Source: Allobosea sp. (lineage in GTDB: Bacteria; Pseudomonadota; Alphaproteobacteria; Rhizobiales; Beijerinckiaceae). Taken from it: a stretch of DNA of 64,000 nt. The position numbers and the translations under genes are program-made. Shown in pieces: positions 1-64,000 of the stretch (the stretch's first letter is position 1; the number at the start of each line of letters is the position of its first letter). Location of the stretch: assembly GCF_017308075.1 (NCBI RefSeq), contig NZ_JAFKFX010000032.1:1-64000 (forward strand). Reading direction: 5' to 3'. The notes under the pieces are model-generated. The model had not been told where the DNA came from and did not search any database. It saw only the letters and a list, made by a program, of their open reading frames with translations.

Positions 1-1728
1 AGCGTTTCGTCAGGCCCCGCAGCCCGACCGCTGCTGTTCTTCTCGACCGGAATCTCCGCAACGCAGGCCCGCGTCAGCATCGGCCAGCAACCAGGTCAGT
101 CGCCCTATGCTTGGCCTGCCGGCGCAGCCCGTAGGGTCAGTGGCGAGAGCGCCAAGATCGCCTACAGCCCGCGCGAGGCCACGTCCGGCGTCCCGGTCGT
201 CACCCGCACCGATTTCGACTTCGGAAACGGCACGATCAAGCGCTATCGCAATGGCATTCAGGGGCCGGAGGGCGCGGCGAGTTTCGACGGGCCGGGTGCC
301 TCCGACGGCGCTCTGGAGCTGCGCACCTATTTCGGCGGATGGTCAGGCAACTCAGGTTCCCGGTTCGTCGGGCGCATCTCGCAGATCGTCGCGATTATCG
401 ATGCTGACGACGAGACGCTGGAAGGCATGACCGAATTTCTCGCGGTCAAGACCTATATCGACGCGCTGGAAGCGTCGACCGACTACGACCCGACCGCGCT
501 TCTGCCGGCCGCCTGGACCTGGTTCAACGATCCGCGCGTCATGCATCTCGGCGACGATCGCTATGTCGTCGGCGGCGTCAGCAGCGCCGGATCGATGATG
601 TCTGCGGTCTATGACTACGATGCAGGCTCGATCTCGCAGGCCGTGCTGAAAAAGCTCTTCCAGCAGGACGACCACAACAACCCTGCTTTCACGCTCGACG
701 CGGCCGGCTACATCCTGGCTTTCTACACCGGCCACAGCCTGACCGGCGGCTTCTTCATGCGCCGGTCGGCCAATGTCGGCGATCCCAGCGCCTGGCAGGC
801 CGAGGTCGATATCGGCCCGCAGATCGCGCCCGGTGTCGGCGCGACCTTCTCCTATGCGAACGCTATCCTCGTCGGGTCGCGCATCTATCTCTTCGTCCGC
901 GCCGATATCGGCGGCCTGCGCACGCTGTTCCTGTCCTGGTCGGATGACGGTGGCGCGACCTGGGTGCAGGCGCGCCAGTTGCTCGGTGCCGGTCGACCCT
1001 ATTTCAAGGTCAGGAAGACGGGTGCCAACCGCATCGATCTCCTGGTGAATTCTGGCCACCCGGAGGAATCGGCGAACAACTCGACGTTACACTTCTACTT
1101 CGACACGTCGGCCACCACCTTCCACAAGAGTGATGGCACGCTGATCGGCGATCTCGACGACCTGCCGTTCAACCAGCTCACCGACCTGACGACCGTCTGG
1201 GATGCCGTCACGCAAAACAGCGAGAGCTGGGTTTGGGATGTGACGCTCGATCCGGTCTCCGGCCATCCGGTGGCGACCTTCGCCACCTTCTCCAAGCCGG
1301 ACCCCGATCATACTGACCACTTCTACCGGCAGGGCCGCTGGACGGGCTCGGCCTGGGTGGTGAAGCAGATCTGCGACGGTGGCGGCTCGCTCTATCCCCT
1401 CGATAGCGTGCCTTACGAGTACTCCTACTCCGGCGGGGCGGTGAGCGATCCGGCCGATCCCAACGTCGTCATCTGCTCCTGCGAGGTCGACGGCGATGGC
1501 AACGTTGTCACGAACGACCATGGCATTCACCACCTCTTCAAGGCGGTGACCGCTGACGGCGGCGACAACTGGACCCTGACGCAACTCAGTTCCGGTGCGG
1601 CCAAGCATTTTCGCCCGTTTATCCCCGAGGGCAGCAGCAGGGTGTTCTTCTGCCGCGACCGCAGCCCTGGTGGTTACATCGGCTGGCGGGAGTACGAGAC
1701 GACGATCGACAGCCTCGAAATCGACTGA
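1..1728 (+). CDS. LamG-like / BNR-repeat protein, 5' end outside window
   Basis: The frame is open from the first base to the TGA at 1726-1728, so the start lies upstream and at least 575 residues are visible. The first ~140 visible residues resemble a concanavalin A/LamG-like fold ('FDFGNGTIKRYRNGIQG', 'ELRTYFGGWSG', 'RFVGRISQIVAIIDA'). From about residue 160 onward it looks like a BNR_4-type beta-propeller ('AAWTWFNDPRVMHLGDDRY', 'DDHNNPAFTLD', 'LSWSDDGGATW', 'FSKPDPDHTDHFY'). Such proteins bind or cleave glycans and occur both as secreted proteins and as phage or prophage appendage proteins. Its place beside a tRNA gene and gene-poor DNA fits a prophage or island edge, but no other phage gene is visible. 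The function is not established; the domain assignment is from sequence pattern only. Confidence 0.75.
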   Translation, partial: SVSSGPAARPLLFFSTGISATQARVSIGQQPGQSPYAWPAGAARRVSGESAKIAYSPREATSGVPVVTRTDFDFGNGTIKRYRNGIQGPEGAASFDGPGASDGALELRTYFGGWSGNSGSRFVGRISQIVAIIDADDETLEGMTEFLAVKTYIDALEASTDYDPTALLPAAWTWFNDPRVMHLGDDRYVVGGVSSAGSMMSAVYDYDAGSISQAVLKKLFQQDDHNNPAFTLDAAGYILAFYTGHSLTGGFFMRRSANVGDPSAWQAEVDIGPQIAPGVGATFSYANAILVGSRIYLFVRADIGGLRTLFLSWSDDGGATWVQARQLLGAGRPYFKVRKTGANRIDLLVNSGHPEESANNSTLHFYFDTSATTFHKSDGTLIGDLDDLPFNQLTDLTTVWDAVTQNSESWVWDVTLDPVSGHPVATFATFSKPDPDHTDHFYRQGRWTGSAWVVKQICDGGGSLYPLDSVPYEYSYSGGAVSDPADPNVVICSCEVDGDGNVVTNDHGIHHLFKAVTADGGDNWTLTQLSSGAAKHFRPFIPEGSSRVFFCRDRSPGGYIGWREYETTIDSLEID

Positions 1729-1905
1729 GACAGGAGCGGCTTTCGAGGATGAAAACCGCGCCAACCACTTTACAGCATCTGCTAACCCTCTTCAGTTGGT
1801 ACGAGGGCAGCCGGCAAGAGGGTTGGTGATGGCTGGGAGCGTGGGGTTGTCTCTCGCACTGGGGCAAGCGCCTATTGGTCGATTGGCGACGACTGCACTG
1901 TATCA

Positions 1906-2277
1906 GTGGCGGCTTTTGTCGGTGACGGCGACGTCGAGCACTACCCCGGTTGGTATGCACTCAACACCGCCCAGGTGATAGTAATTGCCGAAAGGCTCCG
2001 CGCGCGAGCGGGCCGGTTAGATGTCGGCGTAGAGGTCGATATCGAGATCGACTTCGAGGGAGTGAAGGCTCATGTGGCAGGCATGATGAGCATTCCTCAC
2101 CCTGCCGAGAACCACGCGGCCATCGGGCCGTTCTCATGGTCTAACCGGTCGGATATGGAGCCGGCATTCCGGGCTTTAGAAGACGAGATTTGGGCCGCCT
2201 TCGCGATCTCGCAGGCGCGTCCAGAACCGGTCAATTTTACTACCTGCCTCGCGAGAGGGCCATGGTCGTCAGATTGA
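1906..2277 (+). CDS. possible hypothetical protein
   Basis: A 123-residue frame starting GTG and ending TGA. The product is acidic in the middle ('EVDIEIDFEGVKAHVAG') and I do not recognise it. No convincing ribosome binding site precedes the GTG, and the frame is open back to the TAA at 1783, so another start is possible. The surrounding 1729-2556 stretch is more AT-rich than the rest of the window and contains no recognisable gene. It could be a real accessory gene, a decayed one, or a chance frame. Confidence 0.3.
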   Translation: MAAFVGDGDVEHYPGWYALNTAQVIVIAERLRARAGRLDVGVEVDIEIDFEGVKAHVAGMMSIPHPAENHAAIGPFSWSNRSDMEPAFRALEDEIWAAFAISQARPEPVNFTTCLARGPWSSD

Positions 2278-2284
2278 CGATCTG

Positions 2285-2328
2285 TTGCCATTTGATTGTT
2301 CGTTCATTGCCATTTGAAAGTTCGCGCT
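2285..2328. repeat. two tandem copies of a 22-bp repeat, IS-end-like
   Basis: TTGCCATTTGA occurs at 2285-2295 and again at 2307-2317, giving a 22-bp period in which about 17 of 22 positions agree. Multiple short direct repeats of this kind near a terminus are typical of IS21-family elements. On the minus strand a short open frame (2327-2508) ends just beside the repeats, as a transposase gene would, but its sequence is not recognisable. The rest of 1729-2556 shows nothing else that can be supported. Confidence 0.35.
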
Positions 2329-2556
2329 ACAGCGCCGGCAAGCCGAGATCGGACAGAACGAGGTGGTAGACCTCCGGATTCGTCTTCTTGGCTGCAGGCG
2401 GGGCGCGGGCGGGGCCGGGCGGAGGTGGATTGTTCCGATTTTGAGTCGGATCGAGCCGGAGGGCCAGAATCACGGAAACGGCACATATCGCGCAGGTTTC
2501 CGCGATTGATCAGTTATAAGTGCTTGAAATCGCTCGGGCTGGCTTCCGAGGAAAAA

Positions 2557-2633
2557 TGGTAGCGGGAGAGGGACTTGAACCCCCGACACGCGGATTATGA
2601 TTCCGCTGCTCTAACCAGCTGAGCTACCCCGCC
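2557..2633 (-). tRNA. tRNA-Met (CAT anticodon), elongator type
   Basis: Read on the minus strand, the 77-nt sequence folds as a full cloverleaf. The acceptor arm is GGCGGGG paired with TCCCGCT, with G-U at both ends of the stem. The D arm contains GCTCAGCTGGTTAGAGC. The anticodon stem GCGGA/TCCGC encloses the loop ATCATAA with anticodon CAT. The T arm is GGGGG-TTCAAGT-CCCTC, followed by discriminator A and an encoded CCA at 2557-2559. A CAT anticodon can also be a lysidine-modified tRNA-Ile, but the body matches elongator tRNA-Met as I remember it. The 3' end faces the gene-poor region at the left edge, a common integration target. Confidence 0.93.
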
Positions 2634-2725
2634 CCGATGCGCTGCGTCTCGAAAGACGCTCAATCGCGACGGCGCGGATATAGGGTTTTGCGGGGGGGCG
2701 CGTCAAGCCTTCCCGGCGCAGGCTT

Positions 2726-3355
2726 TCACCGCAATTTTTTCAGGCGCACGACCTTGAAGTAGCCCTGGCCGATATGGGCGGTCTCATAGCGGCCCGTCGC
2801 GGCGGTCCAGTCGGTCAAACGGCTGACCTTGAAATCGCTGCTCCAGCCGACCGCCTTGGCCAGCGGCGCGACCAGCGACCAGAGCGGCGCGGCAAGCCCG
2901 CCTTCGCCGACGAGGCGGCTGGAGATGACGATCTCGCCGCCCGGCCGCAGCACGCGGTCCATCTCGGCGAGCGCCTGCTCCGGATCCGGCACCAGCGTGA
3001 TCACGAACTGCGCGGTGACCGCATCGAAGGAGCGGTCGGCGAAGCCGAGGCGGCAGGCGTCCATCACGAGCAGGCCGATGACGTGATCGAGCCCCTGGCT
3101 CTGAACCTTGGCGTGGGCAACGCGCAGCATGTCGAGCGAGAGGTCGGCGCCGACGACCTGCCGGTCGCGATCGAAATAGGGCAGGGTGAGCCCGGTGCCG
3201 ACACCGATCTCGAGGATGTCGCGGCCGCAGGCGCAGGCTGCCGCCACCGCTTCGCGCTGGGCGCGCGACAGCAGCCCCTGATAGATCCGGTCGTAGAATT
3301 TCGCCCAGACCGCATAGACGCGCTTCTGCGCGTCGAGACCCTTGCCAGCCGTCAT
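2726..3355 (-). CDS. class I SAM-dependent methyltransferase (PmtA/UbiE-like)
   Basis: A 209-residue cytoplasmic methyltransferase. Motif I 'ILEIGVGTG' is at residues 47-55, the acidic ribose-binding residue follows in 'VVGADLS', and '[19 protein letters not shown]' with '[14 protein letters not shown]' are motifs II/III of the UbiE/PmtA group. The '[13 protein letters not shown]' N-terminus is typical of proteins annotated as phosphatidylethanolamine N-methyltransferase in Hyphomicrobiales; the substrate is therefore likely a phospholipid but is not proven. Its ATG overlaps the stop codon of mnmA (ATGA), so the two are probably translationally coupled and transcribed together from upstream of mnmA. 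Confidence 0.75.
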
Positions 3356-4536
3356 GATGTCGCGAGCGAAAGTTCCGGTGTGTCGGGAAGCTGGCGGGCT
3401 TTCTCCGCCAGGATGACGCCGCCGCCGAGGACGCGCGCGCCTGCGCCGGCATGATCGTAGATCACGCAGGCCTGGCCGGGCGAGACGCCTTCCTCGCCCT
3501 GGGCGAGCAGGACATGCACCCCCTTGTCGTCGGCGTGGAGGCGCGCCTCGCGCGGCGCCCGGGTCGAGCGCACGCGCACCGCGACTTCGAGGCCTTCGGG
3601 CGGCAGCGCGGAAAGCGGTGTGTCGCCGATCCAGTTGAGATCGCGCAGATCGACGCGGCTGACGCTCAGCGCCTCGCGCGGGCCGACGATGACGCGGGCG
3701 TTCTGCGCGTCGAGCGCGACGACATAGAGCGGCTCGGCGGCGCTGAGGCCGAGGCCTTTGCGCTGGCCGACGGTGTAGCGCAGCACGCCTTCGTGCTGGC
3801 CGAGCACGCGCCCGTCGAGATGGACGATCTGGCCGGGGCGGGCGGCGCCGGGCTTGAGGCGCTCGATGACGTCGGCATAGCGGCCGTTCGGCACGAAGCA
3901 GATGTCCTGGCTGTCGGGCTTGTCGGCGATGGCGAGGCCGAATTCGGCGGCGAGCGCCCGGGTCTCGGCCTTTTCCATCTCACCGAGCGGGAAGCGCAGC
4001 AGGTCGAGCTGCTCCTGCGTGGTGGCGTAGAGAAAATAGCTCTGGTCGCGGTTCTCGTCGGCGGCGCGGAACAGGCCGCGATGGCCGTTGCCGAGATCGC
4101 GGCTGGCGACGTAGTGGCCGGTGGCGAGCGCATCCGCCCCGAGCTCGCGGGCGAGGCCGAGCAGGTCGCGGAACTTCACGGTGCGGTTGCACTCGACGCA
4201 GGGGATCGGCGTCTCGCCGGCGAGATAGCTTTCGGCGAAGCGCTCGATCACGGCGTCGCGGAAGCGGCTTTCATAGTCGAGCACGTAATGGGGAATGCCG
4301 ATCGCCTCGGCGACGCGGCGAGCGTCGTGAATGTCCTGGCCGGCGCAGCAGGCTCCGGCGCGGTGGACGGCGGCGCCATGATCATAGAGCTGGAGCGTGA
4401 CCCCGACGACGTCATAGCCCTGGCGCTTCAGCAGCGCCGCCACCACCGAGGAATCGACGCCACCTGACATCGCGGCGACGACGCGCGTCGCCGCGGGCGG
4501 CTTGGCGATGTCGAGCGAGTTGAGCGGGACGGTCAT
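3352..4536 (-). CDS. mnmA: tRNA-specific 2-thiouridylase MnmA
   Basis: A 394-residue enzyme that inserts sulfur at C2 of the wobble uridine in tRNA-Lys, -Glu and -Gln. The PP-loop ATP-binding motif 'SGGVDSS' is at residues 24-30. The nucleophilic Cys113 lies in 'PCVEC' and the partner Cys213 in 'QDICFVP', giving the complete catalytic pair. 'TGHYV' and '[10 protein letters not shown]' are also family hallmarks. The frame continues upstream, but the ATG at 4534-4536 gives the normal family length. The downstream methyltransferase overlaps it by four bases. Confidence 0.95.
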
Positions 4537-4623
4537 GGCGATGTCTGGCGCAGGGTGAAGCGAGGACGGGGTGCCCTCCTGGCGCGTTCTATACCGGCTT
4601 TGCCGGGTCTGGACCAGCATCGG

Positions 4624-4642
4624 CCCGGCAAATACTGCCGGG
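4624..4642. promoter_or_regulatory. palindrome CCCGGCA-N5-TGCCGGG, candidate FlbD-binding (ftr) site
   Basis: A perfect 7-bp inverted repeat with a 5-bp AT-rich centre lies about 100 bp upstream of a sigma-54-type promoter and about 150 bp upstream of fliK. In Caulobacter, FlbD binds GC-rich palindromic ftr elements located about 100 bp from sigma-54 flagellar promoters. A closely related palindrome occurs beside flhA at 15395-15413. The assignment as an FlbD site is inferred from position and similarity, not shown. Confidence 0.55.
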
Positions 4643-4724
4643 TGCCGGCGTACAGCCGGCGCTTCCTGCCGGTCCGGATGGTGTCTTTGTTTCGCAAAGT
4701 ATTGAATTCAAACAACTATCGCTC

Positions 4725-4739
4725 TGGCTCGGCTCTTGC
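4725..4739 (+). promoter_or_regulatory. sigma-54 promoter for fliK
   Basis: TGGCTCGGCTCTTGC fits the sigma-54 -24/-12 pattern: GG at 4726-4727 and GC at 4738-4739 with exactly ten bases between them, plus the TTGC -12 element. Transcription would begin near 4751, leaving a leader of about 40 bases before the fliK ATG at 4790. FlbD, the cognate activator type, is encoded in this window. Confidence 0.65.
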
Positions 4740-4789
4740 TCGGGCGGGGGCGGTGCGTTTTCGCCATCCGCCCAGTTCCGGAGCATTCC

Positions 4790-6361
4790 ATGTCCACCGC
4801 GTCGATCTCGCGTTCTCCGTTCGAGACTGCACCGCCCGTCCGCCGCGACCCGGGCAAGGCGCGCGCGACGAGCGAGGCCTTCACGCTGCCGCCCGTCGAA
4901 AAGCCGGTCGCGCAAGCCCCGGTGAGCCGCGCACGGCCCGACGAGACGCGCGCCGCCAATGAGACCGCGCCTCCGGCAGGCGAGCGCGCCGTCGGTGCGG
5001 AAAAGGCAGAGGCTGTCGCCCCGGCTGAAGGAGCGGCGAAGGCCGATGGCGAGGTCGTCGCGTTCTCCGGCGAACCGGTGTCCGGCGAGACGAAGGCCGA
5101 GACAGGCAAGCAGAGCGGTTCGGAGAATGCGACCGGCGAGAAGCCCGGGGCCGGCACGGAAACCAGCCCGGTTCTGCCGCAGCTGGCACCGGCCGTGGTC
5201 AAGAGCGACGAACAGAAGGCGCTCGATGCCGGGACCGCGGCGTCTACGGCGCCATCCACCGCCAACCCTACCCCTGTCAACAAGGAGAAGGCGCAGTCGG
5301 AAGGCGCCGAGCCGGCGACAGGGGCGAGCGCGACCGAGGCGCAGTTCCTGGCGCTGGCCGCGAATCCGGTCCAGCCCGGTGCCCAGCCCGTGACAACCGA
5401 TGAGGCGCAGGCCAAGGCTGCGGCCGAGACGAGCCCGGTGCGCCAGAGCGGCGAGCAGGCGACAATGGCGATCCCCGGGCAGAAAGCTCTGATCTCGCCG
5501 ATCGCGCCCGAGCAGGCGGTCCAGAGCGATGCCGAGGGGAATGCCGCGGTCGAGACGGGCACGGCGCCGGCCGAAGCCGGGCGCAAGACCGCCACCCCCG
5601 CCGCCATAATGCCGGCGGAGACGGTCAAGACGGCTTCCGAGACTGGCGAAGCGAGCGAAGCCGGCCAGCCCAAGGCCGCGACAAGCGCCGGGGCCGAAAC
5701 CAAGGCTGCCGAGCGGCCGGCGACGGCGGGGCAGGCGCAGAACGCAGTTGCTGCCGATGCGCAGTCCGAGGCGCCACAACAGGCGACGACGCCGGCCGTG
5801 CAGGCCGTTCCCGCATCCGGCCCCCAGGTGCCGGGGCGGCCGGAGCCGCAGGCCGAGATTCTCGAGACTGCCGCCCAGGCCAATGCCCGGACGCAGGCCG
5901 AGGCAAGCATGCGGGCACAGGTCGAGACCACGCGCCCGACCCCGCTGCATGTCGTGCCGGTGGAGATCGGCGCGCGGGCGCTCGCCGGCAGCAAGCGCTT
6001 CGACATCAGGCTCGATCCGGCCGAACTCGGTCGCGTCGATGTCCGTCTTGAAATCTCCGATGACGGCAGCGTCAGCGCCAAGCTGACGGTCGACCGGGTC
6101 GAGACGCTGCAATTGCTGCAGCGCGATGCGCGGACGCTGGAACGGGCTTTCGAGCAGGCGGGTCTGAAAGCCTCCGAGGGCGGGGTCGAGATGAGCCTGC
6201 GCGATTCTCCCGACCAGAGTTCGCGCCAGCACCGCCAGGACGAGGAAGGCGCACGCCTGCGTCGAAGCTGGGTCGAAACTGCCGAAGAGAGCGCGCTCGT
6301 CACCGAAACGGCGCCGCTGAGCCGGGCCGCAAGGCTCGGCGGCGTCGACCTCAGCATCTGA
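4790..6361 (+). CDS. fliK: flagellar hook-length control protein FliK
   Basis: A 523-residue protein. The first ~370 residues are a low-complexity Ala/Glu/Pro/Thr-rich stretch, as in other FliK ruler regions. The C-terminal Flg_hook domain, about residues 390-475, is recognisable from 'FDIRLDPAELGRVDVRLEI' and 'RVETLQLLQRDARTLERAF'. FliK is secreted by the flagellar export apparatus and switches substrate specificity when the hook is finished. The ATG at 4790 follows a CCGGAG ribosome binding site; the longer frame from 4736 would start inside the sigma-54 promoter. flgD follows after 14 bp, so the two hook-assembly genes are likely co-transcribed. Confidence 0.85.
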   Translation: MSTASISRSPFETAPPVRRDPGKARATSEAFTLPPVEKPVAQAPVSRARPDETRAANETAPPAGERAVGAEKAEAVAPAEGAAKADGEVVAFSGEPVSGETKAETGKQSGSENATGEKPGAGTETSPVLPQLAPAVVKSDEQKALDAGTAASTAPSTANPTPVNKEKAQSEGAEPATGASATEAQFLALAANPVQPGAQPVTTDEAQAKAAAETSPVRQSGEQATMAIPGQKALISPIAPEQAVQSDAEGNAAVETGTAPAEAGRKTATPAAIMPAETVKTASETGEASEAGQPKAATSAGAETKAAERPATAGQAQNAVAADAQSEAPQQATTPAVQAVPASGPQVPGRPEPQAEILETAAQANARTQAEASMRAQVETTRPTPLHVVPVEIGARALAGSKRFDIRLDPAELGRVDVRLEISDDGSVSAKLTVDRVETLQLLQRDARTLERAFEQAGLKASEGGVEMSLRDSPDQSSRQHRQDEEGARLRRSWVETAEESALVTETAPLSRAARLGGVDLSI

Positions 6362-6375
6362 AGAAAGGCGACAAA

Positions 6376-7056
6376 GTGAGCGTCTCCAATACCAGCAAGT
6401 TGAGCAATGCGGCCGTCAACGCCGCGCAGAACAACACTAACACCTCCGGCAACGGCACCTCGATCGCCAATAATTTCGACCAGTTCCTGACGCTGCTGAC
6501 GACGCAGCTCCGGAACCAGAACCCGCTCGATCCGCTCGACACCAACCAGTTCACCCAGCAGCTGGTGCAGTTCGCCGGCGTCGAGCAGCAACTGAAGCAG
6601 AACGAGACGCTGACGGCGCTGCTCGGGGTCAGCAAGGCGACGACGGGGGCGAGCGCCATCGGTTTCGTCGGCCAGACGGTGACGGCGGACGGGGCGGCGA
6701 CGCAGCTCAAGGAAGGCAAGGCCGAATGGAAACTCAACGCTTCCAAGGGCGGGACTGCGACGATCACGATCAAGGATGCGAGCGGCAAGGTCGTGCAGAC
6801 CGGGACGACGACGCTGACGGCCGGCGACCAGACCTATAGCTGGGACGGCAAGACGTCGACCGGAAGCACCGCTCCGGAGGGCGAATATACGATCACCGTC
6901 GACGCCAAGGACCTCGCCGGTACGGCGATCACGGTGAAGACCGAGATCAGTGGCGTCGTCGACGGCGTCGACTTCTCGACGGCGGTTCCGACCCTGCTGA
7001 TCGGCGCGATCAAGGTGCCGCTCGATCGGGTCAAGTCGGTGAAGAGCGGCTCTTGA
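6376..7056 (+). CDS. flgD: flagellar hook assembly scaffold FlgD
   Basis: A 226-residue protein starting with GTG. The conserved N-terminal FlgD segment 'FDQFLTLLTTQLRNQNPLDP' followed by 'DTNQFTQQLVQFAGVEQQ' is at residues ~35-75. A FlgD Ig-like/tudor part follows ('YSWDGKTSTGSTAPEGEYT'). It is a temporary scaffold that caps the growing hook. It lies 14 bp after fliK and probably shares its sigma-54 promoter. Confidence 0.93.
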   Translation: MSVSNTSKLSNAAVNAAQNNTNTSGNGTSIANNFDQFLTLLTTQLRNQNPLDPLDTNQFTQQLVQFAGVEQQLKQNETLTALLGVSKATTGASAIGFVGQTVTADGAATQLKEGKAEWKLNASKGGTATITIKDASGKVVQTGTTTLTAGDQTYSWDGKTSTGSTAPEGEYTITVDAKDLAGTAITVKTEISGVVDGVDFSTAVPTLLIGAIKVPLDRVKSVKSGS

Positions 7057-7106
7057 CGTGTGGGCTCCGTCGTCGGTGCTGCATAGTGAAAGCCTGCGCG
7101 GTTGCC

Positions 7107-7121
7107 TTAGGCAAAATTTAA
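7107..7121 (+). promoter_or_regulatory. CtrA-type site TTAG-N7-TTAA upstream of sciP
   Basis: TTAG at 7107-7110 and TTAA at 7118-7121 are separated by exactly seven bases, one mismatch from the classical TTAA-N7-TTAA CtrA motif. It lies 57 bp before the sciP start. In Caulobacter sciP is under CtrA control, so feedback control is expected here. Confidence 0.55.
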
Positions 7122-7177
7122 GTCCGGGGGGGTACGGTCAGCGACAAGTAGGTCTTGTTGAGTTGTGTGAGAGTACC

Positions 7178-7453
7178 ATGACCGAGCCGCTGCGACCGCG
7201 CGTGAAGTATGTCATCGGGCCCGATGGGAGCCCGTTGACCATCGCCGACCTGCCGCCAATGAACACCCGCCGCTGGGTTATCCGGCGCAAGGCCGAAGTC
7301 GTCGCCGCCGTGCGCGGCGGCCTGCTCAGCCTGGAGGAGGCCTGCCAGCGCTATACGCTGACGGTGGACGAGTTCCTGAGCTGGCAGATGTCGATCGACC
7401 AGCACGGGCTGGCCGGTCTGCGCACGACGCGGATCCAGCACTACCGCCAGTAG
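7178..7453 (+). CDS. sciP: CtrA inhibitor SciP (DUF1153)
   Basis: A 91-residue DNA-associated protein that matches the DUF1153/SciP family over its whole length: 'RPRVKYVIGPDGSPLT', 'LPPMNTRRWVIRRKAEVV', and a helix-turn-helix-like 'LLSLEEACQRYTLTVDEF'. In Caulobacter SciP binds CtrA and blocks recruitment of RNA polymerase to CtrA promoters. The ATG at 7178 gives the standard family length; the frame open from 7058 has no support. A strong terminator follows at 7481-7513, so this is probably a single-gene unit. Confidence 0.93.
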   Translation: MTEPLRPRVKYVIGPDGSPLTIADLPPMNTRRWVIRRKAEVVAAVRGGLLSLEEACQRYTLTVDEFLSWQMSIDQHGLAGLRTTRIQHYRQ

Positions 7454-7480
7454 CCGCGCCCGTCATTCCAAGGTTTCCAG

Positions 7481-7513
7481 AAAGGCGCCGGTCCAGGCAG
7501 GACCGGCGCCTTT
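7481..7513 (+). terminator. Rho-independent terminator after sciP
   Basis: A perfect 14-bp stem (7481-7494 with 7500-7513), 5-nt loop, ending in TTT and followed by a T-rich 'CTGCGTT'. It separates sciP from the fliF promoter. Confidence 0.85.
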
Positions 7514-7557
7514 CTGCGTTCGCGCCGGGACGAAACCGGCGCCTTCCTTTCGAAAAA

Positions 7558-7586
7558 TTAACCGTCGTTAACCCGGTGCTAACCAT
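7558..7586 (+). promoter_or_regulatory. three phased TTAACC-type CtrA half-sites upstream of fliF
   Basis: TTAACC at 7558-7563, TTAACC at 7568-7573 and CTAACCAT at 7579-7586 are spaced 10 and 11 bp, on one face of the helix. TTAACCAT is the CtrA half-site in alphaproteobacteria. The third copy is the loop of a perfect inverted repeat (7572-7579 with 7587-7594). A degenerate ftr-like CCGGGAA...TTGCC follows at 7590-7606. In Caulobacter the fliF operon is activated by CtrA and repressed by FlbD at an ftr site. Confidence 0.65.
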
Positions 7587-7659
7587 GCACCGGGAAAAAC
7601 TTGCCTAGTGGATGATCCCGCGGCCGGTTCTGCGGGGCGACGGCGACGGAAGGAACGGC

Positions 7660-9342
7660 GTGAACGGCTTGGTCGATCAGTTCCGGAGATTCGGTGCGGC
7701 GCGGCTGGCGGCGATGTTGGCAGTGACGCTGGCGCTGGTCGGCTTCTTCGCCTTCGTCATGCTGCGCATGTCGCAGCCGGCGATGGGGGTGCTCTTCGCC
7801 GACCTGTCGAGCCAGGATGTCAGCGCGATCCTGAAGGATCTCGACGCGCGCGGTGTCAAATACGAACTGCGCGGCGACGGGCAGACCATTCTCGCGCCGC
7901 GCGCCGATGTGCCGCGCCTGCGCCTCGATCTTGCCGGCAAGGGCATCCCGTCCGGCGGCGGTGTCGGCTATGAGATCTTCGACAAGGGCGACGCCTTTTC
8001 CTCGACCAGCTTCGTCCAGAACATCAACCATCTACGGGCGCTCGAGGGTGAGCTCTCGCGCACCATCCGCTCGATCAGCCGCGTCCAGGCGGCTCGCGTC
8101 CACCTCGTCATCCCCGAGCGCCGGCTGTTCGAGCGTGACCGGGAGCCGCCGCGCGCCTCGATCGCGCTCAAGCTCGCCGGTGATCTCGACGCCGCCCAGG
8201 TCCGGGCGGTGCGCCATCTCGTCGCCTCGGCGGTGGACGGGCTGAAGCCCGAGCGCGTCTCGATCGTCGACGAGCGCGGCCGGCTGTTGGCGGACGGCGC
8301 CCAGGGGGAGCAGGGCCTGGCCGGCGTCGGCCTCGACGAGCGCCAGGGCGCGATCGAGCGGCGGATCAAGTCGCAGGTCGAGGATATCGTCGCCAGCATC
8401 GTCGGCCCCGGCCGGGCGCGCGTCCAGGTCTCGGCTTCGCTCGACAGCAACCGCATCGAGAGCCGCTCCGAGACCTTCGACCCCGAGAGCAAGGTCATCC
8501 GCTCGAGCCAGAACCGCAACGAGACCTCGACCACCAACGAGGCGCGCGAGGGCGTCACCGTCGGCAACGAGCTGCCGGGTGCCCAGCAGCCCAACCAGGC
8601 CCAGCAGGGCGTGCAGAAGGACGCCACCAACAAGAACGAGGAGGTGGTCAACTACGAGATCTCGCGGACCACGCGCACCGAGGTGCTCGAGGGCGGGCGG
8701 GTGCGCAAGCTTTCGGTCGCGGTGCTGGTCGACGGCACCTATGCCCGCGGCCAGGGTGCCGAGGCGAGCTATCAGCCGCGCACGCAGGAGGAGCTGGAGC
8801 GGATCAGCCAGCTGGTGCGGACCGCGATCGGCTTCGACCGGCAGCGTGGCGACCAGGTCGAGGTCGTCAATCTGCGCTTCGCCGAAGGGCCGCAGGCGCA
8901 GGTCGATCTCGTCGAGCAGAGCCTGGTGCAGCAGCTTCTCTCTTTCTCGAAGGAGGATATGGTCCGCTTCGCCGAGATCGGCGTGATCTCGCTGCTGATC
9001 CTGATCGTGCTGATGGTGGTGGTGCGGCCGCTGCTCAAGCAGGTGCTGGCGCCCGAGCAGGAGTTCCGCGCGATCCCGAGCTTCATGCGCAATGGCGTCA
9101 TCGTCACCAGCGCGGCCCAGGGCACCGGCGACCCGGCAAGCCTGCCCGCCAATGGCTCCGAATCCGGAGAGTTCGGGGATGTGGATGTCGCCGCCCCGTC
9201 CGAGCGCATGCTCGCGATCGCGCAGGTGAAGGGCCAGCTCAAGGCACAGTCCGTCGAGAAGATCGGTGCGATGGTTGCTCAGAACCCGGCCGACTCGGTC
9301 GCGGTGCTGCGTGGCTGGATCCACGAAAAAGCGCCGGCGTGA
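7660..9342 (+). CDS. fliF: flagellar MS-ring protein FliF
   Basis: A 560-residue inner-membrane protein that forms the MS ring. An N-terminal transmembrane helix is at ~16-36 ('AAMLAVTLALVGFFAFVML'). YscJ/FliF ring-building domains follow ('PAMGVLFADLSSQDVSAIL', 'ARVHLVIPERRLFERDR'), and a C-terminal transmembrane segment is at ~442-460. The GTG at 7660 is preceded by a strong GGAAGGA ribosome binding site; an ATG at 7612 in the same frame lacks one. It is the first gene of the fliF-fliG-fliH-fliN-flbD operon, the same order as in Caulobacter. Confidence 0.95.
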   Translation: MNGLVDQFRRFGAARLAAMLAVTLALVGFFAFVMLRMSQPAMGVLFADLSSQDVSAILKDLDARGVKYELRGDGQTILAPRADVPRLRLDLAGKGIPSGGGVGYEIFDKGDAFSSTSFVQNINHLRALEGELSRTIRSISRVQAARVHLVIPERRLFERDREPPRASIALKLAGDLDAAQVRAVRHLVASAVDGLKPERVSIVDERGRLLADGAQGEQGLAGVGLDERQGAIERRIKSQVEDIVASIVGPGRARVQVSASLDSNRIESRSETFDPESKVIRSSQNRNETSTTNEAREGVTVGNELPGAQQPNQAQQGVQKDATNKNEEVVNYEISRTTRTEVLEGGRVRKLSVAVLVDGTYARGQGAEASYQPRTQEELERISQLVRTAIGFDRQRGDQVEVVNLRFAEGPQAQVDLVEQSLVQQLLSFSKEDMVRFAEIGVISLLILIVLMVVVRPLLKQVLAPEQEFRAIPSFMRNGVIVTSAAQGTGDPASLPANGSESGEFGDVDVAAPSERMLAIAQVKGQLKAQSVEKIGAMVAQNPADSVAVLRGWIHEKAPA

Positions 9343-9353
9343 GGGGCTGAGCC

Positions 9354-10436
9354 ATGGCCACACGCTCGATCGCCACGAGAAGCGCCGGAGAAAACGACCT
9401 CGCCGCAAGCCTGGCCGAGCAACTGCCGACGGTTTCGCTGGATGCCATGACCGGTCCGCAGCGGGCTGCCGTGATCCTGCTGGTACTCGGCGAGGAGCAC
9501 GGCCGGGTGATCTGGCAGGAATTCGACGACGAGGAAATCCGGATCATCACCCGGGCGATGGCCGAGCTCGGCACGGTGGATTCGGACCAGGTCGAGCGGC
9601 TGATGCTGGACTTCGTCGGCAAGCTTTCCAGCGCAGGCGCCATCACCGGCTCTTTCGACCGGACGATCTCGCTGCTCGAGAAGATCCTGCCGACCGATCA
9701 GGTCGCCCTGATCATGGAGGAGATCCGGGGGCCGGCCGGCCGCAATATGTGGCAGAAGCTCGGCAATATCGACGCGGTCGTGCTCGCCAATTTCCTGAAG
9801 AACGAATATCCGCAGACCATCGCGGTGATCCTGTCGCGCATCCGTCCCGAGCACTCCGCCAATGTGCTGCGCAATCTGCCCGGCGAGCTCTCGATCGAGG
9901 TCGTCAGCCGCATGCTGCGGATGGAGTCGGTGCAGAAGGAAGCGCTCGACCATATCGAGAATACGCTTCGCACCGAATTCGTCTCGACCCTGACGCAGAC
10001 GCGCCGGCGTGACCCGCACGAGATGATGGCGGAGATCTTCAACGGCTTCGACCGCCAGACCGAGACGCGCTTCCTGGCGGCGCTCGACGCCACCAACCAG
10101 GAATCGGCCGAGCGCATCCGGGCTCTGATGTTCACCTTTGAGGATCTCGCCAAGCTCGATTCCGCCGGGCTGCAGACGCTGATGCGCCAGGTCGACAAGG
10201 ACACGCTGGCGCGCGCGCTCAAGGGCGCCGGCGAGGAGATGCGGAAATTCTTCCTCGGTGCGATGTCGCAGCGCGCCGCCAAGAACCTGCTCGACGACAT
10301 GCAGGGGCTTGGCCCTCTCCGCCTGAAGGAAGTCGATGAAGCGCAGATGAAGATGGTGACGCTGACCAAGGATCTCTCCGAGAAGGGAGAGATCGTCATC
10401 GCCAAGGGCAACTCCGAAGACGAGCTGGTTTATTGA
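9354..10436 (+). CDS. fliG: flagellar motor switch protein FliG
   Basis: A 360-residue cytoplasmic switch component linking FliF to the stator and FliM. All three FliG domains are present: the N-terminal domain ('MTGPQRAAVILLVLGEEHG'), the middle domain ('LANFLKNEYPQTIAVILS', the EHPQT-like motif), and the torque-generating C-terminal domain ('MFTFEDLAKLDSAGLQTLM'). It lies 11 bp after fliF, and its stop overlaps the start region of fliH. Confidence 0.96.
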   Translation: MATRSIATRSAGENDLAASLAEQLPTVSLDAMTGPQRAAVILLVLGEEHGRVIWQEFDDEEIRIITRAMAELGTVDSDQVERLMLDFVGKLSSAGAITGSFDRTISLLEKILPTDQVALIMEEIRGPAGRNMWQKLGNIDAVVLANFLKNEYPQTIAVILSRIRPEHSANVLRNLPGELSIEVVSRMLRMESVQKEALDHIENTLRTEFVSTLTQTRRRDPHEMMAEIFNGFDRQTETRFLAALDATNQESAERIRALMFTFEDLAKLDSAGLQTLMRQVDKDTLARALKGAGEEMRKFFLGAMSQRAAKNLLDDMQGLGPLRLKEVDEAQMKMVTLTKDLSEKGEIVIAKGNSEDELVY

Positions 10437-10438
10437 CG

Positions 10439-11041
10439 ATGGCCTCCGCCAAGAAATTCCTGTTCGCCACCGATTTCAGCGGCAACAGCCGCAAGGCGGT
10501 CGACGAGGGCGCGCTCGATGCGGCCCGGGCCGAGGGCTTCCACAGCGGTCTCGACCAGGCACGCCGCGAGGCCGACCACCAGACGGGGACGCTGCTGTCG
10601 CAGTTGGTTCGCTCCTGCCAGCAGTTGCTGGCGCAACAGGATGCGCGCCTCGCCGCGATCGAGGAACAGGCGGCGCATCTCGCCGTGGCCGTGGCGCGCG
10701 GCCTTGCTGGCGCCGCTCTGGCCGACAAGCCGCTGGTGCAGCTGCTGGCGGCCGTTCGTGAATGCCTCGGCCATGCAAGGCTGGCGCCGCATCTGGTGAT
10801 CCATGTGCATGAGAGCCTGGTCGAAACCGTCGAGGGCAGGCTCGGCGGGCTGGCGCGCGAGACGGGCTTCGCCGGCCGGATCGTCGTGCTCGGCGAGCCG
10901 GATATCGCGCCGGGGGATGGGCGGATCGAATGGGCCGATGGCGGGCTCGCCATCGACCGCTCCCAACAGGACGACGCCATCGAGGCGGCGATCAGAAGCG
11001 TATTTGGCCCGGCGGCTTCGTCCGGCGGGACCGTGAGGTAA
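10439..11041 (+). CDS. fliH: FliH/FlbE-like flagellar export regulator
   Basis: A 200-residue protein at the position of flbE/fliH in the alphaproteobacterial fliF operon. The sequence is poorly conserved, but a long helical 'EGFHSGLDQARREADHQ' and C-terminal 'ERLGG...DIAPGDGRIEWADGG'-type residues (here 'PDIAPGDGRIEWADGGLAI') match FliH C-termini. It would bind FliI and restrain its ATPase. The ATG two bases after the fliG stop is preferred; a TTG six bases earlier is possible. fliN follows after 5 bp. Confidence 0.75.
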   Translation: MASAKKFLFATDFSGNSRKAVDEGALDAARAEGFHSGLDQARREADHQTGTLLSQLVRSCQQLLAQQDARLAAIEEQAAHLAVAVARGLAGAALADKPLVQLLAAVRECLGHARLAPHLVIHVHESLVETVEGRLGGLARETGFAGRIVVLGEPDIAPGDGRIEWADGGLAIDRSQQDDAIEAAIRSVFGPAASSGGTVR

Positions 11042-11046
11042 CAGAC

Positions 11047-11397
11047 ATGGCCGAGAACGACCTCAACCTGCCACCGCTGAACCCGGCCGATCTCTCCTTC
11101 GACCATAACAGCGACGCTTCCGTCGCCCGTTCCGGGCCGGTACCGGTCAAGACGGCGGAGGACCTGGAGCAGGTCTTCGACGTGCCGGTCACGGTCTCGG
11201 CCGTGCTCGGTTCCTCGCGCATCGCCGTCGGCGACCTCCTGCGGATCACGCCCGGCGCTGTGCTCGAGCTCGACCGGCGCGTCGGCGAGGCCATCGACAT
11301 CTTCGTGAATGAGCGCCTGGTGGCGCGCGGCGAGGTGGTGGTGGTCGAGGAGCGGCTCGGCGTCACCATGACGGAAATCATCAAGGCCGACCGGTGA
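11047..11397 (+). CDS. fliN: flagellar motor switch protein FliN
   Basis: A 116-residue protein with a C-terminal SpoA/FliN domain: 'VFDVPVTVSAVLGSSRI', 'VGDLLRITPGAVLELDR', 'VNERLVARGEVVVVEERLGV', spanning ~42-110. It forms part of the C-ring and takes part in export. The ATG at 11047 lies 5 bp after fliH; the frame extends upstream but overlaps fliH heavily. Confidence 0.95.
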   Translation: MAENDLNLPPLNPADLSFDHNSDASVARSGPVPVKTAEDLEQVFDVPVTVSAVLGSSRIAVGDLLRITPGAVLELDRRVGEAIDIFVNERLVARGEVVVVEERLGVTMTEIIKADR

Positions 11398-11441
11398 CGA
11401 ACCGGACGGCGCAAGCAGATCACGCAAGGAAGCTCTGACCC

Positions 11442-12806
11442 ATGCGCCTCATCATCGTCGGCAGCCTCAAGGGCCAGCTCATCACCGCGGCGAAGATCGC
11501 CGTCTCGCAGGGCGCCGCGGTCACCCATGCCGAGAGTGCCGAGCAGGCGCTGGCCGTGCTGCGCGCCAAGGGCGGCGACCTCCTGATGGTCGATGTCGAG
11601 CAGCCGATCGCGCGATTGATCGCGGCGCTCGAGGCCGAGCGCATCCGTACCCCGCTGGTCGCCTGCGGCACCTCGACCGATGCGCGGGCCGCGGTCGCGG
11701 CTATCCAGGCGGGCGCGCGCGAATATGTGCCGCTGCCGCCGGATCCCGAGCTGATCGCGGCGGTGCTCGCCGCCGTCGCCTCCGACAAGGCGAGCCTGAT
11801 CTGGCGCGACCCGGCGATGGAGCGCGTCGTCCAGCTCGCCAACCAGATCGCCCGCTCCGACGCGCCGGTGCTGGTCACCGGCGAGAGCGGCACCGGCAAG
11901 GAGATGATCGCCCAGCACCTGCACCGGCAGTCGCTGCGCAAGGACAGGCCCTTCGTCGCGGTGAACTGCGCGGCGATCCCCGACAATCTGCTCGAATCCG
12001 AATTGTTCGGCCATGAGAAGGGCGCCTTCACCGGCGCGATCGCCCGCCGCATCGGCAAGTTCGAGGAAGCCAATGGCGGCACGCTGCTGCTCGACGAGAT
12101 TTCCGAGATGGATGTGCGCCTGCAGGCCAAGCTGCTGCGCGCGCTCCAGGAGCGGATGATCGACCGGGTCGGCGGCACGCAGCCGGTCAAGGTCGATCTG
12201 CGCATCATCGCGACCTCGAATCGCAATCTCGGCGACGCCGTGCGCGACGGCTCCTTCCGCGAGGACCTGTTCTACCGGCTCAACGTCGTGCATCTGCGCC
12301 TGCCGGCTCTGCGCGAACGTCCGGGCGACATCCTCGCCCTGGCCGATCACTTCGCCCGCAAATATGCCGAGCTGAACGGCCTGCCGCAGCGCCCGATCGC
12401 GGCCGAGGCGCGCAAGCTGCTGCTCGGCAATGGCTGGCGCGGCAATGTCCGCGAGCTCGAGAACACCGTCCACCGCGCCGTGCTGCTGGCGCAGGGCGTC
12501 GAAATCGGCGCCGATGCGATGCTGACCCCTGAGGGCGAGACGCTCGGCCCGGCCACGGGACGCGACGTGGCCTCGCGCGCCGCCCAGACGGCGGAAGCGG
12601 TGACGCGCGGTCTCGTCGGGCGCACCGTCGCCGATGTCGAGCGCGACCTGATCCTCGACACGCTCGACCATTGCCTCGGCAACCGTACCCATGCGGCCAA
12701 GATCCTCGGCATCTCGATCCGGACCCTGCGCAACAAGCTCGGCGAATATGTTTCCGCGGGCATTCCGGTGGCCGAGCCCGGGCAGGCGCGGATACAGTCG
12801 CTCTGA
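11442..12806 (+). CDS. flbD: sigma-54-dependent flagellar activator FlbD
   Basis: A 454-residue NtrC-type regulator: an N-terminal receiver-like domain (~1-115), an AAA+ domain with Walker A 'GESGTGKE' and the sigma-54-contacting 'GAFTGA' at residues 194-199, and a C-terminal Fis-type HTH ('HCLGNRTHAAKILGISIRTL', ~415-440). In Caulobacter FlbD activates late sigma-54 promoters and represses fliF through ftr elements, with FliX controlling its activity; fliX is not in this window. It is the last gene of the fliF operon, and a hairpin follows at 12824. Confidence 0.94.
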   Translation: MRLIIVGSLKGQLITAAKIAVSQGAAVTHAESAEQALAVLRAKGGDLLMVDVEQPIARLIAALEAERIRTPLVACGTSTDARAAVAAIQAGAREYVPLPPDPELIAAVLAAVASDKASLIWRDPAMERVVQLANQIARSDAPVLVTGESGTGKEMIAQHLHRQSLRKDRPFVAVNCAAIPDNLLESELFGHEKGAFTGAIARRIGKFEEANGGTLLLDEISEMDVRLQAKLLRALQERMIDRVGGTQPVKVDLRIIATSNRNLGDAVRDGSFREDLFYRLNVVHLRLPALRERPGDILALADHFARKYAELNGLPQRPIAAEARKLLLGNGWRGNVRELENTVHRAVLLAQGVEIGADAMLTPEGETLGPATGRDVASRAAQTAEAVTRGLVGRTVADVERDLILDTLDHCLGNRTHAAKILGISIRTLRNKLGEYVSAGIPVAEPGQARIQSL

Positions 12807-12823
12807 GGGCCTCCGAATTGAAG

Positions 12824-12849
12824 CGGGCCGGAGCGCAGGCTCCGGCCCG
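12824..12849. terminator. hairpin between convergent flbD and Tyr-rich gene
   Basis: A perfect 11-bp GC-rich stem with a 4-nt loop (12824-12834 with 12839-12849) in the 54-bp convergent space. There is no strong T-tract on either side, so termination efficiency is uncertain. Confidence 0.5.
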
Positions 12850-12860
12850 TGGAAGGCAGC

Positions 12861-13190
12861 TCAGTAGTAGTAGCGGCGGCGATAATAGGGCCGCGGGCGG
12901 TAATAGTAGCGCGGGCGATAATAGGGGCGCCGATAATAGCGCGGACGGTAGTACGGCCGCCGGTAGTAGCGCGGGCGGCGATAGTAATAGTACTGGCTGA
13001 AGTCGGCGTCGGCCTTGTCGAGCGCGGCGCTGGTCTCAGCATCGAGCGCCTCGCCGCCTTCGGCGGCCTTGGGCTCCGGGGTCGGCGTCGGAACGGGCTT
13101 GGCCTGGGCCGCTTCGGCCGCAGCAATGCCGCCGACGCTGGCGGCGGCGAGACCGCCGAACAGCGCCATCACGAATGAACGTCTATCCAT
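12861..13190 (-). CDS. Tat-exported small protein with Tyr/Arg-rich tail
   Basis: A 109-residue protein. The N-terminus 'MDRRSFVMALFGGLAAASV' is a twin-arginine type signal ending near 'AAEAAQA'. A Pro/Glu/Ala linker follows, then the conserved block 'DAETSAALDKADADFSQ', and finally about 40 residues made almost only of Tyr, Arg and Pro in 'YYRRPRYYRRP'-type repeats. The ATG at 13190 has GGAGGA five bases upstream. A paralogue with the same signal and linker but a His/Arg tail is at 14907-15233. I recognise no function; a surface, periplasmic or metal/polymer-binding role is conceivable. Confidence 0.75.
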   Translation of the reverse strand: MDRRSFVMALFGGLAAASVGGIAAAEAAQAKPVPTPTPEPKAAEGGEALDAETSAALDKADADFSQYYYYRRPRYYRRPYYRPRYYRRPYYRPRYYYRPRPYYRRRYYY

Positions 13191-13393
13191 GCATTCCTCC
13201 ATCAGGTTCGATCCGAGCGCCGCGTTCCCGCGAAGCTACTCTATTCCCCTGCTACCGACCCGTCACGTCCGCGACGCGCCGATGGGTGCGGGGGCTGACG
13301 GCGCGGGGGGCCGGCCGTTAGCGGTTTGGGGAAGTCTGAGCCGGAATCGCCGCGCCTCGCCAGCATTGTGAAGGGTCCTTCCCTGAAGCTGCT

Positions 13394-14863
13394 TCATCGT
13401 GCGCCGAGCGGGCGGCTGACCTCCTCCAGCGAACGCCTTTCGGCTCGAACGGCGAACTTGCCGGCGATCAGCCCGGCGCCGATCATCAGCAGGGCGCCGA
13501 ACAGGTAGCCGCCGAAGACGCTGATGCGCGAGCCGGTGTCGATCAGGGCGCCGAACACCCAAGGGCCGGCGACGCCGCCGAGCGCCGTGCCGAGCGCATA
13601 GAAGACGGCGATGGCCAGCGCCCTGATCTCGAGCGGATCGGTCTCGCTTACGGTCAGATAGGCCGAACTCGCGGCTGCCGATGCGAAGAAGAAGACGACG
13701 CTCCAGCAGGCGGTGAGCTGGCTGGCGGTGAGCAGGTCGCGCGCGAACAGGAAACCGGTGGCGGCCAGTAGCACGCCGGAGAGAACATAGGTCGAGGCGA
13801 TCATCGGACGGCGGCCGAGGCTGTCGAAGAGCCGTCCGAGCAGCAGGGGCCCGAGGAAATTGCCGGCGGCGAATGGCAGGATGAACCAGCCGATCGCATT
13901 GGAGGGCACATCGTAGAAATCGGTGAGGATGAGCGCGTAGCTGAAGAAGATGGCGTTGTAGAAGAAGGCTTGCGATGACATCAGCGCCAGCGCCACCATC
14001 GTGCGCGGCCGGTGGCTGATGAAGAGCGTGCGCATGACCTCCTGCATCGGGGTGAAGCGCCGCGGCCGCAGGGTCAGGGTCGGAAGCGGGGCCTGCGGCG
14101 GTGGGGCGGGGGCGAAAGCCTCGATCCGCGCCACTATGGCCTCGGCCTCGGCAAGGCGGCCATGGCTCATCAGCCAGCGCGGGCTTTCGGGAATCCAGCG
14201 GCGCAGGAAGAGGATGACCAGGCCGAGCGTGGCGCCGATGAAGAAGGCGAGCCGCCAGCCGATCTCGGGATCGATCACCCGGGGATCGAGCAGCACGATC
14301 GCGCCGATCCCGCCCATGGCGGCGCCCACCCAGAAGGAGCCGTTGATGACGAGGTCGGTCCAGCCGCGGACCCGGGCGGGGATGAGTTCCTGGATCGTCG
14401 AGTTGATCGCCGTGTACTCGCCGCCGATGCCCATGCCGGTCAGGAAGCGGAAGAGCAGGAAGCTCCAGAGATTCCAGGAAAAGGCCGTTGCGGCCGTCGC
14501 GGCGAGATAGACGAAGAGGGTGATGGTGAAGAGGCGCTTGCGGCCGAGCCGGTCGGTCAGCCAGCCGAAGAACACGGCGCCGATCACTGCGCCGGCGAGA
14601 TAGGCCGCTCCGGCGAGGCCGATCTCGGTGTTGCTGAAGCGCAGGACCGGGCTTTCCTTCAGCGCGCCGGAGACGGCGCCCGCCAGGGTGACCTCGAGCC
14701 CGTCCAGGATCCAGGTGACGCCGAGCGCGACGACGACGAGTGTGTGGAAGCGCGACCAGGGCAAGCGGTCGAGCCTGGCGGGAACATCGGTGACGATCTC
14801 GTCGGCGACAGGGCTTTTCTGGCTCAACGGCTTCAACCCGGTTCTCCGCGCCGATGGCGGCAC
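13394..14863 (-). CDS. MFS transporter, sugar/organic-acid:H+ symporter type
   Basis: A 489-residue membrane protein with about 12 transmembrane segments. The loop 2-3 signature 'GWLTDRLGRKRLF' and the second-half counterpart 'GRLFDSLGRRPMIAS' are intact, and 'FRFLTGMGIGGEYTAINST' matches the metabolite:H+ symporter subfamily (SV2/benzoate-like). The 'RWIPESPRWLMSHGR' motif before the central loop supports this. Substrate cannot be told. It sits between two paralogous exported proteins, on the same strand as both. Confidence 0.88.
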   Translation of the reverse strand: MPPSARRTGLKPLSQKSPVADEIVTDVPARLDRLPWSRFHTLVVVALGVTWILDGLEVTLAGAVSGALKESPVLRFSNTEIGLAGAAYLAGAVIGAVFFGWLTDRLGRKRLFTITLFVYLAATAATAFSWNLWSFLLFRFLTGMGIGGEYTAINSTIQELIPARVRGWTDLVINGSFWVGAAMGGIGAIVLLDPRVIDPEIGWRLAFFIGATLGLVILFLRRWIPESPRWLMSHGRLAEAEAIVARIEAFAPAPPPQAPLPTLTLRPRRFTPMQEVMRTLFISHRPRTMVALALMSSQAFFYNAIFFSYALILTDFYDVPSNAIGWFILPFAAGNFLGPLLLGRLFDSLGRRPMIASTYVLSGVLLAATGFLFARDLLTASQLTACWSVVFFFASAAASSAYLTVSETDPLEIRALAIAVFYALGTALGGVAGPWVFGALIDTGSRISVFGGYLFGALLMIGAGLIAGKFAVRAERRSLEEVSRPLGAR

Positions 14864-14870
14864 AAGCGAA

Positions 14871-14895
14871 GAAGGCGGCGCAATGCGCCGCCTTC
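14871..14895 (-). terminator. hairpin after the His-rich gene
   Basis: A perfect 12-bp inverted repeat with a single-base loop (14871-14882 with 14884-14895) lies in the 43 bp between the His-rich gene and the start of the MFS gene. On the minus strand it would sit directly after the His-rich stop codon. The T-tract is weak. Confidence 0.45.
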
Positions 14896-14906
14896 CCCGG
14901 AAACTG

Positions 14907-15233
14907 CTAGCGAATGATCACCGTATGGCTCGGACGCCGCACGGCAACGGGCCGGCGGTGGCGATGATGATGGCGGTGGCGGCGATAGACATGGCGGTGA
15001 CGATAGGCATGGCGGTGACGATGGGGATGGCGGTGCCGATGGTGGTGCCGGCGATGCTGCGTGAACTCGGCCGGCGCCGCGTCGAGGGCTGCCTTGGTCG
15101 TCGCGTCGAGCGCGGCCGCATCCGGCTGGGGCGCGGCCGGGGCAGGAGCGGCGGGTGCGGCCTGGGCGCTCGTCAGGGCGCCGACCGCTGCGAGGCCACC
15201 GAAAAGGCTCAAAACAAAGGAACGTCTATCCAA
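14907..15233 (-). CDS. Tat-exported small protein with His/Arg-rich tail
   Basis: A 108-residue paralogue of the protein at 12861-13190. It has the same 'LDRRSFVLSLFGGLAAV' twin-arginine signal, an Ala/Pro linker and the block 'DATTKAALDAAPAEFTQ', but its last ~45 residues are dominated by His and Arg ('HRRHHHRHRHPHRHRH'). The TTG start at 15233 has GGAGGA five bases upstream, exactly as in the paralogue, and the DNA around the two starts is nearly identical. The His-rich tail suggests binding of Ni, Zn or Cu ions in the periplasm; this is inference. Confidence 0.72.
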   Translation of the reverse strand: MDRRSFVLSLFGGLAAVGALTSAQAAPAAPAPAAPQPDAAALDATTKAALDAAPAEFTQHRRHHHRHRHPHRHRHAYRHRHVYRRHRHHHRHRRPVAVRRPSHTVIIR

Positions 15234-15372
15234 AGCATCCTCCAGTAATTCCGGCTCGCGGAGCAATCTTGTCGACCCGGACGCGAGTTGGCTGGCCGAA
15301 TGCGGCCAGAACACGGCCATTCGATAACGGTCTGTTCAGGGAAAGGTTCCAAACGGGAATTTTCGACCCGGA

Positions 15373-15391
15373 TTAACCACTCGTTTACCAT
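15373..15391 (+). promoter_or_regulatory. paired CtrA half-sites upstream of flhA
   Basis: TTAACC at 15373-15378 and TTTACCAT at 15384-15391 are 11 bp apart, resembling the fliF arrangement. They indicate direct CtrA control of flhA and argue against translation starts upstream of about 15400. Confidence 0.55.
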
Positions 15392-15394
15392 GAG

Positions 15395-15413
15395 CCCGGC
15401 AAGAATTGCCGGG
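15395..15413. promoter_or_regulatory. palindrome CCCGGCAA-N3-TTGCCGGG, candidate FlbD (ftr) site at flhA
   Basis: A perfect 8-bp inverted repeat lies four bases after the CtrA half-sites. It is the same type as the palindrome upstream of fliK (4624-4642). Next to a CtrA promoter it would fit FlbD-mediated repression, as at Caulobacter fliF. Confidence 0.5.
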
Positions 15414-15458
15414 TACGGGGCGCGCCTTGCGATGTCCGTGCCGGGAGTGGGTTACGCG

Positions 15459-17582
15459 ATGAGCGATGTGACGGCAGGCACCGGCGGCGGCATGACCATG
15501 CCGACCCGCGGCCAGGTGGGCAGCCTGCTCAACCGCCCGGACCTCTTCCTCGCGATCGGCGTGATGGGCATCCTCGTGGTGCTGATCTTCCCGCTGCCGG
15601 CGGTGCTGCTCGACCTGATGCTGGCGCTATCGATCATCCTGTCGGTGCTGGTCCTGATGACGGCGCTGTTCATCGAGGAGCCGCTGGAATTCTCGGCCTT
15701 TCCGACGGTCCTGCTGATCGTCACCATGTTCCGGCTGGCGCTGAACCTCGCTTCGACGCGCCTCATCCTCGCGCATGGCCATGAGGGGGGGGCGGCGGCG
15801 GGCCATGTCATCGAGGCCTTCGCCAATTTCGTGATGAGCGGCAATTTCGTGATCGGGGTGATCGTCTTCACCATCCTGATCATCGTCAATTTCGTGGTCA
15901 TCACCAAGGGTTCGGGCCGCATCGCCGAGGTCGCTGCGCGCTTTGCGCTCGATGCATTGCCGGGCAAGCAGATGGCGATCGATGCCGATCTCTCGGCCGG
16001 GCTCATCGACCAGGACGTCGCCAAGACCCGCCGCAAGGCGCTCGAGGACGAGGCCTCCTTCTTCGGCTCGATGGACGGCGCCTCGAAATTCGTGCGCGGC
16101 GACGCGATCGCAGGCCTTCTGATCACCTTCATCAACGTGATCGGCGGCATCATTATCGGTGTCGCGCAGCAGGGCATGAGCTTCAGCGCCGCCGCCACGA
16201 ACTACACCCAGCTGACGGTCGGTGACGGTCTCGTCAGCCAGATCCCGGCGCTGATCGTCTCGACCGCCGCCGGCCTGCTCGTTTCGAAATCGGGCGTGCG
16301 CGGCGCCGCCGACAAGGCGCTCGGCAAGCAGCTCTCGGGCTATCCCAAGGCGCTCGGCATGTCGGCGGCGGTGATGGCGCTGATCGCGATCCTGCCCGGC
16401 ATCCCGATGGTCCCCTTCCTGCTGCTGGCCGCCGGCTCGGCCTGGCTCGCCCGGCATTTCGGCCGGCTCGCCAAGGAGCGTGCGGTGGAGACCGCGCAGG
16501 CGGCCCAGGACGCTTCGCCGCTGGCCGCCGACGGCACGCCGAAGGAAGAGACGCTCAACGATCTGCTCAAGCTCGACGAACTCAAGATCGAGATCGGCTA
16601 CGGGCTGCTGCCGCTGGTCAATGCGCCCGGAGGGGCCGACCGCCTGACCGACCAGGTGCGGGCGCTGCGCCGCCAGCTCGCCGCCGAGCTCGGCTTCGTC
16701 ATGCCGGCGGTGCGGATCGTCGACAACGTCCAGCTCGAAGCGAACCACTACTACATCAAGATCAAGGAGATCGATGCCGGCCACGGCGTCGTCTATGCCG
16801 GCCAGTACATGGCGATGGATCCGATGGGCGGCAGCGTCAACTTGCCTGGCCACAGCGTGCTTGAGCCAACCTTCGGCCTGCCTGCGACCTGGATCGACGC
16901 GGCGCTGCAGGACGAGGCGCAGCTGCGCGGCTACACCGTCGTCGACGCCGCCACCGTGATCTCGACCCATCTCACCGAGGTGCTGAAATCGCACATGCCG
17001 GAGCTGCTCTCGCATGGCGAAGTGCAGAAGCTGCTGCGCGAACTGCCCAAGGACCATGCCGATCTCGTCAAGGAGATCGTGCCGCACCAGATCTCGACCA
17101 CCGGCATCCAGCGCGTGCTGCAGCTGCTGCTCGCCGAGCGGATCTCGATCCGCGACCTCGCGACCATCGTCGAGGGCATCGCCGAGGTCGCCGGCAGCAT
17201 CAAGAACCCGCGCGACATCGCCGAGCATGTCCGCGTCAGGCTCGCCCGCCAGATCTGCGCCCAGTTCTCCAACCAGAACGGGCAATTGCCGATCATCACC
17301 CTGTCGCCGGCCTGGGAAAGCGTCTTCGCCGAGTCGATCGTCGGCCAGGGCGAGGACCGCCATCTCGCCATGCAGCCCTCGCGCCTGCAGGACTTCGTCC
17401 ATGCGGTGCGCGACAAGTTCGAGGATGCGGCGCGGATGGGCGAGATGCCGGCGCTGGTCACCTCCGGCATGGCCCGGCCCTTCGTGCGCCAGATCGTCGA
17501 GCGGTTCCGGCGCGAGACGCCGGTGCTCTCGCAGGGCGAAATCCATCCGCGCGCCAAGCTCAGGACGGTCGGGAGCGTGTAG
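15459..17582 (+). CDS. flhA: flagellar export gate protein FlhA
   Basis: A 707-residue inner-membrane protein. About eight transmembrane helices occupy residues ~20-320. The FHIPEP signature 'RFALDALPGKQMAIDADLSAG' region is intact (residues ~155-175), and the cytoplasmic export domain follows ('GYGLLPLVN', 'ILPGI', 'VIEGIAEVAG'-type region near 'TIVEGIAEVAGSIKNPRDI'). It forms the proton-driven export gate. The ATG at 15459 is chosen because earlier in-frame ATGs (15288, 15390) lie within the presumed promoter. No other flagellar gene follows directly. Confidence 0.95.
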   Translation: MSDVTAGTGGGMTMPTRGQVGSLLNRPDLFLAIGVMGILVVLIFPLPAVLLDLMLALSIILSVLVLMTALFIEEPLEFSAFPTVLLIVTMFRLALNLASTRLILAHGHEGGAAAGHVIEAFANFVMSGNFVIGVIVFTILIIVNFVVITKGSGRIAEVAARFALDALPGKQMAIDADLSAGLIDQDVAKTRRKALEDEASFFGSMDGASKFVRGDAIAGLLITFINVIGGIIIGVAQQGMSFSAAATNYTQLTVGDGLVSQIPALIVSTAAGLLVSKSGVRGAADKALGKQLSGYPKALGMSAAVMALIAILPGIPMVPFLLLAAGSAWLARHFGRLAKERAVETAQAAQDASPLAADGTPKEETLNDLLKLDELKIEIGYGLLPLVNAPGGADRLTDQVRALRRQLAAELGFVMPAVRIVDNVQLEANHYYIKIKEIDAGHGVVYAGQYMAMDPMGGSVNLPGHSVLEPTFGLPATWIDAALQDEAQLRGYTVVDAATVISTHLTEVLKSHMPELLSHGEVQKLLRELPKDHADLVKEIVPHQISTTGIQRVLQLLLAERISIRDLATIVEGIAEVAGSIKNPRDIAEHVRVRLARQICAQFSNQNGQLPIITLSPAWESVFAESIVGQGEDRHLAMQPSRLQDFVHAVRDKFEDAARMGEMPALVTSGMARPFVRQIVERFRRETPVLSQGEIHPRAKLRTVGSV

Positions 17583-17611
17583 CGGCCGCCGGTTTCACCT
17601 CGAACCGCATC

Positions 17612-17651
17612 GTCATTCCGGGCTCAGACCTGCGGCCTGCCCCGGAATGAC
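17612..17651. repeat. REP-like extragenic palindrome
   Basis: GTCATTCCGGG (17612-17622) and CCCGGAATGAC (17641-17651) form a perfect 11-bp inverted repeat around a CTGCGGCCTG core. It lies between convergent flhA and the XRE gene. Related 'cattccgg...ccggaatg' units occur at 61.0 kb. Confidence 0.75.
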
Positions 17652-17677
17652 GGCGTCTCGTTCGACTGCGCCGACAG

Positions 17678-18232
17678 CTATCGCCGCGACACCACCACGA
17701 GATAGCGCGCCGGCTCGGGGCCGGGATTGCTGAAGCGGCAATCGGAAGGCGGGCCGAGTTCCATGCAGTCGCCGGGTTCGAGCCGCGTGACGACGCCGCC
17801 CTCGTCGAAATCCAGCATTCCGGACTGCATCCAGATCTGCTGGCGGATGAAGGCGTAGGAGCTGGCGGGGTAGCCGATGGCGGCGCCGGGCGGCAGCTCG
17901 CCGGCTACCAGTTCGAGGTCGCCATTGCCGGCCGGCGAGATGGCGCGCCGGACGAAGCCGGTCTCGGGGTCGCGCCAGGAGGGCTGGTCGCCCGCGCGCC
18001 GCAGGCGTTCGCCGGCGCTCTCGATGCGAGCCAGGAGATTCGACAGGGTCAGGCCGAAAGCCCCGGAGAGGCGTCCGAGCAGCACCGCCGTCGGGCTGGC
18101 CTCGCCGCGTTCGATCCGGCTGATCATGGCGCGCGAGACGCCGGAGCGCTCGGCGAGATCGTTCAGACTCCAGCCGCGGGCCTCGCGCTCACCGCGTAGC
18201 CGCTCTGCCAGTCTTGACCCGAGATCGTCCAT
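17678..18232 (-). CDS. XRE-family regulator with C-terminal cupin
   Basis: A 184-residue regulator. The HTH_3 domain is at ~5-62 ('LRGEREARGWSLNDLAERSG', 'SRAMISRIERGEASPTAVLL') and a cupin-like sensor at ~110-180 ('GVVTRLEPGDCMELGPP'). This architecture is typical of local regulators of amino-acid or drug/metabolite efflux genes. It is divergent from a DMT transporter at 18372, its likely target. Three successive ATGs occur; the third (18232) sits best behind GAAGGG. The promoter region contains TATATAGTAGA-like AT-rich sequence. Confidence 0.82.
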   Translation of the reverse strand: MDDLGSRLAERLRGEREARGWSLNDLAERSGVSRAMISRIERGEASPTAVLLGRLSGAFGLTLSNLLARIESAGERLRRAGDQPSWRDPETGFVRRAISPAGNGDLELVAGELPPGAAIGYPASSYAFIRQQIWMQSGMLDFDEGGVVTRLEPGDCMELGPPSDCRFSNPGPEPARYLVVVSRR

Positions 18233-18371
18233 CATCATACCCTTCTTTCTTATATAGTAGACTGCGTCAGGGGTATTGGCCAGATGGCGAGGCAAGCGCT
18301 CTGCATTGCCGCCATGGCTGCATGTCCGGCTCGCATTGGCTCTTCCCCGTCACCCCCGCTAAGCGCAGCCC

Positions 18372-19259
18372 ATGTCCCGCAACGCCGCTCTCTTCGCGCT
18401 GATGTGCCTGGTCTGGGGGCTGACCTGGCTGCCGATCAAGGTCGGAGCGCAGCATGTGCCGCCGGTCTTCCTCGCCGCAGCACGCTTCACCATAGCGGGC
18501 ACGCTGATGCTCGCCTGGGCGGGGCGCGACCTCAAGCTGGTTCCGGCGGATGCCTGGCCGCGGCTGATCGCGACGGCGGTGCTGCTCAACACCGGCAATT
18601 ACTCGCTGCTGTTCTGGGGGGCGGCGCAGGCGCCGAGCGGACTCGCCGCAATCGTCAATTTCGCGACGATCCCGATCTTCACCATCATCGCCAGCCGGAT
18701 GATCGAAGGCCATGAGATCGGTGCCCGCAAGCTCGCGGCCATCGGCCTCGGCACGCTCGGACTCGGCTTCCTGTTCGCGACGCGGGCGCTCGGCGGGCTC
18801 GAGGCGGCAAGCGGCAACCCGCTGGAAATCTGGGGCCTCGCCGCGATCGCCCTGGGAACGCTGCTCTATTGCTTCGGCGCCGTCCTGGCACGCCCGATCG
18901 CCAGCCGCATGCCGACGCTGGCGCTCGCCGGCTGGCAGACGCTGATCGGCGGGGTCGGTCTTTGCCTCGTCTCGGTCAGCTTCGAGACCGTGACGGCCGC
19001 GCATTTCCAGGCGCTCGTCGCGTGGCCGACCCTGCCTTCGCTCGCCTTCCTCGTCGTCGGCGGCTCGCTGATCGGCTTCACCGTCTATATCCGACTGGTG
19101 CGCGACTGGGGCGCCTTCCGGGCCGGACTCTATGCCTTCATCAGTCCGGCCGTCGCGGTGGCCGCGGGCGTGCTCGTGTTGTCCGAGCCGTTCGGCTGGA
19201 GCGAAGCCCTCGGCAGCCTCCTGATGTTCGGCGCTGCCGCGATCGCGCTCAAGCGCTGA
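18372..19259 (+). CDS. EamA/DMT-family transporter
   Basis: A 295-residue membrane protein with ten predicted helices in two EamA repeats. 'LVWGLTWLPIKVGAQHVPP' and 'FFAATRALGG'-type loops (here 'FLFATRALGGLEAASG') are typical, and 'SLIGFTVYIRLVRDWGAFRA' to 'LSEPFGWSEALGSLLMFGAA' closes the second repeat. It probably exports a metabolite such as an amino acid. It is divergent from the cupin-type XRE regulator 139 bp away. Confidence 0.85.
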   Translation: MSRNAALFALMCLVWGLTWLPIKVGAQHVPPVFLAAARFTIAGTLMLAWAGRDLKLVPADAWPRLIATAVLLNTGNYSLLFWGAAQAPSGLAAIVNFATIPIFTIIASRMIEGHEIGARKLAAIGLGTLGLGFLFATRALGGLEAASGNPLEIWGLAAIALGTLLYCFGAVLARPIASRMPTLALAGWQTLIGGVGLCLVSVSFETVTAAHFQALVAWPTLPSLAFLVVGGSLIGFTVYIRLVRDWGAFRAGLYAFISPAVAVAAGVLVLSEPFGWSEALGSLLMFGAAAIALKR

Positions 19260-19369
19260 GCGCGTCGGCTTCTTTTGCGATGCCATCAAAATTCGGGGGC
19301 CGGGTTCAGGCCTTCAGCCTGCCCGGCAAAGACGGCATGGTTCCGTCAGCAAGCGAGCGCGCTGAAGCC

Positions 19370-20464
19370 TCAATCCGGCTTGTCGATGTGCAGGGCCGCG
19401 GCCTTCGCGGCCGCCTGCTCCTGCGCCTTCACTTGCGTCTCATGCGCCATCGTCTTGCGCAGTTGGGCACGCTCGAAGGCGAGCACGACCGGCAGCGACA
19501 GCACCAGCGGCAGGATCAGGTAGAACAGGCGCCAGATCAGCAGCGCCGCGAAGACGGCGGGCGCGGGCACGCCGGGCATGACGGCGAGGAACACCGCCTC
19601 CATCACCCCGACGCCGCCGGGAACCTGGCTGAGCAGCCCGGCCGAGAACGAGATCAGGAAGGCGCCGAGCACGATGAAGAAGCCGGGATTGCCCTGGTCG
19701 GGCAGGGCGAAATAGATGATGCCGGCCGCCCCCATCAGTTCTAGCGGCGCGGCGAGATATTGCCGGAAGACGATCGGCAGGCGGGGATAGACCAGTTCGA
19801 ACTTGCCGATCCTGAGCGGCTTGAAGCGCAGCCACGAGCCGATGGTGTAGAGCAGGCAGAAGCCGAGCAGGCCGAAGCCGATAAGCCTCGCCTGGGTGTC
19901 GCCGATGCCGAACCATTGCGAGAGGCGGTGGAGCGGGCGCAGGATCTGCGGCTCGCCGACGAGGACGAGGCCGAGCAGCAGGATGGTGCCGAAGGCGAAG
20001 GTGAAGGAGCAGAGAGCGACCAGGACAGCGATCTCGGCCGCGGAAAGCCCTTTCGCGTGATAGGCGCGGTAGCGCACCATGCCGCCCGAAAACACCGAGG
20101 CACCGATATTATGCGACAGCGCATAGGTGACGAAGGAGCAGAGCGAGATATAGGGCCAGGAAATGCCCTTCTCCTTGCGCAGATGGAGCAGGGCGATGCG
20201 GTCATACCAGGCCAGCGCGGCATAGGCGACGAGCGTCGCGAGGCCCGCATGGAAGAAGGCGGCGGGCGAGATCAGCGCGATCTTCTCGCCGATGCCACCG
20301 GCGACGATGCCGATGCTCTCCCAAAGTCCGGCATGCTCGAGGCGCGCGCTCATCGCCTCGTTGGTCAGCGCCTCGGCCTTGAGCTTGTCCCAGAGCAGTT
20401 CGACCGACCAAATAACGGCGACGAGGCCGATCAGCGGCCAGAGATAGTCGAGATATTTCTTCAT
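19370..20464 (-). CDS. UPF0104 / lysylphosphatidylglycerol synthase TM-domain protein
   Basis: A 364-residue polytopic membrane protein with about eight helices and family motifs 'SHNIGASVFSGGMVRYRAY' and 'SQVPGGVGVMEAVFLAVMP'. It corresponds to the flippase-like half of MprF but has no C-terminal synthetase domain. A charged Ala/Gln/Lys-rich C-terminal tail ('KAQEQAAAKAAALHIDKPD') follows the last helix. The substrate is unknown. The 278 bp before the next gene contain only palindromes. Confidence 0.82.
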   Translation of the reverse strand: MKKYLDYLWPLIGLVAVIWSVELLWDKLKAEALTNEAMSARLEHAGLWESIGIVAGGIGEKIALISPAAFFHAGLATLVAYAALAWYDRIALLHLRKEKGISWPYISLCSFVTYALSHNIGASVFSGGMVRYRAYHAKGLSAAEIAVLVALCSFTFAFGTILLLGLVLVGEPQILRPLHRLSQWFGIGDTQARLIGFGLLGFCLLYTIGSWLRFKPLRIGKFELVYPRLPIVFRQYLAAPLELMGAAGIIYFALPDQGNPGFFIVLGAFLISFSAGLLSQVPGGVGVMEAVFLAVMPGVPAPAVFAALLIWRLFYLILPLVLSLPVVLAFERAQLRKTMAHETQVKAQEQAAAKAAALHIDKPD

Positions 20465-20647
20465 GAAACCCGCAGGCGGCCGGACGGCGTGAAGGATGGC
20501 GGAGAAACAAGGCTATGCGCAGTCAGCAGCCTGCGCATGCGAGAACCGCGCGGGTCGCGTTTCGTCTCTCTGCCAGCGCGCTGCGGCGAGGGCAAGCGGC
20601 CCGGCTGGCATTCCGGCGCCGGGTTGCCCGCAGCGGCGGCCAGGGCC

Positions 20648-20742
20648 TTTCCGCGTTTTTCCTGAAACGCGGAAAGACACTCATTCATCGCTTCATCGCA
20701 TTTTCCTCATGCGAGCCGGTACCGGTTTCGCATTGAAAATGC
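20648..20742. repeat. two extragenic palindromes
   Basis: First, a perfect 11-bp inverted repeat TTTCCGCGTTT / AAACGCGGAAA at 20648-20658 and 20665-20675. Second, an imperfect 45-bp palindrome from GCATTTTC (20698) to GAAAATGC (20742) centred on CCGGTACCGG. Neither has a T-tract in the direction of DUF305 transcription, so they look like dispersed repeats rather than clear terminators. Confidence 0.55.
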
Positions 20743-21117
20743 TCAGTGGCCGTTCTTCTTCAGCCAGGCCTGCATGAAGGCGATCTCCTTCTCCTGTTCG
20801 GTGATGATGGCGTTGGCGAGCTTGCGCAGCTCCGGATCCTTGCCATGGGCGAGCACGACCTTGGCCATGTCGATCGCGCCCTGATGATGCGGGATCATGC
20901 CGCGCACGAAATCGGCGTCGGCATCGCCGGTGAAGGCGATCATCATGTCCTTGTGCATCTTGTCGTTCACGGCCTTGTAGGCTGCGGTCGCCGGGCTGTC
21001 CGAGGCGCTGGCGCCGTGGCCGGCATGTCCCTGATGGCTCTGGGCGAAGCCGGAGCCGGAGGAGGCGAGGGCGCCGGACAGGGCGAGACCGGCGAAAAGC
21101 CTGCGGTCGATGGTCAT
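20743..21117 (-). CDS. DUF305 (CopM-like) exported protein
   Basis: A 124-residue protein with a 'MTIDRRLFAGLALSGALASS' signal of twin-arginine type. A His-rich mature start 'SHQGHAGHGASA' precedes the DUF305 core 'NDKMHKDMMIAFTGDADADF' and 'RGMIPHHQGAIDMAKVVL'. The conserved Met/His residues are those thought to bind copper or silver in CopM-like proteins. It probably has a periplasmic metal-binding role; no copper genes are adjacent. Confidence 0.85.
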   Translation of the reverse strand: MTIDRRLFAGLALSGALASSGSGFAQSHQGHAGHGASASDSPATAAYKAVNDKMHKDMMIAFTGDADADFVRGMIPHHQGAIDMAKVVLAHGKDPELRKLANAIITEQEKEIAFMQAWLKKNGH

Positions 21118-21287
21118 CGGGTATCCTTTCGAAGCACTGAGCCGCCATCAGGCCGCACCGGGCAGAGCCGGGTATCGCCTGTGGGCGGGCTGCCGGACGA
21201 ACAGCCGGCCTGGTCCAGTTGGGCCGGGATCATGTCATGATCGCGGCGAAACGAATCGAGCCCGGGCGGCCGGCCCGGCGGAGCCCC

Positions 21288-21905
21288 ATGTCCGAGACCT
21301 TCTCCATCAGCCTGAACGGCATCACCGATCTGCCGCGGGGCAAGCTCGCCGCCATCGTGACCTCGCTGGAAATGCGTGCGGCGCCGCCGTTGAGGCCTGA
21401 TCCGCCAGGCACGGGAGGGCTTTCTCTCGAACAGATCGGCGCCGCCGACACGGCGCGCTATCTTTCGATCTACCGGGTGCTCGGCGAGCGCTGGATGTGG
21501 TTCAGCCGCCTGGTCAAGCCGGCAGCCTACAGCGAGGCGATCCTCGCCGACGCGGCGGTGCTGTGCTTCGTCGTCCGTCTCGATGGGCGCGACGTCGGGC
21601 TGCTCGAACTGGATTTTCGGGTAGCGGGGGAGGGCGAGCTCGCCTTTTTCGGCCTCGAGGAGAGCGTGCTCGGCAAGGGCGCGGGGCGCTGGCTGATGAA
21701 CCGGGCCTTGGAACTGGCCTGGGCCCGGCCGATCTCGCGTTTCTGGGTGCATACCTGCACGCTCGACCACCAGAGCGCGCCGGAGTTCTACCAGCGCTCT
21801 GGCTTCGAGGCGTTCAAGCGCAGCATCGAGGTGGTCGACGATCCCAGGCTCGCAGGGCATCTACCGCGAGCCGCGGCGCCGCATCATCCGGTGATCGACG
21901 GATAG
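21288..21905 (+). CDS. GNAT-family N-acetyltransferase
   Basis: A 205-residue protein with a GNAT core at ~80-190. The acetyl-CoA binding turn is in 'EESVLGKGAGRWLMNRALELAW', followed by 'FWVHTCTLDHQSAPEFYQRSGFEAFKRSIEV'. The N-terminal ~50 residues are less conserved. The ATG at 21288 follows GGAG; earlier in-frame ATGs (21219, 21237) are possible. The substrate is unknown. It converges with fliJ. Confidence 0.8.
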   Translation: MSETFSISLNGITDLPRGKLAAIVTSLEMRAAPPLRPDPPGTGGLSLEQIGAADTARYLSIYRVLGERWMWFSRLVKPAAYSEAILADAAVLCFVVRLDGRDVGLLELDFRVAGEGELAFFGLEESVLGKGAGRWLMNRALELAWARPISRFWVHTCTLDHQSAPEFYQRSGFEAFKRSIEVVDDPRLAGHLPRAAAPHHPVIDG

Positions 21906-21916
21906 GGCGGAAGCGC

Positions 21917-22330
21917 TCAGATGCCGGCGCGCGGCGTGCGCAGGCCGATCGAATCCATCATCGCCTGATCGCGGGCGGCGTCGGCGGCGCGCTCGGAGGC
22001 GCGTTCGCGATCCTCGAGGATCTCGACCTTCTTCATTTCCTCGAAGGCCTCCTGCAGCTCGCCCTTGGCTTCCTCGAGCTGGCCCTGCAGGTTGTCGGCG
22101 GACTGGCGCAGATTATCCCGGCGGCCGAGCGCCGCCTTGGCATAGGTCGGGTAGGCGAAATGGGCGGGATCGGAGATGCCGGCGCGGGTTTCCTCGTTCT
22201 GGATCTCGCGGTCCAGATCGCCCGCCATGCGGTGAAACTCGGCGATCATCATCTCGATCTGGCTCACACGGCGGCGCTTCTCGTCCACCTGGAACCGTTT
22301 GAGACGCAAAAGGGTCTCTCGCGACTTCAT
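21917..22330 (-). CDS. fliJ: flagellar export chaperone FliJ
   Basis: A 137-residue, almost entirely helical coiled-coil protein: 'SRETLLRLKRFQVDEKRRRVSQIEMMIAEF' at the start and 'LEEAKGELQEAFEEMKKVEILEDRERA' near the end, as in alphaproteobacterial FliJ. FliJ is the central stalk of the FliI ATPase ring and links it to FlhA. It is normally next to fliI, but here about 2.2 kb carrying two plus-strand genes separate it from fliI (24512-25852), so it needs its own promoter in 22331-22566. I could not pick a clear one. Confidence 0.83.
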   Translation of the reverse strand: MKSRETLLRLKRFQVDEKRRRVSQIEMMIAEFHRMAGDLDREIQNEETRAGISDPAHFAYPTYAKAALGRRDNLRQSADNLQGQLEEAKGELQEAFEEMKKVEILEDRERASERAADAARDQAMMDSIGLRTPRAGI

Positions 22331-22566
22331 GTCGGCTCTAACTCCTGATTACGCATGGCGGCGCACCGACCCCTCGGCGCGGCGCCCGAAAGACTTCCGC
22401 GAGACGAAAAGGATAATGGCGCAAGGAGGTTGACCGTTCCTTACCGGCAGAGACCGCATTTGACGCATGTTGCATCTGCACCGCAAAGCCTGCCGCTTCC
22501 CTGACGACTCGATTACCGTCGCCGGAATCAAGAACAAGCACCGAGCGTGCTGTCGGACTTTTCGCC

Positions 22567-23769
22567 TTGCCTGGCTCTTTCCGTCTCCCCCAGCACGGGC
22601 CGCTTCTCGCCGGCCTCGCCCTCACCCGGATCATCGGCTGGGGGTCGATCTATTATTCGCCCTCGGTCCTGGCCGCCTATCTCGACCGGGATCTCGACCT
22701 CGGCCCGGCCGTGGTCTTCAGCGGCGTGACCATCCTGCTGGTCACCGGTGCCGCGTTTTCGCCGGCGCTGGGGCGCCATCTCGACCAGCGCGGCACGCGA
22801 CAGGCGATGTGCGTCGGCGCGGTGATAGCCGCGATCGGGCTCGCACTGCTCTCGCAGGTACAGGGGCCGGTGAGCTATCTGGCAACCTGGTTCGTCATCG
22901 GCATCGGCCATGCGATGCAGCTCGCCAACACCGGCAATGTCACGGTCGCGCAATTGATGGGCGAGCGTACGCGCCGGGTGATCGGGCTGATGATGCTGGT
23001 GTCCGGGCTCGCCTCCAGCGTGTTCTGGCCGCTGACGGCGGCGCTTTCGGCAGCCTATGGCTGGCGGAGCTGTCTTCTGATCTTCGCCGCCACCCAGTTG
23101 CTCGTCGTCCTGCCGATCCATCTCGCCATTCCGCGCTACCGTATGAAGCCGGCGGGCGAGGCGCCCGAAGCCGCGCAGGCGGAGGGCGATGAAGGCCGGG
23201 TGCCGCTGTCGGAACGGCGGGCGATCTTCTGGTTGATGGCGCTGAGCTTCTCCGCCAGCGGCCTGGTCTCCTGGGGGCTGCCGCTGCACGTCATCGGCCT
23301 GATGCAGAGTGCCGGCCTCAGCAATGCGACGGCGGTGGCGATCGCCACGCTCAGCGGCCCTGCGACCTTGGCCGCCCGGGCGATCGATGCTGTGGCGGGG
23401 CACAGGCTGCCGGTCGAGCGTGTCGCGCTCGCCGGCCTCGCGCTCGGGCCGCTGTCATGTCTGCTCATGGCGCTCGCACCGGGCTCGCCCCCGGTCGCGA
23501 TCGCCTTCATCTTGCTGTTCAACGCCGCGATGGGGGTGATCGCGGTCGCGCGCGCGACCTTGCCGCTGGCGCTGTTCGGCCGGCTCGGCTTCGGTAGCAT
23601 GCTCGGGCGCCTGGCTGTGCCGCAGAACCTGACCTTCGCGGCGGCCCCGCTGCTGTTCGCGCTGATGATCGAGCGGATCGGCCCGGCCGGAGCGCTCTAC
23701 ATCTCGGCGGCGATCCAGTTCACGGCGCTGCTGGCCATGGCGCTGCTGGTCCGTCGGCTCAGGGGCTGA
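22567..23769 (+). CDS. MFS transporter
   Basis: A 400-residue protein with about 12 transmembrane helices. The first-half motif is 'GRHLDQRGTRQAMCVGAVIA', and a central charged loop 'EAPEAAQAEGDEGRVPLSERRA' divides the two halves. The start is a TTG at 22567, and a slightly longer or shorter form is possible. No substrate can be assigned. It lies with the TlpA-like gene between fliI and fliJ, on the opposite strand to both. Confidence 0.78.
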   Translation: MPGSFRLPQHGPLLAGLALTRIIGWGSIYYSPSVLAAYLDRDLDLGPAVVFSGVTILLVTGAAFSPALGRHLDQRGTRQAMCVGAVIAAIGLALLSQVQGPVSYLATWFVIGIGHAMQLANTGNVTVAQLMGERTRRVIGLMMLVSGLASSVFWPLTAALSAAYGWRSCLLIFAATQLLVVLPIHLAIPRYRMKPAGEAPEAAQAEGDEGRVPLSERRAIFWLMALSFSASGLVSWGLPLHVIGLMQSAGLSNATAVAIATLSGPATLAARAIDAVAGHRLPVERVALAGLALGPLSCLLMALAPGSPPVAIAFILLFNAAMGVIAVARATLPLALFGRLGFGSMLGRLAVPQNLTFAAAPLLFALMIERIGPAGALYISAAIQFTALLAMALLVRRLRG

Positions 23770-23915
23770 GCCGAGCCGGCGCAAATGTCGCGGTCCCTGC
23801 CTTGGGCGTGCCATGTTAGGGCAGGAACAGTGCCGGATCGTCACCGCTTCCGTTCGTCCCGGAGCGCCGTACTGCGCCATGGCGATGCGCGCCCAATGCG
23901 AGAATCTCCCGTCCT

Positions 23916-24503
23916 ATGCCGTTTCCGTCACTATCCCGCCGCCTGGCCCTGCAGACCTTGCTGGGGGGGCTCGCTGTGTCGGCCCAGGCCGGCGGGCGCC
24001 CGCCGGTCTTCCGCACTTCGCGCTATCAGTTCCGGGAGCTCGATCCTGTCGTCGCCATGACGCCGCTGAAGCTGGCGCGGCTCGACGGCAAGCCGGCCCT
24101 GGCGAAGCCGACGAGCGGGAAGGTCACTTTGGTCTATCTCTGGGCGACCTGGTGTCCGGTCTGCCGGATCGAGCTGCCGCGCTTCGAGCGTCAGCTGGCG
24201 CAGCTCCGGCGGGACGGCGTCGAGCTGCTGACGATCGCCACCGATGAACGCGAGCCGGCGCATGTCAGGGCCTATCTCGCCCGCCTCGGCGTGAAGCAGC
24301 TCCCGGTCTTCCTCGACCATGGCGGCACGCGGCTTTCGGCGCCGCGCGAGGATGGCAGCGAGGCGCCGTTCTCTCTCTCCGAGGGGTTGCCGATCACCTA
24401 TGTCCTCGATCCGCGCGGCGGGGTGCGCGGCTATCTTCTCGGGGAGGCGGACTGGACCGAGCCGGCAGCGCGGGCACTTCTCGCGCATTTCGCCGGCAAC
24501 TGA
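23916..24503 (+). CDS. TlpA-like thioredoxin-fold protein
   Basis: A 195-residue protein. A twin-arginine-like or Sec signal is present ('SRRLALQTLLGGLAVSAQA', residues 7-25). The thioredoxin fold follows with 'LWATWCPVCRIELPRFERQL'; the redox-active cysteines are Cys80 and Cys83, and the cis-proline region is 'LPITYVLDPRG'. It is expected to act as a periplasmic thiol reductase, for example in cytochrome maturation or repair of oxidised cysteines. It converges with fliI, 8 bp apart. Confidence 0.82.
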   Translation: MPFPSLSRRLALQTLLGGLAVSAQAGGRPPVFRTSRYQFRELDPVVAMTPLKLARLDGKPALAKPTSGKVTLVYLWATWCPVCRIELPRFERQLAQLRRDGVELLTIATDEREPAHVRAYLARLGVKQLPVFLDHGGTRLSAPREDGSEAPFSLSEGLPITYVLDPRGGVRGYLLGEADWTEPAARALLAHFAGN

Positions 24504-24511
24504 GCCGGGGC

Positions 24512-25852
24512 TCACATCCCCATGATGCGGGCGAGCCTCGCATAGCCGTCGCCCAGTCCGGTCGCCTCGTCCTTGGCCTGTTTCAGGAAGGCCTCGAGCT
24601 CTGGATTGAGGCGGATCGCCTCGTCGACCTCGGCGGAGGCGCCCTGGCGATAGGCGCCGAGGCGGATCAGCTCCTCCATGTCGGCATAGGTCGCGAGCGT
24701 GGCGCGCGCCTTCTGCACGACCGGATAATAGGTCGGGTCGCAGGAGCGGGGCATGGTGCGCGAGACCGATTTCAGCACGTTCACCGCCGGGTAGCGGCCG
24801 CGTTCGGCGATGCTGCGTTCCATCACGATATGGCCGTCGAGAATGCCACGCACGGCATCGGCGACCGGCTCGTCATGGTCGCCGCCGTCGACCAGCACGG
24901 TGAACAGGCCGGTGATGGCGCCGTCGCCCGTCCCCGGCCCGGCGCGCTCCAGCAGCCGCGGCAATTCGGCGAAAACGGTCGGCGTATAGCCCTTGGTGGT
25001 CGGCGGCTCGCCGGCGGCGAGGCCGATCTCGCGCATCGCCATGGCGAAGCGCGTCACCGAATCCATCAGGCACATCACCTGCAGGCCCTGGTCGCGGAAG
25101 AACTCGGCCAGCGCCAGCGTCGTCAGCGCCGCCTGCTTGCGCATCAATGCCGGCTCGTCCGAGGTCGCGACGACGACGACCGAGCGGGCGAGCCCGTCCG
25201 GTCCGAGATCATCCTGCAGGAACTCCTGGACCTCGCGGCCGCGCTCGCCGACCAGGCCGATGATGTTGACATCGGCCCTGGCATAGCGGGCGAGCATCGA
25301 AAGCAGCACGGATTTGCCGACGCCGGAGCCGGCGAAGATGCCCATGCGCTGGCCGAGGCAGCAGGTCAGGAAGGTGTTGAGCGCCCGCACGCCGAGATCG
25401 AGCGGCGGGCCGACACGGCGCCTGGCATGGGCCGGTGGCGGATCGTTGCGGAAGGGGATGGTGGTTTCGCCGAGCGGCAAGGGCGGCCCGCCATCGACGG
25501 GGCGGCCGAGCGCGTCGACGACGCGGCCGAGCCAGGCCGTGGTCGGCCGCAGGCCGGGAACCGTGCGCTCGACATAGGCCGGGCAGCCGCGCCGGACGCC
25601 GTCGAGCCCGCCATAGGGCATGACCAGGGCCTTGTCGCCGGAGAAGCCGATGACCTCGCAGGGAATCCGGGTTCCGGCCGCGATCTCGATGCCGACGCGT
25701 CCGCCCAGGCTCATCGCCGAGATCGGCCCGGAAACCTCGACCATCAGCCCTCGAACGGCGCTGACCCGGCCATAGACGGTCATTCCCTCGATGCCGCCGA
25801 CGAGCGCGGCAAGATGGGAAAGCCGCTCAGGGTCACGCTGTCCACTGCTCAT
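24512..25852 (-). CDS. fliI: flagellum-specific ATPase FliI
   Basis: A 446-residue hexameric ATPase of the flagellar export apparatus. Walker A 'AGSGVGKS' is at residues 174-181, with '[14 protein letters not shown]' and Walker B-type '[20 protein letters not shown]' following, and the family C-terminus '[23 protein letters not shown]'. The ATG at 25852 has GGAAG seven bases upstream and gives a family-like length; a GTG at 25894 is possible. It is divergent from ctrA across 346 bp. Confidence 0.95.
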
Positions 25853-26005
25853 GATGGCTTCCGTCAACCTTTCATTTACCTCTGTGATTAACACTGCGTT
25901 TCGAAGCTATGCCGCTGGGAAATGCCGATTTGGGGCAATTCCTCGGGGCGAGCTTCCGCGAAGGGCGCTTTCGCGGCTGAAGCAAGATCGATCCGTGTCA
26001 AATTC

Positions 26006-26157
26006 GACTCACCTGGGCAAGGATCGTTAGCTTTCTCCGAAGAAGCGCTTGCGCCCGGGAATCAGGGTTTGTTAACCATTTCCCCGGTAGCGTGTCGCGT
26101 GGCGTTTCATCAGGCAAGCTTTCGCCGTCCAGGGCCGTGGGGGTTCGGGACGGAGTC
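26006..26157. promoter_or_regulatory. ctrA upstream region: three GANTC sites and a CtrA half-site
   Basis: The 346-bp space between fliI and ctrA holds GACTC at 26006-26010, GAATC at 26059-26063, and GAGTC at 26153-26157, plus the CtrA half-site TTAACCAT at 26072-26079. GANTC is the CcrM methylation site. In Caulobacter ctrA P1 is switched on when its GANTC becomes hemimethylated, and CtrA regulates its own promoters through TTAACC sites. The rest of the spacer (25853-26198) shows no gene. Confidence 0.7.
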
Positions 26158-26198
26158 AATTCGGATCGCTGGCCTCGGGGCGAAATTGGGGACGTGAC

Positions 26199-26900
26199 AT
26201 GCGGGTTCTGCTGATCGAAGACGATAGCGCAACCGCCCAAAGCATCGAGCTGATGCTGAAGTCAGAGAGCTTCAACGTCTATACGACGGACCTGGGCGAA
26301 GAGGGCGTCGATCTCGGCAAGCTCTACGATTACGATATCATTCTGCTCGACCTCAACCTGCCCGACATGTCTGGCTACGAGGTCCTGCGGTCCTTGCGCG
26401 TCGCCAAGGTCAAGACCCCGATCCTGATCCTCTCCGGCCTCGCCGGCATCGAGGACAAGGTGAAGGGCCTGGGCTTCGGCGCCGACGACTATCTGACCAA
26501 GCCGTTCCACAAGGACGAGCTGGTCGCGCGCATCCACGCCATCGTGCGTCGCTCGAAGGGCCATGCCCAGTCGGTGATCACGACCGGCGATCTCGTCGTC
26601 AATCTCGACACCAAGACCGTGGAGGTCGATGCCCAGCGCGTCCACCTGACCGGCAAGGAATACCAGATGCTGGAGCTGCTCTCGCTCCGTAAGGGCACCA
26701 CGCTGACCAAGGAGATGTTCCTCAACCATCTCTATGGCGGCATGGACGAGCCCGAGCTCAAGATCATCGACGTGTTCATCTGCAAGCTGCGCAAGAAGCT
26801 GGCGAACGCCTCCGACGGCAAGAACTACATCGAGACGGTCTGGGGCCGCGGCTATGTGCTGCGCGAACCGTCCGACGCCGAGGAACGCATCCCGGCCTGA
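26199..26900 (+). CDS. ctrA: cell-cycle master response regulator CtrA
   Basis: A 233-residue OmpR-type regulator. The receiver domain has the acidic pair at residues 8-9, phospho-acceptor Asp51 ('[13 protein letters not shown]'), and Lys in '[13 protein letters not shown]'. The winged-helix DNA-binding domain ends in '[16 protein letters not shown]'-type sequence (here '[19 protein letters not shown]') and '[11 protein letters not shown]'. It is phosphorylated via CckA-ChpT and controls cell division, motility and chemotaxis genes. chpT, sciP and flagellar operons with TTAACC sites lie nearby. A strong terminator follows at 26982. Confidence 0.97.
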
Positions 26901-26981
26901 GATTTCGTCATCAGCGTGTCATCACCGGCGCGCTACAGGAAAGTCACCTGATCGTCGGATGTACACGACAGGTGAACGGGG

Positions 26982-27009
26982 ACCCCGCCGCGAGGCGGGG
27001 TTTTTGTTT
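26982..27009 (+). terminator. Rho-independent terminator after ctrA
   Basis: Stem ACCCCGCC (26982-26989) with GGCGGGGT (26994-27001), 4-nt loop GCGA, followed by TTTTGTTT. It separates ctrA from convergent cheR. Confidence 0.9.
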
Positions 27010-27043
27010 GGGCCTCAGGTCGCAGGCGATCGGGGGAAGGGGC

Positions 27044-27946
27044 TCAGCCGAGCGGGGCGAGGGCCGGCGGCAGCTGGCGCGGTCCGGTCTCCAAGGCAGG
27101 CTGCGCCGGGGGCGTCGATGTCGCCGCCTGGCGGCTCGCCGCGTCGCGATAGAGACCGCGATGGACGGGATCGGGCACAAGCGTGGTGGTGATCCCGATC
27201 ACGGTCTCGGCTGCGCCGAGAACGAAGGCGCCGTGCGGGGCGAGGCGCTGCGACAGCGCCGCCATCACCCGCGCCTTGGTCGGAACGTCGAAATAGATCA
27301 GGACGTTGCGGCAGAAGATCACGTCGAACTGGCCGAGATGGCTGCTCGATTCCAACAGGTTGTGCGGTTTCAGCTCGACCATGGCGCGGATGCGCTCATT
27401 GACGCGCCATTTGTCGCCTTCCTGGCGGAAATGCTTGATCAGGAGCTGGATCGGCAGGCCGCGCTGCACTTCGAACTGGCTGTAGAGACCCTGCCTCGCC
27501 TTCTCGAGCACTTCCGTCGAGATGTCGGTGCCGAGGATGTCGATCTTCCAGCCCGCGAGCCGGGGCGCCGCGTCGTCGAGCAGCATCGCCAGCGAATAGG
27601 CCTCCTGGCCGCTCGAGACCGCAGCGCACCAGATGCGCAGATGCCGGGTTCGGGCATTGCTGGCGAGCTTCTCGGGCAGGATGACGTCGCGGAACAGGTC
27701 GAATGGCGTGCGGTCGCGGAAGAACAGGGTCTCGTTGGTGGTCATCGCCTCGACGACTGCGGTTTCGAGCTCCCGGCCGGGCTCGCGCCGCAGCATCGCG
27801 ACCAGCGCGCCGATGCCCTCGATGCCGCGCCGCCGGCAGAGCATGCCGAGGCGGCTTTCGACCAGATAGCGCTTCTCATGGCTGAGATGCAGGCCGGAGC
27901 GGATCTGCAACAGGATGCGCAGGAAATCGAAATCCTGTTCCGTCAT
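27044..27946 (-). CDS. cheR: chemotaxis protein methyltransferase CheR
   Basis: A 300-residue SAM-dependent glutamate methyltransferase of chemoreceptors. The all-helical N-domain is at ~1-75 and the catalytic domain follows, with 'RIWCAAVSSGQEAYSLAMLL', 'DILGTDISTEVLEKARQGLY' and 'FDVIFCRNVLIYFD'. The last ~30 residues are a Pro/Ala-rich tail. It is the last gene of the cheA-W-Y-B-R operon; its start overlaps the cheB stop by four bases. Confidence 0.95.
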   Translation of the reverse strand: MTEQDFDFLRILLQIRSGLHLSHEKRYLVESRLGMLCRRRGIEGIGALVAMLRREPGRELETAVVEAMTTNETLFFRDRTPFDLFRDVILPEKLASNARTRHLRIWCAAVSSGQEAYSLAMLLDDAAPRLAGWKIDILGTDISTEVLEKARQGLYSQFEVQRGLPIQLLIKHFRQEGDKWRVNERIRAMVELKPHNLLESSSHLGQFDVIFCRNVLIYFDVPTKARVMAALSQRLAPHGAFVLGAAETVIGITTTLVPDPVHRGLYRDAASRQAATSTPPAQPALETGPRQLPPALAPLG

Positions 27947-29061
27947 GCGCCCTGGCCTCCGCCGACCAGGGCGCGAATGGCCGGGCCGATTCCGGCAAGC
28001 GGAATGACGGCACTGGCGTGGCGAGCGCGGACCACGGAGCCCGGCATGCCCCAGATGGTGCTCGAAGCCTCGTCCTGGGCGATGACGGCTGCCCCGGCGC
28101 GCCGCAGCGACGCGGCTCCCTCGGTGCCGTCGCTGCCCATGCCGGTCATCACCAGCCCGAGCGCTGCCGAACCGAGATGGCGGGCTGCCTCATTGAAGAG
28201 CACGTCGACGGCCGGGCGGCAGAAGCGCACGGGCGGGCCGTCGCTGATGCTGGCGACGATATGACCGAGCCTGCGATCGATGCCGAGATGGCGTCCGCCC
28301 GGCGCGATATAGACGGTGCCGCGCGCGAGGCGCTCGCCGTCATAGGGTTCGCGCGCCGGCACGCCGATCTGCGCGGCGATCTGGTCGGCGAAGGAGGCGG
28401 TGAACAGCGGCGGCATGTGCTGCACGATCAGCGTTGTCAGATTGTGGACGGCATCGCCGAGATCGGACAGCACGCGGGCGACGGCGCGCGGGCCACCGGT
28501 AGAGGCGCCGATCACGAGATAGCGCGGCGGTATCGTGATGAGCGGCCTGAGATCGAACACGCTGCCCGGAACGAGCGCGGGCGCCAGGGTGGGCTCGACA
28601 TCGGCGGGAGCGCTCTTGCTTCGCGCCGGGTCGATGCTGGCGAGCTTGCTGAGGAACTCGCCTCGGAAATCGAGGGAGAGAGTGAGACCGCTGCGGCTAT
28701 CGGGCTTGGGCAGGACGTCCACGGCGCCCAGCGTCATGCATTGCAGCGCGAGCTGCGCATTGCGTTCGGTCAGCGCCGTCGTCACCAGTACGGCGGTTCC
28801 GGGGCTCTGTCGGACCAGACGGGTCAGGGCGGCGATGCCATCCAGGCCCGGCATGTCGATGTCGAGCACCACGATGTCCGGATGATGGCGGGCGGTATGC
28901 TCGATCGCCGTCTCGCCATCGCCGGCGACTGCGACGACATGAAACCTGCCGCTCTCTCCGAGCCAGCGCGCGAACAACCCGCGCACGACGACCGAGTCGT
29001 CGGCGATCACCACGGTGCTGGGCCGCGGGGCGGTCATCAGCGTCGCATTCGGGGGCGGCAT
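27943..29061 (-). CDS. cheB: chemotaxis response regulator methylesterase CheB
   Basis: A 372-residue enzyme that demethylates or deamidates chemoreceptors. The receiver domain has acidic pair 21-22 and acceptor Asp67 ('VVLDIDMPGLDG'). The catalytic triad Ser187 ('GASTGG'), His215 ('QHMPP') and Asp311 ('GMGSDGTEG') is complete. An alternative ATG is at 29037. A 62-bp gap separates it from cheY, and it overlaps cheR. Confidence 0.96.
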   Translation of the reverse strand: MPPPNATLMTAPRPSTVVIADDSVVVRGLFARWLGESGRFHVVAVAGDGETAIEHTARHHPDIVVLDIDMPGLDGIAALTRLVRQSPGTAVLVTTALTERNAQLALQCMTLGAVDVLPKPDSRSGLTLSLDFRGEFLSKLASIDPARSKSAPADVEPTLAPALVPGSVFDLRPLITIPPRYLVIGASTGGPRAVARVLSDLGDAVHNLTTLIVQHMPPLFTASFADQIAAQIGVPAREPYDGERLARGTVYIAPGGRHLGIDRRLGHIVASISDGPPVRFCRPAVDVLFNEAARHLGSAALGLVMTGMGSDGTEGAASLRRAGAAVIAQDEASSTIWGMPGSVVRARHASAVIPLAGIGPAIRALVGGGQGA

Positions 29062-29123
29062 CGGCGGCGACGGGGTCCCGGAAGGGTTGAAAAGGCAGGC
29101 AGGAAAGGTGCGGCTGAGTCAGC

Positions 29124-29489
29124 TCAGAGCAGGCCGACCTGGTGGAATTTCGAGGCGACTATGTCCTTGTCGAAGGGCTTCATGATGTACTCGTCGGCGC
29201 CGGCATGCATGGCGCGGGCAATGTGGGCGATGTCGTTCTCGGTGGTGCAGAACACGACCTTGGGGCGCTTGCCACCCGGCATCTGCCGCAGATTCCTCAG
29301 AAAGTCATAGCCGTCCATGATCGGCATGTTCCAGTCGAGCAGAACCGCGTCGGGCATCTCGCCGCGGCAGGAATCGATCGCGCGCGCCCCGTCTTCCGCC
29401 TCGGCGATGCGGAATTGCAGGCCTTCGAGGATCCGGCGGGCGACCTTCCGGATGACGGCTGAGTCATCGACCACGAGGCAGTATTTCAT
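29124..29489 (-). CDS. cheY: chemotaxis response regulator CheY
   Basis: A 121-residue single-domain receiver. The acidic pair is at residues 8-9, with acceptor Asp52 ('VLLDWNMPIMDGYDFL'), Thr in 'FCTTEND' and Lys in 'YIMKPFDKD'. It carries the CheA signal to the flagellar switch. The second of two consecutive ATGs (29489) has better spacing from GGAGAG. It lies between cheW and cheB. Confidence 0.95.
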   Translation of the reverse strand: MKYCLVVDDSAVIRKVARRILEGLQFRIAEAEDGARAIDSCRGEMPDAVLLDWNMPIMDGYDFLRNLRQMPGGKRPKVVFCTTENDIAHIARAMHAGADEYIMKPFDKDIVASKFHQVGLL

Positions 29490-29515
29490 CATGTCTCTCC
29501 AGACGGGACCGGCCT

Positions 29516-30016
29516 TCAGGCGGCGATCGGCAGTTCGATGTTGAGGATAGCGTCGACGTCGAGAACGACCAGCAGGCGATCATCGAGCCGGTGCACGCCT
29601 TTGGCGAGGCCGGCCCAGCCGCGGTCGAGGTGGACGGGCACGGGTTCGTAGGTCGCGCGTTCGAGGCGCATGACTTCGCCGACCTTGTCGACGATCAGCG
29701 CGAAGGCCTCGCCGCCCTGGTCGATGCCGACGGCCACGAGCTCGCAAGCGCCGGCCTCCTGCGGTGCCGGTGCGGCAGGCTGGCCCATGCGCTCGCGCAT
29801 GCTGATAGCCGTGACGATACGGCCGCGCAGGTTCAACAGACCGACGATCTCACGCGGCGCCAGCGGCACCGGGGTGATGCGCGTGGCGATGAAGACGTCC
29901 TGGACGCGGCCGATCGGCAGGCCCAGCAATTGCTCGCCGATGAAGACGGTGACGTAGTCGAGCGAGTCCTCGAAGCCGGGACCGCCGTGATCGCCCGTAA
30001 AGCGCTCTGTGGTCAT
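29516..30016 (-). CDS. cheW: chemotaxis coupling protein CheW
   Basis: A 166-residue scaffold linking receptors to CheA. The CheW domain starts with 'DYVTVFIGEQLLGLPIGRVQDVF', followed by 'LAPREIVGLLNLRGRIVTAI' and 'LVVLDVDAILN'. The start ATG overlaps the cheA stop (ATGA), so translation is coupled. Confidence 0.95.
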   Translation of the reverse strand: MTTERFTGDHGGPGFEDSLDYVTVFIGEQLLGLPIGRVQDVFIATRITPVPLAPREIVGLLNLRGRIVTAISMRERMGQPAAPAPQEAGACELVAVGIDQGGEAFALIVDKVGEVMRLERATYEPVPVHLDRGWAGLAKGVHRLDDRLLVVLDVDAILNIELPIAA

Positions 30017-32610
30017 GCCGCTCGCCTCTGTCCCGCCCGGCACTCCGCCAGTTCCGCGATCAGGGCACGGCGGTCGAATTTGGTGACGACTTCGTTGATG
30101 CGGACCTGCGCTGCTGCCAGATGCAGCTCCGGTGTGGGCAGCGTCGACAGCCCGATGATCCGCAGGCCGGCATGTCTCGGCTCGGCCCGCAGCTGGCTTG
30201 CCAGTGCCAGGGCGGCTTCGGGATCGCGGTCGAGATCGAGGACGATCGCGGCGAGATCGGCCTTGCCGGCGGCAAGGCCTGCCGCCAGCGCGATATCGGC
30301 GCTCTGGCTGACGCGCATTCCGGAGGCCTTGAGCACGGGCACGAGCATTTCGCGCAGGAAATCGGAGGGTTCCACCAGGAGCACATGAGGCCCGGCGGCC
30401 CCTTCGTCCCGGCGGCTGTGCATCCAGCTCGCATTGGCCAGCGGCAGATAATGGGCGAGGTCGAGGATTTCGGTGGCCCGCCCGCGGATGATCGCCGAGC
30501 CGACCACGCCGCGCTCCGCCATGGCGACCATTTCGATGTCGAGCGCCTCCTCGACGATGTCGACGATGGCGTCGACGGCGAGCGCCATGGCGAAGTCGCC
30601 ATCCGAGAAAATGACCAGAGGCTGGAGCCCGGACTGGCGCAGCGTGACCCCCTCGACCGGCACGATCGGCATCAGCCGGCCGCGATAATTCAGCAGGAAG
30701 CGTCCGCCGCCGCTCTCGAAAAGCGCGGCGTCGACCTCCTCGAGCCGTGTCACCAGGGCGAGCGGCACCGCCTTGAGTTGGCCCGTCCCGGCCCTGAAGA
30801 CGAGCATGGTGGTGCGCTCGCTCGCTGAAACGACTTCGCCTTTCATGGCCGGCACGGAATCTTCATGGCCGGCGGCAAAGGCCCCGACGAGGCGTGCGAC
30901 GCCGTTGGGGTCGATGATCAGCACCACCGCCCCGTCGCCGAGAATGGTGTTCCCGGAGAAGAGCGGAATGTGCCGCAGCTTCGTAGACATCGGTTTGACG
31001 ACGATTTCCTCGGTATGGAACACTGAATCGACAAGAATGCCGAACTGGCGCTCGCCGACCTGCGTCACCACGATGAAGCCGTCCTCAAGCAGCTTGCTGT
31101 CGTGTCCCATCATCCCAGAGAGGGCGATGATCGGCAGCAGCCGGTCGCGCAGGCGCAGGACCGGCGAGTCATTGATCCGTTCGATCCGGTGCTCGCTGCC
31201 GGCCTTGACCCGGACCAGCTCGCGCACGACGACCTGGGGAATGGCGAAACGCTGGTTGCCGCAGGCGACGATCAGCGCCGAGACGATCGCCAGCGTCAGC
31301 GGGATCTTGATCGTGATCGCCGTCCCGGATCCGGCGACGCTGACGATATCGACGACGCCGCCGATCGCATCGACATTGACCTTGACGACGTCCATGCCGA
31401 CGCCGCGACCGGAGATGGCGCTCACCTCTTCGCTGGTCGAGAAGCCCGGATGGAAGACGAAGCGCAGGATCTGCGCCTCGCTCATCTTCTCGATCTCGGC
31501 TTCGCTGGCGAGGCGCTGCTCGATCGCCTTGGCTCGGATGCGGGCGACGTCCATGCCGCGCCCGTCATCGCTGATCGCGATCGTGACCGAGCCGCCCTCG
31601 TGATAGGCAGAGACCCGGATCGTGCCGGTTTCGGGTTTGCCCGAGGCTAGGCGTTCCGCCGGCGGTTCGATCGCATGGTCGGCGCAGTTGCGGACCATAT
31701 GGGTGAGCGGATCCTTGATCAGCTCGAGGATCTGGCGATCGAGTTCGGTATCCTCGCCCTCCATCACCAGCTCGATCTTCTTGTCGAGATCGGTGGAAAG
31801 GTCGCGCACGATGCGCGGCAGCTTCGACCAGGCGTTGCCGATCGGCTGCATCCGCGTCTTCATCACGCCGTCCTGGAGCTCGGCGGTGATCAGCGAGAGC
31901 CGCTGCAGCGGCGCCTTGATCCCGGAATCCTCCTGCTGGCGCGAGATCTCGAGGAGCTGATTGCGTGTCAGCACCAGCTCCGAGACCATGGTCATCAGAT
32001 GTTCGAGCGTGTCGACATTGACGCGCAGCGTGGCCGGACCGACAGGGCGGGCAGCGGTCTCCTCCGCGCTCTGCGGACGGGGCTGGTCGAGCGGGCTCGG
32101 CGCCGCGCGGAAGACGAGATCGAGATCGTCGGCCTTGGCTTCGCCGGGCGAGCGGTTCTCCCCGGCCGATCTGGCGAGGTAGGCGGCGACCGGGTCGAGC
32201 GCGGCCGGCTCTTCACGGGACGCCAGTTCCTGCTTGGCCCTGGCCGCGAGGGCGCGCAGTTCGCCGATCAGCTGGTCGTCATTGCCGGGTGGCTCCTGCC
32301 CTTTCTCGGTCAGCTCGGCCATGATCTCCTTGATCTGGTCGATCGTCTCGAGGATGGCGGTCACGGCGCTCGACGAGACCGAGGCGCCGTCGCGGAACTG
32401 GCCCATCACCGATTCCGCGGCATGGGTCAGCGCCTCCAGGCGCGGCAGGCCGATGAAGCCGCAGGTGCCTTTGACGGTGTGAACCAGCCGGAAGATGTTG
32501 CGCAGGATGTCGGTGTTGTTCGGCTCCTGCTCGAAGCGCACGAGCTCTCGATCCACCGTGTCGAGATGCTCGCCGGTCTCGCTCAGGAACTCTTGCAGCA
32601 ACTCGTCCAT
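30013..32610 (-). CDS. cheA: chemotaxis histidine kinase CheA with extra CheW and receiver-like domains
   Basis: An 865-residue protein. The Hpt domain carries phosphorylatable His44 in 'RLVHTVKGTCGF'. A dimerisation helix pair and HATPase follow ('HMVRNCADHAIEPPAERL', 'ISDDGRGMD', 'ISGRGVGMDVVKVNVDAIGG'), then a CheW domain (~440-600), a second CheW-like domain (~605-745) and a C-terminal receiver-like domain (~750-860). In that last domain the usual acidic pair is replaced by Glu-Pro ('LLVEPSDF'), while 'IVLDLDRD' and 'VVTKFDRR' remain. This long form is common in alphaproteobacteria. A GTG five codons upstream (32625) is an alternative start. Confidence 0.93.
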   Translation of the reverse strand: MDELLQEFLSETGEHLDTVDRELVRFEQEPNNTDILRNIFRLVHTVKGTCGFIGLPRLEALTHAAESVMGQFRDGASVSSSAVTAILETIDQIKEIMAELTEKGQEPPGNDDQLIGELRALAARAKQELASREEPAALDPVAAYLARSAGENRSPGEAKADDLDLVFRAAPSPLDQPRPQSAEETAARPVGPATLRVNVDTLEHLMTMVSELVLTRNQLLEISRQQEDSGIKAPLQRLSLITAELQDGVMKTRMQPIGNAWSKLPRIVRDLSTDLDKKIELVMEGEDTELDRQILELIKDPLTHMVRNCADHAIEPPAERLASGKPETGTIRVSAYHEGGSVTIAISDDGRGMDVARIRAKAIEQRLASEAEIEKMSEAQILRFVFHPGFSTSEEVSAISGRGVGMDVVKVNVDAIGGVVDIVSVAGSGTAITIKIPLTLAIVSALIVACGNQRFAIPQVVVRELVRVKAGSEHRIERINDSPVLRLRDRLLPIIALSGMMGHDSKLLEDGFIVVTQVGERQFGILVDSVFHTEEIVVKPMSTKLRHIPLFSGNTILGDGAVVLIIDPNGVARLVGAFAAGHEDSVPAMKGEVVSASERTTMLVFRAGTGQLKAVPLALVTRLEEVDAALFESGGGRFLLNYRGRLMPIVPVEGVTLRQSGLQPLVIFSDGDFAMALAVDAIVDIVEEALDIEMVAMAERGVVGSAIIRGRATEILDLAHYLPLANASWMHSRRDEGAAGPHVLLVEPSDFLREMLVPVLKASGMRVSQSADIALAAGLAAGKADLAAIVLDLDRDPEAALALASQLRAEPRHAGLRIIGLSTLPTPELHLAAAQVRINEVVTKFDRRALIAELAECRAGQRRAA

Positions 32611-32668
32611 GCGAGGACCGTTCACTCACGCCACCGATACGGTCCCGGATAGTGCTGCCGAAGGGTTT

Positions 32669-32713
32669 AAGATCGGTTGAGATCGCCCGGAAAGCTGGGC
32701 TGGGACCGATCTT
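32669..32713. promoter_or_regulatory. 9-bp inverted repeat upstream of cheA
   Basis: AAGATCGGT (32669-32677) and ACCGATCTT (32705-32713) flank a 27-bp spacer in the 126-bp gap between chpT and cheA. It could be an operator or a terminator-like stem for chpT. There is no direct evidence for either. Confidence 0.3.
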
Positions 32714-32736
32714 GCCCTGTTTTCCGGTGCTCGGGC

Positions 32737-33375
32737 TCAGGCAGGGTCGGCGGAGATGCTGACGGTGTCGCCCTCGATGCTGAAGGCGATCGCCATTCCG
32801 GCCGCGCGCGCGACCATCCCGGTATAGACCGGCTGGACGGCGTGGGCATCGATGGCGCCGCCTTCGGCGCGGCCGGCGATGAGCTCCTCGACATGGGCCG
32901 GGATGCGGGCATGCGATCCGGTCGCCGTGATCCTGAAACTGCCCTGCTCGCCGATGGCCGTGGTGCGGCAGGTGATCTTGCCGCCACGCGGGATCGCCTG
33001 CGTTGCGAGCACCAGCAGATTGAGAACGAGCTTGACCTGGTTCTTCGGAAGCAGGGCGCGCGGCGCCTCCCAATCCAGCGAGAGCTTCTCGTCGTTCAGG
33101 AAGCCATTGGCGACGTTGCCGGCATCGCCGAGGTCGATCATGGCACCGGCCGAGCCGGCGGCGCCGAAGGCGAGACGGGCGAACTGCAGACGGGCCGAGG
33201 CGTTGCGGGCGCTCTTCTTGATCAGGTCGAGCGCGAACTCCTTCATCGAGGGATCGTCTTCCTCGAGAACCTCGAGCGCGTTGACGATGGCGCCCACCGG
33301 GCTGATCACGTCATGGCAGACGCGGCTGCACAGAAGCGCGGCCAGATCGAGCGGCTCGAGCGTGATGGCGGTCAT
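32737..33375 (-). CDS. chpT: histidine phosphotransferase ChpT
   Basis: A 212-residue protein of the ChpT family. The dimerisation helix bears His21 in 'LLCSRVCHDVISPVGAIVNALEVL', and a degenerate HATPase-like domain follows ('NQVKLVLNLLVLATQAIPRGG', 'GMAIAFSIEGDTVSIS') that does not bind ATP in known members. ChpT relays phosphate from CckA to CtrA and CpdR. The start is at 33375; an ATG at 33393 is possible. It precedes cheA on the same strand, 126 bp away. Confidence 0.93.
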   Translation of the reverse strand: MTAITLEPLDLAALLCSRVCHDVISPVGAIVNALEVLEEDDPSMKEFALDLIKKSARNASARLQFARLAFGAAGSAGAMIDLGDAGNVANGFLNDEKLSLDWEAPRALLPKNQVKLVLNLLVLATQAIPRGGKITCRTTAIGEQGSFRITATGSHARIPAHVEELIAGRAEGGAIDAHAVQPVYTGMVARAAGMAIAFSIEGDTVSISADPA

Positions 33376-33612
33376 GATCTGGTCCTGGGTCATAGGGGGG
33401 CAGCGCCACCGGCGCCGGCATAGGTGTCGCAGAATGCGCGAGTCTGGTTTGCGGGAAGTTAAGCATAAGGGCCGGGTGCGAATAACTTCGGCCAGCATGT
33501 CCGCCTGGGATGGCGGCCAGAAGGCAAGTCGGCTTTCCCTTTTTCCTGCAATGGACTAGGTGGTCATTGATGCGCGGCGTGGCCGGTATTGCCGCGGCTA
33601 TGGCTGGAAATC

Positions 33613-34452
33613 ATGACGATTGCTCCCGACGATCCGCTGCTCGATGACCGGGACCGGCTTGCCGGCCTCCTCGGCGAAGCGGCGCGCCGAAGCGCCGCCG
33701 TGCTGCTCGCCAAGCGCTCGGCCCGCGACGTCAAGCTCAAGCCCGACGGCTCGCCGGTCTGCTCCGCCGACATCGCGGCGGACGAGGCGGCGAAAACGGC
33801 CCTGGCGCAGCTTCTGCCCGGCTTCCCGGTGATCAGCGAGGAAAGCGTCGACGAGGCCGTGGTCGCGCCGGTCTTCATCCTGCTCGACCCGCTGGACGGG
33901 ACGCGCGAATTCCTGGCCGGCGGCGACAGTTATTGCGTCTGCATCGCGATTATACGCGACGGTCGGCCGATCGCGGGCGCGATCGCCGCTCCGGGTATCG
34001 GCCGGCTCTGGTATGGTGGAGAGCGCGCCTTCGATCAGGCGCTGGGGCCGGATGCCGAGCCGTCCGGCGCGCCGTCGGCGATCCGGGTCAGGCCCGAACC
34101 GGCGGCGGGGCCGCGCATGCTGGTCAGCCGCTTTCATGGCGATGCCGTGAGCACGGCTATCGCCGCCGCGATCGGCGATGGCGCGGATGCGCCGGTGTCG
34201 TCAGCCGTGAAATTCGGCCTGATTGCCTCCGGCGAGGCCGATCTGCATGTCCGCTGCGGCGCGACGATGGAATGGGACGTGGCGGCAGGGGAGGCGATCC
34301 TCGATGCAGCCGGCGGCGTGGTGCTGACCCTGACGGGCGCGGCGACCGAATATGGCTGCAGCGGGCGGGCCTTCCGCAATTTGCCCTTCGTGGCTGCCGG
34401 CAGCGCCGATCTTGCGGCGCGCGCCATTGCGCGGGCCTGCGCGACGGGTTGA
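33613..34452 (+). CDS. cysQ: 3'(2'),5'-bisphosphate nucleotidase CysQ
   Basis: A 279-residue inositol-monophosphatase-fold enzyme. It has the metal-binding motifs 'PVISEES' and 'ILLDPLDGTREFLAGG' and the C-terminal 'ATMEWDVAAGEAILDAAGG'. It hydrolyses pAp, a by-product of sulfate assimilation. The ATG at 33613 follows GGAAA. It converges with the YHS-domain gene, 3 bp apart. Confidence 0.9.
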   Translation: MTIAPDDPLLDDRDRLAGLLGEAARRSAAVLLAKRSARDVKLKPDGSPVCSADIAADEAAKTALAQLLPGFPVISEESVDEAVVAPVFILLDPLDGTREFLAGGDSYCVCIAIIRDGRPIAGAIAAPGIGRLWYGGERAFDQALGPDAEPSGAPSAIRVRPEPAAGPRMLVSRFHGDAVSTAIAAAIGDGADAPVSSAVKFGLIASGEADLHVRCGATMEWDVAAGEAILDAAGGVVLTLTGAATEYGCSGRAFRNLPFVAAGSADLAARAIARACATG

Positions 34453-34455
34453 GGC

Positions 34456-34980
34456 TCAGCGGGCGATCTGACGCGACACCATCGGCCAGTTGCGCCTCGC
34501 CTTATCCCGCAATCCGGCCTCGGCGAGGAAACGGCGGCGGTTTTCCTCCGTCGTGAAGAAGAAGAGTTCGGAGCCGATCAGCGCGTAGCGGCGCGGGTCG
34601 GCATCGGCGACGAAGCCTTCGGCAACAGCGCTGGCGTCGAAGCCGGCGAAGCGCGGCTCGTAGAGCGCCGGCGAATCGAGGAAGGCGTCGCGGTTGGCGG
34701 CGCTGGCGAAGCGCCAGACCGCGCCGCCATATGTCAGTTCATGCTCCGGGAGCCCCGGCAGGGGGCCGCCTTCGAGATGATAGGTGACGGGGTCGAAGCC
34801 GGCGAGCGCGATCGGCGATCGGGTGTCGCGCATCATGGTTTCGCCGAGGCCCGGCAGGTCGGGCAATCCCGCCGGCAGAGCGGCGCGCGTTTCCTGCGCT
34901 CCGGAGGGAGCGATGGCGACGATGGTCACGGCGCCGATCAGGGCGAACAGCCGACGCGACTGCCTTGCTGCGGCCTTCAT
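34456..34980 (-). CDS. exported YHS-domain protein
   Basis: A 174-residue protein with a signal peptide (residues ~8-28, 'RLFALIGAVTIVAIAPSGA') and a YHS-like domain at ~55-110 ('IALAGFDPVTYHLEGGPLPG', 'YGGAVWRFASAANRDAFL', 'PRFAGFDA'). Many members are annotated as YHS domain proteins with possible metal binding; the role is unknown. It is divergent from eipA, with a strong palindrome between them. Confidence 0.8.
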   Translation of the reverse strand: MKAAARQSRRLFALIGAVTIVAIAPSGAQETRAALPAGLPDLPGLGETMMRDTRSPIALAGFDPVTYHLEGGPLPGLPEHELTYGGAVWRFASAANRDAFLDSPALYEPRFAGFDASAVAEGFVADADPRRYALIGSELFFFTTEENRRRFLAEAGLRDKARRNWPMVSRQIAR

Positions 34981-35033
34981 TGCCGGAAAATCCTCGGAAA
35001 AGCGTCGTCGCGCCGATAAGCGGGCGGTTCTTC

Positions 35034-35068
35034 ACCGCTTGGATACACATGCAGGGTATCCAAGCGGT
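35034..35068. promoter_or_regulatory. 13-bp perfect inverted repeat, candidate operator
   Basis: ACCGCTTGGATAC (35034-35046) and GTATCCAAGCGGT (35056-35068) flank a 9-bp centre ACATGCAGG. It lies in the 192-bp space between the divergent YHS gene and eipA. Its length and position fit a dimeric regulator's operator; the regulator is not identified here. Confidence 0.55.
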
Positions 35069-35172
35069 TACCGTAATCGCGTCAAACGACGCGCATTGGC
35101 GCGTTCTTGCGCCGCCGCCGCCCGGAGCGAAGGCCGCCAGCCTCGCGCCGATGCCGGCCTGGAGACGATGTG

Positions 35173-35745
35173 ATGACCCAGACCCGCCGCACCTTGTTGG
35201 CAGCCGGGCTCCTGCTCGCGGCCGCCTCCGTCAGCGCCCCCGCCGCCGCGCAGCAGAGCGATCGGTCCTTCTCCCAGAACGAACTCGTTACCTCCGGACA
35301 TCAGTTCTTCGGCAATGTCTCGCGGGGGCTTGCGCTGACCATCGAGGAAGCGGTGCGACGCTGGGGAGAGCCGAACGGCTATGTTCTCGGCCAGGAGGCT
35401 TCAGGCGCCTTCGTCGGGGGGCTGCGCTATGGCGAAGGCACGCTGTTCACCCGCAATGCCGGCGACCGCAAGGTCTTCTGGCAGGGCCCCTCGGTCGGCT
35501 TCGATTTCGGCGGCGAGGGCGCTCGCACGATGATGCTCGTCTATAACCTGCCGCGGGTCGACGCGCTCTACCAGCGCTTCGTCGGGGTCGACGGTTCGGT
35601 CTATTTCGTCGGCGGCTTCGGCTTCACCGCCATGGCGGCCGAAGGCGTGACGCTCGTCCCGATCCGGACCGGTGTCGGCTGGAGGCTCGGCGTCAATCTC
35701 GGCTATCTGAAGTTCACGCCGGAAGCGACCTGGAATCCGTTCTGA
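35173..35745 (+). CDS. eipA: DUF1134 envelope protein EipA
   Basis: A 190-residue exported protein with a 'TRRTLLAAGLLLAAASVSAP' signal. The mature part fits DUF1134: 'LTIEEAVRRWGEPNGYVLGQEASGAFVGG' region, 'GPSVGFDFGGEGARTMMLVYNLP', 'GVGWRLGVNLGYLKFTPEATWNPF'. Brucella EipA (DUF1134) is a periplasmic barrel protein needed for envelope integrity. The ATG at 35173 places the signal sequence correctly; the frame open from 35107 is not needed. Confidence 0.88.
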   Translation: MTQTRRTLLAAGLLLAAASVSAPAAAQQSDRSFSQNELVTSGHQFFGNVSRGLALTIEEAVRRWGEPNGYVLGQEASGAFVGGLRYGEGTLFTRNAGDRKVFWQGPSVGFDFGGEGARTMMLVYNLPRVDALYQRFVGVDGSVYFVGGFGFTAMAAEGVTLVPIRTGVGWRLGVNLGYLKFTPEATWNPF

Positions 35746-35815
35746 GCGATCGAGCTGCCGTTACTGGAATTGTGCTTTCGGCCATGGCAAGCTGACGTTG
35801 CGCGCATAGTCTATC

Positions 35816-37081
35816 ATGGAGCTGCCAGCCTTGATCGAAGCCGTCATGCTCGTCGCGCTCGGCTTCCTGGTTGCCAGCCTGCTTGCGCTGGCGGCACTGC
35901 CGGCTCTGGCCCGACGGGCGGATCGGCTGGCGCGCCGGCGGGCCGAAGCGGCCTTTCCACTGTCGCTGGCGGAGATCGCCGCGGATCGCGATCATCTGCG
36001 GGCCGAGCTCGCCATGCGCGAGCGGGCGCTCGAGCAGCGAGCCGAGAGCGGCTTTTCCGCCAGAGCGGGGGCGATGAGTGAGATCGGTCGGCGCGACATG
36101 GCGATCGCCCGGCTCGAGGCGGAGCTCGCCGAACGGCGCGACCGGGTCGCCGCGCTCGAGGCGGAACTGGCGCAGACCCTCCGGGACCTCGCTGTGACAC
36201 GCGAGGACCTCGCCCGAGAGAGCGCCGGCCATCAGACCACGCAGGCGACGCTCGCCATGCGCGTCAGCGACTTGGCGTCGCTGGAACAGCAGCTCGCCGA
36301 GACCCGGACCGCGCTCGGCGGCACCAGCGCCGATCTGGCGGCGCGAAGCCATGAACTCGACGAGATCAGGACGACGCATGGGCGGCTCGAAACCGTGCTC
36401 GCGGAGCGCGACGCGGCGCTGGCGGCGCTGCGGGACGAGCGCGATTCGCTGCATGTCGCGCTGGTCGAAGCCGGCACGCAGCGGCTGACCCTGGAAACCC
36501 GGCGCGACGAGCTTGCCGTGAAGCTCATGGCGAGCGAGAAGACGCTGGCGGAAACACGGGCGGCCCTGGCTGCGATGAAGCTCGACCGCGATAGCGAGCG
36601 GTTGCGCGCCGATGCCGTCACCGGCCGTGCCGTCGAGGCCGAAGCCGCGCAGGTGGTGGCCGATACGAACGCGGTCAAGCTGGGTGCCGAGATCGCCAGA
36701 CAGGAGGTCGCGGTGAAGCAAGGAACGGCTGAACTCGCCGAGGCGCTCGAACGGATCGCCAGGCTCGAAGGCGAGCTCGCGGCGGTCGCCGCAGCCAATG
36801 TCGAGCTGAAGAACGGGCTGGCGCAGGAAACCGCCCAGCAGCACGAGAGGATGCGCGAGCGCGACGAGACGATCGAGGCGCTGCATGGAGAGGTGCTCAC
36901 TCTCCGGGGCGCGCGCGACCAGGCGCGGGCGGACCGGGCCGGTCTGAAGCGCGAGCTTGCGAGCTTGCGGCGCGAGGGCGCCAGCGCGGACAAGGTGGGC
37001 GAGGCCGCCTTGCGACAGGAGATCGTGCGACTGGCCGACGCGCTGCTGGCATCGGCCGAAAGCCGCGAGGCGGCGGAATAG
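35816..37081 (+). CDS. membrane-anchored coiled-coil protein
   Basis: A 421-residue protein. One N-terminal transmembrane helix (~8-33, 'AVMLVALGFLVASLLALAAL') is followed by a basic stretch and then some 350 residues of near-continuous heptad-type coiled coil rich in Ala, Glu, Leu and Arg. I do not recognise a family with a known role; similar proteins are conserved but unnamed in Hyphomicrobiales. By architecture it could be an envelope or cell-division scaffold. Confidence 0.78.
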   Translation: MELPALIEAVMLVALGFLVASLLALAALPALARRADRLARRRAEAAFPLSLAEIAADRDHLRAELAMRERALEQRAESGFSARAGAMSEIGRRDMAIARLEAELAERRDRVAALEAELAQTLRDLAVTREDLARESAGHQTTQATLAMRVSDLASLEQQLAETRTALGGTSADLAARSHELDEIRTTHGRLETVLAERDAALAALRDERDSLHVALVEAGTQRLTLETRRDELAVKLMASEKTLAETRAALAAMKLDRDSERLRADAVTGRAVEAEAAQVVADTNAVKLGAEIARQEVAVKQGTAELAEALERIARLEGELAAVAAANVELKNGLAQETAQQHERMRERDETIEALHGEVLTLRGARDQARADRAGLKRELASLRREGASADKVGEAALRQEIVRLADALLASAESREAAE

Positions 37082-37268
37082 ACCCCCTTTGCTGCGGTGC
37101 GGCGATTCGCTTGCGGTCACAAAGGTTGTGCCCCGGCGTGAGGCAAGCACCTATCTCTTTGTGGCAGCGTCGGATTCGTCCGCGAAGTGGATTCCACTTT
37201 GCGGCCCGATGCTATAGGGAGATGTGCCTTGCGCCTTCGCGCCGGGCACGGCTTTTTCGGTTTGGATG

Positions 37269-38201
37269 ATGACGGATATCGTTTGTATCGGCGAGCCGCT
37301 CGGCGAGTTCAACGCGACGCGCGGCGAGGCGGGGGCCTATCGTTTCGGACTGGGCGGGGACACGTCCAATTGCGCCATCGCGGCTGCCCGGCAAGGTGCG
37401 AAAGTCGCCTATGTCGGCGCGCTCGGCAATGACGAGCCCGGCCGTGCGCTCCGGACGGCCTGGGCGCAGGAAGGCATCGACGACAGACATGTCTCGACCC
37501 ATGCGACCGCGCCGACCGGGCTCTATTTCGTGGCGCATGGCGAGCAGGGGCACGTCTTCTCCTATCTGCGCGCCGGCTCGGCCGCGAGCCTCTACGGCCC
37601 GGCCGATCTGCCGCGGGAGCTGATCGCCTCGGCCAAGGTGGTCCAGGCTTCCGGCATCAGCCAGGCGATCTCGGCCAGCGCCTGCGATGCGGTGTTCGAG
37701 GCTTTCGAGCTGGCGCGCCAGAACGGCGTGCTGACCGCCTACGACACAAATCTGCGCCTCAAGCTCTGGCCGCTGACCCGCGCCCGGTCGATCGTCCACA
37801 CCGCCTGCCGGATGGCTGACATCGTCCTGCCGGGCGATGGCGACGCCAAGCTGCTGACCGGGCTGGAAGAGCCCGACGCCATCGTCGATTTCTATCTCGG
37901 GCTCGGCGCCAAGGTGGTGGCGCTGACCCTCGGTCATGAGGGCTCGCTGGTGGCGACGCCTGAGCGGCGCGAGCGCTTCGTGCCGATCAAGGTCGATGCG
38001 ATCGATGCGACCGGCGCCGGCGACTGCTATGACGGTGCCTTCCTCGCCGAATATATCCGCACCGGTGACGCCTTCGTCGCCGGCGCCTACGCGAATGTCG
38101 CGGCGGCTCTCTCCACCCAGGGCTATGGTGCGGTAGCCCCCCTGCCGCGCCGGGCCGAGGTCGAGGCGCGGATCGCAGCAGAGGCAGCTCTCAAGGCATG
38201 A
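37269..38201 (+). CDS. PfkB-family sugar kinase (KdgK-like)
   Basis: A 310-residue ribokinase-fold enzyme. The N-terminal 'IVCIGEPLGEFNATRGEAG' and 'GGDTSNCAIAAARQGAKVAYVGALGNDEPG' (signature 1) are present, and the C-terminal 'DATGAGDCYDGAFLAEY' holds the catalytic Asp (signature 2). It most resembles 2-keto-3-deoxygluconate kinases; substrate not certain. The ATG at 37269 is the second of two adjacent ATGs. The next gene overlaps it by four bases. Confidence 0.85.
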   Translation: MTDIVCIGEPLGEFNATRGEAGAYRFGLGGDTSNCAIAAARQGAKVAYVGALGNDEPGRALRTAWAQEGIDDRHVSTHATAPTGLYFVAHGEQGHVFSYLRAGSAASLYGPADLPRELIASAKVVQASGISQAISASACDAVFEAFELARQNGVLTAYDTNLRLKLWPLTRARSIVHTACRMADIVLPGDGDAKLLTGLEEPDAIVDFYLGLGAKVVALTLGHEGSLVATPERRERFVPIKVDAIDATGAGDCYDGAFLAEYIRTGDAFVAGAYANVAAALSTQGYGAVAPLPRRAEVEARIAAEAALKA

Positions 38202-39058
38202 CTATTCCGATCCTGACGCAAGCGGGCGATCTCCTCGCCCGCTACGAAGTGTTGATTAGCGACGTCTGGGGCGTCGTCCATGACGGTCTGCTGGCGCTGC
38301 CGCCGGCCTGCGAGACGCTTGAGCGCTATCGCGAGGCGGGCGGCACCGTCGTCCTGCTCTCGAATGCGCCGGGCCCTTCCGACCAGATCGCCGGCGTGCT
38401 CGACGACAAGCGCGTGCCGCGCACCGCCTGGGACCGGCTGGTCACTTCCGGCGACGTGACGCGGGCGCTGATCGGAGCGAGCCATCTGCGCAAGGCCTAT
38501 CATATCGGCTGGCATGAGGACCGCGCCGTGTTCGAGGGCTTCGACGTCGAACTCGTCGACGAGGATGATGCCGAATTCGTCGTCGCGACCGAGCTCAACG
38601 ATTATCGTACCGAGCAGCCGGAGCAGTACCGGCCGCAGCTCGCGCGCTTCGCGGCGCGGGGACTGCCCTTCATCTGCGGCAATCCCGACCTCGTCGTCCA
38701 TGTCGGCCATGATCTCCTGCCCTGCGCCGGTGCGCTGGCGACGATCTATGAGGAACTCGGTGGCCGGGTCGCCTGGGCGGGCAAGCCGCATCGTCCGGCC
38801 TATGATCTCGCTTTGGCGGCGGCACGCGATGCGCGTGGCGGCCGGGATGTCGACGCCGGCAAGGTGCTGGTGATCGGCGATGCCGTGCGCACCGATCTCG
38901 CCGGGGCGCGGCTGATGGGCTTCGACGGCCTGTTCATCGCCGGCGGCATCCATCGCGACGAGACGATCCGCGACGGCGTGGTCGATCCGGCCGGCCTCGC
39001 CAAGGTTCTGGCGGGGCATGCTCCGGCTCCGGTCGCGGCGATGGCGGCGCTGACCTGA
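38198..39058 (+). CDS. HAD-superfamily hydrolase, TIGR01459 type (class IIA)
   Basis: A 286-residue phosphatase-like protein. HAD motif I is 'ISDVWGVVHDG', motif II the Ser in 'VLLSNAP', and motif III/IV 'GKPHRPAYDLAL' with 'VIGDAVRTDLAGARLMGFDGL'. NagD-like class IIA cap sequences lie between. It is translationally coupled to the PfkB kinase (ATGA overlap), so it may remove phosphate from a product or dead-end metabolite of that kinase. Confidence 0.87.
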   Translation: MTIPILTQAGDLLARYEVLISDVWGVVHDGLLALPPACETLERYREAGGTVVLLSNAPGPSDQIAGVLDDKRVPRTAWDRLVTSGDVTRALIGASHLRKAYHIGWHEDRAVFEGFDVELVDEDDAEFVVATELNDYRTEQPEQYRPQLARFAARGLPFICGNPDLVVHVGHDLLPCAGALATIYEELGGRVAWAGKPHRPAYDLALAAARDARGGRDVDAGKVLVIGDAVRTDLAGARLMGFDGLFIAGGIHRDETIRDGVVDPAGLAKVLAGHAPAPVAAMAALT

Positions 39059-39062
39059 ACCT

Positions 39063-41459
39063 TCACACCGGCGGCGGGTTCGCCTCGCGGATCCGCTGGC
39101 CGATCGCCCGGAAGAGCCCGTCGAAGGGGCGGAAGGTGAAGCGGATCGTCGAGCGGCCGGGCGGCACCTGCACGGCGCGGAAGATGACGTTGGCCCGCAG
39201 CAGCTCGGCCGGTTTGCCGTCGACCTCGACCTGCCACCAGGGCTGCCAGACATCGTTGAGGACGACGAAGCCGCCGGCGGGCGCGTCGGCCTCCAGCATA
39301 ACCTCGGTGGTGCCGTAGTTGCGGATGCTCACCGTGCCCGGCCCGGCCGGGCCGCCCGGCAGCCTCGGCGGCGTTCTGTCGAGCAGCACGGTGCGCCGCG
39401 GATCGAACCCCGCCGGCCATTGCCCATTCTTCAATATGGCGTCGAAATCGGCCTGCTGCGCATTCGTGACGAGCAGGACGCGCGGCAGTGCACGCGGATT
39501 CTCGTAGATGAAAGCGTCGGCGGTGCGGGCGATCTGGACGAGGTCGCCGGGCTTGAGCGCCTTGTCGATCTGCTCCACCGGCACGCCGGTGGCGATGAAG
39601 CGCAGGCCGAGCATGTCGGCGAGCAGCGAGCGATAGGACGGCATCAGCGCCGAGAAAGTGCGCTGGTCGGGCAAAGCGACATGGTCGCCGGCGCCGGTGG
39701 CGGCGCTGTAGAGTCCGAGCCGCAGCGGATTGTAGCCGAGTGTATTGTCGAGGCCGTGGACCAGGCTCGCATTGGGCCAGTGGAAGTCGATGCCGGCGAG
39801 CTCGATGCGGTCGCGGCGATCCGGGCCGGCGGTGCGCGCAGTCTCGCGCTTGAGCAGGGCAATGGTCTCGTTGGCGCTGTCGGCGCGCAGCACCTCGTAG
39901 CGCGAGGACGGCAGGGCGGTCGACTCGCTCGGCCCGTTATTGACCGAGAGATCGATGGTCATGGTCATCGCGAGGATCAGCGTGGCGGCCATGCCGGCGC
40001 CCTGCAGAGCGAGGCCGCGCGCTGCGACGAGCGCTCCGGCGACCAGCAGCAGGCAGAGCAGGGCGGTGATCAGCGGCAAGGCGGCGACGCCGAGCCGGCC
40101 GGTCGTCCAGGCCAGCCAGATGGCGAGGCCGAAGGCGGCGCCGAGCAAGGCGGCTTCCAGAGCGATCTGCCAGCGCCGGGGACGCGGCGCGGTGTCGGTC
40201 AGGACGAGATGGGTGAAGTAGCCGCCGAGAATGGCGAAGAGTGCGCCGAGGATGAAGAGCGCGTCGGCCGGCCGGCGATAGAGGTCGAGGCCGGGCAGTG
40301 CCGAAAAGAGGATCTGGAAGCCGGGCGTATAGCGCCCGAGCGCGTAGATGAGCACGACGATGGCCGCGACGCTCAGCGCCACGATCTCCCGTCGCCAGAG
40401 GCCGCCGCGGACGACGCCGACGCCGATGATCATCAGCAGCGGCAGCAGGCCGAGATAGAGCTCGCTCATATTGCGGGCGAGATAGAGATCGACCGCACCG
40501 AAGCGGGCTTCCCAGGCCGGGCTCGGCGGCCCCCAGAAATTCTCCAGCGGGCCGGCGGCGCCATAGAGATTGGCGACCAGCCCGGTGAGCAGCGAGGCCG
40601 GATGAAGCGAGCCCTTGCCGGCACCGGCGAAGTCGATCGCCGGCCGGTTCGATTCCTGGGCCAGGAAGGCGGTGAGCAGGATCGGAATGGCGGCGACCAG
40701 CACGGCGCCGAGCACGCCGAGGCACAGCGGCATCAGGCTGCCTTTGAGGGCGCGCAGCGGCTGCTTCGCCATGGCGATCGCGGCGATGACGAGCCCGGCG
40801 AGGACGTAGACGCCGATCAGCGCGACCTGGTCGCGCCCGAGCACCATGAAGCCGGCCACGATGCCGGCGAAGAAGCCATAGCCCCAGGAGCCGCGCTCCA
40901 GAGCGCGCGAGAGCAGCAGCAATGTGATGGCGAAATAGGCAAGGCTCAGCACCTGCCCGACATGCTGGATGCGCCAGGCGGCCGAAGCCCCGAAGGCGAA
41001 GGCGAGGGCGCAGACCACGGCGCCGCCGGGGTGCCAGTCGCGGTCGCGGAAGAGCAGGACGAGGCAGAGCGCGCCGACCAGGAGCGAGCCGAGCAGCGCC
41101 CCGTCGCTCCAGCGGAAATCCGGCGTCGGATTGAGCAGGGCGATCAGCGCGAAGGGCGGCGAGAAGATCAGGGATTGCGGATCTGCGACCTGCGGCGAGC
41201 CGGCGAAGACGAAGGGCGTCCAGAACGGCGACAGCCCCTTGTGCAGAGCGCTGGCGAGGAACTGGAGCTGCGGGTGGAAATGCGCCTTGGCATCCCAGGG
41301 CACGGTCATGACCCCGGACAGCCAGGGCCAGGACAGAGCGAGCCAGGCGGCGCCGACGATCAGGAGGACCTTGGCGACAGGCCAGGGCGCGCGCAACGGC
41401 GCTGGATCGGACCGCTCTTGCTCGGACAGCTTCTGCTCGGACCGCTTCTGTTCGGACAT
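39063..41459 (-). CDS. YfhO-like large membrane protein
   Basis: A 798-residue protein with about 12 transmembrane helices in the first ~520 residues and a soluble C-terminal domain ('GFVVLNDVWQPWWQVEVDGK', 'PGRSTIRFTFRPFDGLFRAI'). This is the YfhO/GT-C-like architecture that in Gram-positives is tied to glycosylation of lipoteichoic acid. The N-terminus carries three copies of a 5-residue repeat 'SEQKR/SEQKL/SEQER', from a 15-bp DNA repeat at ~41408-41452. The ATG at 41459 follows GGAAG. Confidence 0.75.
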   Translation of the reverse strand: MSEQKRSEQKLSEQERSDPAPLRAPWPVAKVLLIVGAAWLALSWPWLSGVMTVPWDAKAHFHPQLQFLASALHKGLSPFWTPFVFAGSPQVADPQSLIFSPPFALIALLNPTPDFRWSDGALLGSLLVGALCLVLLFRDRDWHPGGAVVCALAFAFGASAAWRIQHVGQVLSLAYFAITLLLLSRALERGSWGYGFFAGIVAGFMVLGRDQVALIGVYVLAGLVIAAIAMAKQPLRALKGSLMPLCLGVLGAVLVAAIPILLTAFLAQESNRPAIDFAGAGKGSLHPASLLTGLVANLYGAAGPLENFWGPPSPAWEARFGAVDLYLARNMSELYLGLLPLLMIIGVGVVRGGLWRREIVALSVAAIVVLIYALGRYTPGFQILFSALPGLDLYRRPADALFILGALFAILGGYFTHLVLTDTAPRPRRWQIALEAALLGAAFGLAIWLAWTTGRLGVAALPLITALLCLLLVAGALVAARGLALQGAGMAATLILAMTMTIDLSVNNGPSESTALPSSRYEVLRADSANETIALLKRETARTAGPDRRDRIELAGIDFHWPNASLVHGLDNTLGYNPLRLGLYSAATGAGDHVALPDQRTFSALMPSYRSLLADMLGLRFIATGVPVEQIDKALKPGDLVQIARTADAFIYENPRALPRVLLVTNAQQADFDAILKNGQWPAGFDPRRTVLLDRTPPRLPGGPAGPGTVSIRNYGTTEVMLEADAPAGGFVVLNDVWQPWWQVEVDGKPAELLRANVIFRAVQVPPGRSTIRFTFRPFDGLFRAIGQRIREANPPPV

Positions 41460-41526
41460 GGCGGCTTCCTGCCCCAGGCCCCGTGCCGGATCAATGCCCG
41501 GCACGGGCTCGCTGCCTGGCGCGAGG

Positions 41527-42654
41527 TCAATCCTTCGGGGCTGCTCGCGCCATCAGCGCGTCCATATCGATGAAATGGCCGGCCCGGTCGCGCTTCGAGG
41601 CGAGATAGCGGACATTGTGGATATTCGGGCGGCCGAGGACGCGCTGGGTCGCGGCGACTTCGAGCCCGGCGGCCTTGATCGCACCGATCTTGAGCGGATT
41701 GTTGGTCAGCGCCGTGACGCTGCTGACGCCGAGCTGCTTCAGCATTTCCGCGGCGAAGTCGAAATGGCGCTGATCGAGATCGAAGCCGAGCACCTCGTCG
41801 GCGTCGTAGGTGTCCCAACCCTGGCTCTGAAGCTTGTAGGCCCGCATCTTGTTGGAGATGCCGTTGCCGCGGCCTTCCTGGTCGAGATAGAGCAGGATGC
41901 CGCCCTCGTTCTGGGCCATCCACTCGACCGTCTCGCGCAACTGGTCGCCGCAATCGCATTTCAGCGAGCCGAACAGGTCGCCGGTCAGGCAGGCGGAGTG
42001 CAGGCGCACCGGCACGGCGGCTGAGAGGTCCGGCTTGCCGACGATGATCGCGACCTGATCGCGCAGGCCCTCGCCGCCGCGGAAGACCACGAATTCGGTA
42101 TCGGGAGCGCCTTCCAGCGGCACCGGCGCGCGGCCGACGATAGCGAGCGTCGCGACCTGCGCCGTGCGGTAGCCGTTGATCGCTGCGATGCTGACCTCGA
42201 CCAGCGGTTCGCCGGCGATCTGCGCCGCGGTGACCGGCACCAGTATGATGGCGGGCAGCACGAGCGAAAGCCCGGCGAGCTCGAGCGCCGCGGCGTCGAG
42301 CGCATTGGCGGGACCGACCGGCGCATCGACGCGCGCATCGATCCTGAGGGCGAGGGTCTCGACGCGGGCGACGTCGATCGTGGGCATGGCGAGGACACCG
42401 GTCTCGCTGCGGCCCTTGGCGCCGAGGCGGCGCAGGCGCGCGGCGCTCAGCACCAGCCTGGCGTTACCTTCGGCAAGCGTGTCGAGCCGGCCGGCGATCT
42501 CGGCATCGGCCAGTTCGGCCGAGAGCGCCAGCGCCAGGTTCTCGCCATCGCGCAGCAGGACGGGACGGCCGGCCCGAAACTCGGCAAGCGCCCGGTCGAC
42601 GGTTATGATCTCGGTTTCGCCGGGACGGCCGAAAAGCGTACGCGACTTAGGCAT
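41527..42654 (-). CDS. ribA: GTP cyclohydrolase II with degenerate RibB-like N-terminus
   Basis: A 375-residue protein. The C-terminal half (~175-370) is GTP cyclohydrolase II: the Zn-binding cysteines in 'HSACLTGDLFGSLKCDCGDQL' and the GTP-binding 'DQEGRGNGISNKMRAYKLQ' to 'LTNNPLKIGAIKAAGLEV'. It opens the imidazole ring of GTP in riboflavin synthesis. The first ~165 residues recall DHBP synthase (RibB) but lack its acidic catalytic motif, so that activity is probably lost. The ATG at 42654 is chosen from family length. Confidence 0.88.
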   Translation of the reverse strand: MPKSRTLFGRPGETEIITVDRALAEFRAGRPVLLRDGENLALALSAELADAEIAGRLDTLAEGNARLVLSAARLRRLGAKGRSETGVLAMPTIDVARVETLALRIDARVDAPVGPANALDAAALELAGLSLVLPAIILVPVTAAQIAGEPLVEVSIAAINGYRTAQVATLAIVGRAPVPLEGAPDTEFVVFRGGEGLRDQVAIIVGKPDLSAAVPVRLHSACLTGDLFGSLKCDCGDQLRETVEWMAQNEGGILLYLDQEGRGNGISNKMRAYKLQSQGWDTYDADEVLGFDLDQRHFDFAAEMLKQLGVSSVTALTNNPLKIGAIKAAGLEVAATQRVLGRPNIHNVRYLASKRDRAGHFIDMDALMARAAPKD

Positions 42655-42923
42655 GGCTGCGTCCGTCAGATTGCGCCGGCTGGCGGCGGAGGAGATGGTC
42701 TTATACGTTCGTTTCGGCAGGACGGGTGCTGTCCGGCGCAATACGGCGTAGCTACAACTTGTCCGGGCTTGCGTGGTTCCCAAAAGCGTGATGTCGGGCG
42801 GATTTCCGGCGAATGTCGACCGCCGGCCGAGCGAGTGCAAGATGGCCTATTAAAAGCGCGACATTGAACGCGAGATGAATGCTGGTGCCGACCCTGACGG
42901 GGCAATAGGGGGGTGGGAGCAAG

Positions 42924-43508
42924 ATGTGGCAGCCACGGGATCCCGCCATCGCGGCGAAAGCTCGGCCCGAGGTCTACAGCACAACGGCGCGACGGTTCCA
43001 TTGGCTGACCGTCGCGGCGGTCTTCGTGATGATCCCGCTCGGCCTCGGCATGACCTATCGCGGCAATACGCTCGATATCTGGGACGGGCTGACCAACGGG
43101 CTCTATTCCGCGCATAAGCTTCTGGGTTTCCTCGTGCTTTGGCTCACGGCCGGACGTTTGGCCTATCGGCTCCTGCATGGCGCACCACCTGACGAGCCGA
43201 CGCTGGCATGGTGGCAGAAGGCTGGCTCGCACCTCGTTCACTGGGCACTTTACGGGCTGCTTCTCGTCGTGCCCTTGCTGGGCTGGATCGGCGTTTCGCT
43301 GTTTCCGGCGTTGACGATCTTCGACCTGTTCAACCTGCCGGCCCTGGCCGGGCCCGACGAGGCGGCGGCCAAGCGCGTGCTCGCGCTGCATGGCTGGCTG
43401 GCAATTCTGCTGGCACTGACGATCGCCGGCCATATCGGCGCGGCACTCTACCACTATTTCATCCGCCGGGACGGGGTGTTGCGGCGCATGCTGCCAGGGC
43501 TGAGATAG
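42924..43508 (+). CDS. cytochrome b561 family protein
   Basis: A 194-residue membrane protein with four predicted helices and histidines placed as b-haem ligands ('RRFHWLTVAAVFVM', 'SAHKLLGFLVLW', 'LVHWALYGLLLV', 'LALHGWLAILLA'). It would transfer electrons at the inner membrane, for example from ubiquinol or to superoxide. It converges with the NUDIX gene, 3 bp apart. Confidence 0.88.
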   Translation: MWQPRDPAIAAKARPEVYSTTARRFHWLTVAAVFVMIPLGLGMTYRGNTLDIWDGLTNGLYSAHKLLGFLVLWLTAGRLAYRLLHGAPPDEPTLAWWQKAGSHLVHWALYGLLLVVPLLGWIGVSLFPALTIFDLFNLPALAGPDEAAAKRVLALHGWLAILLALTIAGHIGAALYHYFIRRDGVLRRMLPGLR

Positions 43509-43511
43509 GCC

Positions 43512-44030
43512 TCACCAGCGTTCGTCGACCGGGGCGCCCGCCGTGATCTCGGCGAGCCGCCGGCGGGTGCCGGGCGTCGTGCCCTCAGGCAGCGCGGACA
43601 GCGCGAAGAAGCCGGCTTCCGCGATCTCGAAATCGGGTACCTTCGGTGCGGACCGCGTGAAATCACGGATGATGAAGACCGCGACATGGTCGCGCCGCGA
43701 GCTCTCGCCGCTCAGGAACAGGCCATGCAGCACGGCGGGCCCGATGATCTCGATATTGGCTTCCTCACGCAGTTCCTTGCCGATCGCCGCGGCGACGGTC
43801 TCCCCCGGCTCGACGCCGCCGCCGGGCAGATGCCAGCCGGGGGTGTAGGTGTGGCGAACGAGGAAAATCTCGCCGGCATCGTTCAGGACAGCGGCGCGCA
43901 CGCCGAGGGTCAGGCCGCGGCTCAAGCGAAAATACAGGTGCAGGGCCCAGCCGAACAGGCGCCGCATCGGCCGCGGTAGCCTGTCGATCGGCGCGGGCCG
44001 GCTCGTCTGTGGGGAGGAGGAATTGCTCAT
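43512..44030 (-). CDS. NUDIX hydrolase
   Basis: A 172-residue hydrolase. The Nudix box is present in 'GGGVEPGETVAAAIGKELREEANI', with Lys in place of the usual Arg and Asn in place of the late Gly; the metal-binding Glu residues remain. It would act on a nucleoside diphosphate linked to another moiety. The basic N-terminus 'RPMRRLFGWALHLYFRLSRG' may associate with the membrane. Confidence 0.85.
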   Translation of the reverse strand: MSNSSSPQTSRPAPIDRLPRPMRRLFGWALHLYFRLSRGLTLGVRAAVLNDAGEIFLVRHTYTPGWHLPGGGVEPGETVAAAIGKELREEANIEIIGPAVLHGLFLSGESSRRDHVAVFIIRDFTRSAPKVPDFEIAEAGFFALSALPEGTTPGTRRRLAEITAGAPVDERW

Positions 44031-44143
44031 CGGGGCGGCATTTTCTCAAGCTTGGTGATTGATCTATGCGACAGGCGCATATCAGGCCTCTGTTTGCTCT
44101 CGAGTTCCAACACAAACGCGCCGCAAATCAGGAAGATAAGGCG

Positions 44144-44284
44144 ATGGTCACCGCTGGGGAATTCGCCATGCTGCTCGCCTTCATCACCTCCTGGTTTCAG
44201 GCCAAGCCCGCCTTCGTCTGGAAGCCGGCGCTGACCCTGACCGATCCGCGCATCGTCTCGGAACTGACCGACTCGCTCAACTGA
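44144..44284 (+). CDS. possible 46-residue small protein
   Basis: A short frame from ATG 44144 with a weak AAGATAAGG-like ribosome binding site. The product has a hydrophobic central segment 'MLLAFITSWFQAKPAFVW'. I do not recognise it. It sits between a divergent NUDIX gene and a phosphoesterase gene, and could be real or chance. Confidence 0.35.
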   Translation: MVTAGEFAMLLAFITSWFQAKPAFVWKPALTLTDPRIVSELTDSLN

Positions 44285-44367
44285 GCCGGCCCGCGGTCCT
44301 GCGTCACATTCATCCAATCTTGCGTCCACGCTTGACTGCGCCCGCCTGCTGAGGGCAAGCGCAGGGC

Positions 44368-45264
44368 GTGTTCACGCTTGCGCATCTGTCGGACCCGCAT
44401 CTCGGGCCGCTTGCCCGGTTCTCCCTGCGGGAGCTGATCGGCAAGCGCGCGACCGGCTATGTCAACTGGCGGCGCAAGCGTCGCCACGCCCATGACATGG
44501 AGATTCTCGGGCTGATCGTCGCCGACATCCTGGCGCAAAAGCCCGACCATATCGCCTGCACCGGCGACGTCTCGCATATCGGCCTGCCCAACGAGTTCAA
44601 GACGGCGCTGACCTTCCTCGACACGCTCGGCCCGCGCGACAAAGTCTCCTTCGTCCCCGGCAATCACGACGCCTATGCCCGCTCCTCGCTGCAGGCCCTG
44701 GCTGGCGAACTCGGCCCCTGGTGCGCCAGCGACGATGGCGAGCCCGGCTACCCCTGGTATCGCCGGCGCGGCCCGGTCGCGCTGATCGGCATGAACACCG
44801 GCATTCCGACGCTGCCGCTGATGGCGACCGGCCGCGTCGGCCCGGCCCAGATCGTCATGGCCGAAAAGTTCCTGGCGCAGGCCAAGGCCGAGGGGCTGAT
44901 CCGCGTCATCCTGATCCATCACCCGCCCTATGTCGGCGGTGCCCGGCGCACCCGCGAACTGCTCGACGCGCCGGCCTTCGAGGCGATGCTGGCCCGCGTC
45001 GGCGCCGACCTCGTCCTGCACGGCCATAATCACCGCTTCTCGCTGGCCTGGCGGCCAGGCGCCGGTCGCGACGTGCCGATCGTCGGCGTGCCCTCGGCCT
45101 CGATCGGGCCGCGCGGCCATGGCGAGCTTGCCTCCTGGCACCTCTTGCGGATCGAGGGGACGGCGGAGGCCCCGGCGATCACACTGGAGCGCCGCGGCTT
45201 CGACCTCGACGGCACGGTGAAGCTGCAGCAGACAATGCCGCTGACCGGTGGCGGCACCGTCTAG
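44368..45264 (+). CDS. metallophosphoesterase
   Basis: A 298-residue calcineurin-like phosphoesterase starting with GTG. The metal-binding motifs are in order: 'HLSDPHLGP', 'ACTGDVSHIG', 'VPGNHDAY', 'ILIHHPPYV' and 'LHGHNHRFSL'. It resembles cAMP phosphodiesterase CpdA/Icc-like proteins but with an unproven substrate. Confidence 0.88.
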   Translation: MFTLAHLSDPHLGPLARFSLRELIGKRATGYVNWRRKRRHAHDMEILGLIVADILAQKPDHIACTGDVSHIGLPNEFKTALTFLDTLGPRDKVSFVPGNHDAYARSSLQALAGELGPWCASDDGEPGYPWYRRRGPVALIGMNTGIPTLPLMATGRVGPAQIVMAEKFLAQAKAEGLIRVILIHHPPYVGGARRTRELLDAPAFEAMLARVGADLVLHGHNHRFSLAWRPGAGRDVPIVGVPSASIGPRGHGELASWHLLRIEGTAEAPAITLERRGFDLDGTVKLQQTMPLTGGGTV

Positions 45265-45272
45265 GAGACGTC

Positions 45273-45385
45273 GCCGTCATTCTTGGCCGAAGCGCAGCGC
45301 AGAGCCGAGAATCTCATGACGAGAAGGCGCCTGTTCGGCGCCTCGCCTGGCGCGAGATGCTCGGGTCGAGCCCGAGCATGACGGC
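45273..45385. repeat. REP-like extragenic palindrome cluster
   Basis: GCCGTCAT at 45273 pairs with ATGACGGC ending at 45385. Inside are AGGCGCC/GGCGCCT and a perfect 9-bp stem ATGCTCGGG (45357-45365) with CCCGAGCAT (45371-45379). It lies between convergent genes and may also end transcription. Confidence 0.6.
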
Positions 45386-45398
45386 TGTCGAATGGGCG

Positions 45399-46145
45399 TC
45401 AGACGCAGCGGCCGCCGTCGACCGCCAGCACCGAGCCGGTGACCATTTCGGACTCGTCCGAGCACAGGAACAGCGCGGCATTGGCGATGTCCTGCGGTGT
45501 CGAGAAGCGGCCCCAGGGAATCGTCGCGGTGAAGGCCTTGCGCTTTTCCGGCGTGTCCTCGCCCATGAAGGTCGCGAGCAGCGGCGTCTCGCCGGCGACG
45601 GGCGCGATGGCGTTGACGCGGATCCGGTCGGGAGCGAGCTCGACCGCCATCGACTTCGAGAGCAGGTTCGCGGCGCCCTTCGAGCCGTTGTACCAGGTCA
45701 GGCCGGGGCGGGGCCGGACCCCGGCCGTCGAGCCGATGTTGAGGATGACGCCGCCGCCATGCTCGCGGAAATGCGGCACCGTCGCCTTGGCCATAAGGAA
45801 GATCGACTTCACGTTGACATCGAAGACGCGGTCGAACTCGGCCTCGCTGACATCGAGCATCGGCTGGTTGCGGTGGCTGATGCCGGCATTGTTGACGACG
45901 ATGTCGAGCCGGCCGAATCGCTTGATCACGCGGGCGACGGCACTGTCGACGCTGCGGGCCTTGCCGACATCGCAGGCGACCGCAAAAGCCTTGCGGCCGA
46001 TCGCCTTGGCGGCCTCCTTCGCCTTGTCGCCATTGATGTCGAGCACGGCGACGCGCGCGCCCTCGCGCACGAAGGTCTCGGCGATGCCGAAGCCGAACCC
46101 TTGCGCCGCGCCGGTGATCAGCGCGGTCTTGCCCTTCAGTCTCAT
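45399..46145 (-). CDS. SDR-family oxidoreductase
   Basis: A 248-residue classical short-chain dehydrogenase. Cofactor motif 'TGAAQGFGFGIAE', 'NNAGI', catalytic Ser in 'NIGSTAG', and Tyr/Lys in 'WYNGSKGA'; Asp in 'VLDINGDK' favours NAD. It resembles glucose/3-ketoacyl dehydrogenase-type enzymes; substrate unknown. The ATG at 46145 fits the family; the frame extends upstream without support. Confidence 0.88.
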   Translation of the reverse strand: MRLKGKTALITGAAQGFGFGIAETFVREGARVAVLDINGDKAKEAAKAIGRKAFAVACDVGKARSVDSAVARVIKRFGRLDIVVNNAGISHRNQPMLDVSEAEFDRVFDVNVKSIFLMAKATVPHFREHGGGVILNIGSTAGVRPRPGLTWYNGSKGAANLLSKSMAVELAPDRIRVNAIAPVAGETPLLATFMGEDTPEKRKAFTATIPWGRFSTPQDIANAALFLCSDESEMVTGSVLAVDGGRCV

Positions 46146-46370
46146 GGTGTTTCCTCGGGATTCTTCGTGTCCGGTGAGTTTGGGGCGTTTTGCCGGCGGG
46201 GATAAATAGGCTTTCGCGATCGGGCGGATAGCAAAAAGGTATGGGCTGCCGGGCATGGCGGGCTCGCGGCCACGGCCGGATCGGCGGGCCCTCCTTGCAG
46301 CGCCGCCATGCAGAGACGTCTCGGTGTTGTCAGGTTGTCGGCGCTAGGATGTGTTTCCGAGACGACCATC

Positions 46371-47477
46371 ATGAGAATGCCTATGACCAGACCATCCCAT
46401 CGCCCGGATCAGCGGCCGCAGCTTGCGCGGCGCCGTATCGCGGCCTTGGTGCTTGCCGCCACCCTTTTCGCGGATTCGGCCGCGCAGGCCTGCACGCGTC
46501 TGGTCTATTTCGGTGCCGAGGGGCGAAACCTGACGGCGCGCTCGATGGACTGGAAGAGCGACGTCGCGACCAATCTCTGGATCCTGCCCCGCGGTATCGA
46601 GCGCAATGGCGAAGCCGGGCCCAACTCGTTCAGATGGACGGCGAAATATGGCAGCGTCATCGCTTCCGGCTACGACATCTCGACGACTGATGGTCTGAAC
46701 GAAGCCGGGCTTTCGGCCAATCTGCTCTGGCTAGTGGAATCGGAGTATCCGAAGTTCGACGCTACCTCGAAGCCGGGCCTGACCATCGCCGCCTGGGCCC
46801 AGTACGTTCTCGACAGCTTCGGCACCGTGGCGGAGGCCGTGGACGCCCTGCGCAAGGAGCCGTTCACGATCGTCACCGATGCCGTCCCGGGCGAGACGCG
46901 GCTTGCGACGCTGCACCTTTCGATCTCGGACGCGACAGGCGACAGCGCGATCGTCGAGTACATCGACGGCCGCCAGGTGATCCACCATGACCGGGCCTAT
47001 CAGGTCATGACCAATTCGCCGATCTTCGACCAGCAGCTCGCGCTCAACTCATACTGGAAGCAGATCGGCGGCACTGCGATGCTGCCCGGCACCAATCGCG
47101 CCTCCGACCGCTTCGCCCGCGCTTCGTTCTACGTCAACGCGATCCCGAAATTCGAGGATCCCGACCGTGCCGTCGCCAGCGTCTTCAGCGTCATCCGCAA
47201 TGTCTCGGTGCCGTTCGGGCTGACGACGCCGGACCAGCCGAACATCTCCTCGACGCGCTGGCGAACCGTCGTCGACCATGCGCGAAAGCTGTATTTCTTC
47301 GAATCCGCGCTGACCCCGAACACCTTCTGGGTCGATCTGAAGCAGGTCGACTTTTCGCCTGCCGGCGGTGTCCGCAAGCTCGATCTCGGCAAGGACCAGA
47401 CCCAGATCTATTCCGGCAACGCCACTGCCCGTTTCGTTCCGGCCAAGCCGTTTCCGTTCCTTGGCAAGAATCCGTAG
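46371..47477 (+). CDS. exported choloylglycine-hydrolase-like (linear amide C-N hydrolase)
   Basis: A 368-residue Ntn hydrolase. A signal peptide ends in 'FADSAAQA', and the next residue Cys41 ('CTRLVYFGAEGRNLTARSMDW') would become the N-terminal nucleophile. The family motifs 'GLNEAGLSANLLWL', 'ISDATGDSAIVEYIDG' and 'VMTNSPIFD' follow. Members cleave bile-salt, penicillin or N-acyl-homoserine-lactone amides. The exported location suggests a periplasmic acylase. Three in-frame ATGs (46371, 46377, 46383) are possible starts. Confidence 0.85.
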   Translation: MRMPMTRPSHRPDQRPQLARRRIAALVLAATLFADSAAQACTRLVYFGAEGRNLTARSMDWKSDVATNLWILPRGIERNGEAGPNSFRWTAKYGSVIASGYDISTTDGLNEAGLSANLLWLVESEYPKFDATSKPGLTIAAWAQYVLDSFGTVAEAVDALRKEPFTIVTDAVPGETRLATLHLSISDATGDSAIVEYIDGRQVIHHDRAYQVMTNSPIFDQQLALNSYWKQIGGTAMLPGTNRASDRFARASFYVNAIPKFEDPDRAVASVFSVIRNVSVPFGLTTPDQPNISSTRWRTVVDHARKLYFFESALTPNTFWVDLKQVDFSPAGGVRKLDLGKDQTQIYSGNATARFVPAKPFPFLGKNP

Positions 47478-47490
47478 CCTGGGCGCTTTC

Positions 47491-47521
47491 GACGCCGGTC
47501 AGGGTGCTCTCGGCCGGCGTC
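47491..47521. terminator. weak hairpin between convergent genes
   Basis: GACGCCGG (47491-47498) pairs with CCGGCGTC (47514-47521) across a 15-nt loop, between the amide hydrolase and the ABC-F gene. There is no T-tract. Confidence 0.3.
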
Positions 47522-47541
47522 TGCGCTCGAACGAAGCGCGC

Positions 47542-49350
<1,809 letters not shown>

Positions 49351-49441
49351 GGCGTTCCTTTGATGTCAGGCCGCCCGGATAGACCGCCCGGCGGGTGCTG
49401 TCACCTCCGGCACGGGCTTGCCTGTCTCGGAATCCATTATA

Positions 49442-49458
49442 AGATACAAATCGTATCT
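49442..49458. promoter_or_regulatory. inverted repeat AGATAC-N5-GTATCT
   Basis: A perfect 6-bp inverted repeat in an AT-rich stretch between divergent uup and the 49471 gene, 12 bp before the latter's ATG. It could be an operator or part of the promoter. Confidence 0.35.
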
Positions 49459-49470
49459 CTTGGTGGATGG

Positions 49471-49836
49471 ATGCTTCCCGTGAGACAGCCGACCCCTCGC
49501 AAGCCCCGCAGCGCCCGCATCGGTGACAATGGCGGTCCGCCGCTGGAGGAGAAAAGGCGCGAGCCGGAGAGCGGCAAGGGCGAGATCGGCCGCTATTTCG
49601 ACTGGCGTTTCGCCCATCGCCGGGCCTGGAAGAAGCCGCGAGAGATCGCGCTCAGGCGTCAGGAGCGGGCCGAGACGCTGGGGCTCACCTATGAGGAATA
49701 TACCCTCGAAGTGTTGGAGCGCGGCTATTTCCCGCAGCCGGAGCATGTCGAGACGATCGTCGCCAAGCGGCCACAGCGCCGTCGCGACGGCGGCGTGGTC
49801 GGGCAGTCGCTCAAGGGCATGCGGCTGAAGACGTAG
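49471..49836 (+). CDS. conserved hypothetical protein
   Basis: A 121-residue basic protein. The N-terminal 'SARIGDNGGPPLEE' motif recurs in small hypothetical proteins of Hyphomicrobiales. The rest is helical and rich in Arg ('FAHRRAWKKPREIALRRQER'), followed by 'GLTYEEYTLEVLERGYFPQP'. It may bind nucleic acid, but this rests on charge only. The ATG at 49471 follows GGTGG. Confidence 0.65.
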   Translation: MLPVRQPTPRKPRSARIGDNGGPPLEEKRREPESGKGEIGRYFDWRFAHRRAWKKPREIALRRQERAETLGLTYEEYTLEVLERGYFPQPEHVETIVAKRPQRRRDGGVVGQSLKGMRLKT

Positions 49837-49864
49837 AGCGGCTGCGTCGGGACAACTCCTCCGA

Positions 49865-49977
49865 CCTCATCCTGAGGAGGCCGCGTCAGCGGCCGTCTCG
49901 AAGGATGATCTCGGAGGTCCCGCCGCGGTCTGGAGCATCCTTCGAGACGCAGCCTGCGGCCGCTCCTCAGGATGAGG
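49865..49977. repeat. paired REP/BIME-like element
   Basis: Outer arms CCTCATCCTGAGGAG (49865-49879) and its complement (49963-49977) are perfect over 15 bp. Inner arms CGTCTCGAAGGATG (49894-49907) and CATCCTTCGAGACG (49936-49949) are perfect over 14 bp. The 'cctcatcctgagg...tctcgaaggatg' unit is a familiar dispersed repeat in Hyphomicrobiales. Confidence 0.85.
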
Positions 49978-49997
49978 TGGAAGCGAGGTGCGCGCCG

Positions 49998-51041
49998 TCA
50001 GGCGCGCAGCAGACGCCGCAACAGCTTCGTCATCGGCTTCTCGAACCAGCGATAGACCGCAAGGGCTGCGAGGACGGCGACCAGCAAGGCCGCGACGACG
50101 AAGAATCCCGTCGCTCCGGGGGCGATGCGCAGGAAGAGCTCGCGCATGGCCCGCATGGCGAAGGGGTGGACGAGGTAAAGCGCGTAGGAGGCGTCGCCGA
50201 GCCGGGCGAGCTGGCGCACCAGCGCCGAAGGGGCCGACTGGCCGCGCCCGCAGGCCGCGGCGGTGACGAGGAGCAGCGCGGCCGGACCGCGAAAAGCGAG
50301 CGAACCCCAGGGCGTCTGCGCCCACTCGCTGCCGGTCGCTGCGATCAGGATCGCGACGCCCGCGACGACCATCAGCCAGCGCAGGCGGCCTTCGAGACGC
50401 AGACCATGGTTGCGCAGCAGCGCGATCGCCATGCCGCCGGCGAATTCGAGCACGATCGGCTGGCCCCAGAAGCCGAAGGGCAGGGGCAGGGGGACCGCCG
50501 CTTGCGTGGCGACGAGGCCGAACAGCGCGAGCGCAGTCGCCGGCACGACCAGGCGCGCCGGGAGCAGCAGGGCCGCGCCGAACAGCGCGTAGAACAGCAT
50601 CTCGTAGTTCAGCGTCCAGCCCAGCGAATAGACCGGCTGGATCTCGCCGGCCGCATTGGGCAGGGGCCAGAACAGATAGGAGCCGAGGATCTGCCCGGCA
50701 CCCGGCGCGCCCGAATTCAGCAGGGCCGGCGAGGCGAGCATCACCAGCAGGAAGAGCGTCGTCGCCGCCCAGTAGAGCGGGACGATCCGGGCGATGCGCC
50801 GGGCGAGGAACAGGCGCGCGCTGCCGGCCTGGCCGAACAGGTCGGAGGAAGCGTGCACCATGATGAAGCCGGAGATGACGAAGAACAGGTCGACGCCGGC
50901 GTTCCAGGGCAGGATGTCCGAAGGCGAGAAGGCCGTGCCGGCCCGGCCGGCCAGGAAGACGGCGTCGGACTGGACATGGTGCACGGCGACCATCAGTGCC
51001 GCGAAGGCGCGCAGGACCTGGATGCCGTAGAGCTGGGACAA
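49998..51041 (-). CDS. acyltransferase 3 family protein (OafA/YrhL-like)
   Basis: A 347-residue polytopic membrane protein. The N-terminal 'YGIQVLRAFAALMVAVHHVQ' contains the catalytic-type His, and 'GVDLFFVISGFIMV' and 'ARRIARIVPLYW' are the conserved Arg-containing motifs. It would O-acylate a surface sugar such as exopolysaccharide, LPS or glucan. The frame is open to 51191, but a TTG at 51041 avoids overlap with glk and matches family N-termini. Confidence 0.85.
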   Translation of the reverse strand: MSQLYGIQVLRAFAALMVAVHHVQSDAVFLAGRAGTAFSPSDILPWNAGVDLFFVISGFIMVHASSDLFGQAGSARLFLARRIARIVPLYWAATTLFLLVMLASPALLNSGAPGAGQILGSYLFWPLPNAAGEIQPVYSLGWTLNYEMLFYALFGAALLLPARLVVPATALALFGLVATQAAVPLPLPFGFWGQPIVLEFAGGMAIALLRNHGLRLEGRLRWLMVVAGVAILIAATGSEWAQTPWGSLAFRGPAALLLVTAAACGRGQSAPSALVRQLARLGDASYALYLVHPFAMRAMRELFLRIAPGATGFFVVAALLVAVLAALAVYRWFEKPMTKLLRRLLRA

Positions 51042-51102
51042 GATGTGAGCGGCTCGGAAGCGGGAAAAGGAGCACTGCGGCGTCAGGAGAGCCGCAGCGC
51101 GT

Positions 51103-52110
51103 TCACGCAAACCACAACCGGGCGGGGTCGTCGAGCCCGAAACGTGCCGGCTCGCAGGCAATCGCGGCGGCGCCACGTTCGGCGGCGGCATCGGCGGTGA
51201 TCACATGCAGCGCAAAACGCGCGGCGAGATCCTCGACCGGCGGCTTGCTGCTGAAGACGGCTTGGAGCGTCGCCTTGTCGGCGAGCGGCAGGATGCGCGG
51301 AGCGATGCCGCCGGCGAGATAGACCCCGCCGGTCGCCTTTAAGGCGAGCGCCAGATCGCCGGCGACGCGAGCGAGCAGCCGCCAGAAGCAGATCACCGCC
51401 ATCAGCGCGGCTGGGTTGCCGTCAAGGGCGAGGGTGGTGACGTCGGCCGCGCTGATATCCGGTTCCGCGAGTCCCGATTGCTGCGCGACTGCCCGGTGGA
51501 AGCGGACGAGCCCGTCACCACGCAGTAGCGCCTCGATCGTGACGCGCGGCAATCCTTCCGACAGGGCCGGCCAGAGCTTCACCTCCGCCGGATCCTCCGG
51601 GCCGATTCCGATATGGCCGCATTCGGTCGGGACGAGCACGCAGGCCTCGCCGCGCTGCAGCAGGGCTGCGGCGCCGAATCCGGTGCCGGGGCCGAGCACC
51701 AGCCGCGGCCCCGTCGCTTCCGGCTGGCCGGCGACCAGCGTGACGACATCCTCTGCGCCGAGCACGGCGAGGGCTGCCGCCAGCGCCTCGAAATCATTGA
51801 CCAGCAGGCCCTGCTCGAGCCGCAGCGCCTGCGCCAGTTTCGGCCCGTCGAAATACCAGCCGGCATTGGTCAGCTGGGCGGAATGGCCATGGAGCGGGCC
51901 GGCGACCGCCAGAACCGCCGAGCGCGGCCTGGTGTGCAATGTCGAAAGGACCGATTCCAGCGCCTGCTCCGGGGTCGGAAAGGCGCCGGTGCTGATACGG
52001 GCGAGCGCTTCCGGCGCCGCGCCATGCTCCGCCAGCAGCGACAGCCGGCAGTTCGTGCCGCCGATATCGGCGATTAGGACGGGGCAGGGCAGGGCGACGG
52101 CGGGGATCAA
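51103..52110 (-). CDS. glk: glucokinase
   Basis: A 335-residue ROK-unrelated bacterial glucokinase (Glk family). It has the ATP-binding 'VLIADIGGTNCRLSLL', 'LVNDFEALAAAL', 'LVLGPGTGFGAAAL', 'TECGHIGIGPED' and 'GGVYLAGGIAPRILPL'. It phosphorylates glucose. The best start is a TTG at 52110 that overlaps the hyi stop codon (TTGA), so translation is coupled to the hydroxypyruvate isomerase. Confidence 0.87.
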   Translation of the reverse strand: MIPAVALPCPVLIADIGGTNCRLSLLAEHGAAPEALARISTGAFPTPEQALESVLSTLHTRPRSAVLAVAGPLHGHSAQLTNAGWYFDGPKLAQALRLEQGLLVNDFEALAAALAVLGAEDVVTLVAGQPEATGPRLVLGPGTGFGAAALLQRGEACVLVPTECGHIGIGPEDPAEVKLWPALSEGLPRVTIEALLRGDGLVRFHRAVAQQSGLAEPDISAADVTTLALDGNPAALMAVICFWRLLARVAGDLALALKATGGVYLAGGIAPRILPLADKATLQAVFSSKPPVEDLAARFALHVITADAAAERGAAAIACEPARFGLDDPARLWFA

Positions 52111-52886
52111 GCGCGCCTCTTCCAGGGTGCGAACCAGCCGAGCCCTTCCAGCGTCCCGGCGCGGGGGCGGTATTCGCAGCCGACGCAGCCGGCATAGCCG
52201 AGCGAGTCGAGCTGGGAGAAGAGCTTCGCATAGTCGGGCTTGGTGCCGTCGGGCTCGTGCCGGCCTTCGGCATTGGCGATCTGGACATGGCCGACGAGCG
52301 GGTAGAGCGCTTCGAGGCGGGCGCCGACATCGCCATGGATCAGCTCGCAATGATACATGTCGAACTGCAATTTGACGTTGGGCCGGCCGGATTCGCGGAC
52401 ATAGGCCGCTGCCTGGTCGAAATCATTCAGGAAGTAGCCCGGCATGTCCTTGCCGTTGATCGGCTCGAGCAGCAGGTCGATGCCGTGCTCGCCGAGCTTG
52501 TCGGCGGCATAGGCGATCGAGGCGCGATAGGCCTTCTGCGCGGCCGGGTCCTTGGGGTCGGCATGGCCGGCCATCATGTGCAGGCGCTTGACGCCGGTCT
52601 CATGGACGTAGGCGAGAGCGGTCTCGATGCCGGCGCGGAACTCTGCCTCGCGGCCGGGGATCGCCGCCATGCCGCGCTCACCATTGTTCCAGTCGCCGGG
52701 CGGCAGGTTGAACAAGGCCTGCTCCAATTCGCCGCCGGCCAGCGCAAGACCGACCTTCTCCGCCGGATGTTCATAAGGGAAGAGGAACTCGACGGCGTCG
52801 AAACCGGCATCCGAGGCCGCCTTGAAGCGGTCGAGGAAGGCCCATTCGTTGAACATCATCGAGAGATTGGCGGCAAAGCGAGGCAT
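52107..52886 (-). CDS. hyi: hydroxypyruvate isomerase / 2-oxo-tetronate isomerase
   Basis: A 259-residue TIM-barrel isomerase. It has 'MPRFAANLSMMFNEWAFLDRF', 'AVEFLFPYEHPAE', 'LLLEPINGKDMPGYFLND', 'LQFDMYHCELIHGD', 'HVQIANAEGRHEPDG' and 'GYAGCVGCEYRPRAGT'; the Glu, Asp, His and Glu residues in these blocks form the metal site. It interconverts hydroxypyruvate and tartronate semialdehyde. The ATG at 52886 matches family length. It is followed by overlapping glk. Confidence 0.9.
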   Translation of the reverse strand: MPRFAANLSMMFNEWAFLDRFKAASDAGFDAVEFLFPYEHPAEKVGLALAGGELEQALFNLPPGDWNNGERGMAAIPGREAEFRAGIETALAYVHETGVKRLHMMAGHADPKDPAAQKAYRASIAYAADKLGEHGIDLLLEPINGKDMPGYFLNDFDQAAAYVRESGRPNVKLQFDMYHCELIHGDVGARLEALYPLVGHVQIANAEGRHEPDGTKPDYAKLFSQLDSLGYAGCVGCEYRPRAGTLEGLGWFAPWKRRA

Positions 52887-53136
52887 GAAGGTCTCTTCAG
52901 TGGATTTAAGCCGAGGCAAGCTAGTCCGATCCGTCGGCCGCGTCATGTCGATAACGCGACTGGTGGCACTCCGTTCCGGAATGCGCGGTCTGCGCTCGCG
53001 ATTGCCGGGGCTCAACGGCCGCCGGGGAGACCCACGCGGCGAGCGAAGCCTGCCGGCGCTGCGCCAAAGGCGAGGCTCAGGATGGTGGTGTCCATGAGCC
53101 GGCCTGTCCGATCACTCACCTTTGTATCGGGACACT

Positions 53137-53237
53137 GGTCGTCCCGGACAACCGGAGGGAGACCCGGGATCCATGCCGGAACCGTTCAGGCATGGATCCC
53201 GGATCGGCGCCGCTGACGCGGCTTGTCCGGGATGACC
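53137..53237. repeat. REP-like extragenic palindrome
   Basis: The outer arms (53137-53150 and 53224-53237) pair with one mismatch. The inner arms CCGGGATCCATGCC (53164-53177) and GGCATGGATCCCGG (53189-53202) are perfect over 14 bp. It occupies part of the 375-bp gene-free stretch 52887-53261; the remainder shows nothing else I can support apart from the expected hyi promoter. Confidence 0.8.
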
Positions 53238-53261
53238 GTCGAGGGGGTCGCTCGAGTGACG

Positions 53262-54245
53262 CTACTTCTTTGCCTCCGGCTTGGCCGGCGGGTTCGGGTC
53301 CTTCGAGAAGCTGCGGAAGACCATGTCGGGCGAGGAGGTGTTGTGGCGTGAATGGGTGGCGCGGCCCATCCAGATATCGGTTGCCTTGCTGCCGGCGAAG
53401 GGCATCAGCGCTTCCTCGCGCCAGCCCTTGGCGCCGGGCTCGCGGATGGCGATGCGGGCGACGTCGTTGTTGAACTCGGTGACATACATCGAGCGCAGCG
53501 CGGCGAAGGCCTTGCCGCCGGTCACCGGCCTGTCGAGCACGGCGTCGAGCACCATGCGGTCCTGGTCGACGCTGTCGAGCTTGAGCGTGCCGGAGGAGCC
53601 GTCCTTGAAGGCGAGGTTGAAGGAGAGCGTCTTCGGGTCGAAGGCGATCTCCTTGATGTTGACGACAGGACGCGCGCCGTCCTGCTCGATCGGCCCGAAC
53701 AGGAAGGAGGAGCCGTAGGCGGCGGCGGAGAGCTGCGGCGGCGGCAGCGGCCGGACGCGCCAGTAGCCGTCCTGCGGGTAGACCACCAGCACCTCATAGG
53801 AGCCGGTCTTGCCGAGCTTCCAGAGCTGGACGAGGTGCAGGCCCTTCTCGACACGGTCTCCGACCCGGAAGGTCGTGTCCGCCGGACGCCAGAAGCTCTC
53901 GAAAGTGTAGCCGACCAGCCAGTATTCGATGCTCTCATAGAAGGTGATGCGCTGTGGCGGCACGGGCGCCTTGAAGACCGGATCGCCGGTCATGTCGCAA
54001 TCGGTCCAGTCGGCGTCCCAGTTGTCGCGCTGGAGGCCGACGATATAGGCCGGATGGGCGGCCTCGATGCGGAAACGCCGGACCTCGGGCGAGATCGCCT
54101 TGATGGTGACGTTGTCCTTCTCGGCGCAGAGCACCGGCTCCGACTCGTTCTTCACCTCGACGGCGACGTCGCTGGCGGCATGGCCGGTAGCGGCGGAGAT
54201 CAGCAAAGCGAGCGAAATGGCGAACGGGCGGGCGAGGCTGAGCAT
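53262..54245 (-). CDS. exported hypothetical protein
   Basis: A 327-residue protein with a signal peptide ('ARPFAISLALLISAATGHAA', residues ~5-25). The mature part is mostly beta-type sequence with features such as 'HPAYIVGLQRDNWDADWTDC', 'PQRITFYESIEYWLVGYTFE', 'WKLGKTGSYEVLVVYPQDGYW' and a C-terminal 'HSRHNTSSPDMVFRSF'. I do not recognise the family. The ATG at 54245 has AAGGA at good spacing. It precedes no clear operon partner. Confidence 0.72.
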   Translation of the reverse strand: MLSLARPFAISLALLISAATGHAASDVAVEVKNESEPVLCAEKDNVTIKAISPEVRRFRIEAAHPAYIVGLQRDNWDADWTDCDMTGDPVFKAPVPPQRITFYESIEYWLVGYTFESFWRPADTTFRVGDRVEKGLHLVQLWKLGKTGSYEVLVVYPQDGYWRVRPLPPPQLSAAAYGSSFLFGPIEQDGARPVVNIKEIAFDPKTLSFNLAFKDGSSGTLKLDSVDQDRMVLDAVLDRPVTGGKAFAALRSMYVTEFNNDVARIAIREPGAKGWREEALMPFAGSKATDIWMGRATHSRHNTSSPDMVFRSFSKDPNPPAKPEAKK

Positions 54246-54409
54246 GTCCATCCTTCGAAAGCGGAGCGGGCCGCCATGCTGAGCACGGCGAGATGAACGC
54301 AGGCTGGCTGGCGCCGGCCCGCATCCCAAGGCTTCATAAAGAAGGCCGTGCGCCGGTGAAAGCGCGCGGTGGCACGGGTTCATCGGTGAGGCCGCTCGGA
54401 TCGCCGCCT

Positions 54410-55168
54410 TCAGCGCGTCAGCATCGCGTAGACGTCGCCGGAATTCGCCGCATGCGGCAGCCCGCGCAGATAGCTGCCCATCGTCTCGGCGTCGACCGCC
54501 TTCGGGAAGACCAGAATCTGGCTTTCGCCCAGCGCGACATTGAAGCGATAGGGGCCGAGCGCCGCGACCAAAGCGAGGCAGGCCTCGGCGACGTCGCGCT
54601 GGATGGTGGTGAACTCGAAGGAGAGTGCCGGAACCGGCCGCGTCAAGCCGGCGAGGACATGAGCCTCGAAGCCCTCGACGTCGATCTTGATGAAGGCCGG
54701 CATACCGTGCTGGCCGATCAGCATGTCGAGCGTGGTGCAGGGCACCTCGAACTCGCGATCCCAGATCTGCTCGCGCCAGCCATCGGCGTCGACGGCGGCG
54801 CCGACGAAATCGGTCGAGACGGTCGAGACCGTCGGGTTGGCGCTGTTGACCTTCAGCGTCACCATGCCCGGCCGGTCGCCGCAGGCCGCTTCGACCAGGG
54901 TGACGTCGGGATCGCGGCCATGGATCAGGCGGATGGCGCGGGCCGGTCCGGGCTGCGGTTCGAGCGCAACGGCGCGTGCGCCGAGCCGGCGGAAGCTGGA
55001 GACGCGGTCGCCGACATGCGAGCCGATGTCGAAGGCAAGCTCGCCAGCCATCAGGAAGCGCGCATAGAGCGCGTCCATGGCGGCATTGCGGGCGCTATCG
55101 CCATGGTAGACGCGCAGCGAGCGCGACAGGCTCTTCGCCGTGCCCCTGGGGTAGGCGACCGGCTTCAT
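54410..55168 (-). CDS. FkbM-family methyltransferase
   Basis: A 252-residue SAM-dependent methyltransferase. The SAM motif is 'LAFDIGSHVGDRVSSFRRLG', with 'AVALEPQPGP', 'VSTVSTDFV' and 'FIKIDVEGFEAHVLAGL' typical of FkbM. The start overlaps the opgH-like stop by four bases, so it probably methylates a glycan or lipid connected with the glucan synthase product. This link is inferred from coupling. Confidence 0.85.
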   Translation of the reverse strand: MKPVAYPRGTAKSLSRSLRVYHGDSARNAAMDALYARFLMAGELAFDIGSHVGDRVSSFRRLGARAVALEPQPGPARAIRLIHGRDPDVTLVEAACGDRPGMVTLKVNSANPTVSTVSTDFVGAAVDADGWREQIWDREFEVPCTTLDMLIGQHGMPAFIKIDVEGFEAHVLAGLTRPVPALSFEFTTIQRDVAEACLALVAALGPYRFNVALGESQILVFPKAVDAETMGSYLRGLPHAANSGDVYAMLTR

Positions 55169-57006
55169 TTCGGCTCACCCGCCTGGATGGCGACGAGCTC
55201 GGGCGGCGGATCGAAATCCTCGGGGATGCCGCAAAGGCCGCGGCGCGCGAACCAGCGCCCGAGTGCCGGCGAGGCGGTCAGCATGGCGAAGGGGATCGCG
55301 AGGACATAGCCGGCCGTCAGCGGCAGCGACCAGATCAGCACGGTCGGCGAGAGCAGAGCGAGCGTGCCGAAAATGTAGAGGCCGAAGAGCAGATGCGGCC
55401 ACAGGCCTTCGAAGGCGGTGGCGAGCGAGAGCGCATGGGCGTCGCGGGCCTGGCCGTTCCAGCCGATCCTCGCCTTGCCGACGGCGAGGCCGACCATGAA
55501 GATCGTGGTGCGGAAGGTCGAGACCGCGCCTTGCAGGAAGGCGAAGACGACCTCGATCAGCGAGGAGACGACGAAGCGGCCGGTGCCGCCATAGCGCTTC
55601 GTGCCGCCCTTGCTGAGCAGGATATCGGCAAAGCCGGCGAGCTTCGGCGAGAGATACATCGCGAAGAACAGGACATAGAGGAAGGCGGCGAAGCCGGCGG
55701 GATAATTGAGAATGCCGCGATCCTGCCAGACCTTGAGTGGCAAGAGCGCGATCATCAACGTCCAGGCCGGCAGGCCGATGAACATCAGGATCGCCCAGGC
55801 GAGCTGGAAGCGGCTCATGATCTTGAGCCCGGGGATGTCCATCAGCTTGAGATATTGCAGGTTGCCGAGGCACCAGCGCAGGTCGCGCCTTGCGAATTCG
55901 AGCATGGTCGGCGGGTTCTCCTCCCAGCTGCCCATCTCAACCGGGAGCACGCGGACCTCGTAGCCGGCGCGGCGCATCAGCGTCGCCTCGACCTGGTCAT
56001 GACTCATGACAGGACCGCCGAGTGGCGGGCCGCCGGGGAGCACCGGCAGATGGCATGCGTCGCGGAAGGGCGCGATCCGGACCATGGCGTTGTGGCCCCA
56101 GAACGGGCCACAATCGCCGATCCACCAGGCCGAGCCCATGGTGTAGGGGCGCATGCCGTGGCGCATGCCGAACTGGAAGATGCGCGCGAAGGCGGATTTG
56201 CTGGGCATGCCGACGACGAGGCTCTGCAGGATGCCGAGCTTCGGCCAGGTCTGCATCATCCGGGTCAAGGCGAGGATGGCCGGACCCGACATCACGGAAT
56301 CGGCGTCGAGCGGCAGCATCAGCTCGTAGCGGTCGCCCCAGCGCTCGCAGAAGTCGCGGACATTGCCGGCCTTGTAGCCGGTGTTGTCGGTCCGGCGGCG
56401 ATAGGTCAGGCGCGAGGTGTCGCCGATCCTGGCGGCGAAGGCGGCGGCGAGTTTCTCCTCGGCTGCGGCGACCGCCGGATCGTCGGTGTCGGAGAGCACG
56501 AAATAGTCGAACCAGGCGCCTTGGCCGGTGGAGTCGAGGCTCTGCTTGACGATGGCGAGCCGGCGGAAGGCACGGGCGGGGTCCTCGTTGCGCAGGGTCA
56601 TCAGGATCGCTGTGCGGATGGCGAGCGGGGTCGCCTCGTCGCCGGCCGCCGCGAAGGGCGCGACGCGTTCGAGCCCGTCCTCGACGCCATGCAGCAGCCA
56701 GAGACCGATCGCGGCGTTCCAGAAGCCGAGCACCGTCCAGGGCGCACCGAACAGGAAGGCGATGAAGATCACGATGTCGGCGAGGCTCCAGCCGCCGGCC
56801 GAGAGCACATGGACAAGGCCGTAGAGCAGGGCGGCGAGCGTCGCGAGGTTGAGGCCTGCGACCAGCAGCCGGCGCAGGCGCAGGGTCGCGATGCGCTGCA
56901 GGCCGGCCGGCGTGAAGCCAGTGCCGTGGCTGGCATCATTGCGCTCTTGCGCCGTCGCCTGGAACGTGTTCGGACCGGGGCGCTGGTTCATGGCGGTCTC
57001 TGTCAT
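55165..57006 (-). CDS. mdoH: glucan glucosyltransferase H (OpgH/MdoH)
   Basis: A 613-residue inner-membrane GT2 enzyme that polymerises glucose from UDP-glucose for osmoregulated periplasmic glucans. Two helices precede the catalytic domain, which has 'FVLSDTDDP', 'NTGYKAGNVRDFCERWGDRY', 'LPLDADSVMSG', 'MSHDQVEATLMRRAGYEVRV' and 'RRDLRWCLGNLQYLKL'. Multiple C-terminal helices follow. The usual partner mdoG is not adjacent. A second in-frame ATG is at 56991. It is divergent from the 57054 gene, 47 bp away. Confidence 0.88.
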   Translation of the reverse strand: MTETAMNQRPGPNTFQATAQERNDASHGTGFTPAGLQRIATLRLRRLLVAGLNLATLAALLYGLVHVLSAGGWSLADIVIFIAFLFGAPWTVLGFWNAAIGLWLLHGVEDGLERVAPFAAAGDEATPLAIRTAILMTLRNEDPARAFRRLAIVKQSLDSTGQGAWFDYFVLSDTDDPAVAAAEEKLAAAFAARIGDTSRLTYRRRTDNTGYKAGNVRDFCERWGDRYELMLPLDADSVMSGPAILALTRMMQTWPKLGILQSLVVGMPSKSAFARIFQFGMRHGMRPYTMGSAWWIGDCGPFWGHNAMVRIAPFRDACHLPVLPGGPPLGGPVMSHDQVEATLMRRAGYEVRVLPVEMGSWEENPPTMLEFARRDLRWCLGNLQYLKLMDIPGLKIMSRFQLAWAILMFIGLPAWTLMIALLPLKVWQDRGILNYPAGFAAFLYVLFFAMYLSPKLAGFADILLSKGGTKRYGGTGRFVVSSLIEVVFAFLQGAVSTFRTTIFMVGLAVGKARIGWNGQARDAHALSLATAFEGLWPHLLFGLYIFGTLALLSPTVLIWSLPLTAGYVLAIPFAMLTASPALGRWFARRGLCGIPEDFDPPPELVAIQAGEPK

Positions 57007-57053
57007 GCGATGGGCCGGGCGGAAGCTGGCAGGGAACGTCGCGGAGGTGCAGC

Positions 57054-58052
57054 GTGATTGAACCGGCAATGGCCGCCGAGGCAAGCGGCAATGTGGCTGC
57101 AACCGCGCTCTGGTATGTCGGACCGCGTGAATGCGTCCTGAACGAGGTCGAGCTGGCGAAGGCCGGGCCGCAGGACTGCGTTGTCAGGACATGCTGGAGC
57201 GGTGTCAGCCGCGGCACCGAGCGGCTGGTCTTCGAAGGGCTCGTGCCCGTTTCCGAACATGAGCGCATGCGGGCGCCGTTCCAGGAGGGGGCATTCCCGT
57301 TCCCGGTGAAGTACGGCTACTGCGCCGTCGGGATCGTGGAGGCGGGGCCGGCGCACCTGCTCGGCGAAACGGTGTTCTGCCTCTACCCGCATCAGGATCG
57401 CTTCGTGGTGCCGGCCAGCCGGCTCGCGCTCGTGCCGAAGGCGGTACCGGCGCGGCGGGCCATGCTCGCCGCCAATATGGAAACCGCGCTCAACGCGCAT
57501 TGGGATGCCGGTTCCGGTCCGGCCGATCGGATCGTCGTGGTCGGCGGCGGCGTGCTCGGCCTGCTGACCGCCTTCATTGCCGCGCAGCTACCGGGCGCAG
57601 AGGTGACATTGGTCGATCTCGACCCCGCCCGCGCTGCATTGGCAGAGACGCTCGGCTTCGGCTTCGCCCAGCCACCGGACTGCCCCGGAGAGGCCGATCT
57701 CGTCTTCCATACCAGCGCCAGCGCGGCCGGACTTGCGACCGCGATCGGCGCCGCCGGTTTCGAGGCGCGGATCGTCGAATTGAGCTGGTATGGCGAAGGT
57801 GCGGTCGCGGCCCCGTTGGGCGGGGCGTTCCATGCGAAGCGACTGCAACTGGTCTCGTCGCAGGTCGGGCAGGTTTCACCGTCGCGCCGGCCGCGCTTCG
57901 ATTATGCGCGCCGGACGCAGGCAGCGCTCGCGCTGCTGGCCGACGAGCGGCTCGATGCGCTAATCTCGGAGGAGATCGGATTCAGAGAGGCGCCGGCGCG
58001 GCTGCCGGCACTGTTCGCGGGCAAGGGCATCACGGCGGTGCTGCGCTATTGA
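57054..58052 (+). CDS. MDR-superfamily dehydrogenase, BchC-like
   Basis: A 332-residue protein starting with GTG. The N-terminal catalytic domain contains 'CWSGVSRGTERLVFEGLVPVSE' and 'PFPVKYGYCAVGIVEAGP', which resemble the bacteriochlorophyllide dehydrogenase BchC-like group. The Rossmann part has 'IVVVGGGVLGLLTAFIAAQLPGAEVTLVDLD'. The usual GHE zinc-site motif of alcohol dehydrogenases is absent, so it may be zinc-independent. It is first in a tight four-gene set with a PTPS homologue, a glycosyltransferase and a methyltransferase. Confidence 0.82.
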   Translation: MIEPAMAAEASGNVAATALWYVGPRECVLNEVELAKAGPQDCVVRTCWSGVSRGTERLVFEGLVPVSEHERMRAPFQEGAFPFPVKYGYCAVGIVEAGPAHLLGETVFCLYPHQDRFVVPASRLALVPKAVPARRAMLAANMETALNAHWDAGSGPADRIVVVGGGVLGLLTAFIAAQLPGAEVTLVDLDPARAALAETLGFGFAQPPDCPGEADLVFHTSASAAGLATAIGAAGFEARIVELSWYGEGAVAAPLGGAFHAKRLQLVSSQVGQVSPSRRPRFDYARRTQAALALLADERLDALISEEIGFREAPARLPALFAGKGITAVLRY

Positions 58053-58114
58053 TCTTGAAGGGTAGGCAGAAACGCGCGACGGGCTTAAGCAGACTGGGCT
58101 GAAGGAGGCTGCCC

Positions 58115-58516
58115 ATGTTTTCCGTCGAAGTCCGCGACCGCATCATGATCGGCCATTCGCTGCCCGATCCCTTCTTCGGCCCGGCGCAGGCCATGCATGG
58201 CGCGACCTTCGTCGTCGATGTCGCCTTCTTCCGCGAGAACCTGACCCGGCAGAACGTGGTGGTCGATATCGGCGCGGCGCTGACGGTGCTGAACGAGACG
58301 CTGAAGCCGCTTAACTACAAGAACCTCGACACGCTGCCGCAGTTCCAGGGCGTGCTCACCACCACCGAATTCCTCTGCAAGTACATTTTCGACGCGATCG
58401 CGGCGGCGGCGCGCTCCGGCAAGCTCGGCGCGGATGCCGCGGATCTCGCGAAGATCCGCGTCACCCTGCACGAGACCGACCTCGCCCGCGCCAGCTATGA
58501 GGGCGCCCTCGCGTGA
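58115..58516 (+). CDS. 6-pyruvoyl-tetrahydropterin synthase/QueD-family protein with altered active site
   Basis: A 133-residue T-fold protein matching the PTPS/QueD family along its length: 'RIMIGHSLPDPFFGPAQAMHGATFVVDV', 'VVVDIGAALTVLNETLKPLNYKNLDTL', 'TTTEFLCKYIFDAI', 'VTLHETDLARASYEG'. Aligned by eye to E. coli QueD, two zinc ligands remain (His14, His28), but the third is Ala30, the catalytic Cys is Ala24, and the Asp-His pair is Asn67-Tyr68. Canonical chemistry therefore seems unlikely. It has a strong AAGGAGG ribosome binding site. Its stop overlaps the next start (GTGA). Confidence 0.82.
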   Translation: MFSVEVRDRIMIGHSLPDPFFGPAQAMHGATFVVDVAFFRENLTRQNVVVDIGAALTVLNETLKPLNYKNLDTLPQFQGVLTTTEFLCKYIFDAIAAAARSGKLGADAADLAKIRVTLHETDLARASYEGALA

Positions 58517-59565
58517 GCGAGATCGCCTTCGCCATTCCCGGCGACCTTTCGCTGCCGACCGGCGGCTACGCCTATGACCGGCGGCTGCTGGCGGAATGGG
58601 CGCAGATGGGTGTCGCGTCGCGCCATCTCGCGCTGCCCGGCGGGTTTCCGGCGCCGAGCGAGGCGGAGCTCGCCGAGACCGGCAGGGCGATCCTGTCGCA
58701 GCCCTATGACAGCGTGCTGCTGATCGACGGGCTCGCCTATGGCGCCTTCCCGGAAGGCATCGCCGCCGGGCTCGCCGGACGCGTCGTCGCATTGGTGCAT
58801 CACCCGCTCGGGCTCGAGGCTGGGCTTTCCCCGGAGCGGGCTGCGGCCCTGCTGGCCCGGGAGACGGCGGCGCTCCGCCATGCCAGCGCCGTGATCGCCA
58901 CCAGCCAGAACACCAAGCGCCTGCTGGTCGCGGATTTCTTCGTGCCGGAAGCGCGGATCACCGTGGCGGAGCCCGGCGTCGATCCGGCACCGCGCGCCTC
59001 CGGCTCGCCGACCGGGGCGCCGCTGCAACTGCTGGCCGTGGGCTCGCTGGTGCCGCGAAAGGGCTATGACGTGCTGGTCGCGGCGCTTGCCGGGCTCGCG
59101 GATCGAAACTGGCGCCTGACCATCATCGGCGCGGCCGATCGGGCTCCAGAGACTGCGGCGGCACTGGCCGCGCAGATCGCCGGTGCCGGCCTCGGCGATC
59201 GCGTCCATCTTGCCGGGGCGGTCGACCAGAAGACGCTGGCGGCGGCCTATGGCGGTGCCGATCTCTTCGTCATGCCCTCGCTGTTCGAGGGCTATGGCAT
59301 GGTGCTGACCGAAGCCCTTGCCCGCGGCCTCCCGATCCTGTGCACGACCGGCGGCGCGGCGGCCGAGACGGCGCCGGACGCGGCGGCGCTCAAGGTTCCG
59401 CCCGGGGATGCAGCGGCGCTGCGGGCCGGGCTTCTCCGCCTGCTCGACGATGCCGGGGAGCGCAAAAGACGCTCCGATGCGGCCTGGCATGCAGCGGATG
59501 CATTGCCGCGCTGGCGAGACACCGCGACGATCGTCGCGCAAACTTGTGCGATGGTGTCGCCATGA
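58513..59565 (+). CDS. glycosyltransferase family 4
   Basis: A 350-residue GT-B enzyme starting with GTG. The N-half contains 'IPGDLSLPTGGYAYDRRLL' and the C-half the donor-binding 'LAVGSLVPRKGYDVLVAAL', 'VHLAGAVDQKTLAAAYGGAD' and 'VMPSLFEGYGMVLTEALARGLPI' with the EX7E pair. It overlaps both neighbours by four bases, pointing to a single translated unit. The acceptor is unknown; the context suggests a small heterocyclic molecule rather than a polysaccharide. Confidence 0.87.
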   Translation: MSEIAFAIPGDLSLPTGGYAYDRRLLAEWAQMGVASRHLALPGGFPAPSEAELAETGRAILSQPYDSVLLIDGLAYGAFPEGIAAGLAGRVVALVHHPLGLEAGLSPERAAALLARETAALRHASAVIATSQNTKRLLVADFFVPEARITVAEPGVDPAPRASGSPTGAPLQLLAVGSLVPRKGYDVLVAALAGLADRNWRLTIIGAADRAPETAAALAAQIAGAGLGDRVHLAGAVDQKTLAAAYGGADLFVMPSLFEGYGMVLTEALARGLPILCTTGGAAAETAPDAAALKVPPGDAAALRAGLLRLLDDAGERKRRSDAAWHAADALPRWRDTATIVAQTCAMVSP

Positions 59566-60401
59566 GTGGATTCTCCCCGGATTGGCTCGCTCTGCGCGAG
59601 CCGGCCGACCATGCCGCCCGCAATCCGCAGGTGCTGGCTGCGGTCGGTGCCGCCTTCGCCAGCCGACAGTCGCTGACGGTGATCGACCTCGGCTGCGGCG
59701 CCGGCTCCAATCTGCGCGGTACCTATTCGGTGCTGCCGGCGCGGCAATACTGGACGCTGGTCGATTTCGATCCGCGCCTGCTGGCGGTGGCGCGCGAACG
59801 CCTGACCGCCTGGGCCGATGAAGCGGAGGCGCTCGGTGAGGAGCTGGTGCTGCGCAAGGGCGAGAAATCGCTGACCGTCGATTTCCGCAAGGCCGATCTC
59901 AACACCGATCTCGAATGGGTGCTGGGCTGGCAACCCGACCTCGTCACCGCCGCCGCGCTGTTCGACCTGACCTCGGCGCGCTGGCTCGAGCGCTTCGTCG
60001 CCTCGCTGGTGAGCCAGCGGCTGCCGCTCTACACGGCGCTGACCTATGACGGGCGCGAGAGCTGGGAACCGGCCCATCCGGCTGATGCCCGGATGCTCGC
60101 CGCCTTCAACCATCACCAGCACAGCGACAAGGGCTTCGGCCCGGCCGCCGGACCGGAGGCGACGGAGACGCTGGCGCAGGCCTTCCGCAAGTCCGGCTGC
60201 GCCGTCACCGTGGGCGAGAGCCCCTGGATGCTCGACGCCGGCAGCGCGGCGCTGACACGCGAGCTCACGGCCGGCATTGCCGCGGCGGTGGCCGAGACCG
60301 GCCATGTCGATGCGGAAACGATCGCGAGCTGGCTCGCCGTCCGCGCCAAGGCGAGCTCAGGTCGGATCGGTCATCAGGACCTCTGGGCTAGGCCGGTCTG
60401 A
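59562..60401 (+). CDS. class I SAM-dependent methyltransferase
   Basis: A 279-residue protein. Motif I 'VIDLGCGAGSNLRG' (~40-53) and the acidic 'LVDFDPRLLAVA' form the SAM site; later sequence includes 'DLVTAAALFDLTSARWLERFV' and 'LTYDGRESWEPAHPADARM'. The ATG overlaps the glycosyltransferase stop (ATGA). It is the last gene of the 57054-60401 set. Confidence 0.85.
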   Translation: MSGFSPDWLALREPADHAARNPQVLAAVGAAFASRQSLTVIDLGCGAGSNLRGTYSVLPARQYWTLVDFDPRLLAVARERLTAWADEAEALGEELVLRKGEKSLTVDFRKADLNTDLEWVLGWQPDLVTAAALFDLTSARWLERFVASLVSQRLPLYTALTYDGRESWEPAHPADARMLAAFNHHQHSDKGFGPAAGPEATETLAQAFRKSGCAVTVGESPWMLDAGSAALTRELTAGIAAAVAETGHVDAETIASWLAVRAKASSGRIGHQDLWARPV

Positions 60402-60469
60402 CGCCGCCGGGATTCGCAGCCACCACACGATTGCCATTTCATGCAAATTCCGCCATCCCGCTGCCGATC

Positions 60470-60970
60470 ATGACCTCCCTGCCTCTGACCATCCGCCAAG
60501 AAGTGCCGGGCGACGCCGCGGCGATCGAGCGCCTGCACGAGCGCGCTTTCGGGCCGGGCCGCTTCGCCCGTACCGCGTCGCGTCTGCGCGAGGGCCGGCC
60601 GCACGAGCCGGCGCTCTCCTTCGCCAGCCATGTCGGCACCTTCCTGGTCGGCTCGGTCCGGGTGACGCCGATCCTCGCCGGCGGCGAGCCCGGGCTGATG
60701 CTCGGGCCGCTGACGGTCGATCCGGCCTTCGAGGGTCGGGGCATCGGCGGGGCCCTGATGAACGCGGCGATCGAGGCGGCGCGCGGCCTGGGCCACGAAC
60801 TGATCCTGCTGGTCGGCGACGCGCCCTATTATGCGCGCTTCGGCTTCAAGCCGGTCAGGCCCGGCCAGCTCGTTCTGCCCGGGCCGGCCGATCCCGGCCG
60901 CTTCCTGGCGCTGGAGCTCGTCGAGGGCGTTCTGGCCAGGCGCAGCGGCGCGGTGACGGCGCTGCGGTAG
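60470..60970 (+). CDS. GNAT-family N-acetyltransferase
   Basis: A 166-residue YhbS-like acetyltransferase: 'VGTFLVGSVRVTPIL', 'LGPLTVDPAFEGRGIGGALMNAAIEAARGLG' (acetyl-CoA loop), 'LILLVGDAPYYARFGFKPV'. The ATG at 60470 lies 68 bp after the methyltransferase; it could be part of the same transcript but shows no overlap. Substrate unknown. Confidence 0.86.
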   Translation: MTSLPLTIRQEVPGDAAAIERLHERAFGPGRFARTASRLREGRPHEPALSFASHVGTFLVGSVRVTPILAGGEPGLMLGPLTVDPAFEGRGIGGALMNAAIEAARGLGHELILLVGDAPYYARFGFKPVRPGQLVLPGPADPGRFLALELVEGVLARRSGAVTALR

Positions 60971-60985
60971 GACCGGGCTCTCTGT

Positions 60986-61117
60986 CGTCATTCGGGGTTC
61001 GCCGTGCAGGGCGAACCCGGAACCCACGACCAGGTGACACGCCATGAACACGGTGCGGCATAAGGCTCACCCGGTCGTGGGTTCCGGGTTCATGCCTGCG
61101 GCATGCCCCGGAATGAC
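60986..61117. repeat. composite REP-like palindrome
   Basis: A perfect 16-bp pair, CCCGGAACCCACGACC (61016-61031) with GGTCGTGGGTTCCGGG (61073-61088), sits inside outer 'GTCATTCGGGG' and 'CCCCGGAATGAC' arms. The unit shares the 'cattccgg' outer arm with the element at 17612. It lies between convergent genes. Confidence 0.85.
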
Positions 61118-61125
61118 GGTGCGGG

Positions 61126-63213
61126 TTAGCTTTCCTTACGGAATCTTCGGCCGCTCTCGCCGATCCAGCCGGCGACCAGCGCGCCGAAGAGCAGAGCGAG
61201 CCCGATCAGCCCGATGAACAGCGGCGAGATCTGCACGCCGCGGACGATGCCGGAATCGCTGATGCGCAGGCCGATCCAGTCGGCACCGGCGAATTGCCGG
61301 CCCGAGCGCACGGGCACGATGCGCGGCACGCCGACGCCGGAGCCGTTCTCCTGGCCGATGCGGCGCGAGGAACCGCCAGTCGCTTCCGCCAGCGCCTGCA
61401 GCTGGCTGGGGTCGCTGACCACCTCCATCAGCTCGCGCGGATTCTCCGGGCCGACGCTGGCGAAGGCGGTGAGATTGTCGGCGGTGATCTTGTGCAGGCC
61501 GAATTCGCTCGTCGCGGTGCGGGCGGTGAACAGGCCGGGGCGGCCGGGCTCGAAGGGCACAATGCGGGTCGAGCCATCCGGGGCGGTGATCGTCGCCGGG
61601 GCCGGCGCGTCGCCCAGCGTCTGGCGCTCGATCTCGAGATTGCGGCCGCGGGCCACGGCGCGCAGCGCCTCCTCCTCGAGATCGGGCTCCTTCATCAGCC
61701 AGTGGCCGAGCCGGCGCAGCAGGTCGAGATGCGGGCCGCCATCGCGGAAGCCGCGGGCCCAGAGCCAGGCATGGTCGGAGAGGAAGAGCGCGACGCGGCC
61801 CTTCTGCTCGCGCGCCAGCATCAGCAGCGGGCGCTCGCCGGGGCCGGTCATCACGGCCGAGCCGGTGCGGGCGCGGGCGCCGACCATGCGCAGCCATTCG
61901 CCCCAGCGCGGCGGCTCGACCTCGGCGCCGGGCAGGTCGCGGGTGACCGGGTGGCGGCGGCCGGGCTCGCTGACGCGGGCGCGATAGGCCTCGTCGATGA
62001 CGCTGCCATCGGGCTGTGCCGGCAGGATCTGGCCGAGCGGCGTGCGCGCCAGCGATTGCGAGCCGGAATATTCCGGGCCGGCGGCGACCAGCAGGGCCCC
62101 GCCCTCGCGGACATAGCGGACGATGTTGTCGAAGTAGAGCAGCGGCAGGATCGACTGATTGGCGTAGCGGTCGAAGATGATCAGGTCGAAATCCTTGATC
62201 TTGACCTGGAACAGCTCGCGCGTCGGGAAAGCGATCAGCGAGAGCTCGTTGATCGGCGTGCCGTCCTGCTTCTCCGGCGGGCGCAGGATGGTGAAGTGGA
62301 CGAGGTCGACATTGGCGTCGGCCTTGAGCAGGTTGCGCCAGGTCCGCTCGCCGGGATGCGGCTCGCCGGAGACCAGGAGCACGCGCAGCTTGTCGCGCAC
62401 GCCTTCGATGGTGATGACGGCGCGGTTGTTGGCGAGCGTCAGCTCGTTGTCGAGCGGGGCGGCCTCGATCTCGACGACGTTCGGCCCGCCGCGATCGATC
62501 CTGACCGGCACCTGGACAATCTGTCCGGCGATGACCTCGCGGCGCGCGATGACCTCGCCGTCGCGGCGCACGGTCAGCGCGGCGCGGCCGGGGCCGCCCT
62601 TCTCGACGACCCGCAGGCGGATGTTCTGGTCCTTGCCGACGATGCCGAAGCGCGGCGAGTCGACGAGCACGATGCGCCGGTCGATCTCGCGCTCACGACC
62701 GGTGGTCAGGACGTGCAGCGGTGCGCGCAGGCCGAGCGCTTCGGCATTGGCCGGCGCGTCATGGGCGAGGCCGTCGGTGATTACGATCGCGCCCGCGACG
62801 CGCTCGGAAGGCACATCGGCGAGGCTGGAGGCCAGCGCCTCGAACAGCCTCGTGCCGTCGCCGGCGCCCTGCGCGTCGCTGACCTCGACGGTGCGCGCCT
62901 CGACGCCGCTGAGGCCGCGCAGCTGACTCTCGACCTCGGCCTGGGCGGCCTGCGTCTGCGCGCTGCGATCGGCGAGGCGGTTCGAGCCGGAGCGGTCGAC
63001 GACGACGGCGACGACGTCCTTGACCGGCTCACGCTCCTCGAAGACCAGAGATGGGTCGGCCAGCGCGATCGTCAGCACGGTCAGCGCCAGGGCGCGCAGG
63101 ATGGCGCTGCGGCCGGCGAGCACCAGCGCCGCGCCGGCGGCGAGCGCAGCCAGCACGGCGAGCCCGATCAGCAGAGGCAGCGGCACCAGCGGGGCGAAGG
63201 TCAGGCTCCACAT
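61126..63213 (-). CDS. large membrane protein with VWA- and glutamine-amidotransferase-like regions
   Basis: A 695-residue protein. There are two N-terminal helices (~10-55), then a von Willebrand-like segment with 'VVVDRSGSNRLADRS' (DxSxS-type) and 'GAIVITDGLAHDAPANAEAL'. A middle part 'LRVLLVSGEPHPGERTWRNLL' to 'REGGALLVAAGPEYSG' resembles the glutamine-amidotransferase-like fold of this family. The last helix is near 'SPLFIGLIGLALLFGALVAG'. Such proteins accompany MoxR ATPase, DUF58, BatA and DUF4159 genes. The DUF4159 gene lies 35 bp upstream on the same strand. Its role is not established. Confidence 0.78.
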   Translation of the reverse strand: MWSLTFAPLVPLPLLIGLAVLAALAAGAALVLAGRSAILRALALTVLTIALADPSLVFEEREPVKDVVAVVVDRSGSNRLADRSAQTQAAQAEVESQLRGLSGVEARTVEVSDAQGAGDGTRLFEALASSLADVPSERVAGAIVITDGLAHDAPANAEALGLRAPLHVLTTGREREIDRRIVLVDSPRFGIVGKDQNIRLRVVEKGGPGRAALTVRRDGEVIARREVIAGQIVQVPVRIDRGGPNVVEIEAAPLDNELTLANNRAVITIEGVRDKLRVLLVSGEPHPGERTWRNLLKADANVDLVHFTILRPPEKQDGTPINELSLIAFPTRELFQVKIKDFDLIIFDRYANQSILPLLYFDNIVRYVREGGALLVAAGPEYSGSQSLARTPLGQILPAQPDGSVIDEAYRARVSEPGRRHPVTRDLPGAEVEPPRWGEWLRMVGARARTGSAVMTGPGERPLLMLAREQKGRVALFLSDHAWLWARGFRDGGPHLDLLRRLGHWLMKEPDLEEEALRAVARGRNLEIERQTLGDAPAPATITAPDGSTRIVPFEPGRPGLFTARTATSEFGLHKITADNLTAFASVGPENPRELMEVVSDPSQLQALAEATGGSSRRIGQENGSGVGVPRIVPVRSGRQFAGADWIGLRISDSGIVRGVQISPLFIGLIGLALLFGALVAGWIGESGRRFRKES

Positions 63214-63248
63214 CGGCTAGAATTCCAATCCCATGCCGGTCCGCCGCA

Positions 63249-64000
63249 TCACTGGCCCAGCCTTTCCAGCAGGGCCGGGACATGGACCTGATCGGCCTTG
63301 TAGTTGCCGGTGAGGGCGTACATCACGAGGTTGACGCCGGCGCGCAGCGCCATTTCGCGCTGGCGCGGATCGGAACCCGACATCGGGACGAGCGCCTCGC
63401 CGCGCCGGCCGACGGCCCAGGCCGAGGCGAGATCGTTCGAGGTGATGACGATCGGCGAGACGCTGTCGCCCGCGCGGGCCGGGCGCCGGCCGTCCTCACC
63501 CGCGGGCGGCAGGATCTCGACCCAGGTCGTGCCGGTATCGTAGCGGCCGACGAAATTATCGAGGATGTAGAAGGTCTTGGTCAGGACGTGGTCGCGCGGG
63601 ATCGGCTCCAGCTCCGGGATGTCGAGGGTCTGGAGCATGCGGCGGAGCTGGTCGCCCTCGGGCGTCGCGCCGCCGCCGGGCCGGGCGCTCATCGCGTCGC
63701 GCGTGTCGAAGATCACGAGGCCGCCGCCCTTCATATAGGCTTCGAGTTTGCGCAGGGTCTCGGCCGAGGGGATCGGCCGGCCGGCGACGACCGGCCAGTA
63801 CAGGATCGGGAAGAAGGCGAGCTCGTCGCGGGCGATGTCGACGCCGACCGCCTCGCCCGGTTCGAGCGCGGTGCGGGCGCCGAGCACGATGTTGAGGCCG
63901 GCCAGCCCGGCCTTCGACATCTCGTCGACCGATTTGTCGCCGGTGACGACATAGGCGAGGCGCGTCACCGCGCCGGCGGCGAAGAGTTCGCGCGGGATCG
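63249..64000 (-). CDS. DUF4159-domain protein, 5' part outside window
   Basis: The frame is open through the window end, so the N-terminal membrane part (expected BatA-like) is missing; about 250 C-terminal residues are visible. 'IPRELFAAGAVTRLAYVVTG', 'FFPILYWPVVAGRPIPS', 'LEAYMKGGGLVIFDTRD', 'PRDHVLTKTFYILDNFVGRY' and 'REMALRAGVNLVMYALTGNY' are characteristic of DUF4159. It belongs with the 61126-63213 gene to a MoxR/DUF58-type module whose other members would lie to the right. Confidence 0.85.
   Translation of the reverse strand, partial: IPRELFAAGAVTRLAYVVTGDKSVDEMSKAGLAGLNIVLGARTALEPGEAVGVDIARDELAFFPILYWPVVAGRPIPSAETLRKLEAYMKGGGLVIFDTRDAMSARPGGGATPEGDQLRRMLQTLDIPELEPIPRDHVLTKTFYILDNFVGRYDTGTTWVEILPPAGEDGRRPARAGDSVSPIVITSNDLASAWAVGRRGEALVPMSGSDPRQREMALRAGVNLVMYALTGNYKADQVHVPALLERLGQ

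Follow-up and report, generated by a model that had tools for sequence, protein, structure and literature searches.

In the analysed window, i.e. the whole 64,000-nucleotide stretch of a Bosea genome, four open reading frames lie at 57054–60401, just where the initial annotation had placed them, with a gap of 62 bases between the dehydrogenase and PTPS (6-pyruvoyl-tetrahydropterin synthase) genes. These four genes and the candidate partners in the window are:

57054..58052, + strand: BchC-like medium-chain dehydrogenase, zinc-free, with the NAD motif kept and both catalytic zinc-ligand regions lost
58115..58516, + strand: SCO6650-type PTPS/T-fold protein, without the catalytic Cys, one zinc His and the Asp-His pair
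58513..59565, + strand: GT4 retaining glycosyltransferase (Pfam PF00534), overlapping the PTPS gene by 4 bases
59562..60401, + strand: class I SAM methyltransferase, with no curated family name over cut-off, overlapping the GT4 gene by 4 bases
55165..57000, − strand: MdoH-like membrane glucosyltransferase, divergent from the dehydrogenase
54410..55168, − strand: FkbM-type methyltransferase, a possible accessory part
42924..43508, + strand: cytochrome b561-type membrane protein, adjoining RibA in the window genome
41527..42654, − strand: GTP cyclohydrolase II (RibA), with the Zn Cys triad and the Tyr105-equivalent, about 14 kb from the core
39063..41504, − strand: YfhO/PMT-like multi-pass membrane protein, both Pfam matches below cut-off, a possible accessory part

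The PTPS homologue belongs to the T-fold/PTPS superfamily (PF01242, 73.6 bits, cut-off 22.4), and the glycosyltransferase matched PF00534 at 101.6 bits (cut-off 26.4), had the E-x7-E motif in 111 of 116 loci and counted D-inositol 3-phosphate glycosyltransferase among its nearest solved structures. The dehydrogenase fell below every Pfam cut-off, and an assignment as BchC was rejected because its best NCBIfam match, TIGR01202 BchC, reached only 59 bits against an equivalog score of 291.25, so that it is BchC-like only. The dehydrogenase alignment had 109 rows (108 of the 121 loci and the window). All of them keep the NAD glycines G164, G166 and G169; S52 and E56 in the zinc-Cys region were found in 108, as were G88 and Y89 of a YGY that stands where zinc enzymes have GHE. 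No Pfam family reached its cut-off for the methyltransferase either, but a SAM motif is present, and the AlphaFold model (mean pLDDT 96.5) predicts a class I methyltransferase fold; the fold search returned many small-molecule methyltransferases, with sugar O-methyltransferases among the matches listed, and these class I fold matches gave no hint of the substrate.

Alignment with E. coli QueD confirmed that the window PTPS has replaced the catalytic Cys (Cys27) by Ala24, a zinc His by Ala30 and the Asp-His pair by Asn67-Tyr68, as initially read by eye. Whether these four residues are conserved as a clade was assessed in an alignment of 123 rows (121 loci, the window and SCO6650 of Streptomyces coelicolor), in which three row pairs are identical, two of them (L013/L169 and L071/L168), whose contigs have the same length, probably through the same genome being drawn twice. 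Ala24 and Ala30 occurred together in 120 rows, i.e. all 120 bacterial ones, the remaining three being haloarchaeal, and Tyr68 occurred in 109; Asn67 was found in only 59 and so is no clade marker. Position 24 is Glu in three rows. The zinc ligands H14 and H28 were kept in all 123 rows, the site of the third zinc His being Ala30 in 120, and two Glu residues, E85 and E120, aligning with the pterin-binding Glu of QueD, were likewise invariant.

The best PDB match of the window PTPS over the whole protein was SCO6650 (PDB 3d7j, ‘uncharacterized protein’, E 1e-37), which shares Ala24, Ala30, Asn67, Tyr68 and the kept Glu residues, although at an identity of only about 55%. According to the crystal-structure study of SCO6650, the protein reportedly lacks zinc, a catalytic triad and PTPS activity. 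The window protein has the SCO6650-type pattern, i.e. Ala24/Ala30 with H14, H28, E85 and E120, and matches of this type were identified in 27 of 398 sampled Pseudomonadota genomes, all at ≥53% identity, versus ≤33% for the other 35 matches, a gap that sharply bounds the subfamily. The proposed reassignment of the T-fold protein holds in part: its residues, as read from the alignment, rule out the normal QueD reaction, but since it belongs with SCO6650 to a subfamily with a solved structure, the altered active site itself is already known, and the novelty lies in the surrounding gene set.

Neighbours were counted within 10.5 kb of the PTPS gene in the 27 subfamily-bearing genomes of the 398, the window included. 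The gene set proved to be conserved in relatives, with the dehydrogenase found in 27, the GT4 in 26 and the methyltransferase in 25 genomes. The further partner guessed in the initial annotation, a reductase or a second ribA, also emerged, as a RibD-type reductase in 22 genomes (not beside the set in five, the window included) and GTP cyclohydrolase II (RibA) in 11 (not beside it in 16). Other neighbours were a CDP-alcohol phosphatidyltransferase (12 genomes), a flippase-like LPG_synthase_TM protein (11), an MdoH-like glucosyltransferase and an FkbM-type methyltransferase (9 each), cytochrome b561 (7) and creatininase (6). Genomic copy numbers give a chance expectation of about 0.3 genomes for RibD_C near PTPS, and likewise for GTP cyclohydrolase II; the PTPS neighbourhood is far beyond chance. 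Neither homologues retaining the QueD residues nor a set unconserved in relatives, the two outcomes named beforehand as speaking against the initial annotation, was encountered.

The core was also present in records of Streptomyces, Microbacterium, Thiodictyon, Methylosinus, Rhizobiaceae, Haloarcula, Natronorubrum and Halomicrococcus, and many core records outside the window carry creatininase, RibA, RibD or a CDP-alcohol phosphatidyltransferase besides; a Streptomyces plasmid that encodes a close relative of SCO6650 has the four genes arranged in the same order, with RibA, creatininase and phosphatidyltransferase in addition. The gene set spans Pseudomonadota (including a named gammaproteobacterium), Actinomycetota and Haloarchaea, and is thus wider than Hyphomicrobiales. 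The survey covered the best 80 of 237 genome-contig relatives, mostly Hyphomicrobiales, and 15 of the 26 matched plasmid records, and the tree was built from 54 chosen rows. There were exceptions: in two Rhodobacterales records GT4 is either absent or 4 kb away, the methyltransferase was missing near PTPS in two sampled genomes (L157 and L158), and two Streptomyces plasmid PTPS copies stand alone, without core neighbours. Phages yielded no match. Among the open-access papers listed, none seemed from its title and abstract opening to deal with the gene cluster, and no product of it was found there, an absence that the restriction to open access makes weak. The name ‘SCO6655’ occurs once in PMC2853524.

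The accessory genes include the families of the riboflavin branch, i.e. RibA, an ArfB-type deformylase and an ArfC/RibD reductase. The two cluster reductases tested had ArfC-type 2,5-diamino-6-ribosylaminopyrimidinone phosphate reductases as their nearest PDB structures; cluster reductases score below the equivalog cut-offs, and no deaminase domain was found in the one scanned with Pfam. Most of the 27 genomes have other RibD_C genes elsewhere. The Streptomyces creatininase scored nearer MftE than ArfB, below both cut-offs. The idea that creatininase tracks a RibA with a formyl product, marked by Met where E. coli has Tyr105, was unsupported, four creatininase loci having a Tyr RibA; in 59 RibA rows this site was Tyr in 57 and Met only in Streptomyces L085, L035 not being covered. 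The window RibA has the Zn Cys triad, Arg128 and Tyr105 and scored 499.5 bits against PRK08815 (464), identifying it as GTP cyclohydrolase II. In 27 of 37 Bosea-like loci, the methyltransferase is followed closely by the b561 gene and then a RibA homologue. The window RibA is probably shared with riboflavin synthesis: in Bosea it looks like the sole genuine GTP cyclohydrolase II, and its linkage may therefore reflect riboflavin needs. Four sampled genomes outside the window’s class (G308, G050, G395 and G314) carry, away from the RibA and RibD of the cluster, another RibA, a longer RibD and a RibBA-like protein.

The slot divergent from the dehydrogenase is exchanged between two membrane enzymes, a CDP-alcohol phosphatidyltransferase (12/27 genomes) or an MdoH-like glucosyltransferase (9/27). 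The former, not beside the set in 15 of the 27 genomes, occurs near it in Thiodictyon, actinobacteria, Rhizobiaceae and Haloarchaea; its CDP-alcohol motif was intact in 19/19, and the phosphatidyltransferases scanned matched no named equivalog over cut-off. The window MdoH-like protein exceeded the equivalog score for the MdoH of osmoregulated periplasmic glucans (920.8 bits versus 884). A survey of MdoG, the protein with which that MdoH works, covering 14 of the 27 genomes, found none in 3 of the 9 genomes with slot MdoH (two of these share a genus) and at least one in the other 6, with four copies in the window genome. Near PTPS in the best 80 of 237 genome-contig loci, an FkbM-type gene was found in 59, a b561 homologue in 53 (family called by Pfam PF01292 on the L086 relative, 32% identical to the window protein) and a YfhO/PMT-like gene, usually after RibA, in 36. 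A whole-genome search of the Bosea genome gave four CDP-alcohol family and two RibD_C matches. No cluster-type phosphatidyltransferase was found elsewhere in it, three of the four family members matching weakly (≤38.9 bits), nor was a cluster-type reductase, the sole match being a 427-aa frame on C4 (29–37% identity) that is probably the bifunctional RibD. Together, the neighbouring phosphatidyltransferase, MdoH, flippase-like and b561 genes speak for a product tied to the membrane rather than for a simply soluble pterin. Phosphatidylinositol mannoside-type headgroup pathways likewise combine a CDP-alcohol phosphatidyltransferase with a GT4 related to D-inositol 3-phosphate glycosyltransferase, which may be taken as an analogy of layout only. 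Two loci, L106 and L164, have an inositol-monophosphatase-family gene close to the set.

We consider it about an even chance that these genes form the core of a dedicated biosynthetic pathway, spread horizontally, which starts from GTP, passes through pyrimidines of the riboflavin branch and ends in a glycosylated and methylated pyrimidine or pteridine that is handed over at the membrane; its substrates, step order and product we infer. RibA would open GTP to 2,5-diamino-6-ribosylaminopyrimidinone phosphate, a creatininase-family deformylase would take off formate where RibA yields the formyl form, and the RibD-type reductase would produce the ribityl form. The metal-free T-fold protein may then bind the 2-amino-4-oxopyrimidine ring and catalyse a reaction other than that of PTPS, perhaps closing a ring or cleaving a side chain, the zinc-free dehydrogenase would oxidize a hydroxyl, and GT4 and the methyltransferase would add a sugar and a methyl group, respectively. 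A membrane enzyme, the CDP-alcohol phosphatidyltransferase in many lineages or MdoH in Bosea and its kin, would pass the product to a lipid or an exported glycan. In this Bosea, the early steps could be borrowed from riboflavin synthesis, through the window RibA and the genomic RibD. The dedicated set of the initial annotation is borne out as conserved, and its neighbours favour a membrane-linked compound.

That the set makes a soluble glycosylated pterin, much like the cyanobacterial pterin glycosides, with the adjoining membrane genes unrelated, we regard as unlikely, albeit the strongest of the alternatives. The PTPS homologue, GT4 and methyltransferase form the constant core around which the membrane partners vary, and the Glu aligning with the pterin-contact Glu are kept; however, the CDP-alcohol phosphatidyltransferase recurs across distant groups, MdoH takes the same divergent position elsewhere, and a flippase-like protein accompanies the set in 11 of 27 genomes. 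It is rather improbable that the set modifies a lipid or glycan of the membrane that is unrelated to pterins, with the T-fold protein repurposed and RibA nearby through riboflavin gene order. Membrane glycosyltransferases, phosphatidyltransferase, flippase-like and FkbM genes do surround the core, and the Bosea RibA is probably the housekeeping copy, but against this stand the frequency of the RibD-type reductase relative to chance, the additional RibA paralogues of four sampled genomes from outside the window’s class and creatininase in Streptomyces and Haloarcula records.

The queuosine question was examined in 10 of the 27 subfamily genomes. A second PTPS match was found in 4/4 genomes with QueE and in 0/6 without, these six having the subfamily and no QueE match. 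In the QueE-bearing genomes, the second PTPS was strong in G191 and G217, a divergent double PTPS adjoining QueC in G050, and only partial (28.4 bits) and away from QueC in G174. As a control, the QueE model matched in 8 of 14 genomes, including E. coli and B. subtilis. The Bosea genome has QueC, adjoining a gene with a sub-threshold queuosine precursor transporter match, and no QueE match. The window PTPS shares with QueD the T-fold, two of three zinc His and the two Glu positions, is the only PTPS in a genome with QueC, and 20 of the 26 matched plasmid records are auto-annotated 6-carboxytetrahydropterin synthase; nevertheless, that it is the QueD of queuosine synthesis with incidental neighbours is very improbable and was rejected on the lost residues, a TIGR03367 score of 31 bits against the cut-off of 89.25, and the second PTPS following QueE in the ten genomes. 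This suggests that the subfamily genes so named are misnamed.

The best-known member of this subfamily is a solved structure without a function. More doubtfully, the set may make a membrane-anchored glycosylated, methylated pteridine or diaminopyrimidine, a new headgroup or redox cofactor class common to Bacteria and Archaea, in which the ribityl pyrimidine would be the alcohol joined to lipid by the CDP-alcohol phosphatidyltransferase and b561 the membrane redox partner. If read correctly, the pairing of a lipid phosphatidyltransferase with enzymes of the riboflavin branch would speak for a new class of membrane molecule.

The four genes of the initial annotation, encoding a BchC-like dehydrogenase, a PTPS homologue, a GT4 glycosyltransferase and a SAM methyltransferase, were borne out at the positions it had assigned (57054-60401) on contig C61 of the 5.55 Mb genome carrying the window, with 4-base overlaps at PTPS/GT4 and GT4/methyltransferase, and the closest relatives of the locus are Bosea. 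The PTPS and GT4 proteins exceeded the Pfam cut-offs, while the dehydrogenase and methyltransferase matched only below them; a methyltransferase model from 33 aligned sequences displayed a class I SAM fold (mean pLDDT 96.5). The dehydrogenase family keeps the NAD glycines and has lost both catalytic zinc-ligand regions, so its database label 'zinc-binding' is, judged from these residues, probably wrong.

The best solved relative of the PTPS homologue is Streptomyces coelicolor SCO6650 (PDB 3d7j, E 1e-37). In an alignment of 123 rows (121 loci, the window and SCO6650, with 119 distinct sequences among the loci and the window) referenced to E. coli QueD, His14 and His28 were found in all 123 rows, and so were Glu85 and Glu120, which align with the Glu residues holding the pterin ring in the PTPS family. 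At the QueD Cys position, 120 rows have Ala and 3 have Glu, and where QueD has its third zinc His, 120 rows have Ala and 3 keep the His; within the Asp-His pair, Tyr replaces His in 109, but Asn occupies the Asp position in only 59 and is not conserved. The homologue was matched at E 1e-6 or better in 62 of 398 sampled Pseudomonadota genomes, 27 of them with at least 53% identity and the remaining 35 with no more than 33%, and this gap sets the subfamily sharply apart. The altered PTPS is a known subfamily lacking an assigned function; what the initial annotation observed is borne out, and its interpretation is upheld in part. The three exceptional rows are haloarchaeal (L089, L108 and L109, PTPS at 9001 in each), which retain the zinc His triad with Glu at the Cys position, versus Ala/Ala in the bacterial form, and share the same four-gene core.

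A queuosine role of the subfamily was rejected. Among ten of the 27 subfamily-bearing genomes, a second PTPS match was found in all four that have a QueE match (a strong one in G191 and in G217, a divergent one in G050 and a weak, partial one in G174), but in none of the six that lack QueE. Because the second PTPS tracks QueE, the subfamily does not follow the pathway implied by its database name. The window's genome has QueC, its only PTPS is the four-gene-set homologue, and neither a canonical QueD nor a QueE match was found in it. The two adjoining genes are:
G000:C61:89212-89940 (L170:5212-5940), QueC
L170:4659-5309, transporter-like neighbour, scoring 38.5 bits against the queuosine precursor transporter family, under the cut-off of 50.95
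This pairing without QueD or QueE suggests salvage of a late queuosine precursor.

Within 10.5 kb of the PTPS in 27 genomes (26 plus the window), the dehydrogenase was found in 27, GT4 in 26 and the methyltransferase in 25, accompanied by a RibD-type reductase (22), MdoH (13), a CDP-alcohol phosphatidyltransferase (12), RibA (11), an LPG_synthase_TM flippase-like protein (11), FkbM (9), cytochrome b561 (7), creatininase (6) and relatives of an annotated 'sulfatase' (5) that itself had no Pfam match at E 0.001. By chance, RibD_C and GTP cyclohydrolase II would each be expected this close in ∼0.3 of 27 genomes, as estimated from genome-wide copy numbers (66 matches for each family). The 15 plasmid records compared, of 26 matched, span Streptomyces, Arthrobacter, Microbacterium, Thiodictyon, Methylosinus, Rhizobiaceae, Rhodobacterales and Haloarchaea, and contain the dehydrogenase in 13, GT4 and the methyltransferase in 12 each, RibD and the phosphatidyltransferase in 7 each, and RibA in 4. 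Two Streptomyces megaplasmids (L107 and L111 at 9001) carry an SCO6650-type PTPS alone, with the other three genes absent nearby. The best 80 of 237 genome-contig loci, mainly from Bosea and Hyphomicrobium relatives and some on short contigs, yielded the dehydrogenase in 70, GT4 in 79, the methyltransferase in 76, MdoH in 65, FkbM in 59, b561 in 53, RibA in 43 and RibD in 20. Beyond FkbM and MdoH, an ORF (53262-54383, minus strand) resembling a secreted protein by eye is conserved in 59 of 81 compared loci, the window among them, and had no Pfam match at E 0.01.

The window also holds a RibA block, which was not part of the initial annotation:
41527-42654, minus strand, RibA homologue
42924-43508, cytochrome b561 gene, adjoining RibA
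after RibA, YfhO-like membrane gene
At 27 of 37 Bosea-like loci, RibA shares one stretch with the set, downstream of the methyltransferase and beyond the b561 gene; it does not do so at the other ten, which comprise nine of the window's close relatives and a short contig. In the window it lies ∼14 kb from the dehydrogenase, with similar spacing in the relative G382, and the block (39063-43508) is inverted compared with the majority of Bosea-like loci, in which the four-gene set is followed by RibA. The displaced block, like the lack of an adjacent RibA in the nine close relatives, is a lineage-specific rearrangement. Window RibA retains the zinc Cys, Arg and Tyr of GTP cyclohydrolase II; the genome's two further PF00925 proteins resemble, by eye, a degenerate RibB-fused copy and a URC1-type protein, thus window RibA probably also serves riboflavin synthesis. 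A dedicated early route is better supported by four sampled genomes from outside the class (probably Gammaproteobacteria), in which RibA and RibD of the cluster are additional paralogues. A possible URC4 gene directly follows the URC1-like GTP cyclohydrolase family protein (G000:C12:347992-348447, L004); the pair suggests a pyrimidine catabolic pathway. SCO6655, the S. coelicolor RibA of the cluster, releases the formyl compound and carries Met in place of the Tyr; its relative at locus L085 likewise has Met there. A tie between Met-type RibA and creatininase was dropped, failing outside L085.

The membrane slot, called as the nearest of the families sought on the upstream side of the dehydrogenase and in divergent orientation to it, is occupied in the 27 genomes by the phosphatidyltransferase (12), MdoH (9), a sulfatase-like gene (1), a co-oriented RibA (1) or none (4); in four genomes both main families lie within 10.5 kb, with MdoH outside the slot. 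In a tree built from 54 dehydrogenase-plus-PTPS rows, phosphatidyltransferase loci are archaeal, actinobacterial, from Thiodictyon, from genomes outside the window's class and from some Rhizobiaceae, MdoH loci are alphaproteobacterial, including one of Rhizobiaceae (L103), and at least two slot changes are needed. The phosphatidyltransferases keep the CDP-alcohol motif in 19 of 19. MdoG, with which MdoH usually works, is present in six of the nine slot-MdoH genomes, including the window's, and had no match anywhere in G297, G012 and G047, so these three at least probably do not use MdoH for ordinary periplasmic glucans.

As far as our searches show, the open-access literature holds no description of a conserved pathway joining riboflavin-branch and lipid-headgroup enzymes. 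From the observed gene content and residues, we infer its substrates, order and product as follows. RibA would turn GTP into an aminopyrimidine, in some cases together with a deformylase of the creatininase family; ribosyl would be reduced to ribityl by the RibD-type reductase, which is closest to ArfC-type structures; an unassigned step may then occur at the metal-free T-fold site of the PTPS homologue, followed by oxidation, glycosylation and methylation, and the slot enzyme would finally transfer the product to lipid or export it.
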